From: Pseudooceanicola nitratireducens
GTDB lineage: Bacteria; Pseudomonadota; Alphaproteobacteria; Rhodobacterales; Rhodobacteraceae
Assembly (NCBI RefSeq): GCF_900109195.1
Contig: NZ_FNZG01000002.1
Coordinates: 876,191 to 940,190, forward strand
Length of the DNA: 64,000 bases
Direction of reading: 5' to 3'
Of the stretch, positions 1-64,000 are shown piece after piece. Both the position numbers and the translations under genes were made by a program. The notes under the pieces were generated by a model that did no database searches, was not told where the DNA came from, and was given only the letters and a program-made list of their open reading frames with translations. Each line of letters starts with the position of its first letter. Within the stretch, counting starts at the first letter, position 1.

Positions 1-103
1 TTCTGCATGTGCCATCCTGGGTCTCCTCCCTCTGCGCCCGAGAATTTCGTTTACAAGGAAACAATTTTCTGGGAAACAATCAATGCGAAAAATGAGGGAA
101 GCC

Positions 104-898
104 ATGTCCGACAGTGAATCCGACAAAGACATCGTCCTTTACGACCTGGATGGAGAGGTCGCGGTCATCACGCTGAACCGGCCCGAGAAACGCAATGCCG
201 TCAGCGACCGGGTGATCAAGGCCCTGGCTGCCGCCGTGGACCGCGCCCAGGAAGAAGCCAAGGCCGCCGTGATCTGCGGCAATGGCAAGCATTTCTGCGC
301 CGGTCTGGACCTGGCGGAACATGTCAAACGCTCTCCGATCGAGGGGGTGCACCATTCGCGCAGCTGGCACGCCGTCTTTGACCGGATCGAAGCGGGCAAG
401 ATCCCCTTCTTCAGCGCCCTGCACGGGGCCGTCGTGGGTGGCGGGCTTGAACTGGCGGCGGCGACGCATATTCGGGTGGCTGATGCGACGACCTTCTTCG
501 CGCTGCCCGAAGGCACGCGCGGTATTTTCGTCGGCGGTGGTGCCTCGGTTCGCGTCGGGCGGCTGTGCGGCGTGGCGCGGATGACAGACATGATGCTGAC
601 CGGGCGCACCGTCTCGGCCGAGCAGGGGGAGCATTGGAACCTGTGCCAATACGTCGTCGGCGAAGGCGAGGCGAAGGCATTTGCCATCGACCTGGCGCGC
701 AAGGCGGCGCAGAATGCCGAGATGTCGAATTATTCCATCATCCACGCGCTGCCGCGGGTCGGGGACATGTCGCGCGCCGACGGGCTGTTCCTGGAAAGCT
801 TCGTCGCTTCGATGGCCGCCTCCTCTCCGGAAGCCGAGGAGCGCCTGAATGCCTTCCTCAACAAAAGCGCGGCGCGCCTGTCGCATCCCGGCAAGTGA
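104..898 (+). CDS. Enoyl-CoA hydratase/isomerase (crotonase) family protein
   Basis: Crotonase-fold enzyme acting on acyl-CoA thioesters in the cytoplasm, probably hydration or a related step in side-chain degradation. Seen: the first oxyanion-hole motif HFCAGLDLAEH, the second GAVVGGGLELAAATH, and acidic residues in both the GGGLEL and ALPEGTRG segments, matching the two catalytic Glu positions of hydratases. The start at 104 is preferred over in-frame ATGs at 83 and 92 because GAGGG stands just before it; the protein is then 264 residues, normal for the family. It overlaps the next gene by GTGA. With the MarR and amidohydrolase genes it resembles phenylpropanoid (p-coumarate type) degradation clusters. 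That substrate is inferred; the fold is certain. Confidence 0.88.
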   Translation: MSDSESDKDIVLYDLDGEVAVITLNRPEKRNAVSDRVIKALAAAVDRAQEEAKAAVICGNGKHFCAGLDLAEHVKRSPIEGVHHSRSWHAVFDRIEAGKIPFFSALHGAVVGGGLELAAATHIRVADATTFFALPEGTRGIFVGGGASVRVGRLCGVARMTDMMLTGRTVSAEQGEHWNLCQYVVGEGEAKAFAIDLARKAAQNAEMSNYSIIHALPRVGDMSRADGLFLESFVASMAASSPEAEERLNAFLNKSAARLSHPGK

Positions 899-1374
899 GC
901 CGGGTGCAGCTGGTGGTCGACCGCTCGGACGAGGCCGAGCTGCGGCTGGGCCAACTGGCCGGGTCGCTTGGCTTCCTGTTCCGGGTCGGCCAGCTGGAAG
1001 TCTTTGACAATTTCTTCGACCAGCTGGGGAAATCCGGGCTGAAGCCGGGCGAATTCTCGGTCCTCTGGGTGGTGCATCTGAATCCGGGCGTGCGCCAGGG
1101 GGCGGTGGCCGAAAAGCTGCGGATCAAGCGGGCGCATATGACCAAGCTGGTGCGCAGCTTCGAAGAAGACGGGCTGATCGAACGCACAATCCCCGAAGGA
1201 GACCGCCGTGGGATCGAGCTGAGGCTGACCCGATCCGGCAGCGCTTTTGTCGAGGATCACGCGCAGGAGTTCTTTGACTACGCGCAAAGCGAAACCGACC
1301 GGCTTAGCCCCGATGAGGCGGCGCAACTGATTGCCCTGCTACAGAAATTCACCGGGCTGACCCCCGGTTCGTGA
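895..1374 (+). CDS. MarR-family transcriptional regulator
   Basis: Winged-helix MarR regulator of 159 residues. The start is taken as GTG 895, which overlaps the stop codon of the crotonase (GTGA); the open frame extends upstream but only as a shadow of that gene. Seen: a MarR helix-turn-helix around LNPGVRQGAVAEKLRIKRAHMTKLVRSFEEDGLIER followed by the wing EGDRRGIELRLT. Within one operon with a crotonase and an amidohydrolase it probably controls their expression in response to an aromatic CoA thioester, as CouR/FerR-type MarR proteins do. The ligand is inference. Confidence 0.85.
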   Translation: MSRVQLVVDRSDEAELRLGQLAGSLGFLFRVGQLEVFDNFFDQLGKSGLKPGEFSVLWVVHLNPGVRQGAVAEKLRIKRAHMTKLVRSFEEDGLIERTIPEGDRRGIELRLTRSGSAFVEDHAQEFFDYAQSETDRLSPDEAAQLIALLQKFTGLTPGS

Positions 1375-1405
1375 CGTATGCGCCACGGCGCAGAGGAGGA
1401 GAGAC

Positions 1406-2287
1406 ATGAATTTTGACGAGTTGATCGCCATCGACATCCACACCCATGCAGAGGAACCCTGCAACCACGGGCGGGACGACGGCTATAACGAATTTCAGGC
1501 CGGCATGGCCAAGTATTTCCGCAACCCCGCCGGGGCCGAGGGCATGCTGCCGACCGTGCCACAGACCGCCGAGTATTTCCGTGAACGCAAGATCGGCGCG
1601 GTGATCTTCCCCGTGGATGCGGAACGCGAGACGGGGTTCAAACGCTACAGCAACGAAGAAGTCGCCCAGCTCTGTGCCGAGAATGACGACATCCTGATCC
1701 CCTTCGCCTCGATCGACCCGCACAAGGGCAAGGCGGGGGTGCGCGAAGTGCGGCGTCTGGTTCGCGATTTCGGCGTGCGCGGGTTCAAGTTCCACCCCAC
1801 GATGCAGGGCTTCTGGCCGAACGATCACAAGATCGCCTATGAAATGTATCAGGCGATCGAGGAAGAGGGCGCGATTGCCCTATTCCACACCGGGCAGACC
1901 GGCGTGGGATCGGGGATGCGCGGCGGCATGGGGATGCGGCTGAAGTATTCGAACCCGGTGCACGTCGATGACGTGGCCGTGGATTTCCCCGACATGAAGA
2001 TCATCCTGGCGCATCCATCCTTCCCCTGGACCGAGGAAGGCCTGATGGTCGCGACCCACAAGCCGAACGTCTATATCGACATGTCCGGCTGGTCACCCAA
2101 GTACTTCCCCGAGATCTTCATCAAGTATGCCAACACGATCCTGAAGAAGAAGATGCTGTTCGGGTCCGATTGGCCCGCGATCACGCCCGACCGCTGGCTG
2201 AAGGATTTCGAAGAGATCCCGATCAAGGACGAGGTGCGCCCGCTGATCCTGAAGGAAAACGCCATGCGTCTGCTGGGCGCGGCCTGA
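1406..2287 (+). CDS. Amidohydrolase family protein, probable aryl-ketoacyl-CoA hydrolase
   Basis: Metal-dependent TIM-barrel hydrolase of the amidohydrolase_2 family, 293 residues. Seen: N-terminal metal motif DIHTHAE, central FKFHPTMQ and ALFHTGQTG, a further His in ILAHPSFPW, and the late catalytic Asp in LFGSDWPAITP. The ribosome site GGAGGAG precedes ATG 1406. Enzymes of this appearance, next to a crotonase and a MarR regulator, include the 4-hydroxyphenyl-beta-ketoacyl-CoA hydrolases of p-hydroxycinnamate degradation, so a role in shortening an aromatic side chain is the best guess. A decarboxylase of the ACMSD type is an alternative. Family is secure, substrate is not. Confidence 0.82.
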   Translation: MNFDELIAIDIHTHAEEPCNHGRDDGYNEFQAGMAKYFRNPAGAEGMLPTVPQTAEYFRERKIGAVIFPVDAERETGFKRYSNEEVAQLCAENDDILIPFASIDPHKGKAGVREVRRLVRDFGVRGFKFHPTMQGFWPNDHKIAYEMYQAIEEEGAIALFHTGQTGVGSGMRGGMGMRLKYSNPVHVDDVAVDFPDMKIILAHPSFPWTEEGLMVATHKPNVYIDMSGWSPKYFPEIFIKYANTILKKKMLFGSDWPAITPDRWLKDFEEIPIKDEVRPLILKENAMRLLGAA

Positions 2288-2398
2288 GGGATCTGCGCAG
2301 CCCGGCCGGTGGATGCGCTGTATCCGTCTGGTCAAGGAATTCGTGAAGGTGGCATAAGATCCGTGAACTTTGCGGATTTGACTGAAACTGCACGTGTA

Positions 2399-2440
2399 GA
2401 ACCCCCTGTCGCCCTCGGGCGGCGGGGGTTTGTCTTTTCT
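2399..2440 (+). terminator. Rho-independent terminator
   Basis: Downstream of the amidohydrolase gene, an AACCCCC arm followed by GTCGCCC pairs with GGGCGGC and GGGGGTT around a short TCG loop, with one bulged base, then TGTCTTTTCT. This closes the 104-2287 operon. Confidence 0.8.
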
Positions 2441-2533
2441 GATTTTCTTTTTGCGCGTTAATCGGATGGAAAGGTTCCGGGGCTTTAATCTTTGTTACCG
2501 GGACTAGGCCCGGCAGACATTCGGAACAGCACC

Positions 2534-2950
2534 ATGATGCAAACGGAAAGTGCCATGCCACCGGCAGAGGTGGCCCGCGTGAGCCAGGTCGCGCTGTCCC
2601 CGACGCAGAAGCAAATCGTGGACAAGATGCTGGCCAGGACCGACACGACCAGTCGCCCTGCGGCCACAAGTTCAGAGGAAACAACAGGCGCGACGGTGGT
2701 CAAACTGCCGCTGCGCGACACGGGCCAGGCCCAGGGGCAAAGCGCCCCGCGTGACACGGCCCGCGTGAACCGCCACGCGCCGGGGTGGCCTGACAGCCCG
2801 CAGGTTCAGACGCTGGCTTCGATCGTGGCCGAGGTGCTGGCGGATACCGACGACATCCCGCCGGAAGAGGATTTCACCACGATGCTCTTGCAGAAGCTGG
2901 AAGAAGCGGGGCTCGATACCTCGCGGCCGATCGTGGATTTCTACGCCTGA
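2534..2950 (+). CDS. Hypothetical protein, 138 residues
   Basis: Not recognised. Two tandem ATG codons at 2534 and 2537; the first is chosen. The protein is hydrophilic and Pro/Thr/Ser-rich in its first 90 residues, with no signal peptide or membrane segment, and has a more ordered acidic C-terminal part (about 95-138) predicted by eye to form helices: VQTLASIVAEVLADTDD then FTTMLLQKLEEAGLD. It stands alone between a terminator and the convergent acuI gene. The upstream spacer is AT-richer (TTTTCTTTTTGCG), which may hold its promoter. GC-rich third positions support coding; function unknown. Confidence 0.5.
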   Translation: MMQTESAMPPAEVARVSQVALSPTQKQIVDKMLARTDTTSRPAATSSEETTGATVVKLPLRDTGQAQGQSAPRDTARVNRHAPGWPDSPQVQTLASIVAEVLADTDDIPPEEDFTTMLLQKLEEAGLDTSRPIVDFYA

Positions 2951-3023
2951 CGACCAGGGGCCAGGGCGCGGTCCATGCCCCCGGAGCGATCCGGGGACAG
3001 GCCTTTGTTGTCGTGGGCTGGCG

Positions 3024-4019
3024 TCAGGATACAGCAAACACCAGGCGGCCGCGCACCTTGCCGTCGATCAGGTCGGCGGCCAGCTGGTCGACGTTGCGAA
3101 TGTCGGCCTCTTGGGTGATCTCGGCCAGTTTCGCGCGGTCCAGATGCTTGTCCAGCAGGGCATAGGCGGCTTCGCGACGGGCCTTGGGGGCCATGACGCT
3201 GTCGACCCCGGCCAGGGTCACGCCGCGCAGGATAAAGGGCATCACGGTCGCGGGCAGGTCAAAGCCCTGCGCCAGGCCACAGGCGGCGACGGTGCCGTCG
3301 TATTTGACCTGCGACAGCACGTTGGCCAGCGTGGTGGAGCCGACGGAATCGACCGCACCGGCGTATAGTTCTTTGTCCAGGGGACGGCCCTTGCCGGAAA
3401 GGGTGTTGCGATCGACGATCTCACTTGCGCCCAGGCCGCGCAGATAGGGTTCTTCTTCGGCACGCCCGGTCGAGGCGGCGACGGTGAAGCCCATCGACGA
3501 CAGCAGCGAAATGGCAAAGGAGCCCACGCCGCCGGATGCGCCGGTGACCAGTACCGTGCCGCTTTCCGGGGTCAGGCCCGCATCCAGCAGGCGCTGCACG
3601 CAAAGCGCTGCGGTATAGCCGCCGGTGCCGATGGCCATGCATTCCGCACCGGACAGGCCGGCGGGCTTTTTCAGCAGCCAGTCGGACTTCATCCGGGCAT
3701 AGGTCGCATAGCCGCCCCAGTGCACCTCTCCGACGCCCCAGCCGTTCATGATGACCTCATCCCCGACGGCGTAGTCGGGGCTGTCCGAGGCCACGACCTC
3801 TCCGGCGATGTCGATGCCGGGGACCATGGGAAAGCGACGAACCACGGGGCTTTTGCCGGTGATGGCCAGCGCATCTTTGTAGTTCATCGTCGTGTGGCGC
3901 ACGCGGATGGTCACATCCCCTTCGGGCAGGTCATCGGTGCTGACCTGGGTCCAGCCGCCAGACTGCTGTTTGGTTTCCTCATCGCGGGTGATGACGTAGG
4001 CGTCGAATGTCTCGGACAT
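3024..4019 (-). CDS. acuI: Acryloyl-CoA reductase (YhdH/AcuI family)
   Basis: NADPH-dependent medium-chain reductase of 331 residues that reduces acryloyl-CoA to propanoyl-CoA, detoxifying acrylate formed from DMSP or 3-hydroxypropanoate. Seen: quinone-oxidoreductase type N-terminal domain with TTMNYKDALAITGKSP and PGIDIAGEV, the nucleotide-binding motif VTGASGGVGSFAI at about 150, and the family C-terminal segment GKVRGRLVF. No zinc ligands are evident, as is usual for this group. Read from ATG 4019 with AGGAGAT upstream. It is transcribed with nothing else obvious; no DMSP lyase or acuK/R is in the window, so the in vivo source of acryloyl-CoA is unknown. Confidence 0.87.
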   Translation of the reverse strand: MSETFDAYVITRDEETKQQSGGWTQVSTDDLPEGDVTIRVRHTTMNYKDALAITGKSPVVRRFPMVPGIDIAGEVVASDSPDYAVGDEVIMNGWGVGEVHWGGYATYARMKSDWLLKKPAGLSGAECMAIGTGGYTAALCVQRLLDAGLTPESGTVLVTGASGGVGSFAISLLSSMGFTVAASTGRAEEEPYLRGLGASEIVDRNTLSGKGRPLDKELYAGAVDSVGSTTLANVLSQVKYDGTVAACGLAQGFDLPATVMPFILRGVTLAGVDSVMAPKARREAAYALLDKHLDRAKLAEITQEADIRNVDQLAADLIDGKVRGRLVFAVS

Positions 4020-4100
4020 GATATCTCCTCTTCCTTGTGGAATCGTTAGCGCGATCCCCGTGGCAGGTCGAGTCGATGATCCGGACGCCTGATCGGTCAG

Positions 4101-4550
4101 CTATTCGGGGGCGAAGGCCGTGGCCTTGGCCGCAAGGGCGATGAACTGGTCGTATTCCTGCGCGGTCAGGCCGGGCAGGATGCGGGCTTGCAGCGCCTCG
4201 ACCACTGGGGTCATCGCCGCCACCAGCGCCGCGCCCTCATCCGTCAACGTCAGTTCCCGCGCACGCTTGTCGCGGCGGCTGACCTGGCGGGCGATCAGAC
4301 CCTTCTGTTCCAGCCGGTCGATCACCGACCCCACGGTGGCGCGGTCCTTGGCGATGGCCTCGGCCAGGCGGGCCTGATCGATGCCGTTGTTTTCCCGCAA
4401 GGCATCCAGCGCAACGAATTGCACCGGGGTCAGATCGAATCCCGCGGCCCGGGTTTCTTCGGTGAAGACCCGCGTGGACAGCTGGTGAAGCCGCCGGATC
4501 AGGTGGCCGGGCAGGGCAGAGCTGCGGGTTTTGATCGGGGTATCGTTCAT
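4101..4550 (-). CDS. MarR-family regulator of mobA (MobR-like)
   Basis: MarR winged-helix protein, 149 residues, with HTH region GIDQARLAEAIAKDRATVGSVIDRLEQKGLIAR and wing DKRARELTLTDEG. It is divergent from the mobA homologue, and a perfect inverted repeat lies between the two start codons. In Comamonas, mobA is repressed by the MarR protein MobR, which responds to 3-hydroxybenzoate; the same arrangement here suggests the same job. Role by analogy, family by motif. Confidence 0.85.
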   Translation of the reverse strand: MNDTPIKTRSSALPGHLIRRLHQLSTRVFTEETRAAGFDLTPVQFVALDALRENNGIDQARLAEAIAKDRATVGSVIDRLEQKGLIARQVSRRDKRARELTLTDEGAALVAAMTPVVEALQARILPGLTAQEYDQFIALAAKATAFAPE

Positions 4551-4573
4551 CGTGCTCAGGGGTTTAGCAGATG

Positions 4574-4593
4574 ATGATATCTAGGCATATCAT
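4574..4593. promoter_or_regulatory. Palindromic MarR operator between marR and mobA
   Basis: Perfect 7-bp inverted repeat ATGATAT-ctaggc-ATATCAT, placed 24 bp upstream of the marR start and 64 bp before the mobA start. It lies just before a TTGACC hexamer, as expected for a repressor site acting on both directions. Confidence 0.65.
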
Positions 4594-4598
4594 TTTTC

Positions 4599-4650
4599 TT
4601 GACCGGGCGGGGTGCTGTTATTTAGTAAGTGTACATATCAAATAGGAGGA
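4599..4650 (+). promoter_or_regulatory. Candidate mobA promoter and ribosome binding site
   Basis: TTGACC at 4599-4604 is followed after 17 bp by TTAGTA at 4622 (weak -10), then a strong AGGAGGA at 4644-4650 that fixes the mobA start at 4657 rather than the in-frame upstream start at 4612. Confidence 0.5.
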
Positions 4651-4656
4651 TCCCCC

Positions 4657-6519
4657 ATGCAGTACCACCTGAACGGTTTCAAGCCCGGCGATCCGACCCT
4701 TCACGATGCCGCTCCAGGGCGCAGCCTGGATGCGCCGATGCCTGCCGAACTGGACGTGCTGATCGTGGGGTGCGGACCCGCAGGGCTGACCCTGGCGGCG
4801 CAGCTGGCGGGGTTTTCGGACATCACGACCCGTATCGTCGAACGCAAGCCCGGCCCGATCGAGCGGGGGCAGGCCGACGGGATCTCCTGCCGGTCGATGG
4901 AGATGTTCAACGCCTTCGGTTTCGCCCACACGATCCTGGCGCAAGGCCATGATGTGCGGGAAACGACCTTCTGGAAGACCGGCGATCAGAAGCTGGAACG
5001 CATCGGCCGCGTCCAGGATGTTCAGGACGGGCTGTCCGAGATGCCGCACATGATCATGAACCAGGCCCGCGTGCATGACATGTACCTGGAGATCATGCGC
5101 AAATCGCCCTCGCGTCTGGTGCCGGACTACGGGACCGAGATCGCGGACCTGACCGTGGACGACACCGGCGACCACCCCGTCCGCGTCACCCTGCGCCATG
5201 TCGACACGCGCGAGGAACAGCAGATCCGCGCCCGCTATGTCGTGGGCTGCGACGGGGCGCGCAGCACCGTGCGCAAGGCGATCGGGCGAGAGCTGGTCGG
5301 CGACAGCGCCAACAAGGCCTGGGGGGTGATGGACGTGCTCTGCACCACCGATTTTCCCGACATCCGCAACAAGACGCTGATCCAGTCGGTGACCCAGGGC
5401 AACCTGCTGATCATCCCGCGCGAGGGCGGCTACCTGGTGCGCTTCTACATCGAGATGGACAAGCTGGCCGAAGGCGAACGTGTCGCTGGCCGCAACATCC
5501 AGGTCGAAGAGCTGATCGCCGCCGCACAGCGCATTTTTGCGCCCTATGTACTTGATGTGAAAGACGTGGTCTGGTGGTCGGTCTATGAGATCGGCCAACG
5601 GCTGACAGATGCTTTCGATGACGCCCGCGACGGCGCGCAGCCGCGTGTTTTTATCGCCGGCGACGCCTGTCACACCCATTCGCCCAAGGCCGGGCAGGGG
5701 ATGAATGTCTCGATGGGGGATGCCTTCAACCTGGGCTGGAAACTGGTCAGTGTGCTGACCGGGCGCGCCGCACCTGAGCTTCTGAAAAGCTATTCGCAGG
5801 AACGTCAGGCGGTGGCGCAGGACCTAATCGACTTTGACCGGGAATGGTCGCGGATCATGTCCGAACGCCCCTCGGGAGAGGAAGGCGAGACGCCCAAATT
5901 CCAGAAGTATTTCATCGAGCACGGCCGCTATACGGCAGGCATGTCAGTCACTTATCCGCCCTCGGCCCTGACCGGCGATGCCAGGCATCAGGCACTGGCC
6001 CCGGGGTTCGAGATCGGCACGCGGTTCCATTCCGCCCCGGTCATCCGGCTGGCCGATGCCAAGCCGCTGCACCTGGGCCACGTGGTCCAGGCCGACGCGC
6101 GTTGGCGGGTCTTTGCCTTTGCCGGGGCGGGCGATCGCGGCGGTCCGGATGGTGGCATCGCCCGGCTTTGCGCGGCACTCGGGGCCCCGGGGTCCTGTCT
6201 GACCCGCAGCCTGCGCGCGGGCGAGGATATTGATCGTCTCATCGATCTGCGCGCGGTGTTTCAGCCAGGTTTCCGGGATCTGGCGCTGGAAGAGATGCCC
6301 GCGCTTCTGACCCCGGCCAAGGGGCGGTTCGGCCTGAAAGACTACGAAAAGATCTTCTGCGCGGATCCCGCGGCGGACATCTTTGACATGCGCGGCATCG
6401 ACCGGAAGGTCGGTGCGCTGGTCGTGGTGCGACCCGACCAATATGTTGCGAATGTGCTGCCACTGGATGCGGTCGAGGATCTGAACCGCTTTTTCCAAGG
6501 GGTATTTCTGTCCGCTTGA
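4657..6519 (+). CDS. mobA: 3-hydroxybenzoate 4-monooxygenase
   Basis: FAD-dependent aromatic hydroxylase, 620 residues, converting 3-hydroxybenzoate to protocatechuate with NADPH and oxygen. Seen: FAD motif VLIVGCGPAGLTLAAQLA near residue 33, the NADPH/FAD segment ARYVVGCDGARSTVRKAIGR, and the GD motif VFIAGDACHTHSPKAGQGMN. A C-terminal thioredoxin-like domain is typical of the phenol hydroxylase group. Stretches such as MQYHLNGFKPG at the N-terminus and GALVVVRPDQYVA near the end closely recall Comamonas MobA. The divergent MarR gene supports the assignment. No protocatechuate ring-cleavage genes are in the window. Confidence 0.85.
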   Translation: MQYHLNGFKPGDPTLHDAAPGRSLDAPMPAELDVLIVGCGPAGLTLAAQLAGFSDITTRIVERKPGPIERGQADGISCRSMEMFNAFGFAHTILAQGHDVRETTFWKTGDQKLERIGRVQDVQDGLSEMPHMIMNQARVHDMYLEIMRKSPSRLVPDYGTEIADLTVDDTGDHPVRVTLRHVDTREEQQIRARYVVGCDGARSTVRKAIGRELVGDSANKAWGVMDVLCTTDFPDIRNKTLIQSVTQGNLLIIPREGGYLVRFYIEMDKLAEGERVAGRNIQVEELIAAAQRIFAPYVLDVKDVVWWSVYEIGQRLTDAFDDARDGAQPRVFIAGDACHTHSPKAGQGMNVSMGDAFNLGWKLVSVLTGRAAPELLKSYSQERQAVAQDLIDFDREWSRIMSERPSGEEGETPKFQKYFIEHGRYTAGMSVTYPPSALTGDARHQALAPGFEIGTRFHSAPVIRLADAKPLHLGHVVQADARWRVFAFAGAGDRGGPDGGIARLCAALGAPGSCLTRSLRAGEDIDRLIDLRAVFQPGFRDLALEEMPALLTPAKGRFGLKDYEKIFCADPAADIFDMRGIDRKVGALVVVRPDQYVANVLPLDAVEDLNRFFQGVFLSA

Positions 6520-6541
6520 TCTTGCAAAGGTTGCAAAATCG

Positions 6542-7027
6542 TCAGTCGGTTTCTGCCAGAAGCTTTGCAAGGCCGGCCTCAAGCTGGGCGAAGGCGGGGC
6601 CAAGCCGCTCCTCGATCTGGGCCTGATGGGCGCGGGCCATGGGCAGAATCCGCGCCATCAAGGCGTGGCCCTCCGGGGTAAGGGCCAGGATCACCAGGCG
6701 GCGGTCTTCGGGGTTTTCACGACGCTCGATCAGCCCGGCCTCGCGCAGGCGTTTTGCCGCGCGCGACACTTCGTATTTCTCCATGGCGACACGGGCTTCG
6801 ATATCCCGGACCGAGACTTTGCCTGAATGCGCCAGATGCACCATCACCCGCCACTCGGGGATCGTGATGCCGAAGCGGTCGCGATACTGGCGGGCCAGTT
6901 CGTCGCTGGTGCGTTTGGCGGCCACCGCCAGCCGATAGGGCGTAAAGGCGAACAAATCGAACTCGGGCAGCGGCGGCAGGTCGGTTGAGGGCGTGTCGGT
7001 CATGGGGTCCGGGGCTGTCTGAAACAT
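6542..7027 (-). CDS. MarR-family transcriptional regulator
   Basis: MarR regulator of up to 161 residues; an internal ATG at 7003 (MTDTPSTDL) is an equally likely start. Seen: GITIPEWRVMVHLAHSG, HTH VRDIEARVAMEKYEVSRAAKRL and wing NPEDRRLVILALT. It is convergent with mobA, ending 22 bp from that stop codon, and is followed upstream by a long gene-free stretch. Target unknown; candidates are aromatic genes on either side. Confidence 0.82.
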   Translation of the reverse strand: MFQTAPDPMTDTPSTDLPPLPEFDLFAFTPYRLAVAAKRTSDELARQYRDRFGITIPEWRVMVHLAHSGKVSVRDIEARVAMEKYEVSRAAKRLREAGLIERRENPEDRRLVILALTPEGHALMARILPMARAHQAQIEERLGPAFAQLEAGLAKLLAETD

Positions 7028-7680
7028 CTTCTCGGGGCAGGGCCCAGGGTTGGGCCCAAGGGTGGCAGGAACATCATTGCAGGTGCAATGGCTATTTGCG
7101 CTATTGGGGCAATTCGACCCGGGTGCCGATCAGCCTTGGCCTTGGTTGGCGTTGACCTTGTCGGGGCGGTCGGGGTCGGGTTCGAAATCCTCAATCACAA
7201 CGTGGTCGGGGGGTAGGACCCAAGACGAAGGCACTGCTGCCGGACCGTTCGATCGGATTAAGAGGGTGCGCGCACGCGGTTTTCATCCTGTAGTAATAGC
7301 GCAGGGCGGCGAAGTCGGGCTTCTGGCTCTCTGGGCAAGCGGTAAAACAGGTGAGACTGCGTTAGCCGTGCCCTTCCCGAAATCGGTCGTTGTGCCGTTT
7401 CCAATTGCGGTCGGAAGTCGCCGTCGTCGGCGAAAATGAATGTGTCCGGTGAAGGGTTGGAGCCTGTACTTCATCCATTTTCCTCGTTTCTGGGATGTCC
7501 CATTTTCAACATTATAACCGTCGCTCGAGGTTTCTGCCGGATCTTACGGTACAGGGGGCGGGGTGCGCGACGATGAGGCGGTGATACCTGAATTGCTATC
7601 ATTCAATTTGAATATAGTATTTTATTTGCGATCATTGGAGGAGTAGCACAACCGGATAGCCGTTGATGAAGGAGGAGACG
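7028..7680. other. 650-bp gene-poor spacer
   Basis: No open frame here looks like a real protein: the frames at 7050-7439 (+) and 7283-7474 (-) are low-complexity and matched to nothing known. Base composition drops toward A/T at 7570-7640, which fits a promoter region for the operon starting at 7681 and contains the LysR-like element. The middle part may be decayed coding sequence, but no family could be recognised. Confidence 0.5.
7583..7600. promoter_or_regulatory. Candidate LysR-type operator, GATAC-N8-CTATC
   Basis: GATACCTGAATTGCTATC, about 80 bp before the acyl-CoA dehydrogenase start. The same pattern, GATAC-N8-GTATC, occurs at 14832-14849 beside the LysR gene that closes this operon, suggesting that this LysR acts at both places. 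Confidence 0.45.
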
Positions 7681-9426
7681 ATGGCCGGTTCCGTGCACAG
7701 AAATATTCCGGACAGCTATGGGTCCAATGCCTACCGGGTAGATCCCGCCATGGCCGCGCTGCTGTCGGTCTACCTGACAGATGATGCCCTGTCTCTTGCC
7801 GCTCCGCAACTGGATCGACTTGGCGCGCTGGTCGGGTCCGACCTTGAAAAGCTCGCTCTCTCGGCTGACAAGAACCCGCCGACCCTGGCGATCCGGTCGC
7901 GCAACGGGGCCTCGGATGAGAAGATCACCAAGCACCCCGACTTCCAGGAGCTTGAGCGCTACGCCTTTTCCGAATTCGGCCTGGCCGCCATGTCGCATCG
8001 CGGCGGCGTCTTCGGGTCGGCCGACAAGCTTCCTCCGCTGGTGAAATACGCGCTGGTCTATCTTTTCGTCCAGGCCGAGTTCGGGCTGATGTGCCCGCTG
8101 TCGATGACCGACAGCCTGACGCGCACGCTGGTGAAATTCGGCGATCCCGACCTGGTGGCGCGCTATTTCGATCAGCTGACCAGCCAGGACATGGACGACC
8201 TGTTCCAGGGCGCGATGTTCATGACCGAACAGGCCGCAGGGTCGGACGTGGGTGCAATCGACACGACCGCCGAACTGGTTGACGGCGACTGGAAACTTCA
8301 TGGCGACAAGTGGTTCTGTTCGAACCCCGACGCCGCGCTTGCGATGGTCCTGGCCCGCCCCGAAGGGGGCGATACGGGCACCAAGGGCCTTTCGCTGTTC
8401 CTGCTGCCGCGCATCCTCCCGGATGGCAGCAGGAACGCTTATTCGATCCTGCGTCTCAAGGACAAGATGGGCACCAAGTCCATGGCCAGCGGTGAGATTT
8501 CGCTGAACGGGGCCACCGCCTACCTGGTCGGTGAACCGGGGCAGGGCTTCAAGCAGATGACCGACATGATCAACATGTCCCGCCTGGCCAATGGCGTGCG
8601 CAGCGCCGGCATGATGCGCCGGTCGGTGAACGAGGCGATGTTCATTGCCCGCAACCGCACCGCCTTTGGCAGCCGCCTTGCGGATCTGCCGCTGATGAAG
8701 GTGCAGCTGGCCAAGATGCTGACCACCGCCGAACAGGGGCGCAGCATGGTCTTCCACGCGGCCCGGGCGCTGCAGGCGGCCGATGCGGGCGACGCGCGCA
8801 TGGCCAAGGTCCTGCGCATCCTGACGCCGCTGATCAAGTTCCGCACCTGCCGCGATGCCCGCAAGGTCGCCGGCGACGCGATGGAGGTGCGCGGCGGCTG
8901 CGGCTATATCGAGGAATGGTCCGACGCCCGGGTGCTGCGCGACAGCCACCTTGGGTCGATCTGGGAAGGCACGTCGAACATTGTTGCCCTGGACGTGGCC
9001 CGCGCCGCCCGGCGCGAAGGCGCGCTGGATGCGCTGTCGGACTACGTGCGCGACATCGCTGGCGAGGCGATCACGCAAGGGATCGACGAGACCCGCCCCG
9101 CGCTGGAAGCCTTTGAACGCGCTGCCAAGCTGCTAAGCGAGGTCGCCGCCGACCGCGCCCGCGAAGGTGACACCCGTCAGGCGGTCACCGGCGTCTACAA
9201 CGCGACCTCGGCCGTTGTCATGTGCTGGGAAGCCGGGCAATTGCGCCAGGCCGGGCACAACGCGGCCTCGGACCGGGCGTCGCTGGCCAGCGCCGTCGTG
9301 GCGCACAAGCTGACGGCCCGCGATCCGCTGGCCTCGGTCTCGGCAGATCAGGCGGCGGCGGACGCCCTGCTTGACCGCGCCTTTGACGATCAGGGCGCAC
9401 CGATCCTGAAGGTGGCTGCGGAATGA
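7681..9426 (+). CDS. AidB-like acyl-CoA dehydrogenase
   Basis: Flavoprotein of the acyl-CoA dehydrogenase superfamily, 581 residues, longer than the usual 380 because of an extra C-terminal helical domain as in AidB-type members. Seen: FMTEQAAGSDVGAIDTTA (FAD/substrate loop), KLHGDKWFCSNPDAAL, RTAFGSRLADLPLMK, and the FAD-binding GGCGYIEEW plus the active-site region SIWEGTSNIVALD. ATG 7681 follows GGAGGAG closely; an earlier ATG at 7666 lacks a well-spaced site. It overlaps the CoA-transferase by ATGA, so the two likely activate and oxidise the same acid. Substrate unknown. Confidence 0.85.
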   Translation: MAGSVHRNIPDSYGSNAYRVDPAMAALLSVYLTDDALSLAAPQLDRLGALVGSDLEKLALSADKNPPTLAIRSRNGASDEKITKHPDFQELERYAFSEFGLAAMSHRGGVFGSADKLPPLVKYALVYLFVQAEFGLMCPLSMTDSLTRTLVKFGDPDLVARYFDQLTSQDMDDLFQGAMFMTEQAAGSDVGAIDTTAELVDGDWKLHGDKWFCSNPDAALAMVLARPEGGDTGTKGLSLFLLPRILPDGSRNAYSILRLKDKMGTKSMASGEISLNGATAYLVGEPGQGFKQMTDMINMSRLANGVRSAGMMRRSVNEAMFIARNRTAFGSRLADLPLMKVQLAKMLTTAEQGRSMVFHAARALQAADAGDARMAKVLRILTPLIKFRTCRDARKVAGDAMEVRGGCGYIEEWSDARVLRDSHLGSIWEGTSNIVALDVARAARREGALDALSDYVRDIAGEAITQGIDETRPALEAFERAAKLLSEVAADRAREGDTRQAVTGVYNATSAVVMCWEAGQLRQAGHNAASDRASLASAVVAHKLTARDPLASVSADQAAADALLDRAFDDQGAPILKVAAE

Positions 9427-10640
9427 CCACGGCACAAGAACAGACCCCCGGCAGCCAGGGCGCGCTGACCGGGTTGAAGGTGATCGACCTCAGCCGCGTT
9501 CTGGGCGGGCCCTTCGCGGGCCAGATCCTGGGCGATCACGGCGCTGACGTCATCAAGGTCGAACCCCCCGCAGGAGACGAGACCCGGGCCTGGGGCCCGC
9601 CCTTCCGGGACGAAACGGCGTCGTATTTCCTTGGCCTCAACCGCAACAAGCGCGGCATCGCGCTGGATCTGCGGCGGGACGAAGGCCGGGACGCGCTGCT
9701 GCGGCTGCTCGACGGGGCGGACGTTCTGCTGGAAAACTTCAAGACCGGCACGATGGAGAAATGGGGTCTGGGCTACGACGTGCTGTCGCAGAAGTTCCCC
9801 GGGCTGATCCATTGCCGTGTCACCGGTTTCGGCGCGGATGGCCCCATGGGCGGCATGCCCGGCTATGACGCCATCCTCCAGGCCATGGGCGGCATCATGA
9901 GCGTCAACGGCACGCCTGACAGCGGCCCGACCCGGGTCGGGCTGCCGGTTGTCGACATGGTCACCGGTCTGAACGCGGTGCTGGCGATCACCATGGCGCT
10001 GCATCACCGGCACGCCACGGGGCAGGGGCAGTTCGTCGAAGCCGCCCTCTTCGATTCCGCAATTTCGCTGTTGCATCCCCATGCGGCGAATTATGCCCTT
10101 TCGGGGCGGGTGCCTGCCTTGACGGGCAACGATCACCCGAATATCTCGCCTTACTCAACCTTCCGGACGGCAACGCGAGACGTCTACTTCGCCGTCGGAA
10201 ATGATCGTCAATTCAGCAAGTTGTGTTCCGAGATCGGGGCCGAAGACCTGCCCCTTGATCCGCGCTTTTCCACCAACGGGAAGCGCGTGGAAAATCGTGT
10301 TGCCTTGACCCAGGCGCTAGAGGCCGCGCTGGCCGAAACCGACGGGGCAGAGCTGGCCGACAGGCTGATCCGCGCCGGGGTTCCGGCAGGTCCGGTGCTG
10401 AACGTCGAAGAGGCCCTGGCCCATCCGCACACCCACCACCGGGAGATGCGGGTCGAGATTGACGAATACCAGGGGCTCGGTGCTCCGGCCAAGTTGTCGG
10501 GCACTGCTGCCACCTTCCGTCGCAAGCCACCGGGCTTCGCCGAACACACCGAGGAGGTGTTGCGCGAGGCCGGCTACGACGAAGAGGACATCCGGGCGCT
10601 GCGCGATTTGGGCGTGGCCCCGACCAAACCGTCGGCCTGA
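9423..10640 (+). CDS. Class III CoA-transferase (CaiB/BaiF family)
   Basis: Transfers CoA between carboxylic acids; 405 residues, normal length. Seen: the N-terminal VIDLSRVLGGPFAGQILGDHGADVIKVEPP, the central conserved block GYDAILQAMGGIMSVNG with the catalytic Asp expected in PVVDMVTGLNA, and the C-terminal AGVPAGPVLNVEE. Start ATG overlaps the dehydrogenase stop. Downstream lies a TRAP importer, so the operon probably imports an organic acid, makes its CoA ester and dehydrogenates it. The identity of the acid is not visible. Confidence 0.88.
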   Translation: MTTAQEQTPGSQGALTGLKVIDLSRVLGGPFAGQILGDHGADVIKVEPPAGDETRAWGPPFRDETASYFLGLNRNKRGIALDLRRDEGRDALLRLLDGADVLLENFKTGTMEKWGLGYDVLSQKFPGLIHCRVTGFGADGPMGGMPGYDAILQAMGGIMSVNGTPDSGPTRVGLPVVDMVTGLNAVLAITMALHHRHATGQGQFVEAALFDSAISLLHPHAANYALSGRVPALTGNDHPNISPYSTFRTATRDVYFAVGNDRQFSKLCSEIGAEDLPLDPRFSTNGKRVENRVALTQALEAALAETDGAELADRLIRAGVPAGPVLNVEEALAHPHTHHREMRVEIDEYQGLGAPAKLSGTAATFRRKPPGFAEHTEEVLREAGYDEEDIRALRDLGVAPTKPSA

Positions 10641-10699
10641 CCATGGCCGGCTGAACCAGGAAGGCGCCCCATCCGGTGCGTCAAAGGGAGGAAAACACC

Positions 10700-11845
10700 A
10701 TGTTCCGATCCATCTTCACGCGCGGTGCCGCGGTGCTGGGCCTTGTGGCCTGTGGCGTCGCTGCTGGCACGGCGGCCTCGGCCCAGGAGGCCACGCTGCC
10801 CAAGTCGATGCTCTGGTCGACCTATGACGTCGGCTCCAGCGGCTATGTCGAAGCGGCGGCCATCGCCGATGCCTTCGGCAAGGAATTCGGCACCCGCGTC
10901 CGCATCATGCCCTCGGGCACCTCGATCGGGCGTCTGCTGCCGCTGCGCACCGGCCGGGTCCAGTACGGCTGGCTGGCCAACGAAGTCTTCTTCGCGACCG
11001 AGGCCGTGCACGACTTTGCCACCCAGGAATGGGGTCCCCAGGATCTGCGCATCGTCGCGGGCCGTCCCTCGACCTTCGGGATGGCGGTTGCGGCCGACAG
11101 CGGCATCACCTCGATCCAGGACCTGCGCGGCAAGCGCGTGCCCCAGATCAAGGCGAACCCGTCGATCAACATCAAGATCGAGGCCATGCTGGCCTTCGGC
11201 GGCCTGACCTGGGACGACGTCCAGGTCGTTGAAATGCCGTCCTACGGTGCCATGCTGACCGCCCTGGTCGATGGTGTGGTGGATGCGGTCGGGTCGACCC
11301 CGACGGCGGCAACCCTGTACGAGATGGAATCCTCGTCGCACGGGATCGCCTGGCTGCCGCTGGCTGCCGACGATGCCGAAGGCTGGGCCAACATCACCAA
11401 GGTCGCCAGCTTCTTCGGGCCGACCGACGCCACCGCCGGTGCCGGCCTGAGCGAAGAGGCCTCTTCGCCCATGATCTCGGTCCGCTACCCGATGATCACG
11501 GTCTATGCCAACGCGGACGAAGACGAAGTCTACAACTTCGTCAAGGCACTGGATGAAACCTACGACATCTACGCCTCGGCCACCGCGGCGACCCCCGCCT
11601 GGGACATCAAGGGCGCAGGCGTGCCGCCGGCAGATGCCCCCTTCCACCCCGGCGCGGTCCGCTATCTGACGGAAATCGGTGTCTGGACCGAAGAAGCCGA
11701 CGCCTGGAACGCCAAGCGCGTCGAGCGCCTGGAGCAGGTCAAGGAAGCCTGGAACGCCGCCTTCGACGCGGCCGCAGAACAAGGCCTGTCCGACAAGGAC
11801 TGGCCCGCACACTGGGAAAAGTATCGCAGCGAGATGCTGAACTGA
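10700..11845 (+). CDS. TAXI-family TRAP transporter solute-binding protein
   Basis: Periplasmic binding protein of a TRAP carrier, 381 residues. ATG 10700 follows AAAGGGAGG; a longer in-frame start at 10676 would spoil the signal peptide. Residues 1-29 form a Sec signal ending ASAQE. Seen: TAXI-type features SMLWSTYDVGSSGYVEAAAIADAF, RIMPSGTSIGRLLPLRTGRVQYGW and the ligand-lobe segment DLRGKRVPQIKANPS. The fused permease follows after a hairpin, so the pair forms one sodium-driven importer. Ligand probably an organic acid used by the preceding enzymes (inference). Confidence 0.88.
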   Translation: MFRSIFTRGAAVLGLVACGVAAGTAASAQEATLPKSMLWSTYDVGSSGYVEAAAIADAFGKEFGTRVRIMPSGTSIGRLLPLRTGRVQYGWLANEVFFATEAVHDFATQEWGPQDLRIVAGRPSTFGMAVAADSGITSIQDLRGKRVPQIKANPSINIKIEAMLAFGGLTWDDVQVVEMPSYGAMLTALVDGVVDAVGSTPTAATLYEMESSSHGIAWLPLAADDAEGWANITKVASFFGPTDATAGAGLSEEASSPMISVRYPMITVYANADEDEVYNFVKALDETYDIYASATAATPAWDIKGAGVPPADAPFHPGAVRYLTEIGVWTEEADAWNAKRVERLEQVKEAWNAAFDAAAEQGLSDKDWPAHWEKYRSEMLN

Positions 11846-11859
11846 TCCGGTTCCCTTCA

Positions 11860-11885
11860 ACGCACGGCCTGATCGGGCCGTGCGT
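11860..11885 (+). terminator. Hairpin between binding protein and TRAP permease
   Basis: Perfect 10-bp stem ACGCACGGCC / GGCCGTGCGT with a 6-base loop, followed by TTCC only. It probably acts as a partial terminator or as an mRNA-stabilising hairpin that keeps the binding protein more abundant than the membrane part. Confidence 0.6.
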
Positions 11886-11911
11886 TTCCACTTCTGTCGA
11901 CAGGTGTCCAC

Positions 11912-13831
11912 ATGACTGACGTCACCTCTTCCGGGTCCGCCGAGCCGCGGGCCGTTTCCATTTTTGCAGACCGGGGCCGGCTGGCCGTTGTCGCGCTTGG
12001 CGTGCTTGGCCTTTGCGCGATCATCCTGCAGACCTTCAACATCCAGGTCGCGGGGCTGTTTCCCCTGCTGGCCAACCGCTTCTACTATCTCGTCATCGGC
12101 CTGTACCTGGCCGCGTCCTTCCTGATCTTCCCGCTGGCCGGGCGTGGCACGCCGGTGCGGCTGATCGATGCGCTGACCGCCGTGCTTAGCCTGGGCTGCG
12201 GGCTCTACCTGTGTTCCGTCGGCGAAAGCATCCTGACCCAGGGCTGGGACATCATCCCGCCGCAGCAGGCCGCGATCGTGTCTGGCGTGACCATCGCCCT
12301 GTCGCTTGAGGCCGTGCGCCGTATCGGCGGCACCATCCTTCTGGTGATCTGCGGCACCTTTGCCGCCTATCCGCTGTTTGCCGATGCGATGCCGGGCTTC
12401 CTGTGGGGGCCGTCCTTCGCGCTTAACGAAACCGTGGCCTCGCTGGTCATGGGGGCCGAGGGCGTGATCGGCATTCCGCTGCGCGTCGTCGCCGACACGC
12501 TGGTCGGCTTCATCATCTTCGGATCCGCGCTGAACATCATGGGCGGCGGGCAGTTCTTCATGGACTTCGCCAATGCGCTGATGGGTCGGACCCGGGGTGG
12601 CCCGGCCAAGGTGGCGATCCTGTCCTCGGGGCTGTTCGGGTCGCTGTCGGGCAGCGTGATTTCCAACGTGCTGACCACCGGTCGCCTGACCATTCCGGCC
12701 ATGCAGCGCACCGGCTATCCCGCGCGCTACGCGGCGGCGGTCGAGGCCTGCGCCTCGACCGGGGGTACGCTGATGCCGCCGGTGATGGGGGCCGTGGCCT
12801 TCATCATGGCGTCCTTCCTGGATACCTCCTACACCACGATCATGGTCGCGGCGGTGGTGCCGTCGGTGCTGTATTACCTGACGCTGTTCTTCCAGGTCGA
12901 CCTATACGCGGCGCGCACCAACATGCAGACGACCGTGGCCGAGGGGCAGCCGACCGTCGTCGAAGCCCTGCGCGACGGCTGGCATCATGTGCTGGCGCTG
13001 ATCGCGCTGGTCACGCTGCTGTTCACCGTCAGCCCCGGGCGTGCGGCCTATTACGCAACGGCGCTGATGCTGGTCATGGCGCTGGTGCGGCACCGCAAGC
13101 TGCCGACCTGGGAAGGTGTCTGCGTGATGATCGAGGACATCACGATCAACATCGCCTACCTGATCGGCACGCTCTGCGGCATCGGCCTGGTCATCGGCGC
13201 GCTGTCGATCACCGGCGTGGGCGGAGCCTTCTCGCGCGAGCTGATCCAATACGGCGGCGGCAGCCCCTTCCTGCTGCTGGTGCTGGGGGCGATCACCTCG
13301 TTCATCCTGGGCATGGGGATGACGGTCAGCGCCTGCTACATCTTCCTGGCGACGCTGCTGGCCCCGGCGCTGGTGGACCTTGGCTTCTCTCCGATCGGGT
13401 CGCACCTGTTCGTGCTGTACTGGGGGATGCTGTCCTACATCACGCCGCCGGTTGCTCTGGCCTCGATCGCTGCTGCGCAGATCTCGGGGGCCAAGGGGAT
13501 GGAGGCGGGCTTCACCTCCATGCGGCTGGGCATCGTTCTGTTCGTTCTGCCCTTCCTCTTCGTCTATCAGCCTGCGCTGATCCTCGACGGGGCGCTGGTG
13601 GATGTCGTCCTGTCGGTCGGCACCGCGGTGGTTGGCCTGGCTCTCGTCAGTTGTGCGCTTGAAGGCTACCTGTACGGTGTCGGCCGGATCGGCATGCTGG
13701 CGCGCGTCGCGGTCGGTGTGGGCGCGCTGATGATCGTCGTGCCCGTCCGCACAGTCGAGCTGGGCGGGATTGCCGTCATGGTGGTCACGGTGCTGATCCT
13801 GCTGGCGAAAAGGCGCAGGCAACTGGCCTGA
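11912..13831 (+). CDS. TRAP transporter fused permease (4TM-12TM)
   Basis: Inner-membrane permease, 639 residues, combining the small (DctQ-like) and large (DctM-like) TRAP subunits as is normal for TAXI systems. Seen: about 14-16 hydrophobic helices, the GAEGVIGIPLRVVADTLVGFIIFGSALN segment, the conserved SGSVISNVLTTGRLTIPAMQRTGYPARYAAAVEACASTGG loop and the late GMGMTVSACYIFLATLLAPAL block. Works with the binding protein just upstream. A terminator follows. Confidence 0.9.
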   Translation: MTDVTSSGSAEPRAVSIFADRGRLAVVALGVLGLCAIILQTFNIQVAGLFPLLANRFYYLVIGLYLAASFLIFPLAGRGTPVRLIDALTAVLSLGCGLYLCSVGESILTQGWDIIPPQQAAIVSGVTIALSLEAVRRIGGTILLVICGTFAAYPLFADAMPGFLWGPSFALNETVASLVMGAEGVIGIPLRVVADTLVGFIIFGSALNIMGGGQFFMDFANALMGRTRGGPAKVAILSSGLFGSLSGSVISNVLTTGRLTIPAMQRTGYPARYAAAVEACASTGGTLMPPVMGAVAFIMASFLDTSYTTIMVAAVVPSVLYYLTLFFQVDLYAARTNMQTTVAEGQPTVVEALRDGWHHVLALIALVTLLFTVSPGRAAYYATALMLVMALVRHRKLPTWEGVCVMIEDITINIAYLIGTLCGIGLVIGALSITGVGGAFSRELIQYGGGSPFLLLVLGAITSFILGMGMTVSACYIFLATLLAPALVDLGFSPIGSHLFVLYWGMLSYITPPVALASIAAAQISGAKGMEAGFTSMRLGIVLFVLPFLFVYQPALILDGALVDVVLSVGTAVVGLALVSCALEGYLYGVGRIGMLARVAVGVGALMIVVPVRTVELGGIAVMVVTVLILLAKRRRQLA

Positions 13832-13853
13832 GCCCCAAGGCAATCACAAACAC

Positions 13854-13880
13854 AAAGGACGGCCGTCGGGCCGCCCTTTT
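13854..13880 (+). terminator. Rho-independent terminator
   Basis: AAAGGACGGCC-gtcg-GGCCGCCCTTTT, an 11-bp stem with one mismatch and a T run. It ends the TRAP operon; the mirror A run lets it serve the convergent LysR gene too. Confidence 0.8.
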
Positions 13881-13897
13881 GCGTTTGAAAGGGGCGT

Positions 13898-14821
13898 TCA
13901 GACCTCGGGGACCCATTCCAGGGGCTGCATCTGCCCCATCTCGGTCGCCTTCACGAAGCGCAGGAATTCGCGGACCACTTCGTTGCCGGAATTCTGGTGG
14001 AAGATCATCGACACGCGATGTTCGGCCTCGGTGCCGTCGATTTCCACGTAGACTACGTCACCGTAATCCATCCGCGCCAGCGACTGCGGCACCAGCGCGA
14101 CGCCCATGCCTTGGCTGACCAGGGTAACGACGGTGAACCAGTTGCGCAGCCGGTAGCCGTCGTAGGGGGCCATCCCGCCTTCGGCCAGCACTTCTGCGAT
14201 GCGGTCATAGTTCGACTGCGCATAGGCCCGTTCGAACACCAGGACCTTTTCGCCCGCCAGCTGCGGCACCTTGATCTTGCCGCGACCGGCCAGGCGGTGA
14301 CCGCGAGGCAGGCAGCAGACCAGGCGTTCTGTTTCCAGAAGGTGGCTGTCGATCTCGTCGGGCAGGGGGGCATCGTGGATAAAGCCAACGTCGAGTTCGT
14401 GCCCGGTGATCAGGTCGATCTGTCCGGCGGAATTGGTTTCCTGCAGGACCAGTTCGACCTTGGGATAGGCCTCCTGGAACTGGCTGAGGATCTCGGGCAG
14501 GCGACGGAACAGCATCGAGGGCACGAAGCCCACGCTTAACGTGCCCGATGTGCCCTTGGCCGTCTGTGCCGCGATGGTTTCAGCCTGGTGCAACTGGTGC
14601 AGCAGCCGCGCGGCATGTCGGGCAAAGACCGCCCCGGCCTCGGTCAGGCGCACGGACCGGTTGGACCGGATCATCAGCGCGAAGCCCAGGGTTTCCTCCA
14701 GCTGGCGCAGGCTGGCGCTCAGCGGCGGCTGAGAGATGTTCAGCTTGCGCGCGGCATTGCCAAAATGCAGCTCTTCCGAGAGGGCGACGAAATATTCCAG
14801 CTGTCTGAAGGTAATGGCCAT
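13898..14821 (-). CDS. LysR-family transcriptional regulator
   Basis: LysR regulator, 307 residues from ATG 14821 (the open frame reaches a TTG at 14839). Seen: N-terminal HTH FRQLEYFVALSEELHFGNAARKLNISQPPLSASLRQLEETLG and a type 2 periplasmic-binding effector domain beginning GTLSVGFVPSMLF, of the BenM/CatM-like style. It sits convergent at the end of the acyl-CoA dehydrogenase/TRAP operon. GATAC-N8-STATC elements occur both upstream of it and before that operon, which suggests it controls both. Confidence 0.88.
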   Translation of the reverse strand: MAITFRQLEYFVALSEELHFGNAARKLNISQPPLSASLRQLEETLGFALMIRSNRSVRLTEAGAVFARHAARLLHQLHQAETIAAQTAKGTSGTLSVGFVPSMLFRRLPEILSQFQEAYPKVELVLQETNSAGQIDLITGHELDVGFIHDAPLPDEIDSHLLETERLVCCLPRGHRLAGRGKIKVPQLAGEKVLVFERAYAQSNYDRIAEVLAEGGMAPYDGYRLRNWFTVVTLVSQGMGVALVPQSLARMDYGDVVYVEIDGTEAEHRVSMIFHQNSGNEVVREFLRFVKATEMGQMQPLEWVPEV

Positions 14822-14831
14822 GCGGTTAGAT

Positions 14832-14869
14832 GATACCAATATCCGTATCGGTCAATAGCGCATTGCTAT
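14832..14869. promoter_or_regulatory. Two LysR-type inverted repeats in divergent lysR spacer
   Basis: GATAC-caatatcc-GTATC (14832-14849) followed by ATAGC-gcatt-GCTAT (14855-14869). The second fits the T-N11-A LysR box. They are 11-48 bp upstream of the 13898-14821 gene and about 130 bp before the other LysR gene, so autoregulation of the former is most likely. Confidence 0.5.
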
Positions 14870-14996
14870 CGTGATCCCTGCCGGGCGGGCCTGTCCGGGG
14901 CGCGAATGGCGGTGGACGCCCGGGCCCCCTGCGGTAAAGCTGATGCAAAGTCGCGGGGGCTGCACCCGGGACGGGCACGACACAGGACTTGCGACC

Positions 14997-15947
14997 ATGG
15001 ACATCCGCCAGCTGCGCTATTTCATCGCGATCGCCGATTCCGGGTCGCTGTCGGAGGCGGCGCAAAAGCTGAACCTGGCGCAGCCGTCGCTGTCGCAGCA
15101 CCTGGCCAACATGGAGCAGGAGCTGGGCGTGCCGCTGGTCATCCGGTCCCCGCGCGGGTCGGTCCTGACCCAGGAAGGGCAGGTGCTTCTGACCCACGCG
15201 CAGGACATCTGCGCCCGCATGACCCGCTGCCTGGCCGAGATGCGCGAACTGTCGCAAGAGATCTCGGGCGTGGTGCGTTTCGGCATGCCGCCGTCGTCCT
15301 CGATGGTGATGTCGGTGCCCCTGGCGGAAACCGTGCGGGTCGAGCTTCCCAAGGTCCGCCTGCGCGCCAGCGAGGCGATGAGCGGCTTCATCCGCACTTG
15401 GATCGAGGATGAGACGGTCGAGATCGGCATGCTCTACACCCTGCAGGGGGCCGAGCATTTCGTCTCGACCCATGTGCTGGACGAACAGTTGTATTTCTTC
15501 TCCGCCCCCGATGCCTGGCCGCTGTCGACCGAACCGGGCGCGCCGGTGCCGCTGCGGGACCTGGAGCAGATCGAACTGGTGTTGCCGGGCGATCGCCACG
15601 GGCTGCGCCGGATCGTCGACCAAGCCGCCGACAGTGCCGGGGTGGCGCTGAACGTGGTCACCGAACTGGATGCGATGACCCAGATCAAGGAACTGGTGGC
15701 CCGTGGGTCGGGCTTTTCGATCTTTGCGCCGGCGGCCTGCCACGACTTTGTCGAAAGCGGGCGGCTGGTCAACGCGCCGATCGTGGATCCGGTGATCTCG
15801 CGCCCCGTTTACCTGGCGCGCAACCCGAAGGTGGCCCAGACCCGCGCCTGCGCCGCCATCGAACAGCTGACGCTGAAGGTGGCGGCGGACCTGGTGGCGC
15901 GGGGGATCTGGGACGGGCGGCTGGCCTTTGATCCCGATCAGCTGTGA
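14997..15947 (+). CDS. LysR-family regulator of itaconate locus (RipR-like)
   Basis: LysR regulator, 316 residues from ATG 14997 (MDIRQLRYF). The open frame extends upstream without LysR similarity. Seen: HTH AIADSGSLSEAAQKLNLAQPSLSQHLANMEQELG and an effector domain starting GVVRFGMPPSSSMVM, of the Nac/cyn-like group. It is convergent with the itaconyl-CoA hydratase-like gene. In Pseudomonas a LysR gene (ripR) borders the itaconate degradation operon; by position this is its counterpart, and a perfect LysR-type repeat at 19413-19433 is its probable target. Confidence 0.82.
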   Translation: MDIRQLRYFIAIADSGSLSEAAQKLNLAQPSLSQHLANMEQELGVPLVIRSPRGSVLTQEGQVLLTHAQDICARMTRCLAEMRELSQEISGVVRFGMPPSSSMVMSVPLAETVRVELPKVRLRASEAMSGFIRTWIEDETVEIGMLYTLQGAEHFVSTHVLDEQLYFFSAPDAWPLSTEPGAPVPLRDLEQIELVLPGDRHGLRRIVDQAADSAGVALNVVTELDAMTQIKELVARGSGFSIFAPAACHDFVESGRLVNAPIVDPVISRPVYLARNPKVAQTRACAAIEQLTLKVAADLVARGIWDGRLAFDPDQL

Positions 15948-16003
15948 TCAGGCCTGAATAGGCTGGCCCGAGTGATCAGGTCCAAGTGATCAGGCCCGAA
16001 TAA

Positions 16004-16840
16004 TCAGGCGGTGGCCGTGGCCGTCATGGTGACCACGTCGCGGGACATGTCGCGCACCCGCAGCTCCAGCCCCTCGGGTGTCTTGCGACCCTCGACCTGA
16101 ACGGGGGTGTTCGCGGTCAGCGGTGAGAGCCCGCGATAGCGGAACTGCGCCGGAACCTCGCCCAGCATTTCGGTGGCCAGGTGCTGCATCCAGGTGGACT
16201 GGATCGGGCCGTGGACCACCAGGCCGGCATAGCCTTCGACCCCGGTGGCATAGGCGGGATCATAGTGGATGCGGTGGCCGTTGAAGGTCATGGCGGAATA
16301 GCGGAACAGCAGGGTCGCGTCGGGCGTGGTCGCCCGCACCACGGCATCTTGCCAGGGCTCGGCCTGCGGCGGGGTGGGGGCGGGCTGTGACGGATCGTGG
16401 TCTTCGCGGTAGACGATGTCGTGCACCTCTTCCACGCGCAGATCGCCATCCACCAGATAGCGGTGATCCAGCGTGACGAATCCCAGCCGGCCGCTGCGGC
16501 CTTCCTTGTACTTCACATCCCGCACCTTCGTGTCACGGCGTACCGTTTCGCTTTCGTGGATGCCGCCGTGCCATGTGATCGAGCCCCCGGCCCACATGCG
16601 GCGGGGCAGGCCGAGATCGGGCAGGAACAGCCCCAGCCGGGGGTGGGCGTCGCGGCCCAGATCCTCGGCCGGATAGATCTCGGGGGCGAGGATCCATTGC
16701 AGGCCGGGAATGTCCGGCCCCTTGCACAGCATCGGCCCCATGGTGGCGCGGTATTCGGCGGCCAGGCGGGCGGTCAGCGTGTCGGTGACGCTGCGGCTGT
16801 GGCCGATCCAGTCGCGGATCGTGGCGTCGGGTGTGTCCAT
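16004..16840 (-). CDS. ich: Itaconyl-CoA hydratase / mesaconyl-C4-CoA hydratase-like protein
   Basis: Hot-dog fold hydratase of the HTD2/FAS1-dehydratase type, 278 residues, predicted to hydrate itaconyl-CoA to citramalyl-CoA. Seen: N-terminal half with RMWAGGSITWHGGIHESETVRRDTKV and KEGRSGRLGFVTLDHRY, C-terminal half with the catalytic signature FNGHRIHYDPAYATGVEGYAGLVVHGP. GGAGACG precedes ATG 16840. It is first to read as the last gene of a three-gene minus-strand arm (CoA-transferase, acyl-CoA dehydrogenase, hydratase), the set seen in the Pseudomonas aeruginosa rip locus. Mesaconyl-C4-CoA hydratase is the main alternative. Confidence 0.8.
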   Translation of the reverse strand: MDTPDATIRDWIGHSRSVTDTLTARLAAEYRATMGPMLCKGPDIPGLQWILAPEIYPAEDLGRDAHPRLGLFLPDLGLPRRMWAGGSITWHGGIHESETVRRDTKVRDVKYKEGRSGRLGFVTLDHRYLVDGDLRVEEVHDIVYREDHDPSQPAPTPPQAEPWQDAVVRATTPDATLLFRYSAMTFNGHRIHYDPAYATGVEGYAGLVVHGPIQSTWMQHLATEMLGEVPAQFRYRGLSPLTANTPVQVEGRKTPEGLELRVRDMSRDVVTMTATATA

Positions 16841-16900
16841 CGTCGTCTCCTTCGGACGGGCCGGGGTTTTGGGCCTGTGGTTGCTGGAACACTGGCGCGG

Positions 16901-18067
16901 TCAGAACGACCGCGGCATGTCCAGCACGTGTTCGGCCACGTAGCTGAGGATCAGGTTGGTCGAAATCGGGGCCACCTGGTACAGCCGCGTTTCCCGGAAC
17001 TTGCGTTCGATGTCGTATTCCTCGGCAAAGCCGAAGCCGCCATGCGACTGAAGACAGGCATTCGCCGCCTCCCACGACGCATCCGCCGCCAGCATCTTGG
17101 CCATGTTGGCCTGGGCACCGCAGTCTTCGTGGGCATCGAACCGGCGGCAGGCCTCGAACCGCATCAGGTTGGCGGCCTCGATGTTCACGTAGGATTTGGC
17201 GATCGGGAATTGCACGCCCTGGTTCTGGCCGATGGGGCGGCCAAAGACGGTGCGTTCACCGACGTAGGCCGCGGCCTTTTCCACGAACCAATAGCCGTCG
17301 CCGATGCATTCCGCGGCGATCAGCGTGCGTTCGGCGTTCAGCCCGTCCAGGATGTAGCGGAAGCCATAGCCTTCTTCGCCGATCAGGTTTTCTTCGGGAA
17401 TTTCAAGGTTGTCGAAGAAGACCTCGTAGGTTTCGTGGCCGACCATGTTGCGGATCGGGCGGATCTCCATGCCGTTGCCGATGGCCTGTTTCAGATCGAC
17501 GATGAAGATCGACATGCCCAGGGACTTGCGCTTCACCTGGTCCAGCGGCGTGGTGCGGGCCAGCAGGATCATCAGGTCGGAATGTTCGATCCGGCTGATC
17601 CAGACTTTCTGGCCGTTGACCACGTAACGGTCGCCCTGCTTCCTGGCGACGGTCTTGATCTTGGTGGTGTCCGTGCCGGTGGTGGGTTCGGTCACGGCCA
17701 TGGATTGCAGGCGCAGGTCTCCGCTGGCGATGCCGGGCAGGTACTTGGCCTTCTGCGCGTCCGACCCGTGCCGCAGCAGGGTGCCCATGTTGTACATCTG
17801 GCCGTGGCAATGGCCGGCATTGCCGCCGCCCCGGTTGATTTCCTCCATCACGATCGAGGCCTCGGTCAGGCCAAGTCCCGCACCGCCGAATTCCTCGGGG
17901 ATCATGGCGGCCAGCCAGCCGTCGCGGGTCAGCGCGTCGATGAATTCGACCGGGTAGGTTTCGTTGCGCGCATGGGTGCGGTGGTATTCGCCGGGGAACT
18001 GGGCGCAAAGCGCACGCAGGGCGTCGCGAAGTTCGTCATGGTCGGAAGAGGCGCTGGTCGGGATCAT
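16901..18067 (-). CDS. Acyl-CoA dehydrogenase of the itaconate-type locus
   Basis: Standard-length acyl-CoA dehydrogenase, 388 residues. Seen: AMIPEEFGGAGLGLTEAS, the FAD segment MAVTEPTTGTDTTKIKTVA, YVVNGQKVWISRIEHSDLM, and near the end ASWEAANACLQSHGGFGFAEEYDIERKFRETRLY, where the second-half FAD residues reside. The expected catalytic Glu region (RETRLYQVAPIST) is degenerate relative to classical members, so dehydrogenase activity should not be taken for granted. A gene of this family lies at the same place in the Pseudomonas rip locus, where its role is also unclear. AAGGACC precedes ATG 18067. Confidence 0.82.
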   Translation of the reverse strand: MIPTSASSDHDELRDALRALCAQFPGEYHRTHARNETYPVEFIDALTRDGWLAAMIPEEFGGAGLGLTEASIVMEEINRGGGNAGHCHGQMYNMGTLLRHGSDAQKAKYLPGIASGDLRLQSMAVTEPTTGTDTTKIKTVARKQGDRYVVNGQKVWISRIEHSDLMILLARTTPLDQVKRKSLGMSIFIVDLKQAIGNGMEIRPIRNMVGHETYEVFFDNLEIPEENLIGEEGYGFRYILDGLNAERTLIAAECIGDGYWFVEKAAAYVGERTVFGRPIGQNQGVQFPIAKSYVNIEAANLMRFEACRRFDAHEDCGAQANMAKMLAADASWEAANACLQSHGGFGFAEEYDIERKFRETRLYQVAPISTNLILSYVAEHVLDMPRSF

Positions 18068-18112
18068 GGTGTTGGTCCTTATGAATAGGGTCGCGGCGGG
18101 CGGTATCGGGTG

Positions 18113-19252
18113 TCAGTCGGAAGAGGGTGTGGCGGTGAATTCCGCGCGCACCGCATCGGTATGGGCCCCGAGGGCGGGGACGGGGCCGAACTCGGGCAAT
18201 GCCCCGTCCACCACCGCGCCGGGCGACAGCAGCCGCACGGGGCCAGAGGGCGTGTCGACCTCGACATAGCGGTTCTGGGGGTGGGCGGCCAAATCCTCCA
18301 TCGTGCTGACGCGGCCATTGGCGATGCCGACCTGGTGCATCTTCTCGGACAGGGCATCGCGGGGGCTTGCCGCAAAGATCCCGGCGATCAGATCATCCAG
18401 CACCGCGCGGTTGGCGACCCGGTTGGAATTGCTGTCGAACCGCGGATCGGTGGCGATCTCGGGGCGTTCCAGCACGCCGTCGCAGAACTTGACCCATTCG
18501 CGTTCGTTCTGGATCGACAGCAGCACCAGCTTGCCGTCCGATCCGGGGAAGGCCCCGTAGGGCGCGATGGTGGGATGGCTTAGCCCGGCGCGGGCCGGTT
18601 CCTTGCCGCCATAGGCATATTGCAGGTAGGGCACGTTCATCCAGTCGGCCAGCGCGTGGAACAGGCTGACCGAGATATGCCGCCCCTTACCGGTGATGCC
18701 GCGCGCGATCAGTGCCTGAAGCACCGCCTGATGCGCCGTCATCCCGCAGGCGATGTCGCAGACGGAAACACCGACGCGGGCCGATCCCGCAGGGTTCCCG
18801 GTGATCGAGGACAGCCCGCTTTCGGCCTGCACCAACAGGTCATAGGCCTTGAGCTTGGCATAGGGGCCTTCGTCGCCATAGCCCGAGATCGACACGGTGA
18901 TCAGCCGGGGGTGTTTGCGGCGCAGGTCCTCGGGGGCATAGCCCAGGCGGTCGATGGCACCGGGGGCCAGGTTCTGGACAAAGACATCGGCCTTTTCCAG
19001 CGCCCCTTCGAACACCTTGCGGTCGGCATCCTCGCGCAGGTCGAGGCAGACGGATTCCTTGCCCCGGTTCAGCCAGACGAAATAGGCGCTTTCGCCGTGC
19101 ACAAGGTGGTCATAGGCGCGGGCAAAATCGCCCTCGGCGCGTTCGATCTTGAGCACGCGGGCCCCGGCCTCGGCCAGGCGGCCGGTCAGGTAGGGGGCGG
19201 CGACGGCCTGTTCGATGGAGACGACAAGAAGGCCATCCAGATCCTTTGCCAT
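18113..19252 (-). CDS. ict: Class III CoA-transferase, probable succinyl-CoA:itaconate CoA-transferase
   Basis: CaiB/BaiF-type transferase, 379 residues from ATG 19252 (AAAGGAC upstream). Seen: LLVVSIEQAVAAPYLTGRLAEAGARVLKIER, the AYFVWLNRGKESVCLDLR block, LLVQAESGLSSITG and the catalytic-Asp segment VGVSVCDIACGMTAHQAVLQALIARG. Predicted to activate itaconate with CoA from succinyl-CoA as the first step of its degradation. It starts the minus-strand arm, back to back with the lyase gene, across a LysR-type repeat. Mesaconate, citramalate or methylsuccinate are alternative acids. Confidence 0.82.
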   Translation of the reverse strand: MAKDLDGLLVVSIEQAVAAPYLTGRLAEAGARVLKIERAEGDFARAYDHLVHGESAYFVWLNRGKESVCLDLREDADRKVFEGALEKADVFVQNLAPGAIDRLGYAPEDLRRKHPRLITVSISGYGDEGPYAKLKAYDLLVQAESGLSSITGNPAGSARVGVSVCDIACGMTAHQAVLQALIARGITGKGRHISVSLFHALADWMNVPYLQYAYGGKEPARAGLSHPTIAPYGAFPGSDGKLVLLSIQNEREWVKFCDGVLERPEIATDPRFDSNSNRVANRAVLDDLIAGIFAASPRDALSEKMHQVGIANGRVSTMEDLAAHPQNRYVEVDTPSGPVRLLSPGAVVDGALPEFGPVPALGAHTDAVRAEFTATPSSD

Positions 19253-19412
19253 GAGGTGTCCTTTTCCTGCGGGTTCAATCTGCGTTCCGGTCGCGGCCAA
19301 TGGGCGGTGCCCTGATGCGCCATCATGGGCGGTCAGGGGCTACGGCCGAGAGGGTCAGGGGCAGGTTAGACCATGGGCGGGCGATTGCGGGAAATACGAA
19401 GTGTCGAAGATA

Positions 19413-19433
19413 GGTATAGGAAAAACATATACC
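19413..19433. promoter_or_regulatory. LysR operator between divergent itaconate arms
   Basis: Perfect inverted repeat GGTATA-ggaaaaaca-TATACC, containing the T-N11-A spacing of LysR boxes. It lies in the 267-bp divergent spacer, 161 bp from the CoA-transferase start and 87 bp from the lyase start. A weaker related element GGGTATTGTCCCCACCTATTG follows at about 19449. Confidence 0.6.
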
Positions 19434-19519
19434 CCTTGCGTCGCGGTCTTGGGTATTGTCCCCACCTATTGCCTCTGGCCCGCGCGGGCCCCTTGAAGTG
19501 ACGCAAAGAAAGTGACGTG

Positions 19520-20329
19520 ATGGACAAGATCGCCTTCCCCCTGTTCCTGCCCGGCCTGCGGATGGACCGTTTTGACAAGGCGGCCTCGGCCGGGGCCGAT
19601 GCGGTGATCCTGGATCTTGAGGACGCGGTGGCCGCCGCCCAGAAGGACGAAGCGCGGGCGGCCATCGTGGCGCATATGGCTGACGCCCGGCCCGGGATGC
19701 CGGTCATCCTTCGGATCAATGCCAGCGACACCGACTGGCATGCCGCAGATCTGAAGGCCTGCGCCGCGCTGCCACTGGCCGGGGTCATGCTGGCCAAGGC
19801 CGAACGGGCCGAGGATTGCATCCGCGTGGCCAAGGCCACGGGCAAGCCGGTGATCGCGCTGATCGAAACGGCCCTTGGGCTGCACAACGCGGTTGCGATC
19901 GCCGGGGCCTCGGTGCGGATCGCCTTTGGCTCGATCGACTATGCGGCTGACCTGGGGATGGCGCATGCGCGCGACAGTCTTCTGGCGGCGCGGTCGGCGC
20001 TGGTTCTGGCGGCCCGGCTGGGCGGGCAGGTGGCCCCCTGGGACGGGGTGACCACCGATCTGAAGGACGCGCAGGTCATCACCGGCGATGCCCGGCATGC
20101 CCTTCAGCTGGGCTTTGGCGGCAAGCTGCTGATCCATCCGTCGCAGATCGCCCCGGCGCGGCAGGGCTTTGCCCCCGCCGCAGATGACATCGCCTGGGCG
20201 CGCCGCGTCGTGGCGGCGGCACAGGTCGACGGGTCGGCGGTGAAACTGGATGGCGCGATGGTGGACGCGCCGGTGATCAAGCGGGCGCAGGCGATCCTGG
20301 CCCGCGCCAGGGCGGAGGACGTGGCATGA
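19520..20329 (+). CDS. ccl: CitE-like citramalyl-CoA lyase (HpcH/HpaI family)
   Basis: Mg-dependent C-C lyase of the citrate lyase beta/malyl-CoA lyase group, 269 residues, predicted to split citramalyl-CoA into acetyl-CoA and pyruvate. Seen: FPLFLPGLRMDRFDKAASAGADAVILDLEDAV with the metal-binding acidic pair, the Arg/Asn segment VILRINASD, ALIETALGLHNAVAIA with a metal-binding Glu, RIAFGSIDYAADLG and the C-terminal GFGGKLLIHPSQI. Adjacent GTG 19517 and ATG 19520 could both start it. It overlaps the PrpD gene by ATGA. Confidence 0.85.
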   Translation: MDKIAFPLFLPGLRMDRFDKAASAGADAVILDLEDAVAAAQKDEARAAIVAHMADARPGMPVILRINASDTDWHAADLKACAALPLAGVMLAKAERAEDCIRVAKATGKPVIALIETALGLHNAVAIAGASVRIAFGSIDYAADLGMAHARDSLLAARSALVLAARLGGQVAPWDGVTTDLKDAQVITGDARHALQLGFGGKLLIHPSQIAPARQGFAPAADDIAWARRVVAAAQVDGSAVKLDGAMVDAPVIKRAQAILARARAEDVA

Positions 20330-21654
20330 GCCTGACCGATCAGATCGTCGACCTGGCCCATCTGCCCGCCAACCAGATCCCCGAGGGTGCACGCGCCAAG
20401 GCGCAGCTTTCGCTGCTGGACTGGATGGTCTGCGGCTGGGCCGGGCGGGATGAACCGCTTTCGGGCAAGCTGCGCGACCTGGCCGCGCTCGAAGGCGGAC
20501 GCCCTGTCGCCCATGTCTTCGGTGGTGCGCCGGGGGCGATGCAGGTGCCCGCGCGGATGGCGGCGCTGGTCAATGGCGCGGTCAGCCATGCGCTGGATTA
20601 TGACGACACGCATTTCGCCCATGTCGGGCATCTGTCAGTCGGGATCTACCCCGCCGCCCTGGCCGTGGCCGAGGAGCTGGACGCCTCTCAGGCCCAGCTG
20701 GTCGAGGCCTTCGTGATCGGGGCCGAGGCCGCGATCCGCATCGGCGTGGCCCTGGGGGCGGCGCATTACAATCGTGGCTTTCACCAGACCGCCACCGCCG
20801 GGGCCTTTGGCGCAACCGTTGCGGCGGCGCGGCTCTATGGGCTGGACGCGGATCAGACCCGCGCGGCCATCGGGCTGTGTGCGACCCGTGCCTCGGGGCT
20901 GCGGTCGCAGTTCGGCACCATGGGCAAACCCTATAACGCGGGGATCGCGGCCTCGACCGGGGTGGAATGCGCGCAATTGGCGCGGCTTGGCATGACCTCG
21001 GCCCTGGATGGGCTGACCGGGCCGCAGGGGTTCCTGGACACCCATAGCGACGCGACCCATGTGGGGGACGCCTTTGACCTGCCGCCTGCGCAGGGGTTCC
21101 TGTTCGATGACAACAAGTACAAGTTCCACGCCTGCTGCCACGGCACCCACGCGATGATAGAAGGGCTGCTGGCCGTCAGGCCCGCAGGGCTGACGCTGGA
21201 CGACGTGGCCGGGGTAACCCTGCTGACCAGCCCGCGCTGGCTGAGCGTTTGTGACAAGAAAGCCCCGACCACGGGGCTGGAGGTCAAGTTCAGCTATGCC
21301 TGGCTGGCGGGCATGGCGCTGCGCGGCGATGAGACCGGGGATGACCGGGCCTATAGCGATGCCCTGGCGCAGGATCCCGCGCTGGCGGATTTCGCCAGCC
21401 GGGTCGAGGTCACGGGCGATGCAGGGGTGACGGATCTGCAGGCGCGCGGACAGATCACCCTGCGCGATGGCGAGGTGCTGGACTATGCCCACGACCTGGC
21501 CGCGCCGCTGCCCGGGAAGCTGTTGCGCGACAAGCTGCTGCGCAAGGCGCAGGCGGCGATCGGGCCCATGGGCCCCGCCTTTGCCGATCACCTGGCGTCC
21601 CCCGGCGGGACCAGCGCCCGCGCGATCGGGGCGCTGATTGCCGAAGGCGCGTGA
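20326..21654 (+). CDS. MmgE/PrpD family protein
   Basis: Member of the family that holds 2-methylcitrate dehydratase and cis-aconitate decarboxylase, 442 residues. Seen: LVNGAVSHALDYDDTHFAHVGHLSVGIYPAALA at about 85-115, a classic active-site block; GFHQTATAGAFGATVAAARLYGL; GTMGKPYNAGIAASTGVECAQLA; and KFHACCHGTHAMIEGL. A gene of this family is also in the Pseudomonas itaconate locus, where its reaction is unresolved. Here it is translationally coupled to the lyase, so a role in feeding or isomerising the C5 acid is plausible. Confidence 0.85.
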   Translation: MSLTDQIVDLAHLPANQIPEGARAKAQLSLLDWMVCGWAGRDEPLSGKLRDLAALEGGRPVAHVFGGAPGAMQVPARMAALVNGAVSHALDYDDTHFAHVGHLSVGIYPAALAVAEELDASQAQLVEAFVIGAEAAIRIGVALGAAHYNRGFHQTATAGAFGATVAAARLYGLDADQTRAAIGLCATRASGLRSQFGTMGKPYNAGIAASTGVECAQLARLGMTSALDGLTGPQGFLDTHSDATHVGDAFDLPPAQGFLFDDNKYKFHACCHGTHAMIEGLLAVRPAGLTLDDVAGVTLLTSPRWLSVCDKKAPTTGLEVKFSYAWLAGMALRGDETGDDRAYSDALAQDPALADFASRVEVTGDAGVTDLQARGQITLRDGEVLDYAHDLAAPLPGKLLRDKLLRKAQAAIGPMGPAFADHLASPGGTSARAIGALIAEGA

Positions 21655-21657
21655 CGC

Positions 21658-23061
21658 TCAGGCCGGTTCGGCCAGGCGCGCAGGGGATGTCGCGGCGATC
21701 TCGGCCACCGCCGACAGGATCGCATCGACCTTGTCGTCGCAAAGAAGCGCGCTGAGGTTGAAGCGGGTGAAGCCCGGGCGCGCCGTGTCGTCGCCCGCGC
21801 TGATCCGGGTGCGGATCGCGTCGCTGTCCGCCCGCGACAGCCCCAGAAGCCGGTGCCCATAGGGCCCGGCGCAGGCACAGCCGCTGCGGGTCTGGATGCC
21901 GTAGCGGTCCGACAGGATCCGCGTGACATCCCCGAAATGCGGGGCATTCTCGCCGGTCAGCCAGAAGGACAGGATCGGCAGGGCACGGGTGCCCGGCGCA
22001 CAGGATTGCCCGGCAAAGCGTGCCCCCGGCATCGCGGCAAAGGCCTGTTCGGCGCGGGCGCGCAGGGCGGCGTGGCGGCGGTCCAGCCAGTCCTGGCCCA
22101 TGGCCTCTTTGACCAGCACGGCAAGGGCGGCGCGTATGTCTCCGATGACATTGGGCGTGCCGGCCTCTTCCCGCATTTCCAGCGAGGTGGCGTAGTCATG
22201 CCCCCAGGGCGAGACAAAGCGCACCGTGCCACCCCCGGGCCAGGTCGGGCGGGCCCCCTGAACCACGTCGCGCCGGATCATCAGCACGCCCGAGGCCGCG
22301 GGGCCGCCGATGAATTTGTGCGGCGAAAAGACCACGACATCCATGGCGTGATCCGTGCCGGGGGCCATGTCGATGCCGATATAGGGCGCACCACCGGCGT
22401 AATCCCAGACCGCCAGCGCGCCATGGCGTTTCAGCAGCCGGGTGACGGCGGTGGTGTCCGTCAGGATGCCGCTGATGTTCGACGCGGCCGAGAAAGTGCC
22501 GATCACCGGCCGTCCGGAAGCCGCGTTCAGGACCTGTTCAAGATGCGCCAGGTCCACACCGCCGCCGGGGGCTTCCAAGGTCTCGATCACCTCGGCCCCG
22601 GTTTCGCGCCAGGGCAGGATGTTCGAATGATGCTCATACGGTCCATGCACCACCAGCGGCTTGGCACCGGCGGCGACCATTTCGGGCAGGCCCAGTAGGT
22701 GCACCGCGCGGTTGATGCCGGCCGTGGCCCCGGCGCCAGTGAAGATCGTGGCGAAGCTGTCGTCGGCCCCGCAATGGCGGGCGATGACGGCGCGGGCCTC
22801 GCGCCGCAGGCGGGTCATCAGCGCGCCGCAATAGGAGCCTTCGGTATGCGAATTGGCGTAATAGGGCAGGACATGCGTCATCACCGCATCCTCGACCTGC
22901 CGCAGGGCCCGCCCCGAGGCGGTGTAATCGGCATAGATCAGGGGGAGCGGGCCGTCGGGGCCGGGCAGGGTCAGCCCGTCGCCGATCAGCCCGGCACGCA
23001 GCCGTTCGATCCGGTCCGGGGTGGTCATCTGATCTGCAAAAGCGGTGAAAAAGTCGGTCAT
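21658..23061 (-). CDS. Cysteine desulfurase-like class V aminotransferase
   Basis: PLP enzyme of the SufS/selenocysteine lyase group, 467 residues, longer than SufS (about 405). Seen: GAGATAGINRAVHLLG cofactor loop, VVHGPYEHHSNILPWRETGAEVIE, AVWDYAGGAPYIGIDM, the PLP lysine in VVFSPHKFIGGPAASG and the catalytic-Cys loop QTRSGCACAGPYGHRLLG. It stands apart from any suf or isc genes and convergent with prpD, ending 3 bp from its stop. The divergent Lrp/AsnC gene suggests regulation by an amino acid, so a catabolic cysteine or related amino-acid lyase is plausible. Confidence 0.82.
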   Translation of the reverse strand: MTDFFTAFADQMTTPDRIERLRAGLIGDGLTLPGPDGPLPLIYADYTASGRALRQVEDAVMTHVLPYYANSHTEGSYCGALMTRLRREARAVIARHCGADDSFATIFTGAGATAGINRAVHLLGLPEMVAAGAKPLVVHGPYEHHSNILPWRETGAEVIETLEAPGGGVDLAHLEQVLNAASGRPVIGTFSAASNISGILTDTTAVTRLLKRHGALAVWDYAGGAPYIGIDMAPGTDHAMDVVVFSPHKFIGGPAASGVLMIRRDVVQGARPTWPGGGTVRFVSPWGHDYATSLEMREEAGTPNVIGDIRAALAVLVKEAMGQDWLDRRHAALRARAEQAFAAMPGARFAGQSCAPGTRALPILSFWLTGENAPHFGDVTRILSDRYGIQTRSGCACAGPYGHRLLGLSRADSDAIRTRISAGDDTARPGFTRFNLSALLCDDKVDAILSAVAEIAATSPARLAEPA

Positions 23062-23164
23062 CTTGCGCCTGTTCCTTCGTTTGAAGGGAAAATGGTCGAA
23101 GATCGGCGCGGTTTTCTCACAAATATCGTTGTCTGATGGGCATATTTTGGGTCAAATGACGCGC

Positions 23165-23626
23165 ATGAGCGTGAAACTTGACGAAATTGATCGACGGATC
23201 CTGCGGGCGCTGCAAAAGGACGCCACCCTGTCGCAGCGCGACCTGGCGGACCGCGTGGGGCTTAGCCAGAATGCCTGCTGGCGGCGGGTGAACCGGCTGA
23301 AGGACGAAAAGGTCATCGCGGGCTATACCGTGCGGCTGGATCGCGATGCGGTGGACCTTGGGCTGACCGTCTTCGTGCTGATCCGCACGCGGCAGCATTC
23401 GGCGGACTGGCTGAAAAACTTCCGGCGCGAGGTCTCGACCATCCCCAATGTCATCGACATGTTCCGGATCGCGGGGGACTACGACTATATCCTGAAGGTG
23501 CAGGTGGCGGACATGAACGGGTTCGATCAGGTCTACCAGCGCATGATCGCCTCGGTCGATCTGGACACCGTGACATCGCTGATCACGATGGAGGCGATCG
23601 CGGAAGACCGGGATCTTCCGCTTTGA
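23165..23626 (+). CDS. Lrp/AsnC-family transcriptional regulator
   Basis: Leucine-responsive type regulator, 153 residues from ATG 23165; ATG 23156 (MTRMSVKL) is close and also possible, and longer frames lack similarity. Seen: HTH LDEIDRRILRALQKDATLSQRDLADRVGLSQNACWRRVNRLKDEKVI, and RAM ligand domain with RIAGDYDYILKVQVADMNGFDQVYQRMI. Divergent from the cysteine desulfurase-like gene across about 100 bp, which it probably controls. Confidence 0.88.
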   Translation: MSVKLDEIDRRILRALQKDATLSQRDLADRVGLSQNACWRRVNRLKDEKVIAGYTVRLDRDAVDLGLTVFVLIRTRQHSADWLKNFRREVSTIPNVIDMFRIAGDYDYILKVQVADMNGFDQVYQRMIASVDLDTVTSLITMEAIAEDRDLPL

Positions 23627-23647
23627 TCGCAGTGGCCTAGCAGGGGG

Positions 23648-24367
23648 CTACCAGGCCTCGCCCATGGGGCGGATCTGGGTTTCGAAGGTCCAGGCATCGC
23701 GCGGCTGCTTCCACAGCTGGATATAGGTCTGCGCGACCGAGGCCGGGTCCATCAGCACCCGGTCCTTGCCGGACTCGGCCATGCGTTCGCGGACCCAGGC
23801 GGTGTCGACACCGGAATCGATCACCAGATGGGCGACGTGAATGCCCTGGGGCATCAATTCGCGCGCGGCGGATTCCGCCAGCGCCCGCAGGCCGAACTTG
23901 GCGCTGGCGAAGGCGGCAAAGCCCTTGCCGCCGCGCAGGCCCGCCGTGGCCCCGGTGAAGAAGATGCAGCCCCGATTGCGTGGCAGCATGGTCTTCGCGG
24001 CTTCGCGCCCGGTAAGGAACCCGGCATAGCAGGCCATTTCCCAGACCTTGCGGAAGACCCGTTCGGTGGTTTCGGTGAAGGGAAAGTTCACATTGGCCCC
24101 GATGTTGAAAATGCAGACCTCAAGCGGGGCGGTGGCCTCGGCCTCGGCGATGAACTGGATGACCGCGTCTTCGTTGCGGGCGTCTAGGGTGCGGGCCTCG
24201 ATCCTGCCGCCCATGGCCTCGATCTCGGCCACCAGGGGGGCCAGCTTGTCGCCATTGCGGCGACCGGCGAAGATGGTGAAGCCTTCGGCGGCAAAGGCCT
24301 TGCAGATCTCGGCCCCGATGTAATCTCCGGCCCCGATGACGGCGACGGTCTGGTTGCGGTGGTCCAT
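23648..24367 (-). CDS. SDR-family protein lacking the catalytic tyrosine
   Basis: Rossmann short-chain dehydrogenase/reductase fold, 239 residues. Seen: cofactor loop VIGAGDYIGAEICKAF, NIGAN in place of the usual NAG, and GCIFFTGATAGL with the Thr/Ser strand. The catalytic YxxxK reads FASAK (codons TTC...AAG near 23900), so Tyr is replaced by Phe. An ordinary redox reaction is therefore doubtful; some SDR-like proteins act as isomerases, hydrolases or binders. It is followed 39 bp apart, in the same direction, by (reading order: preceded by) the HCCA isomerase-like gene, probably one operon. Confidence 0.78.
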   Translation of the reverse strand: MDHRNQTVAVIGAGDYIGAEICKAFAAEGFTIFAGRRNGDKLAPLVAEIEAMGGRIEARTLDARNEDAVIQFIAEAEATAPLEVCIFNIGANVNFPFTETTERVFRKVWEMACYAGFLTGREAAKTMLPRNRGCIFFTGATAGLRGGKGFAAFASAKFGLRALAESAARELMPQGIHVAHLVIDSGVDTAWVRERMAESGKDRVLMDPASVAQTYIQLWKQPRDAWTFETQIRPMGEAW

Positions 24368-24406
24368 GGGATGGTTCCTTTTCGCGGTGCGGTCGTTTTG
24401 GGCCGG

Positions 24407-25021
24407 TCAGAGGCTGGCCAGGTGGTCTTCCAAGTCGCGCAGGCGGTCCTTGCCAAAGTAGATTTCGCCGCCCACGTGGAAGGTGGGGCTGCCGAAATCG
24501 CCCATTTCGACGGCGCGGTTGGTGGTCGCAAGAAGGGCGTCCTTGACGGGCTGCGTTTCCGCCAGCGCAAAGATGGCGGCCCCGTCCAGCCCGGCGGCGG
24601 TGACGGTGGCAATCGCCGTCTCAGGATCGCCCATGTCCACCTGATCTTCCCACATGGCGGTGAAAACGGCGGCGACATAGGCGTCGAAGACCCCCATCTG
24701 CTGCGCCGCGACCGCCCCGCGCATCAGGCGCAGGGTGTTGACCGGAAAGGCCGGGTTCCAGGCAAAGCGGGTCAGCCCGTGGCGGCGGATAAAGCGATCC
24801 CGCTCGATCGCCTCGTATTCCAGGCGGTTGCGGATGCCGGCAAAGGCCTCGGCCGGGGATCGGTTGTTGGTGGCCCGGAAGACACCGCCCAGCAGCACGG
24901 GGATCAGGTTCAGTTCGGCCCCCTGGCGGGCGGCGATCCCGGGCAGGACCTTGTAGGCCAGGTAGGCATTGGGACTGCCGAAATCGAAGTGGAATTCGAT
25001 CGCTTTTGCGGTCTGGGTCAT
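24407..25021 (-). CDS. 2-hydroxychromene-2-carboxylate isomerase/DsbA-like protein
   Basis: Kappa-class GST/HCCA isomerase fold, 204 residues from ATG 25021 (AAAGGTGACCC upstream); the longer frame from 25084 has no similarity. Seen: N-terminal thioredoxin segment EFHFDFGSPNAYLAYKVLPGIA with Ser in place of an active Cys, RFAWNPAFPVNTLRLMRGA, and the cis-Pro loop MGDFGSPTFHVGGEIYFGKDRLRDLE. These enzymes act with glutathione in aromatic degradation. Operon partner of the SDR downstream. Confidence 0.85.
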   Translation of the reverse strand: MTQTAKAIEFHFDFGSPNAYLAYKVLPGIAARQGAELNLIPVLLGGVFRATNNRSPAEAFAGIRNRLEYEAIERDRFIRRHGLTRFAWNPAFPVNTLRLMRGAVAAQQMGVFDAYVAAVFTAMWEDQVDMGDPETAIATVTAAGLDGAAIFALAETQPVKDALLATTNRAVEMGDFGSPTFHVGGEIYFGKDRLRDLEDHLASL

Positions 25022-25202
25022 TGGGTCACCTTTCGATCTGCCCTGCCTTCCCTTTGGGACGCGGGGTCTGGTCATCAGTTTCAAGGGCAGGGCACCGGGC
25101 CGCAGGCCGCCATCCGCCGGATGTCCGGCCGGGCGTGCGGGGTTTGATGATATCCTCCCTCGACCGATCCGCGCTGAGTCGGTTCTGAAATCGAACTTAA
25201 TT

Positions 25203-25223
25203 TTGACATCAGCCCCCGGTCAA
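25203..25223. promoter_or_regulatory. Inverted repeat in divergent spacer before hxlR-type gene
   Basis: TTGAC-N11-GTCAA, with A/T-rich flanks extending the symmetry loosely (ACTTAATTTTGAC and GTCAAGTTTATT). It is 45 bp before the HxlR start and 180 bp before the isomerase start, so it is a candidate HxlR site. Confidence 0.4.
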
Positions 25224-25267
25224 GTTTATTCCTGACACAGACCTGCCCCTGATCGTGGAGAGCGCGG

Positions 25268-25759
25268 ATGAAATGGGATGAGCTGGCCGAGGAAAGTTGT
25301 TCGATGGCGCGGACCCTGTCGGTGATCGGAGACCGCTGGACTTTGTTGATCCTGCGGGATTGTTTCCTGGGGGTGCGCCGGTTTGATGCCTTCCAGGACC
25401 GGCTGGGGGTGACGCGCGGCATCCTGTCGGACCGGTTGAAGCAGCTGACCGAGGCGGGGGTGCTGAAAAAGATCGCCTACCAGGACCGCCCGCCGCGCCA
25501 TGAATACAAGCTGACTGCCAAGGGGCTGGATCTGTATCCGGTGGTGCTGTCGATCGTGCACTGGGGGGACCGGCACATGGCCGGCGACGCGGGCCGCCCC
25601 GTGTTGCATCGCCACCAGAGCTGCGGGCATCTGTTCGACCCGGTGCTCAGCTGTTCCGAATGCGGCGACCCCCTGCGCCCGCAAGAGGTTGATGTGCTGC
25701 CCGGACCGGGCCGCACAGATGACCGTCACCTGCCGGTGACGGCGCGGCGGTCCGGCTAG
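25268..25759 (+). CDS. HxlR-family regulator with C-terminal zinc-ribbon-like tail
   Basis: HxlR winged-helix regulator, 163 residues. Seen: SMARTLSVIGDRWTLLILRDCFLGVRRFDAFQDRLGVTRGILSDRLKQL (HTH), wing QDRPPRHEYKLTAKG, and a C-terminal CGHLFDPVLSCSECGDPL segment that could bind a metal. Divergent from the isomerase/SDR pair, hence a likely regulator of it. Confidence 0.88.
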   Translation: MKWDELAEESCSMARTLSVIGDRWTLLILRDCFLGVRRFDAFQDRLGVTRGILSDRLKQLTEAGVLKKIAYQDRPPRHEYKLTAKGLDLYPVVLSIVHWGDRHMAGDAGRPVLHRHQSCGHLFDPVLSCSECGDPLRPQEVDVLPGPGRTDDRHLPVTARRSG

Positions 25760-25879
25760 GGCCATAACGGGCAAGTCCTTGCGCAGCCGCGCAAATGGCC
25801 GGAAAAGGGCGCGGAATTCACTGGTCAGCACCGGTGCCAGGGTGCAGTCTGACCAGACCTTTGGCTTAGGACAGGTGAC

Positions 25880-26356
25880 ATGTCGGTTTCGCAGGTGCCC
25901 GCGACAGATCCGTTTCACGACGATCCCGATCCCGAAACGGGCTACAACCGGCTGTGGATCAACCTGCTTCGGGTGCAGCGCAGCACCATGGCCCGCGTCG
26001 CCCGCGAATTGCGCGCACATGGCATCGGCGATCCGCTTTGGAGCGAGATCCTGGTGCAGCTTGACCGGGCGGGCGAGGCGGGCATCGTCATGTCCGAGCT
26101 GGAACAGCGCCTGATGTGCCCGCAATATTCGCTGTCGCGTCACATCGCCCGGATGGAAGAATTGGGCTATGTCCGGGGGGCAGGGGCCAAGGGGCCGGGC
26201 CGCGCAAAGAAGGTGACGCTGACACCCGAAGGCCGCGCCAAGATGGACGAGATCGACCCGATCTTCAGCCACATCATGCAGCAGGAATTCAGCACTCGGC
26301 TTAGCACCGAAGAAGCCTATGACATGGTGCGGTACCTGATCCGGCTTTATCCGTAG
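25880..26356 (+). CDS. MarR-family transcriptional regulator
   Basis: MarR regulator, 158 residues. Seen: GDPLWSEILVQLDRAGEAGIVMSELEQRLMCPQYSLSRHIARMEELGYV and wing GAGAKGPGRAKKVTLTPEG. ATG 25880 follows GGACAGGTGAC. Convergent with the TonB receptor gene; target not evident. Confidence 0.82.
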   Translation: MSVSQVPATDPFHDDPDPETGYNRLWINLLRVQRSTMARVARELRAHGIGDPLWSEILVQLDRAGEAGIVMSELEQRLMCPQYSLSRHIARMEELGYVRGAGAKGPGRAKKVTLTPEGRAKMDEIDPIFSHIMQQEFSTRLSTEEAYDMVRYLIRLYP

Positions 26357-26394
26357 CCGCGCCTGACCGGCCACGCGGTGTGCGCAAATGAAAA

Positions 26395-26417
26395 CACCGG
26401 CCCGCCTGGGGCCGGTG
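26395..26417. terminator. Bidirectional hairpin between marR and TonB receptor
   Basis: CACCGGCCC-gcct-GGGGCCGGTG, a 9-bp stem in the 81-bp convergent spacer, preceded by GAAAA on the left, which reads as a T run for the minus strand. Confidence 0.6.
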
Positions 26418-26437
26418 CAAAGGTCACGCGGACAGGA

Positions 26438-28399
26438 TCAGAACTGGAAGACGGCGACGACCGAAATCGTGCGGCCCGGTTCTTTCAGCGTATCGATGCT
26501 TTGGAAATCGCCGCCATAGGTGGTGCGGTCGGCATAGGTCACGTCGAAGAGGTTGCTGATCTCGCCCCGGATGGTGAGGTTCTTCATCGACGGCGGCACG
26601 TATTCCGCAAAGACGTTCACGACCTGATAGCCGGGGAAGTCGCGGTTGCCAAAGCTGCCGCCGCCGGTCTTGGGCAGGGCCGCGTCGATGCCGCCGCCGA
26701 CCTTCAGGCCCTGGATTCCGGTGTCCTGTTCGACCTCGAAGGCAAAGACCGTTCCGATCGGCGCGCCGAAGTCCAGCGTGGTATAGCTGTCCTCTTCCTG
26801 GCCGTTGATCGACACCTTGCTGTGCGACATGGTCACACGGGCAAAGCCGCTGTCCCAGCCATAGGTGGCACCGAGGTTGAAGCCCCGGCTTTCGAAGTCG
26901 GAATTCCGGGTCGCGCCATAGGTCGAGGTCCGGGCGTTCTTGAATTGCGATACGAACAGCTCACCCCCCAGTTTCAGCCCGCCGACCTCGTAGTCGAAGC
27001 CCAGTGTGGCGTTGTTCGCGCGGGACGGGCGCAGCCCGGTGTAATCCCAAGCGGGGTTGAAGGTGTAGTTGTCCTCGATATCCAGACCGCCGAAGACGGT
27101 GGACAGGCCCCCGCGGAGCGACAGCGCCTGGGTCAGCTGGAAGGTGGCCGAGGCATTCGCCGAAAGCCCCTGATTGGTGATCTGCTGGCCGCCGGTTCCG
27201 GTAAAGCGCTGGCGGTCGTACCGCGCCCCGAACGACAGGTCGAGCCGGTCGGTCGCCGCCAGACGCACCTGGGCAAAGACGCCGATATTGCGCGACCGTT
27301 CCGTGACATCCGCCGGAGAGCTGGAGGTCGGCGGGCTGTAGTAGTTGCCCGTCGTGTCCTGGTAATCCAGGCCGGCGACGATGGTGCTGGCCCCGTCCAG
27401 GTGGAAGGTGTTCTGCAGCGTCATCGAATAAGTGCCGGTGGTGCCGTTGCTGTCTTCGTTCAGCGGCCGGTTCACGGCGTTTTCGGAATAACCCAGGGTC
27501 AGCTTGGGATCCCAAAGCCCGTCGGCCAGCACGTTTTCATATGTGAAGGAATAGCTGCGGCGCAGGGTGTTGAACTGGTACAGCGGCTGGGCCGACCCGC
27601 CCTGACCGCCAAAGTTGGGGCGGAACTGGCGCAGTTCGTTGTCGCGCAGGTGCTGGGCCGAGAGTTCGAAGCGGTGGCCCTCTTGCGCCTCATAGGCGAC
27701 CTTGCCCAGGGTGCTCAGCATATTCGCGCCGGACCCGACCTGAGCCGTGCCCGCGCCGGTGGTGTAATCGTCGCCCGAGGCGCGTTTGACATAGCCCAGC
27801 CAGGAGAACCCGTTGTACTGGCCCGCAAGGGTCAGCGCGCCCTGGGCGGTGTTGCCATTGTCGGCATAGGACAGGCGCAGGTTGCCGCCGACGGCCTGGC
27901 CATCGGTCAGGATATCCTCGGCATCGACGGTTTCGAAGACGACCGATCCGGCCAGGGCAAAGGGCCCCGCATCCGCAGGAGAGATCGTCGCATCCGCCCG
28001 CACCTGTTTCAGCAGGCCCGGATCGATGGCGTTCGAGGTCACGTGGTGGAAGGCGCGGTTGTTCTGTGCCGCTCCGTCGATCGACACGCCAAGGTTCAGC
28101 ATGTCGACGCCGTTGATAAAGATCTTCTGGGCGATCGGAATGCCGCCCCCGACCGAGACCGAGGCGATGCCGGCAAAGACATCCTTCAGATCGCCGGTGC
28201 GCGCGCGCTCAAGTTCGAAGTCGGACACATACATCGACGTGGCGCGGTCGGCGGCCTGACCGTGGATGTCGCGCTGCTGCACCACCAGCGGGTCCAGCTG
28301 GAAGACCTCGGCCTGGGTGGTGGTGGCGATGACAGCGGCCACGCTGCCCATGAGAATGGATTTGGTCCCGCGCAAAAGCGCGCCTGTTCTGTGCCGCAT
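26438..28399 (-). CDS. TonB-dependent outer-membrane receptor
   Basis: Outer-membrane barrel receptor, 653 residues. Seen: N-terminal signal ending TTTQAE, TonB-box-like FQLDPLVV, a plug domain (SVGGGIPIAQKIFINGVDMLNLGVSIDGAAQNNRAFHH) whose form resembles haem/siderophore receptors, many amphipathic strands, ISNLFDVTYADRTTYGG and terminal aromatic VAVFQF. It lies downstream of, and in the same direction as, the FhuABC-like operon, separated by 185 bp with its own candidate palindrome. Probably takes up a second iron chelate. Ligand unknown. Confidence 0.87.
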   Translation of the reverse strand: MRHRTGALLRGTKSILMGSVAAVIATTTQAEVFQLDPLVVQQRDIHGQAADRATSMYVSDFELERARTGDLKDVFAGIASVSVGGGIPIAQKIFINGVDMLNLGVSIDGAAQNNRAFHHVTSNAIDPGLLKQVRADATISPADAGPFALAGSVVFETVDAEDILTDGQAVGGNLRLSYADNGNTAQGALTLAGQYNGFSWLGYVKRASGDDYTTGAGTAQVGSGANMLSTLGKVAYEAQEGHRFELSAQHLRDNELRQFRPNFGGQGGSAQPLYQFNTLRRSYSFTYENVLADGLWDPKLTLGYSENAVNRPLNEDSNGTTGTYSMTLQNTFHLDGASTIVAGLDYQDTTGNYYSPPTSSSPADVTERSRNIGVFAQVRLAATDRLDLSFGARYDRQRFTGTGGQQITNQGLSANASATFQLTQALSLRGGLSTVFGGLDIEDNYTFNPAWDYTGLRPSRANNATLGFDYEVGGLKLGGELFVSQFKNARTSTYGATRNSDFESRGFNLGATYGWDSGFARVTMSHSKVSINGQEEDSYTTLDFGAPIGTVFAFEVEQDTGIQGLKVGGGIDAALPKTGGGSFGNRDFPGYQVVNVFAEYVPPSMKNLTIRGEISNLFDVTYADRTTYGGDFQSIDTLKEPGRTISVVAVFQF

Positions 28400-28476
28400 G
28401 ATGTCCCCCGGCGTCTTTTCGATTGTCGGCTGGGAAAATCCTGGCTGTGGGGTCTGACTAGTTCACGGGCCCTTAT

Positions 28477-28490
28477 CATGCAAGTGCATG
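28477..28490. promoter_or_regulatory. CATGCA-AG-TGCATG palindrome upstream of TonB receptor
   Basis: Perfect 6-bp inverted repeat with 2-base spacer, 78 bp upstream of the receptor start. Candidate operator (iron regulator such as RirA, Irr or a receptor-specific regulator), although it does not match their known consensus closely. Confidence 0.35.
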
Positions 28491-28584
28491 TATTGTGTCG
28501 GAAAGGCGCTTTTGCAGGTCTTTTCGCGGCTTTTTGGCCGGGTGCCCTGCCAGCGGGCCGCGTCCCGCCGTGGTGCCCTTTCGT

Positions 28585-29352
28585 TTAGGCGGGCACGGCG
28601 ACCTGCGAGCCGTCGGGGCGGGCCAGGATCTCCATCTGCAAGGCATAGATGTCGTGCAGCGCAGCAGGCGTCATCAGGTCGTCGGGCGTGCCCTGCAGGG
28701 CGACGCGACCGCCCTTCAGCGCGACGATGTGGTCGCAATAGCGGGCCGCCATGTTCACGTCATGCAGCACGATCACCGCGCTGCGGTTCTGGCTGTGACA
28801 CATGTGGCGCACCAGTTGCAGCACCTCGACCGCATGGGCGATGTCCAGGGCCGAGATCGGTTCGTCCAGCAGCAGGGTCGAGGCCTGTTGCGCCACCATC
28901 ATCGCCAGCCAGACGCGCTGACGCTCGCCCCCCGACAGCGTATCGACAAGGCGGTCGGCAAAGCGGGTGACGCCGCATTCCTGCATGGCGCCCGCGACCG
29001 CCGCCTCGTCCTGCGGGCCAAAGCGGCCAAGCGCGCCGTGCCAGGGATAGCGGCCCAGGGCGACCAGTTCGCGCACCAACATCCCCTCGGCCGGGGGGGT
29101 GGTCTGCGGCAGGAAGGCCAGGCGGCGGGCATAGTCGCGGGCGGACCAGTCGGGCAGGGGGCGATCCTCGAACCGGATGTCTCCGGTCGCGGGGATCTGG
29201 CGGGCCAGCGCCTTGAGCAGGGTGGACTTGCCCGATCCGTTGTGGCCGATCAGGGCGATCATCCGGCCTGCTGGCAGGTTCAGCGAAACCTCGTGCAGCA
29301 GGCGGCGGCCGGGGACGTCCACGGTCAGATTATTCAGGGAAAACAGGGTCAT
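28585..29352 (-). CDS. fhuC: Ferric-siderophore ABC transporter ATPase (FhuC-like)
   Basis: ATP-binding subunit, 255 residues from ATG 29352 (overlaps the permease stop as TGATG). Seen: Walker A GHNGSGKSTLLKAL, Q-loop FLPQT, signature LSGGERQRVWLAMM, Walker B TLLLDEPISALD and switch His VIVLHDVNMAARYCD. It is the last gene of fhuA-D-B-C order on the minus strand. All pieces for one importer are present. Confidence 0.9.
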   Translation of the reverse strand: MTLFSLNNLTVDVPGRRLLHEVSLNLPAGRMIALIGHNGSGKSTLLKALARQIPATGDIRFEDRPLPDWSARDYARRLAFLPQTTPPAEGMLVRELVALGRYPWHGALGRFGPQDEAAVAGAMQECGVTRFADRLVDTLSGGERQRVWLAMMVAQQASTLLLDEPISALDIAHAVEVLQLVRHMCHSQNRSAVIVLHDVNMAARYCDHIVALKGGRVALQGTPDDLMTPAALHDIYALQMEILARPDGSQVAVPA

Positions 29353-31328
29353 CACTTCGACCTCATCAGCAGCCACAACAGCCAGGGCGCGCCGATCAGT
29401 GACGCGAACAGGCCAAGCGGCAGTTCATAGGGAAAGCCGGCCATGCGGGCGCCGAAGTCGGCGGTCAGCATCAGCAGGGCACCGATCAGGGCGGCTCCGC
29501 TTAGATGGTGTTCGGGGCGGGCCAGGCCAAGGCGGCGGGCCATATGCGGGGCCATCAGCCCGACAAAGCTGAGCGGTCCGACAAGGATCGTCGCGGCCCC
29601 GGTGGCGATGCCCGCCAGCACGATCAGCAGTAGCCGGGCGAGGCGCAGCGGCAGGCCAAGCGCGCCCGCGACCCCGGTACCAAGCGGCAACAGCGCCAGC
29701 CAGCGCCGTCCGCCCAGGGCCGCCAGCCACAGCGCCAGCGCCACGGCGCCCAGCCCAAGCGCACCGGGCAGGGTGACGGCGGCCGAGGATCCGCTGAGCC
29801 AGGCCAGGATCACCCAGCTTTTGGCGTCCCCCGCCGCCATGATCGCCGACAGCACCGCCGAGGCGAAGGCCGACACGGCAATGCCCGCCAGCAGGATGCG
29901 TTCGGTCGGCATGTCGCGGCGCAGCACGTAAAGCGCGACCAGCAGAAGGGCCACGACCCCGCCCGCGATTGTGCCCCCGTACAGCAGCGCCGCGCCGGGG
30001 CCTGTCACCAGGTAGATCACCGCCGCAAAGCCAAGCGACGCCCCGCCCGAGACGCCCAGCACCTCGGGCGAGGCCAGCGGATTGGCGGTCAGCCGTTGCA
30101 GCACCGCGCCCGCCAGCGCCAGCGCGGCCCCTGCTGCCGCCGCCGCGATCAGGCGGGGCAGGCGCATGGGCAGGAAGTCGGCAAAGCTCTGGGCGTCCAG
30201 GATGGCCCAGCCGCCGGGCACGCGGCCGATCCAGACCAGCACCAGCGCCAGGACCACCAGCGCGGCCACCAGCGCGCCCAACAGCGGCAGCGGGCGGGAC
30301 AGGCGCGGGGCGGGGCCTTCGGCGGCCTCGGTCCCCGGCGGGGTGGACCCGCGCAGGCGCGGCAGCAGCCAGATCAGAAGCGGGCCGCCGATCAGGCCCG
30401 TCAGGGCACCGGTCGGGAACATCTCTCCTCCTGCGCCGGCCAGGGTCAGGACCAGCCCGTCGCAAAGCGACAGGATCAGCGCGCCGATCAGCGGCGACAG
30501 CGCCAGGCGCTGCGGGATGGTGCGGGCGCCCAGGGTCCGGGCCAGGGCGGGGGCGGCCAGGCCGACAAAGCCGATCAGCCCCAGTTCCGCCGAGACACCG
30601 GCGGCCAGCACAACCGCGACACAGACCGCCGCGAGCCGCACGGCGGCGACGTTCACGCCCAGACCCGCCGCCCCGGCGATGCCAAGCGACAGCACCCGCA
30701 GCGGGCGGGCCAGCAGGGCGGCGGCCAGGGCTCCGACGGCCAGCAGCAGGGCCAGGGTGGCAACGCCGCTCCAATCCTGTTGGACGAGCGATCCGCCGTT
30801 CCAGATCACCAGCGACAGCAGGTATTGCCCCTGTGACAGGGTGACGGCGGTGGCAATGGCGCTGGCGGTCATGCCGACCAGCATGCCGGTGATCACCATG
30901 GTGACCGGCGCAAAGGCGCGGCGCGCGCCCACGGCCAGCACCAGCGCGGTGGCCAGACCGGCCCCGGACAGGGCGATCGGCCAGCGGCCCAGGGCCAGCA
31001 GGTCAGGGGCCAGGATCGTCGCCAGCACCAGCGCCAGCTGCGCGCCCGAGGAAATTCCAAGCGTCGTGGGATCGGCCACCGGGTTGCGCAGCACGATCTG
31101 TAAAAGCGCACCCGACAGCCCAAGCGCCGCCCCGGCCAGCAGGGCGATCACCCCGCGCGGCAGGGTGCCGAAGGCCAGAAGGATCTGATCGACGCTCATC
31201 CCGTCGGCGTCCAAGGGCAGGGCGGGCCAGAGGCCCGGGGGCAGCTGCATCACCGCATAGCGGCCGGTCAGCGCAAGGGCCAGGGCGGCGGTCAGCGCCA
31301 GCAGAAGGGGAAGGCGGGCGCGGGTCAC
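29352..31328 (-). CDS. fhuB: Fused ferric-siderophore ABC permease (FhuB-like)
   Basis: Double-length FecCD-type permease, 658 residues, with two homologous halves of about 10 helices each joined near residue 330, as in E. coli FhuB. GTG 31328 overlaps the stop of the binding-protein gene (GTGA) and is preferred to the longer frame reaching 31466. Seen: in half one GALLQIVLRNPVADPTTLGISSGAQ and GLIGFVGLAAPALAR; in half two GAVLQRLTANPLASPEVLGVSGGASLG and GPLSFVGLMAPHMARRL, the two coupling-helix motifs. Confidence 0.9.
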   Translation of the reverse strand: MTRARLPLLLALTAALALALTGRYAVMQLPPGLWPALPLDADGMSVDQILLAFGTLPRGVIALLAGAALGLSGALLQIVLRNPVADPTTLGISSGAQLALVLATILAPDLLALGRWPIALSGAGLATALVLAVGARRAFAPVTMVITGMLVGMTASAIATAVTLSQGQYLLSLVIWNGGSLVQQDWSGVATLALLLAVGALAAALLARPLRVLSLGIAGAAGLGVNVAAVRLAAVCVAVVLAAGVSAELGLIGFVGLAAPALARTLGARTIPQRLALSPLIGALILSLCDGLVLTLAGAGGEMFPTGALTGLIGGPLLIWLLPRLRGSTPPGTEAAEGPAPRLSRPLPLLGALVAALVVLALVLVWIGRVPGGWAILDAQSFADFLPMRLPRLIAAAAAGAALALAGAVLQRLTANPLASPEVLGVSGGASLGFAAVIYLVTGPGAALLYGGTIAGGVVALLLVALYVLRRDMPTERILLAGIAVSAFASAVLSAIMAAGDAKSWVILAWLSGSSAAVTLPGALGLGAVALALWLAALGGRRWLALLPLGTGVAGALGLPLRLARLLLIVLAGIATGAATILVGPLSFVGLMAPHMARRLGLARPEHHLSGAALIGALLMLTADFGARMAGFPYELPLGLFASLIGAPWLLWLLMRSK

Positions 31329-32233
31329 AGGCGCACCTTTGGGCTGGTCAGCAGCGCATGGCGCAGCAGCCGGGCAAAGCGCAGGGCCGAGGGCAAGCCG
31401 CCGAAGGCGTTGACCTCGGGCAGTTGATACAGCCGCCCCTCGGCGACCTGGGGCAGCGCCTGCCACAGCCGCGACCGGGACAGGGCGCGGCGTGCCTGCA
31501 CGGGGACATCACCGACGATGACGATGCGGGCCTCGGGCAGGCTGGCCAGGCGTTCGATCGGAACCGGCGCGAGAAAGCTGAAGCGGGTGCGGCCTTCCCA
31601 GGCGTTCTCCAGCCCAAGTCGCGCAGCGGTCGAGCCGAAAAGGCTGTCAAACCCAAAGGCGCGCAGGTGGCGGGCATCGCCGATGTTGATCAGGCACAGC
31701 GGCCGGTCCGCATGGGCGGAGATGTCACGAGCGATGGTGTCAAAGCTGTCCTGCGCGCGGGCCTCGGCGCGAATGGCGGACCCGGGATCGTCGACCCGTT
31801 CGGCCAGGCCGTGCAGGGCGGCCAGAACCTTGGCCAGGGGCGCTTCTCCCTGAACATAGAAGGGCAGGTTCAGCACCGGGGCCAGCTGGGCAAGCCGCGC
31901 CTCGTACCGGGTGTAATAGGGCGAGGTCAGGATCAGGTCGGGGCGGACCAGCTGAAGCAGTTCGAAATTCGGGGCACCGCGCAGGCCCAGATCAACCACG
32001 CTGTCGGGGATCTCGGGTTCGGGCGTGTCCTGGCTGTAGCGGATCAATTCGCAGGCGGCGACGGGCATGTGGCCGATGGCGATGGCGGTCTCGAGCATCG
32101 CCCAGTCGATGGCCGCCAGACGCGGGGAAGGCTTGGCAGAGGCCCGCAAAGGGAAACCCGCCGCCAGTGCAAGACTGGCGGCGGTCAGAAAGGCGCGTCG
32201 CGAGGGCACGCTGAACGCGCGGTCAGGGATCAC
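31325..32233 (-). CDS. fhuD: Ferric-siderophore periplasmic binding protein (FhuD-like)
   Basis: Class III binding protein, about 302 residues. Two adjacent GTG codons (32236 and 32233) can start it; the second gives a GTGA overlap with the receptor stop. Seen: twin-arginine signal SRRAFLTAASLALAAGFPLRASA, then AAIDWAMLETAIAIGHMPVAACE, RPDLILTSPYYTRYEARLAQLAPV and long backbone helix. Tat export of FhuD-type proteins is common. Couples the receptor to FhuBC. Confidence 0.85.
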   Translation of the reverse strand: MIPDRAFSVPSRRAFLTAASLALAAGFPLRASAKPSPRLAAIDWAMLETAIAIGHMPVAACELIRYSQDTPEPEIPDSVVDLGLRGAPNFELLQLVRPDLILTSPYYTRYEARLAQLAPVLNLPFYVQGEAPLAKVLAALHGLAERVDDPGSAIRAEARAQDSFDTIARDISAHADRPLCLINIGDARHLRAFGFDSLFGSTAARLGLENAWEGRTRFSFLAPVPIERLASLPEARIVIVGDVPVQARRALSRSRLWQALPQVAEGRLYQLPEVNAFGGLPSALRFARLLRHALLTSPKVRL

Positions 32234-34341
32234 CACTTGTAGCTGATCTTGGCCGTGATGGTGCGGCCTTCGCCGTAGTAGCAGCCAAAGCTGCCGCAGT
32301 TCGCCAGGTAGACCTTGTCAAAGACGTTACCCACGTTCAGCGAGGCGTCGAACTTGTCCGTGGAATAGCCCACGCCCAGGTCGAACAGCGTCACGCCGGC
32401 CAGCGAATAGGTGTTGGCCAGATCGCCCTTGCGCGACCCGATGAACCGCGCACCGCCGCCCAGGCGGAAGCCGCTGTCAAAGGTCTGGTCCAGCCAGATC
32501 CCGGACATGTGGCGCGGCGCGTTCGGCATTTCGTTGCCGTTGTTGGAGCCGCCGTTTTCCACCACGCGGGTGCGGTTGTAGGCATAGCTGGCGCGCAGGT
32601 TCAGACCGCGGGTCAGCTCGGCCACGGTTTCCAGTTCGAACCCGTAGGATTTGACCTTGCCGATCTGCTGACGGCCCAGGGCACCGCCCAGGTTGATCGT
32701 CAGGTTTTCCTGCTGCAGGTCGTAGACCGAGGCCGTCACCAGACCGCGATAGCCGGTCGGTTCGTATTTGACGCCGGCCTCCCACTGACGGGCGGTCAGC
32801 GGCTTCAGCGTGTTGCCGCTGCCGTCGACGCCGATTTCGGGATCGAACGAGGTCGAGTAGTTCAGGTAGGCCAAGGTGCCTTCCGCGATCTCGTACCCAA
32901 GGCCGGCGCGGCCGGTCAGCGCGGTGTCGGACTGATCCACGACGCCGTTGCCGGCGAAGTTGGTGTAGGTCGTGCCTTCCTGTTTCGACCAGTCATAGCG
33001 CAGCGCAAGCGAGGCGCGCAGGCGGCCCATCTCGATCTCGTCCTGGGCGTAGACACCGACCTGCGTCTGGGTGATCGCCGGGGTGCTGGTGTACCAGGCC
33101 GTGCCGTTCGGATGTGTGCCATAGGTCGGGTTGGCCCAGGTCAGGTTGCCCACGCCACCTGTGGTCGAGTTGTAGAACTCGGTCACCGTGTCGGCCTTGA
33201 AGCGGCGGATGTCGATGCCAAACAGCAGCTCGTGCACGACGTCGCCGGTCTGGACTTCGCCGGCCAGGCGGGTGTCCAGGCTGATGCCGGTGTTATGCTC
33301 GACCTGGCGGTTGGCCCCGCGGGTGATCTCGGTCCCGCCATTGGCGGTGCCGTTCACGTAGTGGCCATAGTATTCCCAGTCGAATTTCTCGTAGCGGAAG
33401 CTCTGGCTCAGGGTCCATCCGCTTTCCAGCTCGTGATTGACTTCGAAGCCCAGGTTGAAAATGCGGCGGTCGCTGCGATCCCAGCCCGGTTCGCCGGTGT
33501 TCAGCTGACGCAGGTAGTCGTCGTTGCCCTGACCGGTCAGCGCAAAGGGCACACCGGCCGGAGAGATCGGCGAATCCTTGGTGTAGGACGCGATGACGTC
33601 GATTGTGGTGTAATCCGACGGGCGGTAGCGGGCGGCAAGGCCCAGGTAGCCACGGTCGTTGCCCAGGTCCTTGATCTGCGTGTTCTGATCCTTGCCGATG
33701 CCGGTCACGCGGAACGACAGGTCGTCGGTGACGGCGGTGTTGAAGTCGAAGAACACCTGTTTGGAGCCGTTGTTGTCAAAGCCCAGGCCGACCTCACCAA
33801 AGTCGAAATCCTGTGCCCGCTTCTGCACCTGGTTGATGATCCCGGCCGGGGATCCCGCCCCATAGAGAGAGGAGCTGGGGCCGCGCAGAACCTCGACCTG
33901 CTGCAGGGCATAGGTTTCATAGGCGGGCGCACCCATGTAGCGCAGCTGGCGCAGGCCGTTGACGTATTGCGACCCACGGGCCTCGAACCCGCGCACGGTC
34001 GGGCTGTCAAAGCGGGGGTCCATGCCATAGGGCTCGCCCAGCACGCCGGCGGTGTAGTTCAGCGCTTGACCAAGGGTCTGGGCGTTCTGGTCTTCGATCT
34101 GCTGTGCGGTCACGACGGACACGGACTGCGGCGTCTTGGCCAGCGGCGTGTCGGATTTCGTGGCGGATTGGTTGTACTCGGCCACGTAGCCTTCGGCTTG
34201 GGTCGAGGTGTCGGTCGTGGCGGTCACGATAATCGTGTTGAGGTCTACAACCTCTTGATTTTCCTGCGCCATCAAGGGCGAGGCAGCAAGGGTAAGTGTG
34301 CTTGCCCCGGCCATGAGGGCGGTGCGGCGGGCGTGTGTCAT
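32230..34341 (-). CDS. fhuA: TonB-dependent siderophore receptor (FhuA-like)
   Basis: Outer-membrane siderophore receptor, 703 residues from ATG 34341 with AAAGG upstream; the frame runs on to 34746 without a plausible signal. Seen: signal ending PLMAQE, TonB box region LNTIIVTAT, plug motif PQSVSVVTAQQIEDQNAQTLGQAL, VRGFEARGSQYVNGLRQL, VLRGPSSSLYGAGSPAGIINQV, and terminal ITAKISYKW with C-terminal aromatic. First gene of the fhuA-D-B-C operon, hydroxamate-type ferric siderophore most likely. The upstream 400 bp are A/T-rich near 34430-34460 and hold its promoter. Confidence 0.9.
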   Translation of the reverse strand: MTHARRTALMAGASTLTLAASPLMAQENQEVVDLNTIIVTATTDTSTQAEGYVAEYNQSATKSDTPLAKTPQSVSVVTAQQIEDQNAQTLGQALNYTAGVLGEPYGMDPRFDSPTVRGFEARGSQYVNGLRQLRYMGAPAYETYALQQVEVLRGPSSSLYGAGSPAGIINQVQKRAQDFDFGEVGLGFDNNGSKQVFFDFNTAVTDDLSFRVTGIGKDQNTQIKDLGNDRGYLGLAARYRPSDYTTIDVIASYTKDSPISPAGVPFALTGQGNDDYLRQLNTGEPGWDRSDRRIFNLGFEVNHELESGWTLSQSFRYEKFDWEYYGHYVNGTANGGTEITRGANRQVEHNTGISLDTRLAGEVQTGDVVHELLFGIDIRRFKADTVTEFYNSTTGGVGNLTWANPTYGTHPNGTAWYTSTPAITQTQVGVYAQDEIEMGRLRASLALRYDWSKQEGTTYTNFAGNGVVDQSDTALTGRAGLGYEIAEGTLAYLNYSTSFDPEIGVDGSGNTLKPLTARQWEAGVKYEPTGYRGLVTASVYDLQQENLTINLGGALGRQQIGKVKSYGFELETVAELTRGLNLRASYAYNRTRVVENGGSNNGNEMPNAPRHMSGIWLDQTFDSGFRLGGGARFIGSRKGDLANTYSLAGVTLFDLGVGYSTDKFDASLNVGNVFDKVYLANCGSFGCYYGEGRTITAKISYKW

Positions 34342-34744
34342 GGGAGCCTTTCGATTTTTTGCGGCGCGTACCTGACTAAAACAATCGGACATGTCAACGG
34401 GGCCACCCCATGCCACCGAAAGAACTTGAGTAAAAGAATAAACTATATATGAGAGGCAAATATTTTGCCGGGCTGCACTGCGTGGCACCGATGCCACAGA
34501 ATCCGCCGTCGAGAGGTCACTGCCCATAGATCGGGTCCCGTTAATTGGGGCGAGATGATTCGCGCCGATTCCCGGCAAAGTTGCGGTCGCGACGGGGCAA
34601 GGGACCTGTTGGCACGGCCCGATCAAACCGCAAACCCGGCGTGACCGGGCCGGGGCTTGTTCCCGCACCAACCGGGTGCGAGGGCAGGCCAGATGCGGGT
34701 TCAAAGACCGCCCCGCCGGGGCGCAAGACCAGGAAGGAACGGCC

Positions 34745-36454
34745 ATGCTGCGCCAGTTTTTCGATTATTACCGCCCATGGAAGGCGTTGTTCTGGCTGGA
34801 TTTCGGCTGTGCTGTGCTGTCAGGCCTGCTGGAACTGGCCTTTCCGCTGGCGGTGCAGGCCTTCATCGACCGGCTGCTGCCCTCGGGCGATCTTCCGGTG
34901 ACGATCCTGGCGGCCGTGGGTCTTCTGGTGATCTACGTCGTGAACGCGGGGCTGATGGCGGTGGTGATCTACTGGGGCCACATGCTGGGCATCAATATCG
35001 AGACCGAGATGCGCCGCCGCGCCTTCGATCACCTTCAGCGCCTGTCGTTCAGCTATTTCGACCGGGTGCGCACCGGCAAGCTGGTGGCGCGGGTGACCCG
35101 CGACCTGGAAGAGATCGGCGAGGTCGCGCATCACGGCCCCGAAGATCTGTTCATCGCGGTGATGACCTTTGTCGGGGCCTTCCTTCTGATGCTGACCATC
35201 GATCTGGAGCTTGCCCTGATCACCGCCGCCATCGTGCCCGCCTGCGTAGTGATCGTGACGGTCTACGGTGGCCGCATGACCCGCACCTGGCGCGAAATCT
35301 ACGCCCGCGTCGCCGCCTTCAACGTCCGGCTGGAAGAAAACGTCGGCGGCATGCGCGTGGTCCAGGCCTTCGCCAACGAGGATCATGAAACCGCGCTGTT
35401 TGCCAAGGACAACGCCGCCTATCGCAGCACCAAGCTGGCGGCTTACAAGGTCATGGCGGCCTCGTCTTCGCTGAACTACATGGGCATGCGGCTGATCCAG
35501 GTGATCGTCATGGTGGCTGGCGCGATCTTCGTGCTGAACGGGTCGCTGACCACCGGCGGCTTCGTGGCCTTCCTGTTGCTGGTCGGGGTTTTCTTCCGCC
35601 CGCTGGACAAGATCGCCGCCGTGATCGAGGTCTATCCCCGCGGCATCGCTGGGTTCCGCCGCTATCTGGACCTGATGCAGACGCAGCCCGACGTGGCCGA
35701 CAGGCCCGATGCGGTTCCGGCCCCGGCCTTCCGTGGCGCGGTGACGTTTGAGAACGTGCACTTCAATTACGGCGATGACCGCCCGGTGATCCGCGACATC
35801 AACCTGCATGTCGGCGCAGGCGAGACGATGGCTTTCGTCGGTCCTTCGGGGGCGGGCAAGACCTCGCTTCTGTCGCTGGTGCCGCGGTTCTACGAACCCG
35901 GTGAGGGGCGCATCCTGATCGACGGACAGGACGTGCGGGACATGACGCTGCGCACGCTGCGGCGGCAGATCGGCATCGTCAGCCAGGATGTCTACCTGTT
36001 CGGCGGCACCCTGCGGGAAAACATCGCCTATGGCCGTCTGGGGGCCAGCGAGGAGGAGATCCTGGAAGCCGCCGACCGCGCCCAGCTGGCCGGGATGATC
36101 GCCGATCTGCCCGAAGGGCTGGACACCATCGTCGGTGAACGTGGCGTGATGCTGTCGGGCGGGCAGAAACAGCGGGTCGCCATCGCGCGCGCCTTCCTGA
36201 AGAACCCGCCAATCCTGATCCTGGACGAGGCGACGAGCGCGCTGGATACCGCGACCGAACGCCTGATCCAAGGGGCCCTGACGGATCTGTCGCGCGACCG
36301 CACGACGCTTGTCATCGCGCACCGCCTGGGCACGATCCGCGACGCCGACCGCATCGCGGTGATGGAGGCCGGGCGCATCATCGAGATCGGCACCGACGCC
36401 GAACTGCGCGCCGCTGCGGGGCGCTATGCCAGCCTGGCGGAGGCCTCGGTCTAG
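34745..36454 (+). CDS. ABC exporter, fused permease-ATPase (MsbA-like)
   Basis: Half-size type IV ABC transporter, 569 residues from ATG 34745 (AAGGAAC upstream). Seen: six-helix membrane domain in residues 1-320, Walker A VGPSGAGKTSLLSLV, Q-loop IVSQDVYLFGGTLRENIAYG, signature LSGGQKQRVAIARAF, Walker B LILDEATSALDTATE and H-loop VIAHRLGTIRDADRI. Forms a homodimer in the inner membrane. It is divergent from fhuA, about 400 bp apart; siderophore export or periplasmic siderophore transport is possible but not shown. Confidence 0.9.
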   Translation: MLRQFFDYYRPWKALFWLDFGCAVLSGLLELAFPLAVQAFIDRLLPSGDLPVTILAAVGLLVIYVVNAGLMAVVIYWGHMLGINIETEMRRRAFDHLQRLSFSYFDRVRTGKLVARVTRDLEEIGEVAHHGPEDLFIAVMTFVGAFLLMLTIDLELALITAAIVPACVVIVTVYGGRMTRTWREIYARVAAFNVRLEENVGGMRVVQAFANEDHETALFAKDNAAYRSTKLAAYKVMAASSSLNYMGMRLIQVIVMVAGAIFVLNGSLTTGGFVAFLLLVGVFFRPLDKIAAVIEVYPRGIAGFRRYLDLMQTQPDVADRPDAVPAPAFRGAVTFENVHFNYGDDRPVIRDINLHVGAGETMAFVGPSGAGKTSLLSLVPRFYEPGEGRILIDGQDVRDMTLRTLRRQIGIVSQDVYLFGGTLRENIAYGRLGASEEEILEAADRAQLAGMIADLPEGLDTIVGERGVMLSGGQKQRVAIARAFLKNPPILILDEATSALDTATERLIQGALTDLSRDRTTLVIAHRLGTIRDADRIAVMEAGRIIEIGTDAELRAAAGRYASLAEASV

Positions 36455-36640
36455 CGGGGCGGGCGGGCTAGCCCCGGAGGATGCTGCCAGAAATTCAACG
36501 AAAGAAAGTCCTCCGATCACAAGATCGGGGGGGTGCTATGGCAAAAGCAACAATCCGGGCGAGATGCCCAGGCGATGCGATCGGCTTGTCTTCAGGAGAA
36601 CTGGCTGGGGTGGTAGGATTCTACTCTAACTTATTGATAA
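36455..36640. other. Spacer at the start of the A/T-richer block
   Basis: A CGGGGC-N10-GCCCCG hairpin at 36455-36476 directly follows the ABC exporter stop and may terminate it. A short open frame at 36538-36648 (37 codons, MAKATIRARCPGDAIG...) is too short to trust. Base composition changes from very GC-rich to A/T-rich around 36600-36670. Confidence 0.4.
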
Positions 36641-37153
36641 TCATATAAATAATAGCAAACACAAGTATATGGTGTCAAGTGCCCGACGCCGGAAGCGACA
36701 TAGTGTTTCATCCAGTGTCCCTCCACGTGGCCCCTTTGATCGTCGCAACCAGACCGGCCGTGCCGATGAGCCACCGTAGCTGTTATCGTGGTGCATATCA
36801 CGGGCGGCCTGCGTGTTTCGGACAAGCCTCGCGACCTCGCGCGCACCGGTGAATGCCGCCATTGGGTCAAAGCCGTAGGATCGTGGTTCGCGCCCGATTG
36901 AGGTCGCGGGCGTTGGTGGGCACGTTTGCCATGCCCTGTCGTCAGATATTGGTGCTGCCGTTCCCGGCAAGCTTTCGCGGAGGTCACAAGTCTCGACAAT
37001 TTTGCCGTTCTCGAACCGAAGGATATCGACATCCGTCTGGCCAAGGTCCTCAGCCGACGGGGGGGCTTTATGGGGCACAGTGTATCGGCTGACCAGTGAG
37101 CGAAGTATCTTCTGCGAATTCCGTTCACCGATCTTCGAAACCAAGGTGATCAA
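36641..37153 (-). pseudogene. Possible remnant of a SnoaL/NTF2-like protein
   Basis: The open frame (170 codons) contains DVDILRFENGKIVETCDLRESLPGTAA, which recalls the C-terminal strand pair of SnoaL-like polyketide-cyclase proteins (DIFRxExGKIVEHWDVxQ). The part before it lacks the N-terminal half of such a protein, and the part after it (PRSYGFDPMAAFTGAREVARL onward) is unrelated and basic. This looks like a truncated gene fused by chance to noncoding sequence. Weak call. Confidence 0.3.
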
Positions 37154-37198
37154 GACGCGGTGCTGCTTTCTCCCTCAGCCATACTCGTAAGCTCCAAC

Positions 37199-37948
37199 CT
37201 ATTGTAAAAAGAAAACAATGGTCATCGTAATTCCGACCACGGTGATGAAAGCTCTGAGTAGAGTAGGATTTCTTATTCGCCGTGACATAGTTGCACCGAG
37301 GTAACCGCCGGATGCACAAGCGAGGCCCAAAACAAGCGCGTGCTGCCACGCGATCAAACCCGCGCCGATGTAGACGATGACCGAGACGAGCGAGAGAATT
37401 GAGGACACCAGGTTCTTGAGGCCGTTCATTTCGTTCAAGTTGGTAAGCCCGATCAGCCCCATCGCAGCGAGTAACAATATCCCGACGCCTCCGTTGAAGT
37501 AGCCACCGTATGTTGCGACGAGAAGCAGAACAATCGTCGCAGCGCCAAGACCTGTCTTGGCGCGACCGCGCCTTCGCATGGAGGCCGTGATACGAGGGCC
37601 AAGGGCAAAGATCACAGTTGCGAAAGCCAGTAGCCAAGGAACAATCCCCTCGAAAACGGTTCCGGGTGTAGCAAGCAGAAGGGCTGCGCCCAAGCCGCCG
37701 CCAAGGGATGCGATGGCAATGACCATGAGCAAGGGAAGGCTGTCGCTGGCATGAATATCATCTCTGAAGGCCCAGGCGCTGCTAATGTAACCAGGCAGCG
37801 CTGCCAGTGTCGCCGTCGCGTTAGCCATGATGGGAGGAATGCCTGCCCACACCAAAGCTGGAAAAGAGAGAAATGTGCCCCCGCCGGCAACGGCGTTCAA
37901 AGCCCCGGCTGCCAGGCCAGCGATGATTAGGACCAGAGTTGTGAGCAT
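37199..37948 (-). CDS. TauE/SafE-family membrane transporter
   Basis: Inner-membrane anion exporter family (sulfite, sulfoacetate or similar), 249 residues from ATG 37948; the longer frame to 38335 overlaps the divergent gntR gene and is a shadow. Seen: about eight hydrophobic helices, the family motif IIAGLAAGALNAVAGGGTFLSFPALVWAGIPPIMANAT near the start and its repeat VATYGGYFNGGVGILLLAAMGL in the second half. Divergent from a GntR regulator, which probably controls it. Confidence 0.85.
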   Translation of the reverse strand: MLTTLVLIIAGLAAGALNAVAGGGTFLSFPALVWAGIPPIMANATATLAALPGYISSAWAFRDDIHASDSLPLLMVIAIASLGGGLGAALLLATPGTVFEGIVPWLLAFATVIFALGPRITASMRRRGRAKTGLGAATIVLLLVATYGGYFNGGVGILLLAAMGLIGLTNLNEMNGLKNLVSSILSLVSVIVYIGAGLIAWQHALVLGLACASGGYLGATMSRRIRNPTLLRAFITVVGITMTIVFFLQ

Positions 37949-38000
37949 GGGGTAGTTTCCGAGAACGAGAATCACGAGACGGGTGTTGCCTATTTGTGTT

Positions 38001-38020
38001 TTGGTCTGCAAATTGGTCTG
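38001..38020. promoter_or_regulatory. Direct repeat TTGGTCTG x2, candidate GntR site
   Basis: TTGGTCTG at 38001-38008 and 38013-38020, 12 bp apart centre to centre, 11 bp before the gntR start and 53 bp before the tauE start. TTGGT-type half sites are typical for FadR/FCD GntR proteins, though normally inverted. Confidence 0.4.
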
Positions 38021-38030
38021 TGGGGATATC

Positions 38031-38738
38031 ATGATACGGTGGACTAAAGACGCGGCGCTGACCCGGATGCGCGAACTGATAGAAACAGCCGCGCCGCACC
38101 CGGGCGACCAGCTTCCCACTGAACGAGCCCTTGCCTCTATGCTTGGAAGTAGCCGACAAACGGTTAGATTCGCGCTGGCTCGGCTCGAAACAGAAGGCGA
38201 GGTCTGGCGTAAGGTCGGCAAGGGCACCTTTCGCGGGCGAGCTCCTCTGGGACATCCCGTGCGGGAAACGGTGCTTCTCCATGCCGTCTCGCCCGAGCAG
38301 CTGATGAAGGCGAGGCTGATGATTGAGCCTGCCATCGCTGCGGAGGCCGCGCGCTGTGCTACCCGGGCAGATGCCCGCTATCTGGAAAAGCTGGTGGACG
38401 CGGGGCGTGCCGTGGCGACTCGCTCAGTTGCTGAGGCGGCGGATGCCAGGTTTCATCACGGTGTCGCCGAAGTCGCTGCAAACCCAATACTCGTCGGGCT
38501 TCTCGACCACCTTGCTGACGCTCGCCGGAGAGCCGCCTGGCAGAGAGAATGGGACCAGACCTATAGGCGGCTTGGTGTTGGTGAGTTTGTTGGGTTACAC
38601 AGCGAGCAGCATTCTCAGGTGGTGCAGAACATCTTTGATCGCGATCCGGATTCTGCCGAAAGATCGATGCGCGACCATCTGGAAACCATCGCCACTGCTA
38701 TGCGTCGCGGTAGCGATGGAACCGGTGTGTTGCCTTAA
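38031..38738 (+). CDS. GntR-family (FCD domain) transcriptional regulator
   Basis: FadR-type GntR regulator, 235 residues from ATG 38031. Seen: winged HTH LPTERALASMLGSSRQTVRFALARLETEGEVWRKVGKGTF and an FCD ligand domain with LMIEPAIAAEAARCATRADARYLEKL, DARFHHGVAEVAANPIL and SEQHSQVVQNIFDRDPDSAERSMRDHL, including the metal-binding His positions. Overlaps the convergent EamA gene by four bases. Likely regulator of the divergent TauE transporter. Confidence 0.87.
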   Translation: MIRWTKDAALTRMRELIETAAPHPGDQLPTERALASMLGSSRQTVRFALARLETEGEVWRKVGKGTFRGRAPLGHPVRETVLLHAVSPEQLMKARLMIEPAIAAEAARCATRADARYLEKLVDAGRAVATRSVAEAADARFHHGVAEVAANPILVGLLDHLADARRRAAWQREWDQTYRRLGVGEFVGLHSEQHSQVVQNIFDRDPDSAERSMRDHLETIATAMRRGSDGTGVLP

Positions 38739-39682
38739 CGCTCACTTGGGCGGGTGGCCGCGCCGTCTACGCCGCGAACACGTTCGCGATAGAACACGTA
38801 TGCTCCCGATGTGAGAATGATCGCCGTTCCGAATAGGGTCATTCCATCAGGGACTTCATTGAAGAACAGGTAGCCAACCGCAGTTGCCCCTACGATCTCA
38901 AGATACTGGAACGGCGCGAGAAGGCTCGCCTCGACTTTGCTGAATGCGAAGGTGATCATCATGAAGGTCACAAGAGCAAGCGCACCCGCAGAAGCCAATG
39001 CCCACGGCCCCCATTCAGGAAGGGTGGCGAGGCCTGTTGTGTCAATATCGAGCCCCTGCGCCAGCAAGACCGCAAGCAGCGAAAGACCTCCTGCGATCAT
39101 CGAAGCACCAAACTGGAAGCTTAGCGCGGATCTTGTTCGCGTGGATTTTCGCATGACGATCATGTTCATGGCATAGGCGAGCGCTGCCAGTAGCGGCAGT
39201 AGAACGACCGGGCCGAAGGTGGCGAAATTCGGCCGTATCACCACAAGAGCGCCGATGAGGCCAACGCCTACAGCGGCATAGCGACGCCATCCGGGAACCT
39301 CTCCCAGAAAAGGACCTGCGAGTAGCGTGAGCAGCAATGGCTCTACGAAAAAGATGGCGATGGCCGTCGCGATCGGCATCGATGCAAAGGCGGTGATCAA
39401 AGATAGTGTCACTGTCAAGATCAGGCACGCGGACAACAGCGATCCGAGCGATAGGATCGAACCACGAAAATGACGGCGTAGTAACACGGCTCCTGGCAAG
39501 AAGAATGCCGCTTGGGCGACCGTTCGCCATACGGTCACCTCGAAGGGGGCGGCATAGGCTGTCAGTGATTTTGAGATCGCATCCCCGATTGGCAGGAACA
39601 CCATAGCGAGGCACATCGCGAGCATACCGAGGCGCTTATCCATATCGATTTCGCGTGTGGAAACAGCATCTAAAAAAGCCAT
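38735..39682 (-). CDS. EamA/RhaT-family drug/metabolite transporter
   Basis: Ten-helix DMT-superfamily exporter, 315 residues; ATG 39682 is preceded by a strong AGGAGG. Seen: two EamA repeats, first with GDAISKSLTAYAAPFEVTVWRTVAQAAFFLPG, second with LLAALAYAMNMIVMRKS and PFQYLEIVGATAVGYLFFNEVPDGMTLFGTAIILTSG. Substrate not predictable. Head-to-tail overlap with gntR on the other strand. Confidence 0.87.
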   Translation of the reverse strand: MAFLDAVSTREIDMDKRLGMLAMCLAMVFLPIGDAISKSLTAYAAPFEVTVWRTVAQAAFFLPGAVLLRRHFRGSILSLGSLLSACLILTVTLSLITAFASMPIATAIAIFFVEPLLLTLLAGPFLGEVPGWRRYAAVGVGLIGALVVIRPNFATFGPVVLLPLLAALAYAMNMIVMRKSTRTRSALSFQFGASMIAGGLSLLAVLLAQGLDIDTTGLATLPEWGPWALASAGALALVTFMMITFAFSKVEASLLAPFQYLEIVGATAVGYLFFNEVPDGMTLFGTAIILTSGAYVFYRERVRGVDGAATRPSER

Positions 39683-39824
39683 GAAAAACCTCCTCTGCAT
39701 CGGCAACGATGCGCGAACAGGTCCGGGCGTCCAGGACGGTCTGAATGGGAAACGGGATGACGCCATCACCCCGTGAGGCGGACTTATTGCTTCGGCCTTG
39801 GTGGGTCAATGGCCGTCGTCAATG

Positions 39825-40235
39825 TCACTCAATCGGAGTGAGGGCGATATCCGCGAGTGTTGACCGGTTCAGGTTGTCGATAAAGCCCATTTCCGCCACC
39901 CGGAGCCGTGACTTCAAGCGGCACCCTCCATCTATTGTGCAATCGCCACCCGAAGGCTCAAAACACTCGACCAGAGCCTGACCTTCTTCCAGTAGCCGGA
40001 CGATGTCACCCAATCGGATCTCCTCTGGTGGTCGGGCAAGCCTTGCTCCTCCGCCGCCGCCACGTCGTGTCTGAACCAACCCGGCACCCGCGAGCTTTTG
40101 CATGATCTTGGTCAGATGGTTGCGCGAGAGTTGGAACTCCTGAGCGAGCTCAGCGGTGGAGAACGCGCGCTCCGGAGCACTGCCCATCCGCATCAGCATG
40201 CGCAGCCCATAATCGGTGAAAGAGGTCAAACGCAT
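39825..40235 (-). CDS. nsrR: NO-sensing Rrf2-family repressor NsrR
   Basis: Rrf2 winged-helix regulator, 136 residues, predicted to repress NO-detoxification genes until NO destroys its Fe-S cluster. Seen: MRLTSFTDYGLRMLMRM and LSRNHLTKIMQKLAGAGLV, very like NsrR; three Cys in the spacing ECFEPSGGDCTIDGGCRLK, the Fe-S ligand region; and ending STLADIAL. Divergent from the cyclo-ligase gene; a 23-bp near palindrome lies 13 bp upstream of its start, and a similar one before the truncated haemoglobin gene. IscR/RirA are alternatives but fit less well. Confidence 0.85.
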   Translation of the reverse strand: MRLTSFTDYGLRMLMRMGSAPERAFSTAELAQEFQLSRNHLTKIMQKLAGAGLVQTRRGGGGGARLARPPEEIRLGDIVRLLEEGQALVECFEPSGGDCTIDGGCRLKSRLRVAEMGFIDNLNRSTLADIALTPIE

Positions 40236-40247
40236 CCTACATCCATG

Positions 40248-40270
40248 AATTGGTATTTTAGGTGTCTATT
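40248..40270. promoter_or_regulatory. nsrR: Candidate NsrR operator (nsrR / cyclo-ligase)
   Basis: On the minus strand the core reads AGACACCTAAAATACC inside AATAG...CAATT. It shares 17 of 23 positions with the site at 47274-47296. Placed to control nsrR itself and perhaps the divergent cyclo-ligase/PAS pair. Confidence 0.55.
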
Positions 40271-40356
40271 CGAGTCATCCACGCTAATATATGTATCAGA
40301 TCAGTTGAATGCGACCATCTGTGCCGTGTGGCATTTGGATTTTTAAGGAAATCACG

Positions 40357-41058
40357 ATGACTGATGACTTTGAAGGCTTCAAGTGTGTCGGCGGTTTCTC
40401 TTCTCCCCCATGCTTGGCAGGAGAAGTCGCACCGGACTACTTCGATCCCTTGGCTGTGGACCCGCAACAGGCGCGAGATGTGGCCAGATGGCGTGTAGCC
40501 GAGCGCAAGCGCCTTCTGAATGAGCGAAAGGCAATGCGCTCACAGAACAAGCAATACGTAGCGGAAGCCCTCACTACTCATCTTACCGAGCTGCTTGCAG
40601 AACAGCGTTCTACGGCAACCGACAAAATCGTAAGCCTATTTTGGCCGATTAAAGGCGAGCCGGACCTGCGCTTGCTCATGCATGATCTGCATGGGCAGGG
40701 CTGGCAGATTGCTTTGCCTGTCGTTGTCCGGAAGGCCGGGCCGCTCGTCTTCAGGGAATGGTGTCCGACTACGCGCATGACGAGAGGGCGCTGGAATATA
40801 CCGGTTCCATCAGCCTCCGAACCTGAGCTGCACCCTCAGATCGTCATCGCACCCTTGGTTGGCTGGGACGCTGAAGGCTATCGTTTGGGATACGGCGGGG
40901 GATATTTCGACCGGACCCTCGGTGCCACACTGCCTAAGCCATTGAGTATTGGCGTTGGGTTCTCCTCGGCACATGTCTCCACAATTTTCCCCCAACCACA
41001 TGACATACCTCTCGACGCGATCATAACTGAGGCAGGAAGGGAGTTCGAACGTGAGTGA
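40357..41058 (+). CDS. 5-formyltetrahydrofolate cyclo-ligase family protein
   Basis: ATP-dependent cyclo-ligase fold that makes 5,10-methenyl-THF from 5-formyl-THF, 233 residues from ATG 40357. Seen: a family core from about residue 45 with RWRVAERKRLLNERKAM, VSLFWPIKGEPDLR, and the signature GWDAEGYRLGYGGGYFDRTL near the end. A 40-residue N-terminal extension (GFSSPPCLAGEVAPDYFDPLAVDPQQARDVARW) is extra to the housekeeping enzyme. Adjacent to nsrR and overlapped by a PAS-protein gene, it may be a stress-linked paralogue. Confidence 0.85.
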   Translation: MTDDFEGFKCVGGFSSPPCLAGEVAPDYFDPLAVDPQQARDVARWRVAERKRLLNERKAMRSQNKQYVAEALTTHLTELLAEQRSTATDKIVSLFWPIKGEPDLRLLMHDLHGQGWQIALPVVVRKAGPLVFREWCPTTRMTRGRWNIPVPSASEPELHPQIVIAPLVGWDAEGYRLGYGGGYFDRTLGATLPKPLSIGVGFSSAHVSTIFPQPHDIPLDAIITEAGREFERE

Positions 41059-41479
41059 AGAGAAGCAGGCATTGGCAAGCGCTCTCATTGAAGGAATGCC
41101 GGACGCACTCGTCGTTTCCGACAGGGATGGTATCATTCGCTTCTGGAACGAGGGTGCTGAGCGGATCTTCGACTTCGCAGCGTCGGAGGCAATTGGTCAG
41201 TCACTCGACATCATTACGCCGGAAAGGCTTCGTGCCCGTCATTGGGAAGGCTATGAGCAAACAATGAAGACAGGTCGGACACGTTATGGTGCCGGCGACC
41301 TTCTGTCGGTTCCCGCGACCCGTAAGGACGGCGTTCAGATATCGGTTCAGTTCTCGATTATGCCGATTTTCGATAACGACGGGCAAATAAAAATGATCGC
41401 CGCTATAATGCGAGATGTGACTGGTGAATTCGAGGAGCGGAAGGCGCTTCGTAATGCTTTGCGAGCTGTCAAAAATTGA
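41051..41479 (+). CDS. Single PAS-domain protein
   Basis: 142-residue cytoplasmic protein consisting of one PAS/PAC domain: LIEGMPDALVVSDRDGIIRFWNEGAERIFDFAASEAIGQSLDIITPERLR then VPATRKDGVQISVQFSIMPIFDNDGQIKMIAAIMRDVT. GTG 41051 overlaps the cyclo-ligase by 8 bases, so translation is coupled. No output domain, suggesting a partner kinase, cyclase or regulator elsewhere. Ligand (haem, flavin or none) cannot be told; a His near residue 64 (RARHWEGYEQT) is suggestive only. Confidence 0.82.
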   Translation: MSEEKQALASALIEGMPDALVVSDRDGIIRFWNEGAERIFDFAASEAIGQSLDIITPERLRARHWEGYEQTMKTGRTRYGAGDLLSVPATRKDGVQISVQFSIMPIFDNDGQIKMIAAIMRDVTGEFEERKALRNALRAVKN

Positions 41480-41587
41480 ACGCAATAAATTACGACAGGT
41501 TCAAAAGTTCATGACGTTCGGGTGTAAGTTAGTGCGAGGCTACCGCGCCGTAAGATCTCCGAGACGTTACCCGGGAACTGCGGCTGA

Positions 41588-41618
41588 TGCTTTTTTGGCG
41601 AAGGGCTCCCAAAAAGCA
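41588..41618. terminator. Hairpin between PAS and DUF2189 genes
   Basis: TGCTTTTTTGG-cgaagggct-CCCAAAAAGCA, stem of 10 bp with A/T-rich base; its run of T or A works in either direction, so it can terminate both convergent operons. Confidence 0.6.
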
Positions 41619-41628
41619 GGTGGAGCAC

Positions 41629-42510
41629 TCACGCCGGTCGCACGAACATTCGATCATCATCATGCTCCACTTCTTCGCGACCTCGTATCTCACGATAGCT
41701 GTGCCAGGTAGCGTGTCCAAGGAGTGGGAAGATGATGATCAGAGCAAGCCCAAATGTGAGAACGGATGCGGCGAACAACACGACCACGATCGCACCCCAC
41801 GCCAGCATCACTGACAAATTATTCCAGACCATAGCCATGCTGATGCCAAGTGCTGACATAGCATCTGTTCGTTCGGTCAAGAGCATGGGAAAAGCGAAGG
41901 CACTAATGGCGAAAGCGAAAGCTGCGAATAGTGCACCGACGATACACCCCACCATCAGCAGGCTCCATCCGATCGGAGTGAGAAACAACATTGGTAGGAT
42001 TTCCATTATGCCGGGGAAAGCGACCATGCCGAAGAACAGCGCATAGATCAAAACGGCGGCGCGCATCCAAAGTAGGAAGAGCCCGAGTAGCAAAACTCCC
42101 ATCATGAAGCCAGCACGAGCCGACCGTGGTCGGACAAGGAGCATCCCTGCGAACCTCGTTGTGTCACCTACCTCCAACCTTCGGCTCTTTTCGTATAGGC
42201 CGCTGGCGATGAGTGGTCCGAGCACCATGAAACCAGAAAGAGCAGGAAGCAGCGCATAGTCGAAGTCCAGCTGGAAAAGGCACCAGACCACGAGCGCTGA
42301 TAAAAGGAACACTCCGAAACCATATGCGAGACTGGGGATTGGATTGGTCCACAGGTCGCGCCACCCGGAACTGACCCATGAAAAAGCAGTGCGCCAAGGC
42401 AGATTGCGGGCATGGCTGCTCTGGCGTGGCAAAGGTGGAACGACTTTAGGGATCATTCCCGCATCGTGTGGATTGTCAGGCGGAGGAGGGGCAAGCTTGT
42501 CGCTCAGCAT
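41629..42510 (-). CDS. DUF2189-family integral membrane protein
   Basis: Membrane protein of 293 residues with about six to seven hydrophobic helices after a polar N-terminus. Seen: the family pattern DLWTNPIPSLAYGFGVFLLSALVVWCL, FMVLGPLIASGLYEKSRRLE and FPMLLTERTDAMSALGISM. DUF2189 genes are common beside cbb3 oxidase and denitrification genes but have no proven role. ATG 42510 overlaps the stop codon of the 57-residue small gene by 7 bases, continuing the cco operon. Confidence 0.85.
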   Translation of the reverse strand: MLSDKLAPPPPDNPHDAGMIPKVVPPLPRQSSHARNLPWRTAFSWVSSGWRDLWTNPIPSLAYGFGVFLLSALVVWCLFQLDFDYALLPALSGFMVLGPLIASGLYEKSRRLEVGDTTRFAGMLLVRPRSARAGFMMGVLLLGLFLLWMRAAVLIYALFFGMVAFPGIMEILPMLFLTPIGWSLLMVGCIVGALFAAFAFAISAFAFPMLLTERTDAMSALGISMAMVWNNLSVMLAWGAIVVVLFAASVLTFGLALIIIFPLLGHATWHSYREIRGREEVEHDDDRMFVRPA

Positions 42511-42677
42511 GACGGTTTTGCCGCGCGATACGTCGCGGCACCTTCTGTCTCAGCGGCAATGCATGCGGGCTGCGACGCCAGTGAAACCTTCAAAAGATGG
42601 GTGTTGGCAAGGACGAAGACCGAAATGATCGTCAGTGCACCGAGTGTGAGCCACATTCGTGTCCTGTCAGTCGTCAT
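42504..42677 (-). CDS. Small membrane protein between ccoP and DUF2189 gene
   Basis: 57 residues, not recognised. Starts MTTDRTRMWLTLGALTIISV, one hydrophobic helix (residues 9-30), then a short tail with Cys39 and a C-terminal Cys57 (KPSC). AAGGAGACG precedes the ATG, lying inside the end of ccoP, whose stop (42667) it overlaps by 11 bases; its own stop overlaps the DUF2189 start. This tight coupling argues that it is real. It may be a partner of DUF2189 or of the oxidase. Confidence 0.7.
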   Translation of the reverse strand: MTTDRTRMWLTLGALTIISVFVLANTHLLKVSLASQPACIAAETEGAATYRAAKPSC

Positions 42678-43548
42678 GGTGCGTCTCCTTCAGTTGACCA
42701 AGGTAGATGGTCAGTATGCGCCGCTCCGTTTCGCTCAGGCGCTGTTCCCAAGCCGGCATCCAGCCTTGGCGGCCGTGGAAAATCGTATTAAAAATCGATT
42801 TTTCATCTCCGCCGTAGATCCAGTGCTCGTCTGTCAGATCGGGTGCCCCGAGGTCCTGAGACCCTGTGCCATCCTCGCCGTGACAGCTGGCGCAATTTTC
42901 CTCAAAGAGTGTGGCACCAGCAGCGAGCCGGTCCGCATTGATTTCTTCAGCTGGTCGGGACAGAGATTGCACGTAGTCGGCGGCAATGCGGATCTGTTCA
43001 CGGTCTAATAGGCCATCTCGCCCAAATGCCATCATCTGTGAAAAACGAGATTCAGGGTGTGGCGCATTGATGCCAACCCGGAGGGTTTCCAGAACCGTCT
43101 CATCGTCCGCTCCCCAGAGCCAGGCTTGATCCACGAGAGAGGGGTAGCCGGGACCGCCCTGAGCCTGCGCACCGTGGCACGCTGCACAGTTGTCACCGAA
43201 TAGGGCAGGGGCGGTTCGCTGGACATGAGCCATCAAGGTGGGGTCGGACCTGACCTCGTCCAGCGTCAACGAAGTTATGGGATCAGACCAGGAGGAGCGC
43301 TTGGCATCTGCTGCGGCGACTCGCGCTTCGACCTGTTGCCGTTGGTCCACGCCCAGAAGACCTTTGGTGTAGGTGTTTACCGTCGGCCAGGCGGGCATTA
43401 GGACCCAGTAGAACAACGCCCATACATGGGTCACAATGATGAAGAACCAGATCGCACGCGGCACGCGTGTATTGAGTTCGGTTATCCCGTTCCACTCGTG
43501 TCCCGTAGTCTGGTGGCCGGTCAACGGATCGCGTTCTTTCACCGACAT
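42667..43548 (-). CDS. ccoP: cbb3 cytochrome oxidase subunit III (di-haem)
   Basis: Membrane-anchored di-haem cytochrome c, 293 residues, that feeds electrons to the cbb3 catalytic subunit. Seen: one TM segment AIWFFIIVTHVWALFYWVLMP, haem sites CAACHG (about 123) and CASCHG (about 219), axial-Met regions SRFSQMMAFG and QGWMPAWEQRL. Starts inside the end of ccoQ (overlap 10 bases). Confidence 0.93.
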   Translation of the reverse strand: MSVKERDPLTGHQTTGHEWNGITELNTRVPRAIWFFIIVTHVWALFYWVLMPAWPTVNTYTKGLLGVDQRQQVEARVAAADAKRSSWSDPITSLTLDEVRSDPTLMAHVQRTAPALFGDNCAACHGAQAQGGPGYPSLVDQAWLWGADDETVLETLRVGINAPHPESRFSQMMAFGRDGLLDREQIRIAADYVQSLSRPAEEINADRLAAGATLFEENCASCHGEDGTGSQDLGAPDLTDEHWIYGGDEKSIFNTIFHGRQGWMPAWEQRLSETERRILTIYLGQLKETHHDD

Positions 43549-43709
43549 GGTCCGTCCTCATCGTCAAGGATACTGTTGGCGGCTCTCTCGAAGCGTTTGC
43601 CAAGAGAAGGCCAGAATGCGTAAGCTGCGATGCCGATCGAGAGGGTGAGTAGATAGAATAATCCGAAGGACTTGGCGATGACACTTGTCAGGTCGTGGGT
43701 GATATCCAT
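43539..43709 (-). CDS. ccoQ: cbb3 oxidase small subunit CcoQ
   Basis: 56-residue FixQ/CcoQ-type protein: MDITHDLTSVIAKSFGLFYL, a single hydrophobic helix, then FWPSLGKRFERAANSIL and an acidic end. It stabilises the oxidase. Lies 4 bases after ccoO in reading order and overlaps ccoP. ATG 43709 follows AAGGAG. Confidence 0.88.
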   Translation of the reverse strand: MDITHDLTSVIAKSFGLFYLLTLSIGIAAYAFWPSLGKRFERAANSILDDEDGPCR

Positions 43710-43713
43710 TGTG

Positions 43714-44490
43714 TCAATCTCCTTCCAGAGATCGGGTTTGCGAGGGCAAATCAGTCAGGCCGCCAAGGATCTGCAAATACGCGACGAGCGCATCCATCTC
43801 GGTAACGCGATCACGGCGGCCGTCAAAGAACCGCACGTTGGTGTCATCACCGAAACGCTGGAAAACCCCGTCGGCTGCCTCTGTTTCGGGACGGGCTTGG
43901 CCGCGTGCATCAATTGCCGCGTTGTCTATTTGATCCTCGGTGTATGGCACGCCGACTCTGCGTAGAGCATGCAGTCGAGCAGGAAGGCTCTCAACATCGA
44001 GCTCGTTCTCGAGAAGGAAAGCGTATTGCGGCATCACAGATTCCGGCACGACTGCCCGCGGATTGATAAGATGCTGGACCTGCCATTCGTCCGAAAATTT
44101 CTCACCGACGCGGGCCAGATCCGGGCCGGTGCGTTTGGAGCCCCAGAGCATGGGATGGTCATACTGTGACTCAACGGCCAGGGAATACGGGCCGTATCGA
44201 TCCACCTCGTCCTGGAGCGTTCGGATCATTTGACTATGGCAAGCATAGCACCCTTCTCGGATGTATATGTCGCGCCCAGCCTGTTCGAGAGGCGTATATA
44301 GCCGCATGTCCGGTGCTGCTTCGACAGTTTCGTCGATCGTGAACAACGGCGCAATTTCAACAAACCCTCCGACGCCAGCCGCAAGAATGATACCGACCGT
44401 TAACGCCATCGAGTGCCGCTCGGCGCGGTAGTGGGTTCGAGCTTGGAACTCGAACATTCGGGCGAAAGGAGAAAGGATTTTGCGAAACAT
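43714..44490 (-). CDS. ccoO: cbb3 cytochrome oxidase subunit II (mono-haem)
   Basis: Membrane-anchored cytochrome c, 258 residues from ATG 44490; the frame extends upstream into the ccoN end without similarity. Seen: TM helix ALTVGIILAAGVGGFVEIAPLFT, LEQAGRDIYIREGCYACHSQMIRTLQDE with haem motif CYACH, SKRTGPDLARVGEKFSDEW and Met-ligand PESVMPQYAFL. Second structural gene of ccoNOQP. Confidence 0.93.
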   Translation of the reverse strand: MFRKILSPFARMFEFQARTHYRAERHSMALTVGIILAAGVGGFVEIAPLFTIDETVEAAPDMRLYTPLEQAGRDIYIREGCYACHSQMIRTLQDEVDRYGPYSLAVESQYDHPMLWGSKRTGPDLARVGEKFSDEWQVQHLINPRAVVPESVMPQYAFLLENELDVESLPARLHALRRVGVPYTEDQIDNAAIDARGQARPETEAADGVFQRFGDDTNVRFFDGRRDRVTEMDALVAYLQILGGLTDLPSQTRSLEGD

Positions 44491-44494
44491 TCGA

Positions 44495-46147
44495 TTACTC
44501 CGCGACCGGCACGGCCGGTTCCGTGGCTTCCGATGGCGTTGGGTAGTCTCCTTCAGTTCGCTTTTGCGGGACATTACGGATTGTCAGGTAGACATTGATC
44601 GCCGCGAGGATTGCCCCTGCCAGAAATAGAGCACCACCAGCAGCACGGGCAACGTAGTAGGGATGCATAGCAACCAACGTGTCTGTGAAGGAGTAGGTAA
44701 GCGTCCCGCTTTCAGTGTAGGTGCGCCACATCAGCCCCTGGGTTATGCCACTGTTCCACATCGCGAAGACGTAAATGACCGTTCCTGCCAATGCGAGCCA
44801 GAAGTGCCATTCTACCAATTTCCAAGAATACATGGTTTCACGCTGCCAGAGGGTCGGCACAACTGCGTAAATTGAACCGAAAGTGATTAGCGCGACCCAA
44901 CCCATTGCACCAGCGTGAACATGGCCGACTGTCCAGTCGGTGTAGTGCGACAGAGAGTTGACTGCACGGACGGCCATGAACGAGCCTTCGAACGTCGACA
45001 GGCCGTAGAACACCGCAGCGACCATCATAAAGCGCAGCGTGGCGTCGTCTCGCACCTTGTGCCAAGCCCCATTGAGCGTCATCAGTGCATTTCCTGCGCT
45101 GGCCCAGCTGGGCACGAGCAGCATGACCGAGAAGGTCATGCCAAGGGTCTGCACCCACTGCGGAAGAGCGGTGTAGTGCAGATGATGCGACCCTGCCCAG
45201 ATATAGAAGAAAGTGATGCCCCAGAATGAGAGGATCGATAGCCGGTAGGAATAGATCGGCCGCTCAGCCCGTTTTGGCAAAAAGTAGTAGAGCATTCCCA
45301 GAAAGCCGGCTGTCAGGAAGAAGGCCACGGCGTTGTGACCATACCACCATTGAGTCATCGCATCCTGGACACCTGCAAAGGCGGAATAGCTCTTGGCGCC
45401 GGCGAAACTGGCAGGCACAGCAAGGTTGTTGACGATATGCAAGACTGCCACAACGAGTATGAAAGCCAGATAATACCAGTTGGCGACGTAGATGTGCGGC
45501 TCATTCCGTCGCGCGAGGGTTCTGATATAAAGCACGAAGTAGATGACCCAGACCACGACGAGCCAAAGGTCCGCATACCATTCGGGCTCGGCGTATTCCT
45601 TGGATTGAGTGACGCCCATGAGGTAGCCTGAAGCTGCTATCACGCAAAAAAGGTTGAAGCCGAGAAGAACGAACCAAGGAGCGACATGGCCAGCAAGTCT
45701 TGCGCGACTGGTGCGTTGCATGACGTGAAACGATGTCGCGATCAAAGCGTTGCCACCGAAGCCGAAGATTACACCAGACGTGTGCACTGGCCTGATACGC
45801 CCGAAGCTTGACCATGCTGCATCGAAGCGAAGGTCAGGCCAGGCCAACTGCGCTGCGACCCAGACTCCCATGCCCATCCCGATGACCGCCCATCCAAGCG
45901 ATATTAGCAGACCCACGCGCGTCGGGTCGTCGTAGTAATTTTCGGCTCTATCCTCGAGCGGTTCAGGGTCCTGTATTACACGAAGAACAGCAAGAAATAC
46001 GATCGCGCCCGCGAACATTACGATGGCACCGTGCGGTCCCATTGGGTCGCCGCTACCGGCGGCCGCCATCAGCAAACCTGCTAAAATGACCGCAATCGAA
46101 ATGGCAAGCGCCAACTGTCTTTCCGCGATTGTGAGGCGTTGCAGCAT
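44495..46147 (-). CDS. ccoN: cbb3 cytochrome oxidase catalytic subunit I
   Basis: Haem-copper oxidase subunit, 550 residues from ATG 46147, about 12-14 helices. Seen: SFGRIRPVHTSGVIFGFGGNAL with the low-spin haem His, QWWYGHNAVAFFLTAGFLG with a Cu-B ligand, SHHLHYTALPQWVQTLGM carrying the His pair, and the late SHYTDWTVGHVHAGAMGW haem-ligand block. Reduces oxygen at low concentration; C-family oxidases also reduce NO slowly. Position behind trHb3 and near nsrR suggests a specialised second copy. Confidence 0.95.
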   Translation of the reverse strand: MLQRLTIAERQLALAISIAVILAGLLMAAAGSGDPMGPHGAIVMFAGAIVFLAVLRVIQDPEPLEDRAENYYDDPTRVGLLISLGWAVIGMGMGVWVAAQLAWPDLRFDAAWSSFGRIRPVHTSGVIFGFGGNALIATSFHVMQRTSRARLAGHVAPWFVLLGFNLFCVIAASGYLMGVTQSKEYAEPEWYADLWLVVVWVIYFVLYIRTLARRNEPHIYVANWYYLAFILVVAVLHIVNNLAVPASFAGAKSYSAFAGVQDAMTQWWYGHNAVAFFLTAGFLGMLYYFLPKRAERPIYSYRLSILSFWGITFFYIWAGSHHLHYTALPQWVQTLGMTFSVMLLVPSWASAGNALMTLNGAWHKVRDDATLRFMMVAAVFYGLSTFEGSFMAVRAVNSLSHYTDWTVGHVHAGAMGWVALITFGSIYAVVPTLWQRETMYSWKLVEWHFWLALAGTVIYVFAMWNSGITQGLMWRTYTESGTLTYSFTDTLVAMHPYYVARAAGGALFLAGAILAAINVYLTIRNVPQKRTEGDYPTPSEATEPAVPVAE

Positions 46148-46148
46148 C

Positions 46149-46331
46149 CTATAGTTTCTCCTCGTCCGGGCGTGCCGTCGGCAGAAGAGGGCGGTCTTCG
46201 CTTTGAAGTATTCGCTGTGCATCGCCCTGTGGGTCGTCGTATTGCCCGTTGTTCAGCGTCCAGAAGAAAGTCAGTAAACCGACGGCTCCCATCGCCATCG
46301 TCAACGGGATGAGCAGGTAGAGAATTGTCAT
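46149..46331 (-). CDS. ccoS: cbb3 oxidase maturation protein CcoS
   Basis: 60-residue protein with one helix and polar tail: MTILYLLIPLTMAMGAVGLLTFFWTLNNGQYDDPQGDAQRIL. CcoS is needed for haem and copper insertion into CcoN. Placed before ccoN (1-base gap), whereas it usually follows ccoGHI; ccoG, ccoH and ccoI are not in this window. Confidence 0.9.
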   Translation of the reverse strand: MTILYLLIPLTMAMGAVGLLTFFWTLNNGQYDDPQGDAQRILQSEDRPLLPTARPDEEKL

Positions 46332-46395
46332 ACTGGTGCTCCTTTCCTTCGCCCTGACGCAAAGCGATCGGGCAATGCGCTCGACTGCGGTCTTG

Positions 46396-46773
46396 TCACA
46401 CGTCAGTGCTTTTCAGCCGTTGCGTAAGATATTCCCGAAGAACCACAGCCTGATTGTGATCGCGGTCTTTTGCAGCGTAGAGCAGAATGACCGGTCCTTT
46501 TCGACACCAGTCCAGGCACTCGCCTACTGCGTCTCGGTTATCTGCGAGTTCATGGAGGTAGCGATTTCGAAATTCGCCCCACTTTTCCCGGTCGTGGTCG
46601 AACCACTTCCTTAGGTTTGCGCTCGGGGCTACATTCTTGATCCAGGCATCGATCGAGAGTTCGTCCTTCGAAACACCTCGCGGCCATATGCCATCGACCA
46701 ATAGACGTGCACATGAGTTGTCTACTGGTGTATCGTAAACACGCTCTATCGAAATTCTTGCGGTTTCAACCAT
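46396..46773 (-). CDS. DUF488 family protein (YeaO-like)
   Basis: 125 residues from ATG 46773, which overlaps the haemoglobin gene stop by 8 bases; a longer frame exists but is a shadow of it. Seen: VDGIWPRGVSKDELSIDAWIKNVAPSANLRKWFDHDREKWGEF, the family hallmark, and VILLYAAKDRDHNQAVVL. Function unknown; the family is often beside globin and NO/nitrite-stress genes. Confidence 0.87.
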   Translation of the reverse strand: MVETARISIERVYDTPVDNSCARLLVDGIWPRGVSKDELSIDAWIKNVAPSANLRKWFDHDREKWGEFRNRYLHELADNRDAVGECLDWCRKGPVILLYAAKDRDHNQAVVLREYLTQRLKSTDV

Positions 46774-47227
46774 TGTCAGCTCGCGAAAGGCTGGGCACGC
46801 CATCACGATCGGCATCTTGGATGGCCATATTCAGAGATCGTGCTATCCGCTCGGCCCGTTCTATGACGTGCGCGGCCCCGGCGGGTGGACAGACTTCTAC
46901 TGCGGTTTCGCGGAAAAGGCTGAGCCAGCGTTCAAAGTGGCTCCAGCGGACTGGGAGCCCGATGTGCTTGGGAACCGGCGCGCCATGGTAGCGCCCCGTC
47001 ATCAGGGCTACTGATGACCAGAACGCTGTCATTCGGTCGAGGTGTGGTTCCCAATCGACAATGCGACTTTCGAAGATGGGACCCAGTTGGGCGTCGGATC
47101 TGACCTTCGCGTAGAACGCTTGAACAAGTTCGTGCAAGACCGCTTCGTCCAGTCCAGTTTCGGCGTGAAGTCGGGCCGTCATGGCTGGTCGCATCGATGG
47201 GACAGGGGATGTCTGTGCATGTGCCAT
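46766..47227 (-). CDS. Group III truncated haemoglobin
   Basis: 2-on-2 globin of 153 residues. Seen: AVLHELVQAFYAKVRSDAQLGPIFE, HLDRMTAFWSSVALMTGRYHGAPVPKHIGLP and proximal His in WSHFERWLSLFRETAVEVC. Such proteins are induced by NO or low oxygen and act in NO or peroxynitrite handling. A candidate NsrR operator lies 47 bp upstream. It heads the minus-strand series trHb3-DUF488-ccoSNOQP-DUF2189, whose gaps are small enough to be one transcript. Confidence 0.9.
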   Translation of the reverse strand: MAHAQTSPVPSMRPAMTARLHAETGLDEAVLHELVQAFYAKVRSDAQLGPIFESRIVDWEPHLDRMTAFWSSVALMTGRYHGAPVPKHIGLPVRWSHFERWLSLFRETAVEVCPPAGAAHVIERAERIARSLNMAIQDADRDGVPSLSRADNG

Positions 47228-47273
47228 CCAAATGCATCCTTGATTGCCTTTGCCTTAACGGAGTATGTGCTTT

Positions 47274-47296
47274 AATAGGTATTGTAAATACCAATT
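47274..47296. promoter_or_regulatory. Candidate NsrR operator (trHb3 / DUF6522)
   Basis: Near-perfect 23-bp palindrome; central TAGGTATTGTAAATACC between AA and AATT. Only two mirror pairs of positions fail. Resembles the known 11-1-11 NsrR design with an AT-rich core and shares 17 of 23 positions with the site upstream of nsrR. Lies in the divergent spacer, 47 bp from the haemoglobin start, 76 bp from the DUF6522 start. Confidence 0.65.
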
Positions 47297-47371
47297 TGTT
47301 GGCGCAGGCCGAGGCGAAAGCGCACAGGCGGATCCTCTCTGAGCCGGAGTGTGGTGCAAGCGAGGCTGGAA

Positions 47372-47641
47372 ATGAGTGAAGTGTCGTTGTCCGCAGAAGG
47401 ATATGTGGTTGATGCGCAGCTTTTGGCGCATGCTTTTGGGGTGTCGTTAGAGGCGGTGCGGGCCGAGATGCGTGATGGAATGATCACCAGCCGTTGCGAG
47501 ACCGGTGTCGGCACAGACGAGGGACGTTCCAGGATGACGTTCTACCGAGGTGACCGGGCATTCCGCATCGTCGTTTCAACGGATGGAACGGTGTTGTCGA
47601 GAAGCACCTTTCCAGTCGTGCCGTCCAGGGGCGAACAGTGA
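47372..47641 (+). CDS. DUF6522-family small protein
   Basis: 89 residues from ATG 47372. Seen: AEGYVVDAQLLAHAFGVSLEAVRAEMRDGMITSRCETGVGTDEGRSRMTFYRGDRAFRIVV, the pattern of small proteins found beside cbb3 and denitrification genes. The ITSRCETG segment with its single Cys is the conserved part. Divergent from trHb3 and sharing its operator. Function unknown. Confidence 0.75.
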   Translation: MSEVSLSAEGYVVDAQLLAHAFGVSLEAVRAEMRDGMITSRCETGVGTDEGRSRMTFYRGDRAFRIVVSTDGTVLSRSTFPVVPSRGEQ

Positions 47642-47647
47642 ACCTTG

Positions 47648-47676
47648 TTGACAACCCGACTTTCAGATTGAAGCAT
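47648..47676 (+). promoter_or_regulatory. Promoter of leader A
   Basis: TTGACA at 47648-47653, 17-bp spacer, AAGCAT at 47671. The same TTGAC hexamer stands at the same distance (35-36 nt) before the homologous leader B near 50786-50791. Confidence 0.45.
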
Positions 47677-47683
47677 GTCCGTC

Positions 47684-47835
47684 ATGATCAAGTTTGAGAT
47701 CATTTTTCGGTTTCTGCTTCTGAACCGCCCGTAACCCCGGGCGGTCTGTGTTGTTCTGATCTGAACGACCACCCGGGGATTTCTCAAGAACCTCCACTGA
47801 GAAACCGGGGTTTTGCGCCCCGAGCGGGGACGCAA
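47684..47835 (+). ncRNA. Structured 5' leader A of rnk-like gene
   Basis: About 150 nt before the 47836 gene, nearly identical at its start to the leader of the 50151-50606 gene. Contains hairpin 1 ACCGCCCG/CGGGCGGT (47724-47731 with 47738-47745) and hairpin 2 TTTCTCA-11 nt-TGAGAAA (47780-47786 with 47798-47804), framed by CGGGG (47774-47778) and CCCCG (47818-47822) next to the ribosome site. A 16-codon open frame ending NRP sits at 47684-47734. The matching stem in leader B has another sequence but keeps pairing, so RNA structure is conserved. Confidence 0.65.
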
Positions 47836-48297
47836 ATGACACTTCCGATACACGTTACGAATTCCCTAAGATCGCAGAACGTTGATACTTCTCGTCGAGA
47901 AGAGGACGTCTGGCTCACAGTAACCGACCAGTTTAATATCAGGCAGTTTTTGGCTTTTGCCGATACAGGGCGCATCACATATCCTTGCCAGCTGATCCAA
48001 TTGCTACGTCGAAAGCTGTCGGTCGCGCGTTGCGCCGACAATCCTGCACCTGGAAATTTGGCAACCATTGGTAGGCAAGTCAGATATAGTTTGGATGGCT
48101 TGCGTGTTTGCAACGGCCTCCTGGCTGTCGGCCTTATAAGTTCAGTTGGTGAGGTTCCGATCCACTCTATGGCGGGAGCAACGCTGATAGGTATGTCCGT
48201 CGGTCAATCCGCGACATTTTTGGGTTCGAGCGGGGTTACTCGAACAATAACCCTAATCGAAGTCTCCAGCTGCCATCTGAGGTCGACGAGTGCATAG
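47836..48297 (+). CDS. GreA/GreB C-terminal-like (Rnk-type) protein
   Basis: 153-residue protein with an N-terminal helical part and an FKBP-like GreA/B C-terminal fold: NLATIGRQVRYSLDGLRVCNGLLAVG and SMAGATLIGMSVGQSATFLG, where the LIG-x-x-x-G-x-x-A pattern is typical of Rnk/GreA. It aligns best with the 50151-50606 gene and shares its leader. Proteins of this group bind RNA polymerase; Rnk of E. coli influences nucleoside diphosphate kinase levels. Its 3' end overlaps the convergent mscS gene by 45 bp. Confidence 0.75.
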   Translation: MTLPIHVTNSLRSQNVDTSRREEDVWLTVTDQFNIRQFLAFADTGRITYPCQLIQLLRRKLSVARCADNPAPGNLATIGRQVRYSLDGLRVCNGLLAVGLISSVGEVPIHSMAGATLIGMSVGQSATFLGSSGVTRTITLIEVSSCHLRSTSA

Positions 48298-49272
48298 CTT
48301 TGGTTTTTCGCCATGCGATGCTTCTGATCGCGCTTTCTGGCTTTGGTTGACCTTGAATAGTTTGGTCAGCTCTGTCGTAAGCGCGACACCGCTTTCAAAA
48401 TCCTCCGATGAACCAGCTAACTCGACATTCATAGATGGAGCCGGCACTCTTGCTCGCCTCAAGACCTTGTCCACATAAGAAAGAACTTCGTCGCGACTGT
48501 CGGCATCAGTCTCAAATTTCGTCAGCCAGAACCGCAGCGCATACGTCGTCGTAACCGGCCCAAGTTCCACTACCTTCACGTCGGGTGCAGGCTCTGACTT
48601 AATGAGCTTCGCTGAAGCGGTGGCTTCCAGCAGCAGGCCCTTCGCTATTTCTACGGAAACCACCCGCGACAGCTTGACCAAGACATGTGCTCGGTATTGC
48701 GGCTTGGGTGCCGAGTAGTTCGTAATACGCCGCCGAGCGATCTGACTGTTAGGTAGGATGACGTAGGTTGAATCAAGAGTAAGCAACCTGGTCGTTCGCC
48801 ATCCTATCTCGATGACTCGTCCGCGAGCAGCTTCATCGATGTCCACCCAATCGCCGATCCTGTATGGGCCTTCGATGCCAAGTGCGACCCCTGACAAGGT
48901 GTCTGCCACGACGTTCCTGACAGCGAACCCGAGCACGGCCAGTATAAGGCTTGATCCAGCAAGTGCGCCGACTAATCCTTGTTCCAGCATGGATGCAGCT
49001 GATGCGAAGAGAGCGGCAAAGAAGAAAAGAACCGCCATCAAGTCTTTGAATAGTTTTGGGTAGGGGCGATTTTGTGAGCGTCCGTGATCCATGGCAAAGC
49101 CGAAAATACGACTGCCGAACCACGCTACGCCGATATAGGTCAGTAGTGAACCGGCGGTTTCAACGCGGAAACCGAGGTATGGTTCTACTTCATGACGATA
49201 GATCCCGATGAGCACACCGCTGGTCATGATGCCAAGTGGCCATGTGAATCTGCGCGCGATGGACCAGATCAT
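48253..49272 (-). CDS. Small-conductance mechanosensitive channel (MscS family)
   Basis: Inner-membrane tension-gated channel, 339 residues from ATG 49272 (AAGGAG upstream). Seen: three to four TM helices, the pore helix and beta domain ALAGSSLILAVLGFAVRNVVADTLSGVALGIEGPYRIGDWVDIDEAARGRVIEIGWRTTRL, and VILPNSQIARRRITNYS. The start overlaps the stop of the zinc-ribbon gene (AATGA), so they are co-translated. Confidence 0.9.
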   Translation of the reverse strand: MIWSIARRFTWPLGIMTSGVLIGIYRHEVEPYLGFRVETAGSLLTYIGVAWFGSRIFGFAMDHGRSQNRPYPKLFKDLMAVLFFFAALFASAASMLEQGLVGALAGSSLILAVLGFAVRNVVADTLSGVALGIEGPYRIGDWVDIDEAARGRVIEIGWRTTRLLTLDSTYVILPNSQIARRRITNYSAPKPQYRAHVLVKLSRVVSVEIAKGLLLEATASAKLIKSEPAPDVKVVELGPVTTTYALRFWLTKFETDADSRDEVLSYVDKVLRRARVPAPSMNVELAGSSEDFESGVALTTELTKLFKVNQSQKARSEASHGEKPKLCTRRPQMAAGDFD

Positions 49273-49493
49273 TGCACCAACTCCTTTGCCAACCGGGATG
49301 GACGCTGCTTGCGGCAAGAAAGACAGACAGCAGAAGTCGTCGGTTGAACAGTAGTCTCTCCGCATCTCACACAGAGATGCCCAGTTCTGGTGCTGGGAAC
49401 TCGTAGAGGGTGGTGGCAACTCGGGCAGCGCGTGGCGGCGGCACGCGGCACGGATTCCTTACAAGCGGGGCAGGTGTTTGGTAGGAAGCGCAT
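49269..49493 (-). CDS. Small double zinc-ribbon protein
   Basis: 74 residues from ATG 49493: MRFLPNTCPACKESVPRAAA, CPSC, CVRCG and CLSC form four CxxC pairs, enough for two zinc ribbons. The longer frame to 49607 has no similarity. The stop overlaps the mscS start. Not a known regulator; zinc-ribbon proteins often mediate protein or nucleic-acid contacts. Confidence 0.7.
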   Translation of the reverse strand: MRFLPNTCPACKESVPRAAATRCPSCHHPLRVPSTRTGHLCVRCGETTVQPTTSAVCLSCRKQRPSRLAKELVQ

Positions 49494-49642
49494 TATGACA
49501 CTCTTGTCGTTCCGTTCTTGGTAGGGCGTGCAGTCACACGCGAATTCCGACCCGGAAGGAGTGTCAGCGTGGCTAATGCCGCTGGAACCTCCCTCCGGGC
49601 GCGACATGCGCGTCGTTCAGCCCTCTCGCCTGATGTCGCATC

Positions 49643-50083
49643 TCAGCCCTCATTCGGTGCTGCACAGGCAACATCCGCCACGTTCAAAATTGACAGTTCC
49701 CGGACCTCGCCCGAGCGGGTCTGCCAGGCGAACTTGGCACCTTGGGCGAGGCCAATGAGAGCGACTCCAATGGGGGTCATCACGGATATCTTTCCAACCG
49801 AGATGTCGGCGTCTTCGGGATATACGGGCGTAACCGTTTTCTCTTCGCCGGTTGTTTCGTCGCGATACGTGACGTTTCGGCCAATTGCGACGACATCATT
49901 CGGCACCTTCCGTGTTGGAACGATGCGAGCTCGACCCAGCTCGTCCAGCAGTAGGTCCGCAATCATCGGATTGCGGGAATAAGCGGCTTCAGCCATGGCT
50001 TCGAGTCGGCTCAGTGTCCTCTCATCAAGGACGACTTTGGGTCTGCGAGATGTTGCAGTCTTCGTTCTCAGAGGTTTGTTCAT
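49643..50083 (-). CDS. rnk: Nucleoside diphosphate kinase regulator Rnk
   Basis: 146 residues: basic N-terminus, RPKVVLDERTLSRLEAMAEAA, LLDELGRARIVPTRKVPNDVVAIGRNVTYRDETTGEEKTVTPVYPEDADISVGKISVMTPIGVALIGLAQGAKFAW, the full Rnk/GreA-like profile. AGGAGAAACCA precedes ATG 50083. Second gene after the 50151-50606 paralogue, 67 bp apart. Confidence 0.87.
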   Translation of the reverse strand: MNKPLRTKTATSRRPKVVLDERTLSRLEAMAEAAYSRNPMIADLLLDELGRARIVPTRKVPNDVVAIGRNVTYRDETTGEEKTVTPVYPEDADISVGKISVMTPIGVALIGLAQGAKFAWQTRSGEVRELSILNVADVACAAPNEG

Positions 50084-50150
50084 TGGTTTCTCCTTCGCCG
50101 CGACAGAGATGTGCGGAGTCTGAAAATTGGTTCTTCTAATACTATCTGGA

Positions 50151-50606
50151 TCAGGTCGCGTTTGGACTGACGTCGAGCACGACCACTGTGTCGATCTGGC
50201 CGTCTTCCCGAAGCAGGGGGACCTTTTGGAGGGCCCGCATGCCGATAAGCGTAGCTCCCAACAGAGATGTGACGAGAATGTTTCCCGGGTGCGGGAGTGG
50301 GTCCAGACTTAGGACGCCGCTACGGGCACCCTCTCCGCTGATCATGTAGGATACCAGTCGACCTGAAATGGCCAGATCCGATGGGACAGGCTCGTCGACA
50401 TGCGCCGAAATCCTGAGCTTGTGTCGCAGAAAGCCCTGGAGCATCGGTGGGTTTGCGGCGAAGCGCGTCCCCTGTGTGTCAAGCAAGGTCTGAATCCCAC
50501 GTCTGTCCTTGGTTGTCAGGAAATACCCCCGACGGCTCGTGGCACGACGCACACGTTGGCGAAAAGTCTCATAGTGGCTCGGCTTGGGTATGGGGGCGTT
50601 GAACAT
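50151..50606 (-). CDS. GreA/GreB C-terminal-like (Rnk-type) protein
   Basis: 151 residues. N-terminal TFRQRVRRATSRRGYFLTTKDRRGIQTLLD, C-terminal GreA-type PSDLAISGRLVSYMISGEGARSGVLSLDP, then HPGNILVTSLLGATLIGMRALQKVPLL. GGGAGAA stands before ATG 50606 at the end of the folded leader. Paralogue of the 47836-48297 protein with the same leader and promoter. Probably stress or growth-phase modulation of transcription. Confidence 0.77.
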   Translation of the reverse strand: MFNAPIPKPSHYETFRQRVRRATSRRGYFLTTKDRRGIQTLLDTQGTRFAANPPMLQGFLRHKLRISAHVDEPVPSDLAISGRLVSYMISGEGARSGVLSLDPLPHPGNILVTSLLGATLIGMRALQKVPLLREDGQIDTVVVLDVSPNAT

Positions 50607-50756
50607 GCCATTTCTCCCGGGGCGCTAAAGCCCTCGATCTCAAGTTGCATTTGTTTGAGATGCCCCGGTTGGTCGTGGACGCGACTATGCGCGGACCGCC
50701 CGGGGGACCGGGCGGTTCAGAAGCTGAAACCGAAAATGATTCTCATGCTTGACCAT
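50607..50756 (-). ncRNA. Structured 5' leader B of rnk-like gene
   Basis: Homologous to leader A. Minus-strand TTGACT promoter hexamer at 50791-50786. Hairpin 1 ACCGCCCG/CGGGCGGT at 50716-50709 with 50702-50695. Hairpin 2 ATCTCAA-11 nt-TTGAGAT at 50661-50655 with 50643-50637, framed by CCGGGGC (50668-50662) and GCCCCGG (50623-50617). The last bases of the outer stem run into GGGAGAA, so folding may hide the ribosome site. Confidence 0.65.
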
Positions 50757-50791
50757 GCCACCCAGCGTAGACTCCGCGCCCAGTAAGTCAA

Positions 50792-51096
50792 CGCCGCCAT
50801 CAGCGGCTTCTCGCCCGGCAGATCGAGGAACTTTTCATTGACTGAGGCTCGTAAAGCTATGGCCGATTGATGGTGCTCAGATCTCTTCTTTCTTGATCGT
50901 TGAGCGTGAGAGACCATCCAGATGGTTTCCGCTCATTTTGAGTTTTCCATCGCCTCACGGTTGCGTGATGCCATGCAGAGCTGCCAATATGCATCAAAGA
51001 TGCTGATTCATGGAGCGCTTGCTTCAACAGTTCCAAGACCGTGCATCGGCCGGATCGATCTGGCTTTCGCATCGCGGCGAGTATCGCAGGGGCATA
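50792..51096. other. Spacer before napE, no gene seen
   Basis: No convincing protein; frames at 50857-51153 (-) and 50922-51107 (+) lack any family character. A small inverted repeat GCATC-aaa-GATGC near 50992-51004 is the only symmetric element and could be a nap regulatory site. No good TTGAT-N4-ATCAA FNR box was found. Confidence 0.4.
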
Positions 51097-51285
51097 ATGA
51101 TAGATAGCAGCAACAATCCGCCAGATGGCCCTCAAATCCTTAACAGGCGGCAAGAATTATTCAGGTTCTTCGTGCTCGCATTTGGCATATGGCCGATTGT
51201 AGCCGTGGGCGTTGTCGGCGGTTATGGCTTTCTTGTCTGGATGTATCAGATCATCGCCGGCCCACCGGGTCCCCTCGGGCATTGA
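51097..51285 (+). CDS. napE: Periplasmic nitrate reductase subunit NapE
   Basis: 62-residue single-helix membrane protein; RRQELFRFFVLAFGIWPIVAVGVVGGYGFLVWMYQIIAGPPGP is the typical NapE body. ATG 51097 chosen over the frame from 51010, which has no matching extension. First gene of napEFDABC. Role unknown even in well-studied nap operons. Confidence 0.87.
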   Translation: MIDSSNNPPDGPQILNRRQELFRFFVLAFGIWPIVAVGVVGGYGFLVWMYQIIAGPPGPLGH

Positions 51286-51291
51286 TCCTGA

Positions 51292-51783
51292 ATGCCAGCC
51301 CAAGCCAGCATATCCCGCCGCCAACTTCTGAAAGGGTCTCCTCGACCGGCTGATTTCAGGCCGAGGCCGCCAGGTGTGACCGTGGCGTCGCTTGGTGAAT
51401 GCACGCGCTGCGGGGATTGTGTCTCGGCTTGCCCGGAGGGGGTTCTCGGCCTTGCCGATGACGGTGTGGTCCTTTTACCGGATCGGGGTGAATGCACCTT
51501 CTGCGGCACCTGCGCGGAGGTTTGCGAGGAGCCGGTTTTTGCGACGGATCTTCGCATGTCCCACACGTTCGTGATTTCGAACGATTGCTTTGTGCAGGCC
51601 GGTATCACCTGCATGTCATGCCGGGACGCCTGTCCCGAGGAGGCCATTTCTATGCAACCGCGGATCGGTGGGCCTTTCCTGCCGGTCCTTAACCAGTCGG
51701 CCTGCACGGGCTGCGGCGCTTGCGTCGCACCGTGCCCGGCAGATGCCATTCATGCCGTGAGAAAGGAGCCCGCCGATGCCTGA
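51292..51783 (+). CDS. napF: Ferredoxin-type protein NapF
   Basis: 163 residues with Fe-S cluster motifs CTRCGDCVSACPEG, CTFCGTCAEVCEEP, a shortened CMSCRDACPEE and CTGCGACVAPCPAD. Cytoplasmic accessory of NapA maturation. N-terminal SRRQLLKGSPRP resembles a twin-arginine start, as in other NapF. Follows napE by 6 bases and overlaps napD. Confidence 0.92.
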   Translation: MPAQASISRRQLLKGSPRPADFRPRPPGVTVASLGECTRCGDCVSACPEGVLGLADDGVVLLPDRGECTFCGTCAEVCEEPVFATDLRMSHTFVISNDCFVQAGITCMSCRDACPEEAISMQPRIGGPFLPVLNQSACTGCGACVAPCPADAIHAVRKEPADA

Positions 51784-52051
51784 GCGCTGGCACGTCTCGT
51801 CCGCTGTCGTGAGCGTCAGGGACACGCAACGCGATGCCGTTGCAGACAGTCTCATGAGCCTGGAAGGGGTGGAAATCCACGGTGGCGATGCGACCCGGCT
51901 GATCATCACGATCGAGGGTGGCAGCACCGGCCAACTGGGGGACCGGCTGACCGAGATAAATCTCATGCCCGGCGTGCTCGTGGCGAACATGGTTTTCGAA
52001 CACGCAGAAGACCCCGACGAAACGGAGGAGCCAATATGCCACTCGACCTGA
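51776..52051 (+). CDS. napD: NapA signal-peptide chaperone NapD
   Basis: 91 residues, with [22 protein letters not shown], the ferredoxin-like fold, and [18 protein letters not shown] at the end. NapD binds the Tat signal of NapA and holds it until cofactor insertion. Overlaps both napF and napA. Confidence 0.92.
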
Positions 52052-54543
52052 ATCGACGTCAGCTTCTGAAGGCACAGGCGGCTGCGCTCGCCGCATCCGC
52101 CGCAGGGATTCCGCATGATGCGCTTGCACAACCGGTTCCAGGCGGTGTCGAAGCCCTGAAGATCAAGTGGTCCAAGGCGCCCTGCCGGTTCTGCGGCACC
52201 GGCTGTGGCGTGATGGTCGGCGTGAAGGAGGGCAAGGTCGTCGCCACGCACGGGGACATGCAGCATGAGGTCAACCGCGGCCTCAACTGCGTGAAGGGCT
52301 ACTTCCTGTCCAAGATCATGTATGGCGAGGACCGCCTGACCACGCCGCTCATGCGCAAGACAAACGGTGAATTCGACAAGAACGGCGAATTCGAGCCGGT
52401 TACATGGGACGAGGCCTTCGACGTGATGGCCGAGCGGGTCAAAAAGCAGCTCAAGGAGAAGGGGCCGGAGAGCATCGGTATGTTTGGCTCCGGCCAGTGG
52501 ACCGTGCTGGAAGGCTACGCCGCGACCAAGCTGATGCGGGCGGGGTTCCGGTCGAACAACCTTGATCCGAACGCGCGGCATTGCATGGCCTCTGCTGCCG
52601 TTGCTTTCATGCGGACCTTCGGCATCGACGAGCCCATGGGCTGCTACGACGATTTCGAACATGCGGATGCCTTCGTGCTCTGGGGCTCCAACATGGCCGA
52701 GATGCACCCGATCCTCTGGACCCGCCTGGCTGACCGTAGGCTCGGCACGCCCGGCGTGAAGTGCGCGGTGCTGTCGACCTTCACGCATAGGTCCATGGAC
52801 CTTGCCGACATCCCCATGGTGTTCAAGCCGGGCACCGATCTGGCGATCCTGAACTACATTGCCAACCACATCATCCAGACCGGCCGCGTGAACGAGGAGT
52901 TCGTCGGCAAGCACACCACCTTCATGAAGGGGCAGACGGACATCGGCTACGGCCTGCGCGACGAGGACCCGCGTCAGCAGGCTGCGACGGGCGCGGCCAA
53001 TGCAGGGCTGATGGAACCGTCGGACTTCGAAGCGTTCAAGGAGCATGTCTCGACCTACACGCTCGAATACGTCAGCGACCTGTCGGGGGTCGAGCCGGGA
53101 TTTCTGGAAGAACTGGCCGAGCTTTATGCCGACCCGGACACCAAGGTCATGTCACTCTGGACCATGGGCTTCAACCAGCACGTCCGCGGCGTCTGGGCGA
53201 ACCAGATGGTCTACAACATCCATCTTCTAACCGGGAAGATCTCCGAGCCGGGCAATTCACCTTTTTCGCTCACTGGTCAGCCCTCGGCCTGCGGCACGGC
53301 GCGAGAGGTTGGGACCTTCGCGCACCGTCTGCCTGCGGACATGGTGGTGACCAACCCGGAGCATGTGCACCACGCGGAGGAGCTTTGGAAGCTGCCACAC
53401 GGCCTGCTGAATACCAAGCCGGGGTTCCATGCGGTGCTTCAGGACCGGATGCTGAAGGACGGCGTGCTGAATTTCTACTGGGTGCAGGTGAACAACAACC
53501 TGCAAGCGGCACCCAACTCGCAGAACGAGACCTACCAGGGCTACCGGAACCCCGACAATATGATCGTGGTCTCCGACGCCTATCCGACAGTTACCGCCAT
53601 GGCCGCCGATATCATCCTGCCCGCCGCCATGTGGGTTGAGAAGGAAGGCGTCTACGGCAATGCTGAACGCCGGACACATGCCTGGCACCAGCTGGTCGAT
53701 GCGCCGGGTGAGGCGCGGTCGGACCTCTGGCAACTGGTCGAGTTCTCGAAACGCTTCACGACAGACGAGATCTGGCCGGCCGAAATCCTCGATGCGCATC
53801 CTGAATACCGGGGGAAAACGCTCTACGATGTCTGCTTTGCCAATGGTCAGGTCGATGCCTTCCCCCTGGATGAGGTGCGCGACGATTACGAAAACCAGGA
53901 GGCGAAGGATTTCGGTTTCTACCTCCAGAAGGGTCTGTTCGAGGAATACGCCGCCTTCGGGCGCGGTCACGGCCATGATCTGGCGCCCTACGACACCTAC
54001 CAAAGCGACGAGGTGCGCGGGCTGCGCTGGCCGGTCGTTGATGGGGAGGAGACAAAGTGGCGCTTCAAGGAAGGCTATGATCCTTATGTGACGCCAGGCA
54101 GCGGTTGGGAGTTCTACGGAAAGCCCGACGGCCGGGCCGTCATCATCGCGGTTCCCTACGAGCCGCCGGCGGAAAGTCCGGACGACGAGTTCAACATGTG
54201 GCTGGTGACGGGCCGGGTGCTGGAACACTGGCATTCCGGGTCGATGACGATGCGCGTGCCCGAGCTCTACAAGGCGTTTCCGGGGGCCAAGGTCTTCATG
54301 AACGCGATCGACGCAAGGGAACGCGGGCTGAACCAAGGGATGGAGGTGCGGGTGATCTCACGCCGGGGGGAGATACGCAGTCGGGTCGAAACACGCGGTC
54401 GAAACCGGATGCCGCCTGGCGTGATCTTCGTGCCGTGGTTCGACGCCAGCCAGCTGATCAACAAGGTGACGCTGGATGCGACTGACCCGATATCGAAACA
54501 GACGGACTTCAAGAAATGCGCTGTGCGCGTGGAGAAGGTCTGA
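52036..54543 (+). CDS. napA: Periplasmic nitrate reductase catalytic subunit NapA
   Basis: Molybdopterin enzyme, 835 residues, reducing nitrate to nitrite in the periplasm. Seen: Tat signal [19 protein letters not shown], 4Fe-4S motif [13 protein letters not shown] with later [12 protein letters not shown], and the Mo-ligand Cys in [13 protein letters not shown] near 180. The middle and C-terminal molybdopterin domains are complete ([47 protein letters not shown]). Confidence 0.96.
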
Positions 54544-55001
54544 TGAGACATCTTCGCCTTCCCACTATCCTCGGCGCCTGCCTTACGGCGACCTTCGTTC
54601 TGGCTCAGAACGTGCCGGAGCTTTCCGGACCGTCCCCCAACCCGATGGAGCCTGTGCCAGCCGCCCCGTTGGAACGCTATGTGACCGACGACGTGCGCCA
54701 GATGCGGGCTTATCCAGAACAGCCGCCGGTGATCCCGCATTCGATCGAGGGTTACCAGCTGTCGGTCAATGCGAACCGCTGCATGTCCTGCCATAAACGC
54801 GAACATTCACTCGGGTCCGGGGCCCCGATGATCTCGATCACGCATTACATGACGCGCGACGCTCAGATGCTCGCCGACGTGTCCCCTCGTCGGTATTTCT
54901 GCACCCAGTGCCATGTGCCGCAGGCCGATACGTCGGCCCTGATTGGGAATACCTTCACGGACATGTCCGAAATGGGTGCGTCCGGCGCGGGGAGCGAGTG
55001 A
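54543..55001 (+). CDS. napB: Periplasmic nitrate reductase di-haem subunit NapB
   Basis: 152 residues from ATG 54543, which overlaps the napA stop. Seen: signal peptide ending [15 protein letters not shown] and [11 protein letters not shown] haem sites, and [19 protein letters not shown]. Electron donor to NapA. Confidence 0.94.
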
Positions 55002-55002
55002 T

Positions 55003-55695
55003 ATGCGCTGGATATTTGCCCCTTTCCGCTGGTTCTGGGACGTCCTTTGGACCCCTGCCGGAACGCTCGGGCTCGGGTTCCTGACTCTGGGCGGGTTCGT
55101 TGGCGGGGTGATCTTCTGGGGCGGTTTCAACACTGCGCTCGAATACACCAACACCGAGGACTTTTGCGTCTCCTGCCACGAGATGCGGGATAACGTCTTC
55201 GAAGAGCTGTCGCACACCGTCCATTTCTCTAATCGGTCCGGGGTAAGGGCAGGGTGTCCCGACTGCCACGTGCCGCACGAATGGACCGACAAGATCGCCC
55301 GCAAGATGCAGGCGTCGAAAGAGGTCTGGGGCAAGATCTTCGGGACCATCGATACCCGCCAGAAGTTCCTGGAACACCGATTGGTCATGGCGAAGCGTGA
55401 ATGGTCGCGGCTGAAGGCCAACGACAGCCTTGAATGCCGGAACTGCCATTCAGAAGTGGCGATGGACCTCAGCCGCCAATCTCCGCGCGCGGCGGAGATC
55501 CACACCGAATACCTGCTGTCCGGTCAGCGAACCTGCATCGATTGTCACAAGGGCATCGCGCACGAGCTCCCGGACATGACCGGCGTCGAACCGGGCTGGA
55601 CCGTGCCAAAGGAACTTCAGGGCGAGACGCAGCCCGGTCTTTCACCGGCGGAGGAGATCCAGAGTTTTCTTATGGAACGGCAGATCGGCGACTGA
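55003..55695 (+). CDS. napC: Tetra-haem quinol dehydrogenase NapC
   Basis: NapC/NirT membrane protein, 230 residues from ATG 55003. Seen: one TM helix [23 protein letters not shown], four haem motifs CVSCHEM, CPDCHVP, CRNCHS and CIDCHKG. Passes electrons from quinol to NapB. The open frame extends upstream but that part is a shadow. Confidence 0.94.
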
Positions 55696-55827
55696 AGCCT
55701 CGCGAGTTTGCTGAAGCGCAAAGACAGCAGCCGCAGGGATGCGTATGTCTGCCAGCGTTCTTCGCCTTTGACGCGAAGTTAGGCGCGGCCGACGTGCCGG
55801 TGTAATTGCAAAAAAGGACATGACGTC

Positions 55828-55998
55828 ATGCTCAACAATATCGGATTGCCGGGTCTGGCGATCATCCTCGTCGTCGTGATCGTGCTGTTCGGGCGCGGCA
55901 AGATTTCTTCGATCATGGGCGAGGTGGGGCAGGGATTGACCGCCTTCCGTCGCGGTATCAGGCAGGAGCCGGAGACAGACGAGACCACAGCCGCCTGA
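55828..55998 (+). CDS. tatA: Twin-arginine translocase TatA/E-type protein
   Basis: 56 residues: MLNNIGLPGLAIILVVVIVL, then FGRGKISSIMGEVGQGLTAFRRG, matching the TatA helix, hinge FG and amphipathic helix. AAAAGGACATGACGTC precedes the start. Located 132 bp behind napC; NapA, and NosZ further on, are Tat substrates, so it is probably a pathway-specific TatA. It has only a short acidic C-terminal tail. Confidence 0.85.
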   Translation: MLNNIGLPGLAIILVVVIVLFGRGKISSIMGEVGQGLTAFRRGIRQEPETDETTAA

Positions 55999-56104
55999 AC
56001 CGCGGACAAAAGAAAGACAGAAAGAAAGTGTGGGGCTGAAGGCCAGCCGCTTTCAGAACGGCGCTCGCCACAAAAACAATATGCTGAGTGATATTGCCCA
56101 CAAG

Positions 56105-56140
56105 ATACTTCGGGCCGCAAAATCTTGCGGCCCGAAGTAT
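56105..56140. terminator. Perfect 16-bp hairpin between tatA and CBASS
   Basis: ATACTTCGGGCCGCAA-aatc-TTGCGGCCCGAAGTAT, very stable but without a T run. Lies between converging tatA and cap5 genes, so probably a bidirectional terminator; it could also mark the left edge of the inserted CBASS block. Confidence 0.6.
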
Positions 56141-56215
56141 TCGCGATTCGAGTGGCATAAGGGTCTTCGACTTGGTCCCGTGTGAATTCTCCACTCGCCT
56201 CGGCGACTGCGCCTA

Positions 56216-57394
56216 CTACTGCGCTGAATGCAAATTCAAACCGTCCGCCTGCATCGCCGCTCGGATCTGGTGTCGGACAACGAACCCCTGGTCCGGAATT
56301 TGGTCATAGATCAAGAACGGCGGATGAACCTTATGCTGCCATGCTCGGCCGAACTCGACAGCACATGCGGCCGGCGCCGCTGGAAATACTGCCAGGTCTA
56401 CGTCCATCCCGTGCTGATCTTTGATGGCGTCGAACGTCTTTCCGACGAGTTCCCGAAACCGGGAGAGATCATCCTTGTTGCGAAGCTCAGACGCGCCCAG
56501 CCGACTGCTCCGGAGCTCCCAGATCGAAACCGGTTGATCAGGTAGCGCCTGGATCACACGATCATCTGCAATGCCGGCGGTAACAGAGATTTTCAGAGCC
56601 ACCTTTTTCGGGCCGGAAGCGCCAGGAGAGCAGGTGAACTCGAGAGGTTCTCGATCGTTCGGCCAGCCCCAGCCCGGCATCGGTTCCCTGTGCCTACCGT
56701 AGACTGAAACCGCAGACAGGTCTGAAAGCAGTCGACCAAGCTCCATGAGGACGGGCATGGGCGCGAAACCGAACACTGCGAGATGCTCGAGCTCACCGTC
56801 CGCGAACCTTCCGGCGATCTCTCGCTCGATCTTCTTGCGAAGTGCATCGATGACGACTGGGTAGTATTCGGGATCGCTGTCCTTTTGCGCAATGTCGCGG
56901 ATCTTGATGTCGATCGGGCGCCGATCCGCCGGGGTGAACTCCGGCCTCATTGCCTCGATACAGTCCCGGAGCGGAACGGCTGTTTCGTTGTCGCCGATCG
57001 CCGCGGCAATCCGAAGGATATGGGCGGGTGTTGCATTCGGGTTCTCGAGGAGCCGCTCGATCCGCTCCTCGTTGGCACGCTTCATCTCCTGCAAAGTGTC
57101 CACGGTGTAGCGGTCGATCTTCGCGGGATCGTCGATCTCTCGGTGGTGCGGATCGCACATCAGCATCAGGTTGTCAGGATCGTCCGCGAGCTGGTGCGAC
57201 AGGAACGGGTGGCCACGTTCGCCGCCCGGGTCAGAGGCGATGATATGAGCCAGGTAGGCATGGTTCTTAGCCAGATCGCCCGTCACGAGGTCGCCATCGA
57301 GGCGTTTGCCACAGCCGTGATATTGGCAACGGCCGGCGGCGCGGCCCCAGACGAGAATTCTGGTCTTTTGCGATGGACTACGCCCTCGTGCCAT
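56216..57394 (-). CDS. cap5: CBASS effector Cap5: HNH nuclease with SAVED domain
   Basis: 392 residues. N-terminal HNH domain with zinc/catalytic pattern CQYHGCGKRL, AHIIASDPGGERGHP, and NLMLMCDPHHREIDD; about 200-residue C-terminal SAVED domain ending with HPPFLIYDQIPDQGFV, which binds a cyclic oligonucleotide and assembles the nuclease to destroy DNA, killing or arresting the infected cell. Last gene of the three-gene CBASS operon; its start overlaps the E2-like gene by 17 bases. Confidence 0.9.
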   Translation of the reverse strand: MARGRSPSQKTRILVWGRAAGRCQYHGCGKRLDGDLVTGDLAKNHAYLAHIIASDPGGERGHPFLSHQLADDPDNLMLMCDPHHREIDDPAKIDRYTVDTLQEMKRANEERIERLLENPNATPAHILRIAAAIGDNETAVPLRDCIEAMRPEFTPADRRPIDIKIRDIAQKDSDPEYYPVVIDALRKKIEREIAGRFADGELEHLAVFGFAPMPVLMELGRLLSDLSAVSVYGRHREPMPGWGWPNDREPLEFTCSPGASGPKKVALKISVTAGIADDRVIQALPDQPVSIWELRSSRLGASELRNKDDLSRFRELVGKTFDAIKDQHGMDVDLAVFPAAPAACAVEFGRAWQHKVHPPFLIYDQIPDQGFVVRHQIRAAMQADGLNLHSAQ

Positions 57395-57878
57395 CCGGAG
57401 CTTCCTGTATCTGTCTTAGGATTTCGCCCACGGAGATCGGGCCCGGCGCGTTCGAGCCGCGCCAGACGCCGTCGAGCTGCCAGATTTCATAGAAATGAAG
57501 CCACTCGGACGCCCACGGGACGATCCGGTCGGCGATGAGCATCGTGCTGTCCCATTCCCCGGCATCGGGATCAAACAGGCAGAGCGCCGAGTCTTCTGGG
57601 TTCTGATGATCGTAGTTCAGGTGCGGTAGATCGATGAAGTCGGTTCCCGGCCGGGGCTCGATTGGCGGGTCCAGAACATGGACCAGGGGGACCGCTTTCG
57701 GGTTCTGCCATCCCCAAATGACGGCGACTTCATATTTCATCTGGAAACCCCGGAGAGGTCCGATCCAGGCGATAGCCCGACCTTCTTCCAATATCCGCGG
57801 CCGTAGGTCAGGCCAGCGATGCCGCATGCGGTTGAGCTGGACCTGAGCGGAGCGCGGCTTTCGGGGCTTGGTCTTCAT
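57378..57878 (-). CDS. CBASS E2-like conjugating protein (stand-alone)
   Basis: 166 residues. Ubiquitin-E2-like fold with IDLPHLNYDHQNPEDSALCLFDPDAGEW, where LCLF carries the expected catalytic Cys, followed by PWASEWLHFYEIWQLDGVW, the signature of CBASS E2 proteins. No E1 or JAB domain is present, hence a short type II system. It primes or controls the CD-NTase. ATG 57878 overlaps the CD-NTase stop (ATGA). Confidence 0.87.
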   Translation of the reverse strand: MKTKPRKPRSAQVQLNRMRHRWPDLRPRILEEGRAIAWIGPLRGFQMKYEVAVIWGWQNPKAVPLVHVLDPPIEPRPGTDFIDLPHLNYDHQNPEDSALCLFDPDAGEWDSTMLIADRIVPWASEWLHFYEIWQLDGVWRGSNAPGPISVGEILRQIQEAPDGTRA

Positions 57879-59116
57879 TTTCCGCGGAAACCGGGATGGA
57901 AGTGATGGGCAGGGGCCTTCGAGACCTTGGCCGCCTGTTTCGGCGCGGGCGAGATGAGGCCGGGATTGGCCACGAACCCCTTGTTGTGCTCGTAATGTGC
58001 GGCGCCGGCGGACGAGGAAAGACCGTCGATATAGGCCCGAACCGCCTTCTCGCTGACCCGCTCGCCGAACAGGTCGTCGAAGATCTTGCGTGTGTCCGCC
58101 AGGGTGGAGGTCCGGGCGCGAGCCAGTTCCGATCCCAGATGCCGCAGATCCATCCGGAAGAGCTTCATCTCCCGGTCGTGCTTCGGCCACCGGTCGTTGA
58201 AGTTCTCTTCCCAGAGTGCCGGATTGCGCTCCTCGGGGCGGCGACCGCTTTCCAGGGCGACTGCCATACGCCGGTCGAGTTCTGCGGCATAGTTCTCGAG
58301 CTGCGCGCAAATCCCGAAGGGAGAGAGGGGGACCTCGGCAGCGACCTTGGAAAGATAGACAGACACCGGGCGCTTCTCGTCCCGGTTGGCATAGCGCAGG
58401 TTGAGGTATCGCTTCATGAGCTTGAGGGCGATGACCTGGGGCGCATCCCGGATCGGATCGATGGGCTCGGGGAGCGCGTCTATGTCCGTATCGGCCATAA
58501 TTGTGCCGGGCACCAGACGATCTTTCATTTGCAACTTGGAGCGGACTCCATGGACATGATCCTGGAAGCCTCGGCTCGGCATCGTGATACGGGTCCTGAA
58601 GTCATCCGCGAAGCCGTAGGGGTTTACACGGAACCGTTCATCAGGTCCTTCGTCGGGGCTATGATAGATCTCACCGACGCGTTCACGCCGAGGATCGTGA
58701 TCGGGGTCCATCGGTGTGACGTCCAAATGCATGAAGGCAAACTGGAGCTGGATGCAGCGCGTGCAGCGCTCAATCTTCTTCACGTCCGGAAAACCCTCGA
58801 AAGCTGCATGGAGTTCGTCGAGAACTTGCCGCGGAGTCCAGCCTATCGGTGTGCGGAATTCCAATATAGCGTCGAGATCAAACCTATCGTCGTCCGCGCC
58901 ATGAACGATGGTGGCGCCGATGGCACGGGAACCCTGAGGGTAGACGAGCGCAGTCTCCATATATCGGCGAATCGGACTGTTCGGTCGTTGGAGGTGCTCT
59001 GGGATCAGGTTGTAGCGTTTCGAGGCAACTTGGTTGTCTCGAGGGCTCAGTTCCATTTCAAGGACTGTCCCCAGCAGTAGGGCGTCGAGTTGCGGGGCAG
59101 TATCGTCAAGCGGCAT
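57875..59116 (-). CDS. cdn: CBASS CD-NTase (cyclic oligonucleotide synthase)
   Basis: 413 residues from ATG 59116, with GGAGGAGG upstream; the longer frame from 59164 has no support. Seen: nucleotidyltransferase core YPQGSRAIGATIVHGADDDRFDLDAIL with GS and DxD metal motif, a third acidic residue expected in MHLDVTPMDPD, then the second helical domain. Makes a cyclic di- or trinucleotide upon phage infection. Its C-terminal tail ends GFRGK and is the probable E2 target in type II systems. Confidence 0.9.
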   Translation of the reverse strand: MPLDDTAPQLDALLLGTVLEMELSPRDNQVASKRYNLIPEHLQRPNSPIRRYMETALVYPQGSRAIGATIVHGADDDRFDLDAILEFRTPIGWTPRQVLDELHAAFEGFPDVKKIERCTRCIQLQFAFMHLDVTPMDPDHDPRRERVGEIYHSPDEGPDERFRVNPYGFADDFRTRITMPSRGFQDHVHGVRSKLQMKDRLVPGTIMADTDIDALPEPIDPIRDAPQVIALKLMKRYLNLRYANRDEKRPVSVYLSKVAAEVPLSPFGICAQLENYAAELDRRMAVALESGRRPEERNPALWEENFNDRWPKHDREMKLFRMDLRHLGSELARARTSTLADTRKIFDDLFGERVSEKAVRAYIDGLSSSAGAAHYEHNKGFVANPGLISPAPKQAAKVSKAPAHHFHPGFRGK

Positions 59117-59471
59117 CGGTAAGGCCTCCTCCAAAATGGTGCCCGTTCGATTGCCTCCCTTCAATCTTAGGCGCTAACAATCCCAATATATGCCCGGTCC
59201 GGATTCGTTTCAACGCCACATGATGTAATTTGTTCTCGGTATGTCCCAAGGTTGCCGAATTCATTGTGAAAAAAATTCTCAGAGCCTGTTAGCGTCACCA
59301 TTTAGGTAGTCAGCACAGGATCGACCTGATCCTGACGTAGTTGGCATAAGGCGCATCGGTTTCACCGCACCCGTAATTCGCCGAGAACGTTGCTCAATCG
59401 CAAACTCCGCATCCGGCCCCGCCTTTAAGCAACGCCCAAAGAAGTTTGGGCTGATGTGAGGCGGCGAGAAG
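59117..59471. other. Divergent spacer between CBASS and nosR
   Basis: 355 bp without a convincing gene. Left part (59165-59290) is A/T-rich and probably holds the CBASS promoter; a possible short duplicate-like relic near 59280-59380 was seen but not identified. The right part holds the NnrR-type box and the nosR promoter. Confidence 0.45.
59390..59403. promoter_or_regulatory. NnrR/FNR-type box upstream of nosR
   Basis: TTGCTCAATCGCAA, inverted repeat TTGC-N6-GCAA of the Crp/Fnr family layout. Close to the TTGCG-N4-CACAA sites described for Rhodobacter NnrR, 69 bp before the nosR start, the normal activator position. Confidence 0.55.
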
Positions 59472-61652
59472 ATGCGAAGCGCGATACGCCAGATTGCTTG
59501 GGCGGTGGCCGTCCTGTTGAGCATTGCTGTTCAGGCCTTCGCGGCGCCTATGGTGGATCAATTCCTTGAGGCTGTAGAGCCCCAGGACCTCGTGCCTGGA
59601 GCCGAGGCCTTCGGTGTTCCACGCGACGACGGGCTCGTGCCGACGCTGAAGGGGAACGACACGATCGGTTGGGTGTTCCTGACCTCTGATTTTGTGCCCA
59701 CGACCGGGTATTCGGGCAAACCGATCCACATACTCGTGGGCCTCTCGCCCGAGGCACATCTGACCGGCGCGAAGCTGATCAAGCATTCGGAGCCGATCGT
59801 TCTGGTCGGTATCCCCGAGAGCGAGATCCGGGCGGTCATCGACCACTATACCGGGTTCGATCTGAGCTCGGTGGCCGGTCCGCGGGATACGGATGACCTG
59901 GAAATCGTCTCGGGGGCCACGGTCACCATCATGGTGATCGACGACTCGATCCTGAGGGCTGGCGTGAAGGCTGCCCGCGCGTTGGGGCTGGACGGTTTCG
60001 CGGCCCCGTCCGCATCTGGTCCGAGAAAAGAATTCGCCCCCGATGCCGGTCAAGTGACTGACTGGGAAACGCTGGCCGGCAATGGCGCCATTCGCCGCCT
60101 CATGCTGGATGTTGGAACGATCAATGCGGATTTCGCCGCGCTCGGTGATCCGCGGACGGAGAAAAACGCGGAAACAGCGGCCCCCGATCAGGCCTATGTC
60201 GATGTCCGGACAACCGTCGTCAGCCATCCAGCCATTGGTCGGTCGCTGCTTGGCGACACGGGCTGGGACAATCTGGCCGCACGGCTGGAACCGGGGGACC
60301 ACGCCATCGCCGTATTCGGTGCCGGAGAATGGTCCTTCAAGGGCTCGGGCTATGTGCGCGGCGGCATTTTCGACCGTTTCCAGCTGATCCAGGGCGAAAT
60401 GTCCTATCGGTTTCGCGATCGCGGGCACCAGCGCATCGGACAGATCGCGGCCGAGGGCGCCCCGGAATTCGGAGAGATGGACCTGTTCATCGTCCCCGCA
60501 GCGTCTGGGTTCGATCCGGCCAGGCCCTTCCGGCTACAGTTCCTCGTCAGCCGTGCCGTCGGTCCGATCGAGAAGGTCTTCCTGACCTACGACCTGGGCT
60601 ACGAGTTGCCGTCCCCATATGTGCGCGAGGTTCCTTCTGAACCCGTCGCACAGGCGGCACCGGCAGCAGCCGACGCGGACGCCCGCGACGCGCTCTGGCA
60701 ACGGATATGGGACACCAAGCGGCTACAGGTGATCGTTCTTGCCACCGCGCTGGCGCTCCTGTCGGGCATCTTCTTCTTCCAGGCCTTCGCGACCCGGAAC
60801 GCGCGAACCTTTGCGATACTGCGCAACGCCTACCTCGTGTTCACGCTCGTCTTTGTCGGCTGGATTGCCAATGCGCAGCTCTCGGTCGTGAACATTCTCG
60901 CGGTGGTCAATGCGCTCTTCAGCGACTTCCAGTGGAACACCTTCCTGATGGACCCGCTGATCTTCATCCTCTGGTTCGCCGTGGCGGCAGCACTGCTGTT
61001 CTGGGGGCGAGGGGCCTACTGTGGCTGGCTGTGCCCGTTCGGCGCGCTTCAGGAACTGTCGAACAAGATCGCGCGCCGGTTCCGGGTGCCGCAGGTGACG
61101 TTGCCCTGGGGCCTGCACGAGCGGCTCTGGGCGGTCAAATACATCATCTTTCTCGGACTCTTCGGCCTGTCGCTCTATTCGCTCGAACTGGCCGAGCGGT
61201 TCGCCGAAGTTGAGCCGTTCAAGACCGCGATCATCCTGAAATTCGCGCGGCCACTGCCTTACGTATTGATCGCATTCGCCTTCTTGCTGCCGGGGCTGTT
61301 CATCGAGCGGTTCTATTGCCGCTACGTCTGCCCACTCGGCGGCGGCCTCGCCATCCCGGCGCGACTGCACATGTTCCGCTGGCTCAAACGCTACAAGGAA
61401 TGCGGCAACCCTTGTCAGCTTTGCGCGACGGACTGCCCGGTCGATGCCATCCACCCGACGGGCGAGATCAACCCGAACGAGTGCATCTCCTGCCTGAATT
61501 GTCAGGTGCTCTACCAGGATCACGCGCGCTGTCCGGTCGTCATCAAGACCGACAAGCGACGCGCCAAGGACGCGGCATCGGCGGCAGCGCTCGCGGCCCA
61601 TGCCGAACGACCGAACCTCGGTCATCCCAACCAACTTTCCAATGCCAAATGA
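59472..61652 (+). CDS. nosR: NosR, N2O reductase expression and electron-transfer protein
   Basis: Polytopic iron-sulfur flavoprotein, 726 residues. Seen: signal peptide, FMN-binding domain with flavinylation motif VSGATVT near 160, several TM helices, [14 protein letters not shown] and [13 protein letters not shown] membrane Cys motifs, and C-terminal ferredoxin sites [17 protein letters not shown] and [14 protein letters not shown]. Delivers electrons to and is needed for NosZ synthesis. Followed after 13 bases by nosZ. Confidence 0.95.
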
Positions 61653-61665
61653 AGGAGGAAAGACA

Positions 61666-63564
61666 ATGAGCGAAGAAACCAAGGGTGTGTCCCGCAGGGG
61701 ACTTTTCAAGGGGACGGCTGGCGTCGCCGCGCTCGCGACGGTCGCCGGGACCAGCGGGCTGGGCCTGCTTGCGTCGACCCGCAAGGCGGCGGCCGCGACG
61801 GCCTCGATCGAGGTCGCACCGGGCGAGCTGGACAGCTACTACGGCTTCTGGTCCTCGGGCCAGTCCGGCGAGGTGCGCATCATCGGCGTGCCCTCCATGC
61901 GTGAACTTATGCGTATCCCGGTGTTCAACCGCTGCTCGGCGACCGGCTGGGGCTCTACCAACGAAAGCCTGAAGATCCTGACCGAGGGGCTTCTGCCGGA
62001 GACGAAAGAGTTTCTCGCCAAGCGGGGGCGCGTGACCTACGACAACGGCGACCTGCACCACCCGCACATGTCCTTTACCGAGGGCACCTATGACGGGCGC
62101 TACCTGTTCGCCAACGACAAAGCGAATACCCGCGTCGCGCGCATCCGCTGCGACATCATGAAAACCGACAGGATCATCGAAATTCCGAACACGTCGGACA
62201 TCCACGGTCTGCGGCCGCAAAAATACCCGCGCACCGGCTACGTTTTCGCCAACGGCGAACACCGCATCCCGCTGCCGAACGACGGCATCGTGCTGGACGA
62301 ACCTGAGAAATACGTCTCGATCTTCACCGCCATCGACGGCGACACGATGGAGATCGCCTGGCAAGTGATCGTCAACGGCAACCTCGACAACTGCGATGCG
62401 GATTACGACGGGCTCTATGCCTTCTCGACCTGTTACAACTCCGAGAACGGGGTCACGCTGGCGGACATGACCGCGAACGAGCAGGACTGGGTCGTCATCT
62501 TCGACATCAAGGCGATCGAGGCCGGCATCGCGGCCGGGGATTACACCGAATACAACGGTGTGAAGGTCATCGACGGTCGTGAAGCCGGGAAATACACCCA
62601 GTATATCCCTGTGTCGAACAGCCCGCATGGCTGCAACATGGCTCCGGACAAACGCCACCTGTGTATAAATGGCAAGCTGTCGCCCACGGTGACCGTGATC
62701 GACGTGACCAAGCTGCCCGAGGTCTTCGGCGGGGCAGAACCGCGCTCGGCCGTGGTCGCAGAGCCGCAGCTGGGCCTCGGCCCGCTTCACACCGCCTATG
62801 ATGGCAAGGGCAACGCGTTCACGACGCTCTTCCTCGACAGCCAAATGGTGAAGTGGAACATCGAGGACGCCATCAAGGCCTTCAACGGCGAAGACGTGGA
62901 CCCGATCATCGAGAAGATCGATGTGCATTACCAGCCGGGCCACAACCACACCACGATGGGCGAGACGCTTGAGGCGGATGGGCAGTTCCTGATCTCGCTG
63001 AACAAGTTCTCGAAAGACCGGTTCCTGAACGTTGGCCCGCTGAAACCCGAGAACGACCAGGTGATCGACATCTCGGGCGAGAAGATGGCGCTTGTCCACG
63101 ACGGCCCGACCTTTGCCGAGCCGCATGACTGTATCCTCGTGCGCGCCGACAAGGTGAACCCCGTGTCGATCTATGATCGCGGTGACAGCCTGTGGGAAGA
63201 GGCGCGGCTTCAGGCCGAGAAGGACGGCGTGGAACTGGAATACGGAGCCGATGTGATCCGGGACGGCAACAAGGTGCGGGTCTACATGCACTCGGTCGCG
63301 CCGGCGTTCAGCCTCGATCAGTTCGAGGTGACACAGGGCGACGAGGTGACGGTCTACATCACCAACATGGACGAGGTCGACGACCTGACCCATGGCTTTA
63401 CCCTGGGCAACCACGGTATCGCCTTCGAGGTTGGTCCGCAGGCCACGGCGTCGGTGACCTTCACCGCCGACCGTCCGGGCGTGCACTGGTATTACTGCCA
63501 GTGGTTCTGCCACGCACTCCACATGGAGATGCGCGGCCGCATGCTCGTGAAACCGGTCGCGTAA
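61666..63564 (+). CDS. nosZ: Nitrous oxide reductase NosZ (clade I)
   Basis: 632 residues from ATG 61666, with AAGGAGG just before; the frame from 61600 is the nosR end. Reduces N2O to N2 in the periplasm. Seen: Tat signal [20 protein letters not shown] (so clade I), propeller His ligands of CuZ such as [17 protein letters not shown] and GHNHTTMG, and C-terminal CuA domain [18 protein letters not shown]. Confidence 0.97.
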
Positions 63565-63581
63565 GGGGAGGGGACCGGATC

Positions 63582-64000
63582 ATGCGCTCTCTGGGTTTCG
63601 TGCTGGCCCTTTGCCTCGCTCCGCTTGCGTCCCTTGCGGAGACGGTCGAGGTGCGGCCGGGACCGGGGGCGCTGGTGCGGGCCCTCGCGACCGCCCGGCC
63701 CGGCGATACAGTGGTGTTGGAGGAAGGCACCTACGCCGGGCCGGTGATTATCAAGACACCTGTCACGCTCACGGGACCTCTTGCCCGGATCGAAGGTCCT
63801 GGCGAGGGTTCCGTCGTCACGGTCGATACCGGCGGCGTGACGATCACCGCGCTTACAATTTCGGGCGCGGGTGCCCGGCTCAGCGATCTCGACAGCGGCA
63901 TTCGCCTGACGAAGGCGGCCAACGGCACGATCATCGACGGGGTGACGCTGAACGGGAACCTGATCGGGATCGACGTCCATGGTGCCCGTGATGTCACCAT
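63582..64000 (+). CDS. nosD: NosD, periplasmic NosZ copper-centre assembly protein (partial)
   Basis: Truncated by the window end; 139 residues seen. Signal peptide RSLGFVLALCLAPLASLAE, then right-handed beta-helix turns: GTYAGPVIIKTPVTLTGP, GVTITALTISGAG, NGTIIDGVTLNGNLIGIDVHG. NosD supports CuZ assembly with NosF and NosY, expected to follow. GGGGAGGGG lies before ATG 63582. Confidence 0.92.
   Translation, partial: MRSLGFVLALCLAPLASLAETVEVRPGPGALVRALATARPGDTVVLEEGTYAGPVIIKTPVTLTGPLARIEGPGEGSVVTVDTGGVTITALTISGAGARLSDLDSGIRLTKAANGTIIDGVTLNGNLIGIDVHGARDVT

Follow-up and report, generated by a model that had tools for sequence, protein, structure and literature searches.

A conserved leader peptide and alternative RNA pairings suggest ribosome-controlled attenuation of translation before Rnk-like genes in Rhodobacteraceae

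Two Rnk-like genes in a 64,000-nucleotide stretch of Pseudooceanicola nitratireducens (contig NZ_FNZG01000002.1, positions 876,191 to 940,190; the window) are each preceded by a leader that we read, with a probability of about 70%, as an attenuator through which the ribosome controls translation initiation of the gene behind it. By analogy, such a leader would work like the ermC and trpL attenuators, on translation and without a poly-U terminator, and slowing of the ribosome on a leader peptide probably decides whether a predicted RNA polymerase-binding protein is made. A preliminary description had proposed a cis-acting RNA switch or attenuator for Rnk/GreA-like proteins. Its attenuator half gains from further copies, covarying stems and an Rnk fold, whereas an RNA-only switch is probably not what the leaders are because their most conserved part encodes a peptide, which makes the translating ribosome the likely sensor.

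The 5′ leaders of gene A (47836..48297, + strand, 153 amino acids) and gene B (50151..50606, − strand, 151 amino acids) can be aligned over ~150 nt, and sequence comparison bore out the features first reported for them: the shared TTGAC, TTTTCGGTTT, CTTCTGAACCGCCCG, the GC hairpin ACCGCCC/GGGCGGT, GACCA and a second hairpin. The second stem, said to differ in sequence and still pair, indeed reads TTTCTCA/TGAGAAA in one leader and ATCTCAA/TTGAGAT in the other. The first 60 nt, reported as near-identical, are conserved, but their meaning had been missed, as they correspond to a short upstream open reading frame (uORF) with a coding signature (47684-47734 and 50756-50685). In leader A (+ strand) the −35 element TTGAC (47648..47652), whose spacing is kept in relatives, stands 36 nt before the ATG of the uORF (47684..47734; supported by a codon test on relatives), which encodes MIKFEIIFRFLLLNRP followed by a stop, and the −10 element (AAGCAT) is weak. 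Segment 1 (ACCGCCC, 47724..47730), segment 2 (CCCCGGGCGGTC, 47735..47746), segment 3 (GACCACCCGGGG, 47767..47778), an inner hairpin (TTTCTCA/TGAGAAA, 47780..47804) and a partly self-complementary segment 4 with the ribosome-site region (CCCCGAGCGGGG, 47818..47829) follow. Leader B (− strand) carries TTGAC at 50787..50791, 35 nt before its ATG, a −10-like element recognized by sequence (TACGCT, 50764..50769) one base further upstream than the relatives' consensus of T-12, A-11 and T-7, a uORF (50685..50756) encoding MVKHENHFRFQLLNRPVPRAVRA and a stop, segment 1 (50710..50716), segment 2 (50694..50705), segment 3 (GACCAACCGGGG, 50663..50674), which has one broken pair against segment 2, and segment 4 with the Shine-Dalgarno (SD) sequence (GCCCCGGGAG, 50614..50623).

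The likeness of the two leaders is above chance because both the DNA of leader B (9 of 60 genomes) and a covariance model (hits in 32 of a family sample of 394 genomes), each count including the window's own genome, recur in relatives. The covariance search suggested in the preliminary description thus returned copies in related Rhodobacteraceae, and where that description named missing copies and missing covariation as grounds for doubt, copies were found and stems 2:3 and subgroup A 3:4 covary. Beyond the family, under stricter Infernal filters, the window's own genome was the sole match to the model (R1) among 385 genomes of the class and again among 249 at phylum scale. Ninety matches scored at least 95 bits to R1 (77 distinct leaders, 56 distinct peptides), 13 of which repeat the letters of another match, and R1 was itself built from pattern-chosen leaders. 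A set of 73 leaders was picked with the peptide pattern R[FYLI]xLLN, being its 75 matches minus one cut at a locus end and one chance match; the 90 model matches are the less biased count. Hand-choosing rows to thin near-copies gave A4 with 54 rows, 52 of them from the set and two being the window's leaders, which replaced the copies taken from its own genome. A6 combined 30 of the 37 leaders of subgroup A with leader A's own-genome copy (a member of subgroup C), A7 took in all 25 leaders of subgroup B, and counts by group covered these two subgroups, not the 11 leaders of subgroup C. Among 14 matches to the 1:2 core pattern, one (L164) had no such uORF and seems a chance hit within protein-coding sequence. 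Rfam gave no match at the gathering cut-off in the window, where two chance-level matches fell below it, or in nine further loci that together hold both leader classes. No description of a leader of this kind appeared among the literature matches listed, and the strings FRFLLLNR, RFLLLNR and RFLLLNRP were absent from open-licence PMC papers.

The uORF carries a coding signature. All 90 strong matches encode RFxLL(N/T/H)R (RFxLLNR in 87, RFLLLTR in two, RFLLLHR in one), and 89 start with ATG; within the set of 73, invariance of R9, L12, L13 and N14 arises by construction, since the pattern chose the leaders. Mean column entropy over codons 8-13 of the 73 leaders was 1.01 bits at third positions versus 0.18 elsewhere (permutation p 0.00075), and codon pairs separated by a single change were synonymous in 1212 cases and not in 131, compared with 534 and 1194 for random changes. 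That third positions vary while amino acids hardly do argues that the uORF peptide is under selection, and by the same signature the leaders have the short 5′ ORF, of predicted translation, expected of an ermC- or trpL-type attenuator. Its stop codon falls between segments 1 and 2 (15 of 73) or after segment 2.

Promoter spacing points to where the transcript begins. With the uORF A as +1, TTGAC stands at −34, −35 or −36 in 72 of the 73 leaders (28-40 nt upstream in 89 of the 90 matches), and the −10 bases T-12, A-11 and T-7 occur in 47, 59 and 62 leaders, respectively. This spacing makes the uORF AUG the probable transcript start, so that the leader peptide would itself be leaderless; an SD-like motif precedes the uORF in 16 of 73 leaders. 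The SD-like motif before the main gene in 73 of 73 is by construction, its starts having been chosen that way.

The four RNA segments allow exclusive pairings, either 1:2 together with 3:4, which covers the ribosome site, or 2:3, as in ermC- and trpL-type leaders. Pairing 1:2 is conserved and has no both-sided change, its letters being also coding. Pairing 2:3 is paired in 92.8% of cells with a covariation of 0.114, above all six slides and versus 0.094 in shuffled controls (2 of 500 as high); its four both-sided changed pairs are equalled by two of the six slides, and 133 of 500 shuffles yield as many further pair types. None of the shuffle controls takes account of kinship among the leaders. 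In subgroup A, 3:4 with the inner stem is 95.7% paired with four compensated pairs (0 of 500 shuffles). The anti-SD helix of subgroup B is 95.8% paired without both-sided change in the helix itself, and the hairpin beside the SD is compensated at four of five pairs. Across the 73 leaders, the duplex of segment 3 with the SD region has a median of −14.9 kcal/mol and a median z of −2.2, with z below −1.64 in 55%.

Folding models with a masking ribosome place the opportunity for pairing 2:3 at a ribosome paused at codons 10-13, among the conserved residues. The expected number of 2:3 pairs in the 73 leaders was 5.7 free, 9.4 with codon 10 in the P site, 2.6 at codon 14 and 0 at codon 17. From P11 to P16, the SD region gained a mean of 2.80 pairs versus −0.27 in 292 shuffled leaders, but only 47% of leaders, versus 5% of shuffled ones, passed the switch threshold. 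These pair counts were used because mean SD accessibility is a weak discriminator: over all leaders it rose only from 0.21 to 0.30 by P11 and reached 0.30 again at P25, beyond the codons of the proposed window. Although the pairing of segment 4 is conserved in both subgroup A and subgroup B, the ribosome site of leader A had an accessibility of 0.34 in all ten computed states, with no switching, and that of leader B stayed near 0.5 throughout, where only 3:SD pairs change. The equilibrium mean without a ribosome already contains much 2:3, and an OFF state without translation would for that reason rely on co-transcriptional folding.

In the mechanism that we propose, transcription would start at the uORF AUG or one to two nucleotides off. 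With no ribosome on the uORF, or with one that passes straight through it, hairpin 1:2 would form alongside helix 3:4; the latter, together with the neighbouring hairpin in one subgroup, would then hide the ribosome site before the Rnk-like gene (OFF). A ribosome paused with F10-L13 in its P site would mask segment 1 and leave segment 2 free to capture segment 3, releasing the ribosome site (ON). The peptide core R-F-x-L-L-N-R may set the pause, and the signal would most likely be slowed or inhibited translation.

Translational attenuators of the ermC type combine a short leader peptide with exclusive 1:2, 2:3 and 3:4 helices and a ribosome site in segment 4. The present leaders resemble them in the peptide and the exclusive helices, would resemble them in the ribosome site of segment 4 and in ribosome position as the switch, and differ in a probably leaderless uORF, an unrelated peptide, Rnk-fold target genes and Gram-negative hosts. 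E. coli trpL and leuL have, like the present leaders, candidate regulatory codons before and in segment 1 and, like those 15 leaders, a stop codon that separates segments 1 and 2; an RF..LLLLN stretch occurs in the LeuL peptide as well. An attenuator of that kind, in which the ribosome would halt at the FRFLLL codons for want of charged tRNA during Leu, Phe or Arg starvation, overlaps our preferred reading because the RNA switch is identical and only the signal differs. A stall at the position of these codons would set segment 2 free, Leu12 is kept through five codons and Leu13 through three, and R9, F10 and L12 tend to use their rarer codons (TTT in 68 of 73 versus a 31% background from crude long-ORF calls). 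We nevertheless consider starvation sensing unlikely, as four different residues are conserved instead of a run of one matching the product, position 11 varies (L/P/Q/R), and neither a terminator nor a biosynthetic operon accompanies the RFxLLNR core, the genes downstream being Rnk-like.

About equally improbable is an attenuation of transcription that is coupled to translation of the uORF and depends on Rho or a terminator. For the S. meliloti duf1127_1 attenuator (PMC12218461), in another alphaproteobacterium, control of a DUF1127 gene by a uORF has been demonstrated; it works by premature termination, responds to tetracycline and chloramphenicol and depends on the RNA, not the peptide. In our data, too, a uORF precedes DUF1127 genes, in a second leader class (…RFLLxAGxxLNRR and a stop), and the segment 1-2 region is C-rich. 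The S. meliloti uORF, however, spans 29 aa and comes with an SD of its own and a 5′ leader of 30 nt (PMC12218461), whereas the leaders here have TTGAC 34-36 nt ahead of the AUG in 72 of 73 and an SD-like motif in 16 of 73, and class-1 leaders show constraint at the peptide level. The rnk/greA leaders of Proteobacteria, bacilli and Clostridia, which attenuate the same protein superfamily, are built from terminator/antiterminator elements (Naville and Gautheret 2010, PMC2965389), and the excerpt of that paper does not mention a leader peptide. The preliminary description had left room for identity with them, which does not look to be the case: there is no Rfam match, and the longest T-run between segment 1 and the gene is 2-5 in the 73 leaders, so that an intrinsic terminator, lacking a U-run, was rejected. 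That the ribosome-site region is complementary to segment 3 in subgroups of differing sequence likewise speaks against attenuation of transcription. The uORFC-8-2 cysS motif (PMC8632094) is another uORF attenuator candidate in Rhodobacterales, differing in its tandem Cys codons, terminator and cysS target.

An RNA-only element, riboswitch or protein-binding leader, with an incidental ORF would fit the stable, conserved and covarying hairpins, the never-varying N14 and R15 codon letters of the 73 leaders, and class-2 leaders, which keep letters as much as residues because R is AGG and LNR is CTG AAC CGC in 40 of 40, but we set it aside as very improbable on the codon test, the near-universal ATG and the placement of the stops.

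Since Pfam gave no usable match for proteins A and B (GreA_GreB and Rnk_N, E 0.001), with GreA_GreB matched by 2 of 15 relatives (best E 0.015), fold and profile comparisons were used. Profile kinship was weak (3BMB, E 0.048). The AlphaFold model of protein B (pLDDT 87), searched with Foldseek, matched 2PN0 (E 1.6e-7) and Rnk 3BMB (E 3.7e-6), superposing on the latter with TM 0.67/0.74 and rmsd 2.6; as modelled for protein B, the product has the Rnk/GreA fold and would be expected to be an Rnk-like factor that binds RNA polymerase. A canonical Rnk gene (Rnk_N + GreA_GreB; 49643..50083, − strand) lies downstream of gene B, and no leader of this kind was found before it.

To our knowledge, the triggers of Rnk/GreA-fold proteins are poorly known, and the attenuator reading, if true, would supply a leader-peptide family with two target classes that ties ribosome speed to such proteins. 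Tentatively, and with rather more doubt than confidence, RFxLLNR may define a new regulatory family of nascent peptides read from leaderless AUGs, whose ribosome pausing directly switches on Rnk-like secondary-channel factors and DUF1127 regulators in hypoxic and denitrifying Rhodobacteraceae, as a stress relay from ribosome to RNA polymerase with some plasmid-borne members. The peptide core, segments and codon window are precise enough to be tested directly with a reporter. The leader reading would also give a reason for the conserved sequence before genes that are called hypothetical in four annotated plasmid records.

The aligned parts of leader A (47684-47838, + strand) and leader B (50756-50604, - strand), which precede two Rnk-like genes, had been read in a preliminary description as a conserved promoter and folded-leader cassette. 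Pairwise sequence comparison bore out the alignment: the stems, the GACCA box and TTGAC are present in both leaders, and the inner stem is altered in sequence yet still paired. At position 47684, where that description began, the ATG opens a short ORF (uORF), and the conserved first 60 nt read as the peptide MIKFEIIFRFLLLNRP-stop in leader A and MVKHENHFRFQLLNRPVPRAVRA-stop in leader B. Proteins A and B gave no Pfam match at E 0.001; Foldseek with an AlphaFold model of protein B (15-row alignment, pLDDT 87) retrieved GreA/GreB-like 2PN0 and Rnk 3BMB.

Searches of related genomes, own genome included, matched in 9 of 60 by DNA and 11 of 100 by protein, and a genome_contigs scan of 84,980 species, seeking relatives of the proteins encoded downstream, confirmed 91 stretches, the best 80 of which were taken as loci. 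A leader-like motif lies 5' of the matched gene in 78 of these best 80 of 91; among the same 80, L081 has no such motif before the matched gene, and in L077 the motif is decayed. The locus titles name genera of Rhodobacterales (Pseudooceanicola, Roseovarius, Rhodovulum, Sulfitobacter, Limimaricola, Paracoccus and others), apart from MAGs named to phylum only and two titles, Enemella and Carideicomes. Downstream of the Rnk-like gene, a canonical rnk gene is present in the window and in Alloyangia pacifica, and at two places in Sulfitobacter indolifex; the cluster of that rnk gene, named from one member and dependent on crude ORF calls, occurs in 27 of the best 80 of 91. Leaders are intact at L009 1485-1637 (+) and L010 1481-1633 (+) before shortened reading frames (32 and 88 aa), which suggests decaying paralogues. 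At L050 5809-5961 (+), a MAG, ATA replaces the uORF ATG in an otherwise intact leader, possibly through decay or as a natural start-codon mutant.

The covariance model gave 90 matches scoring 95 bits or more (77 distinct leaders from 75 of 81 sources); the core RFxLLNR is present in 87 of them, T or H replacing N14 in the other three. Across 73 distinct leaders, uORF codons 8-13 comprise 32 nucleotide haplotypes vs 9 peptides, with variation mostly at third positions; Leu12 alone is encoded by CTT, CTG, TTA, CTA and TTG. The letters of codons 14-15 (AAC CGC) are invariant in 73/73, as expected if the same bases also build segment 1, the first of four RNA stretches considered below. Codon usage is skewed at F10 (TTT in 68/73 vs 31% background), R9 (CGG/CGA in 71/73) and L12 (CTT in 37/73 vs 17% background), and this bias at codons 9-12 could reflect slow codons or RNA constraint.

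TTGAC lies 34, 35 or 36 nt upstream of the uORF ATG in 32, 29 and 11 of the 73 leaders, the sole exception being L078, where none is found at 34-36 nt. With the A of the ATG taken as +1, a -10-like pattern falls at -12/-11/-7, the standard -10 position for transcription starting at the AUG itself, which suggests that the class-1 uORF is leaderless; the -10 of leader A is poor.

The four segments offer exclusive pairings, 1:2 with 3:4 or 2:3, segment 4 being the ribosome-site region. Segments 1 (ACCGCCC) and 2 (GGGCGGT) are paired in 95.5% of cells of the leader alignment, with no both-sided change. Segment 2 (CCCCGGGCGGTC) and segment 3 (GACCxCCCGGGG), placed 3' of the uORF stop, are paired in 92.8%, with both-sided changes at four pairs; covariation exceeds slides and shuffles (2/500 as high), although two slides also reach four both-sided pairs and 133/500 shuffles show at least as many further pair types. 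Segment 3 is complementary to the ribosome-site region as well. In subgroup A of the leaders this pairing forms an eight-pair outer helix and six-pair inner stem (95.7% paired; four compensated pairs, 0/500 shuffles); in subgroup B anti-SD CUCCUC faces GAGGAG (95.8% paired, one-sided changes only) beside a hairpin with 4/5 pairs compensated; in the third, UCUCCC lies opposite GGGGGGA, as read by eye and uncounted. The uORF stops after codon 16, between segments 1 and 2, in 15/73 leaders and after codons 21-27 in 58/73.

We folded the 73 leaders after removing RNA upstream of the ribosome front edge, set 16 nt from the first base in the P site. With the P site on codons 10-13, helix 2:3 was computed to dominate; from codon 14 onwards this helix is lost, and segment 3 re-pairs with the ribosome-site region. 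The mean switch was 2.80 pairs vs -0.27 with a shuffled middle, exceeding 3 pairs in 47% of the real leaders vs 5% of 292 shuffled ones, and the switching codon window coincides with the residues kept by selection. Three results count against the switch model: equilibrium folding already mixes 2:3 with 1:2 when no ribosome is present; overall SD accessibility changes little and rises a second time at P25; and the ribosome site of leader A is enclosed in a local hairpin (CCCC-GAGC-GGGG), the computed accessibility of which is unresponsive. The putative mechanism is similar to translational attenuation of the ermC type, and its geometry to that of trpL. The rnk/greA leaders described in PMC2965389 contain a terminator, whereas the Rnk-like leaders here lack one; the S. 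meliloti duf1127_1 uORF of PMC12218461 has a 5' leader and an SD, whereas the uORF here appears to have neither. Among the papers listed in searches of the open PMC library, none was found to describe this leader.

Covariance search recovered class-1 leaders in 32/394 sampled family genomes, own genome included; outside the family none was found, the single matches among 385 class and 249 phylum genomes each being the window's own genome. Relatives are also carried by Rhodobacterales plasmids, of which DNA search gave 7 records and protein search 8; one of the latter 8 is typed conjugative, and transposase genes lie nearby in 2/4 examined. In the Leisingera plasmids L176 and L179 the Rnk-like gene has hfq, transposases and HipA-type toxin-antitoxin genes in its neighbourhood, with the leader present in L176. 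The window carries cbb3 oxidase, globin, ferredoxin and molybdopterin oxidoreductase genes, and on an A. pacifica plasmid a 12-kb distance takes in hmpA, nirK and cbb3 genes, a neighbourhood that makes hypoxia, nitrate respiration or nitrosative stress a plausible setting. At 46399-48294, DUF488, truncated globin, DUF6522 (47351-47641; a domain without assigned function) and Rnk-like genes cluster, adjoining the cbb3 oxidase.

Weak matches of the type-1-trained model proved to be leaders of a different peptide (class 2), typically M-T-M-F-S-L-H-T-R-F-L-L-N-A-G-N-T-L-N-R-R-stop. A DUF1127-like frame follows in 36/41 by a crude motif, one confirmed by Pfam and two by public annotation. Segments 1-3 are as in class 1, with 2:3 96.2% paired and no covariation above control; the promoter is RpoH-like. 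The class-2 model recovers leader A (rough E 4e-9), so the two classes look related. Strong class-2 matches (at least 78 bits) occur in 26/388 sampled family genomes, and 22 genomes hold both classes (Fisher p 2e-24, samples taken as one set of 388 and relatedness uncorrected). The core pattern GAACCGCC-N3-6-CCCCGGGCGG occurs 14 times in 9/149 family genomes, one probably by chance, vs 0 for the reversed control in those 149. Class-2 leaders at L106 5389-5517 (-), L178 11003-11131 (+) and L177 10939-11067 (+) show the LNRR-stop ending, a GC hairpin and a following DUF1127 gene, with TTGAAA/TTGATA...ATAT spaced from the uORF ATG as a promoter would be; Rnk-like leaders are found close to them, a nearness biased by most loci having been chosen for an Rnk-like gene or leader.

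Two more peptide types, read by hand, precede other Rnk-like genes: MITVSILFRIFLQNRPLPGAV-stop and one ending GSLLNRPLPRAGG…. At L112 4414-4574 (-), the leader peptide FRIFLQNRPLPGAV-stop precedes another paralogue of the Rnk-like kind, which has a DRRAL motif, and the same leader type precedes the DRRAL paralogue at L101 1655-1813 (-), L156 341-500 (+) and L151 1501-1661 (+). A third divergent leader (…GSLLNR…) stands before the second tandem Rnk-like gene at L083 6613-6770 (+) and L055 1718-1875 (-), so that both genes in such a tandem have a leader of their own.
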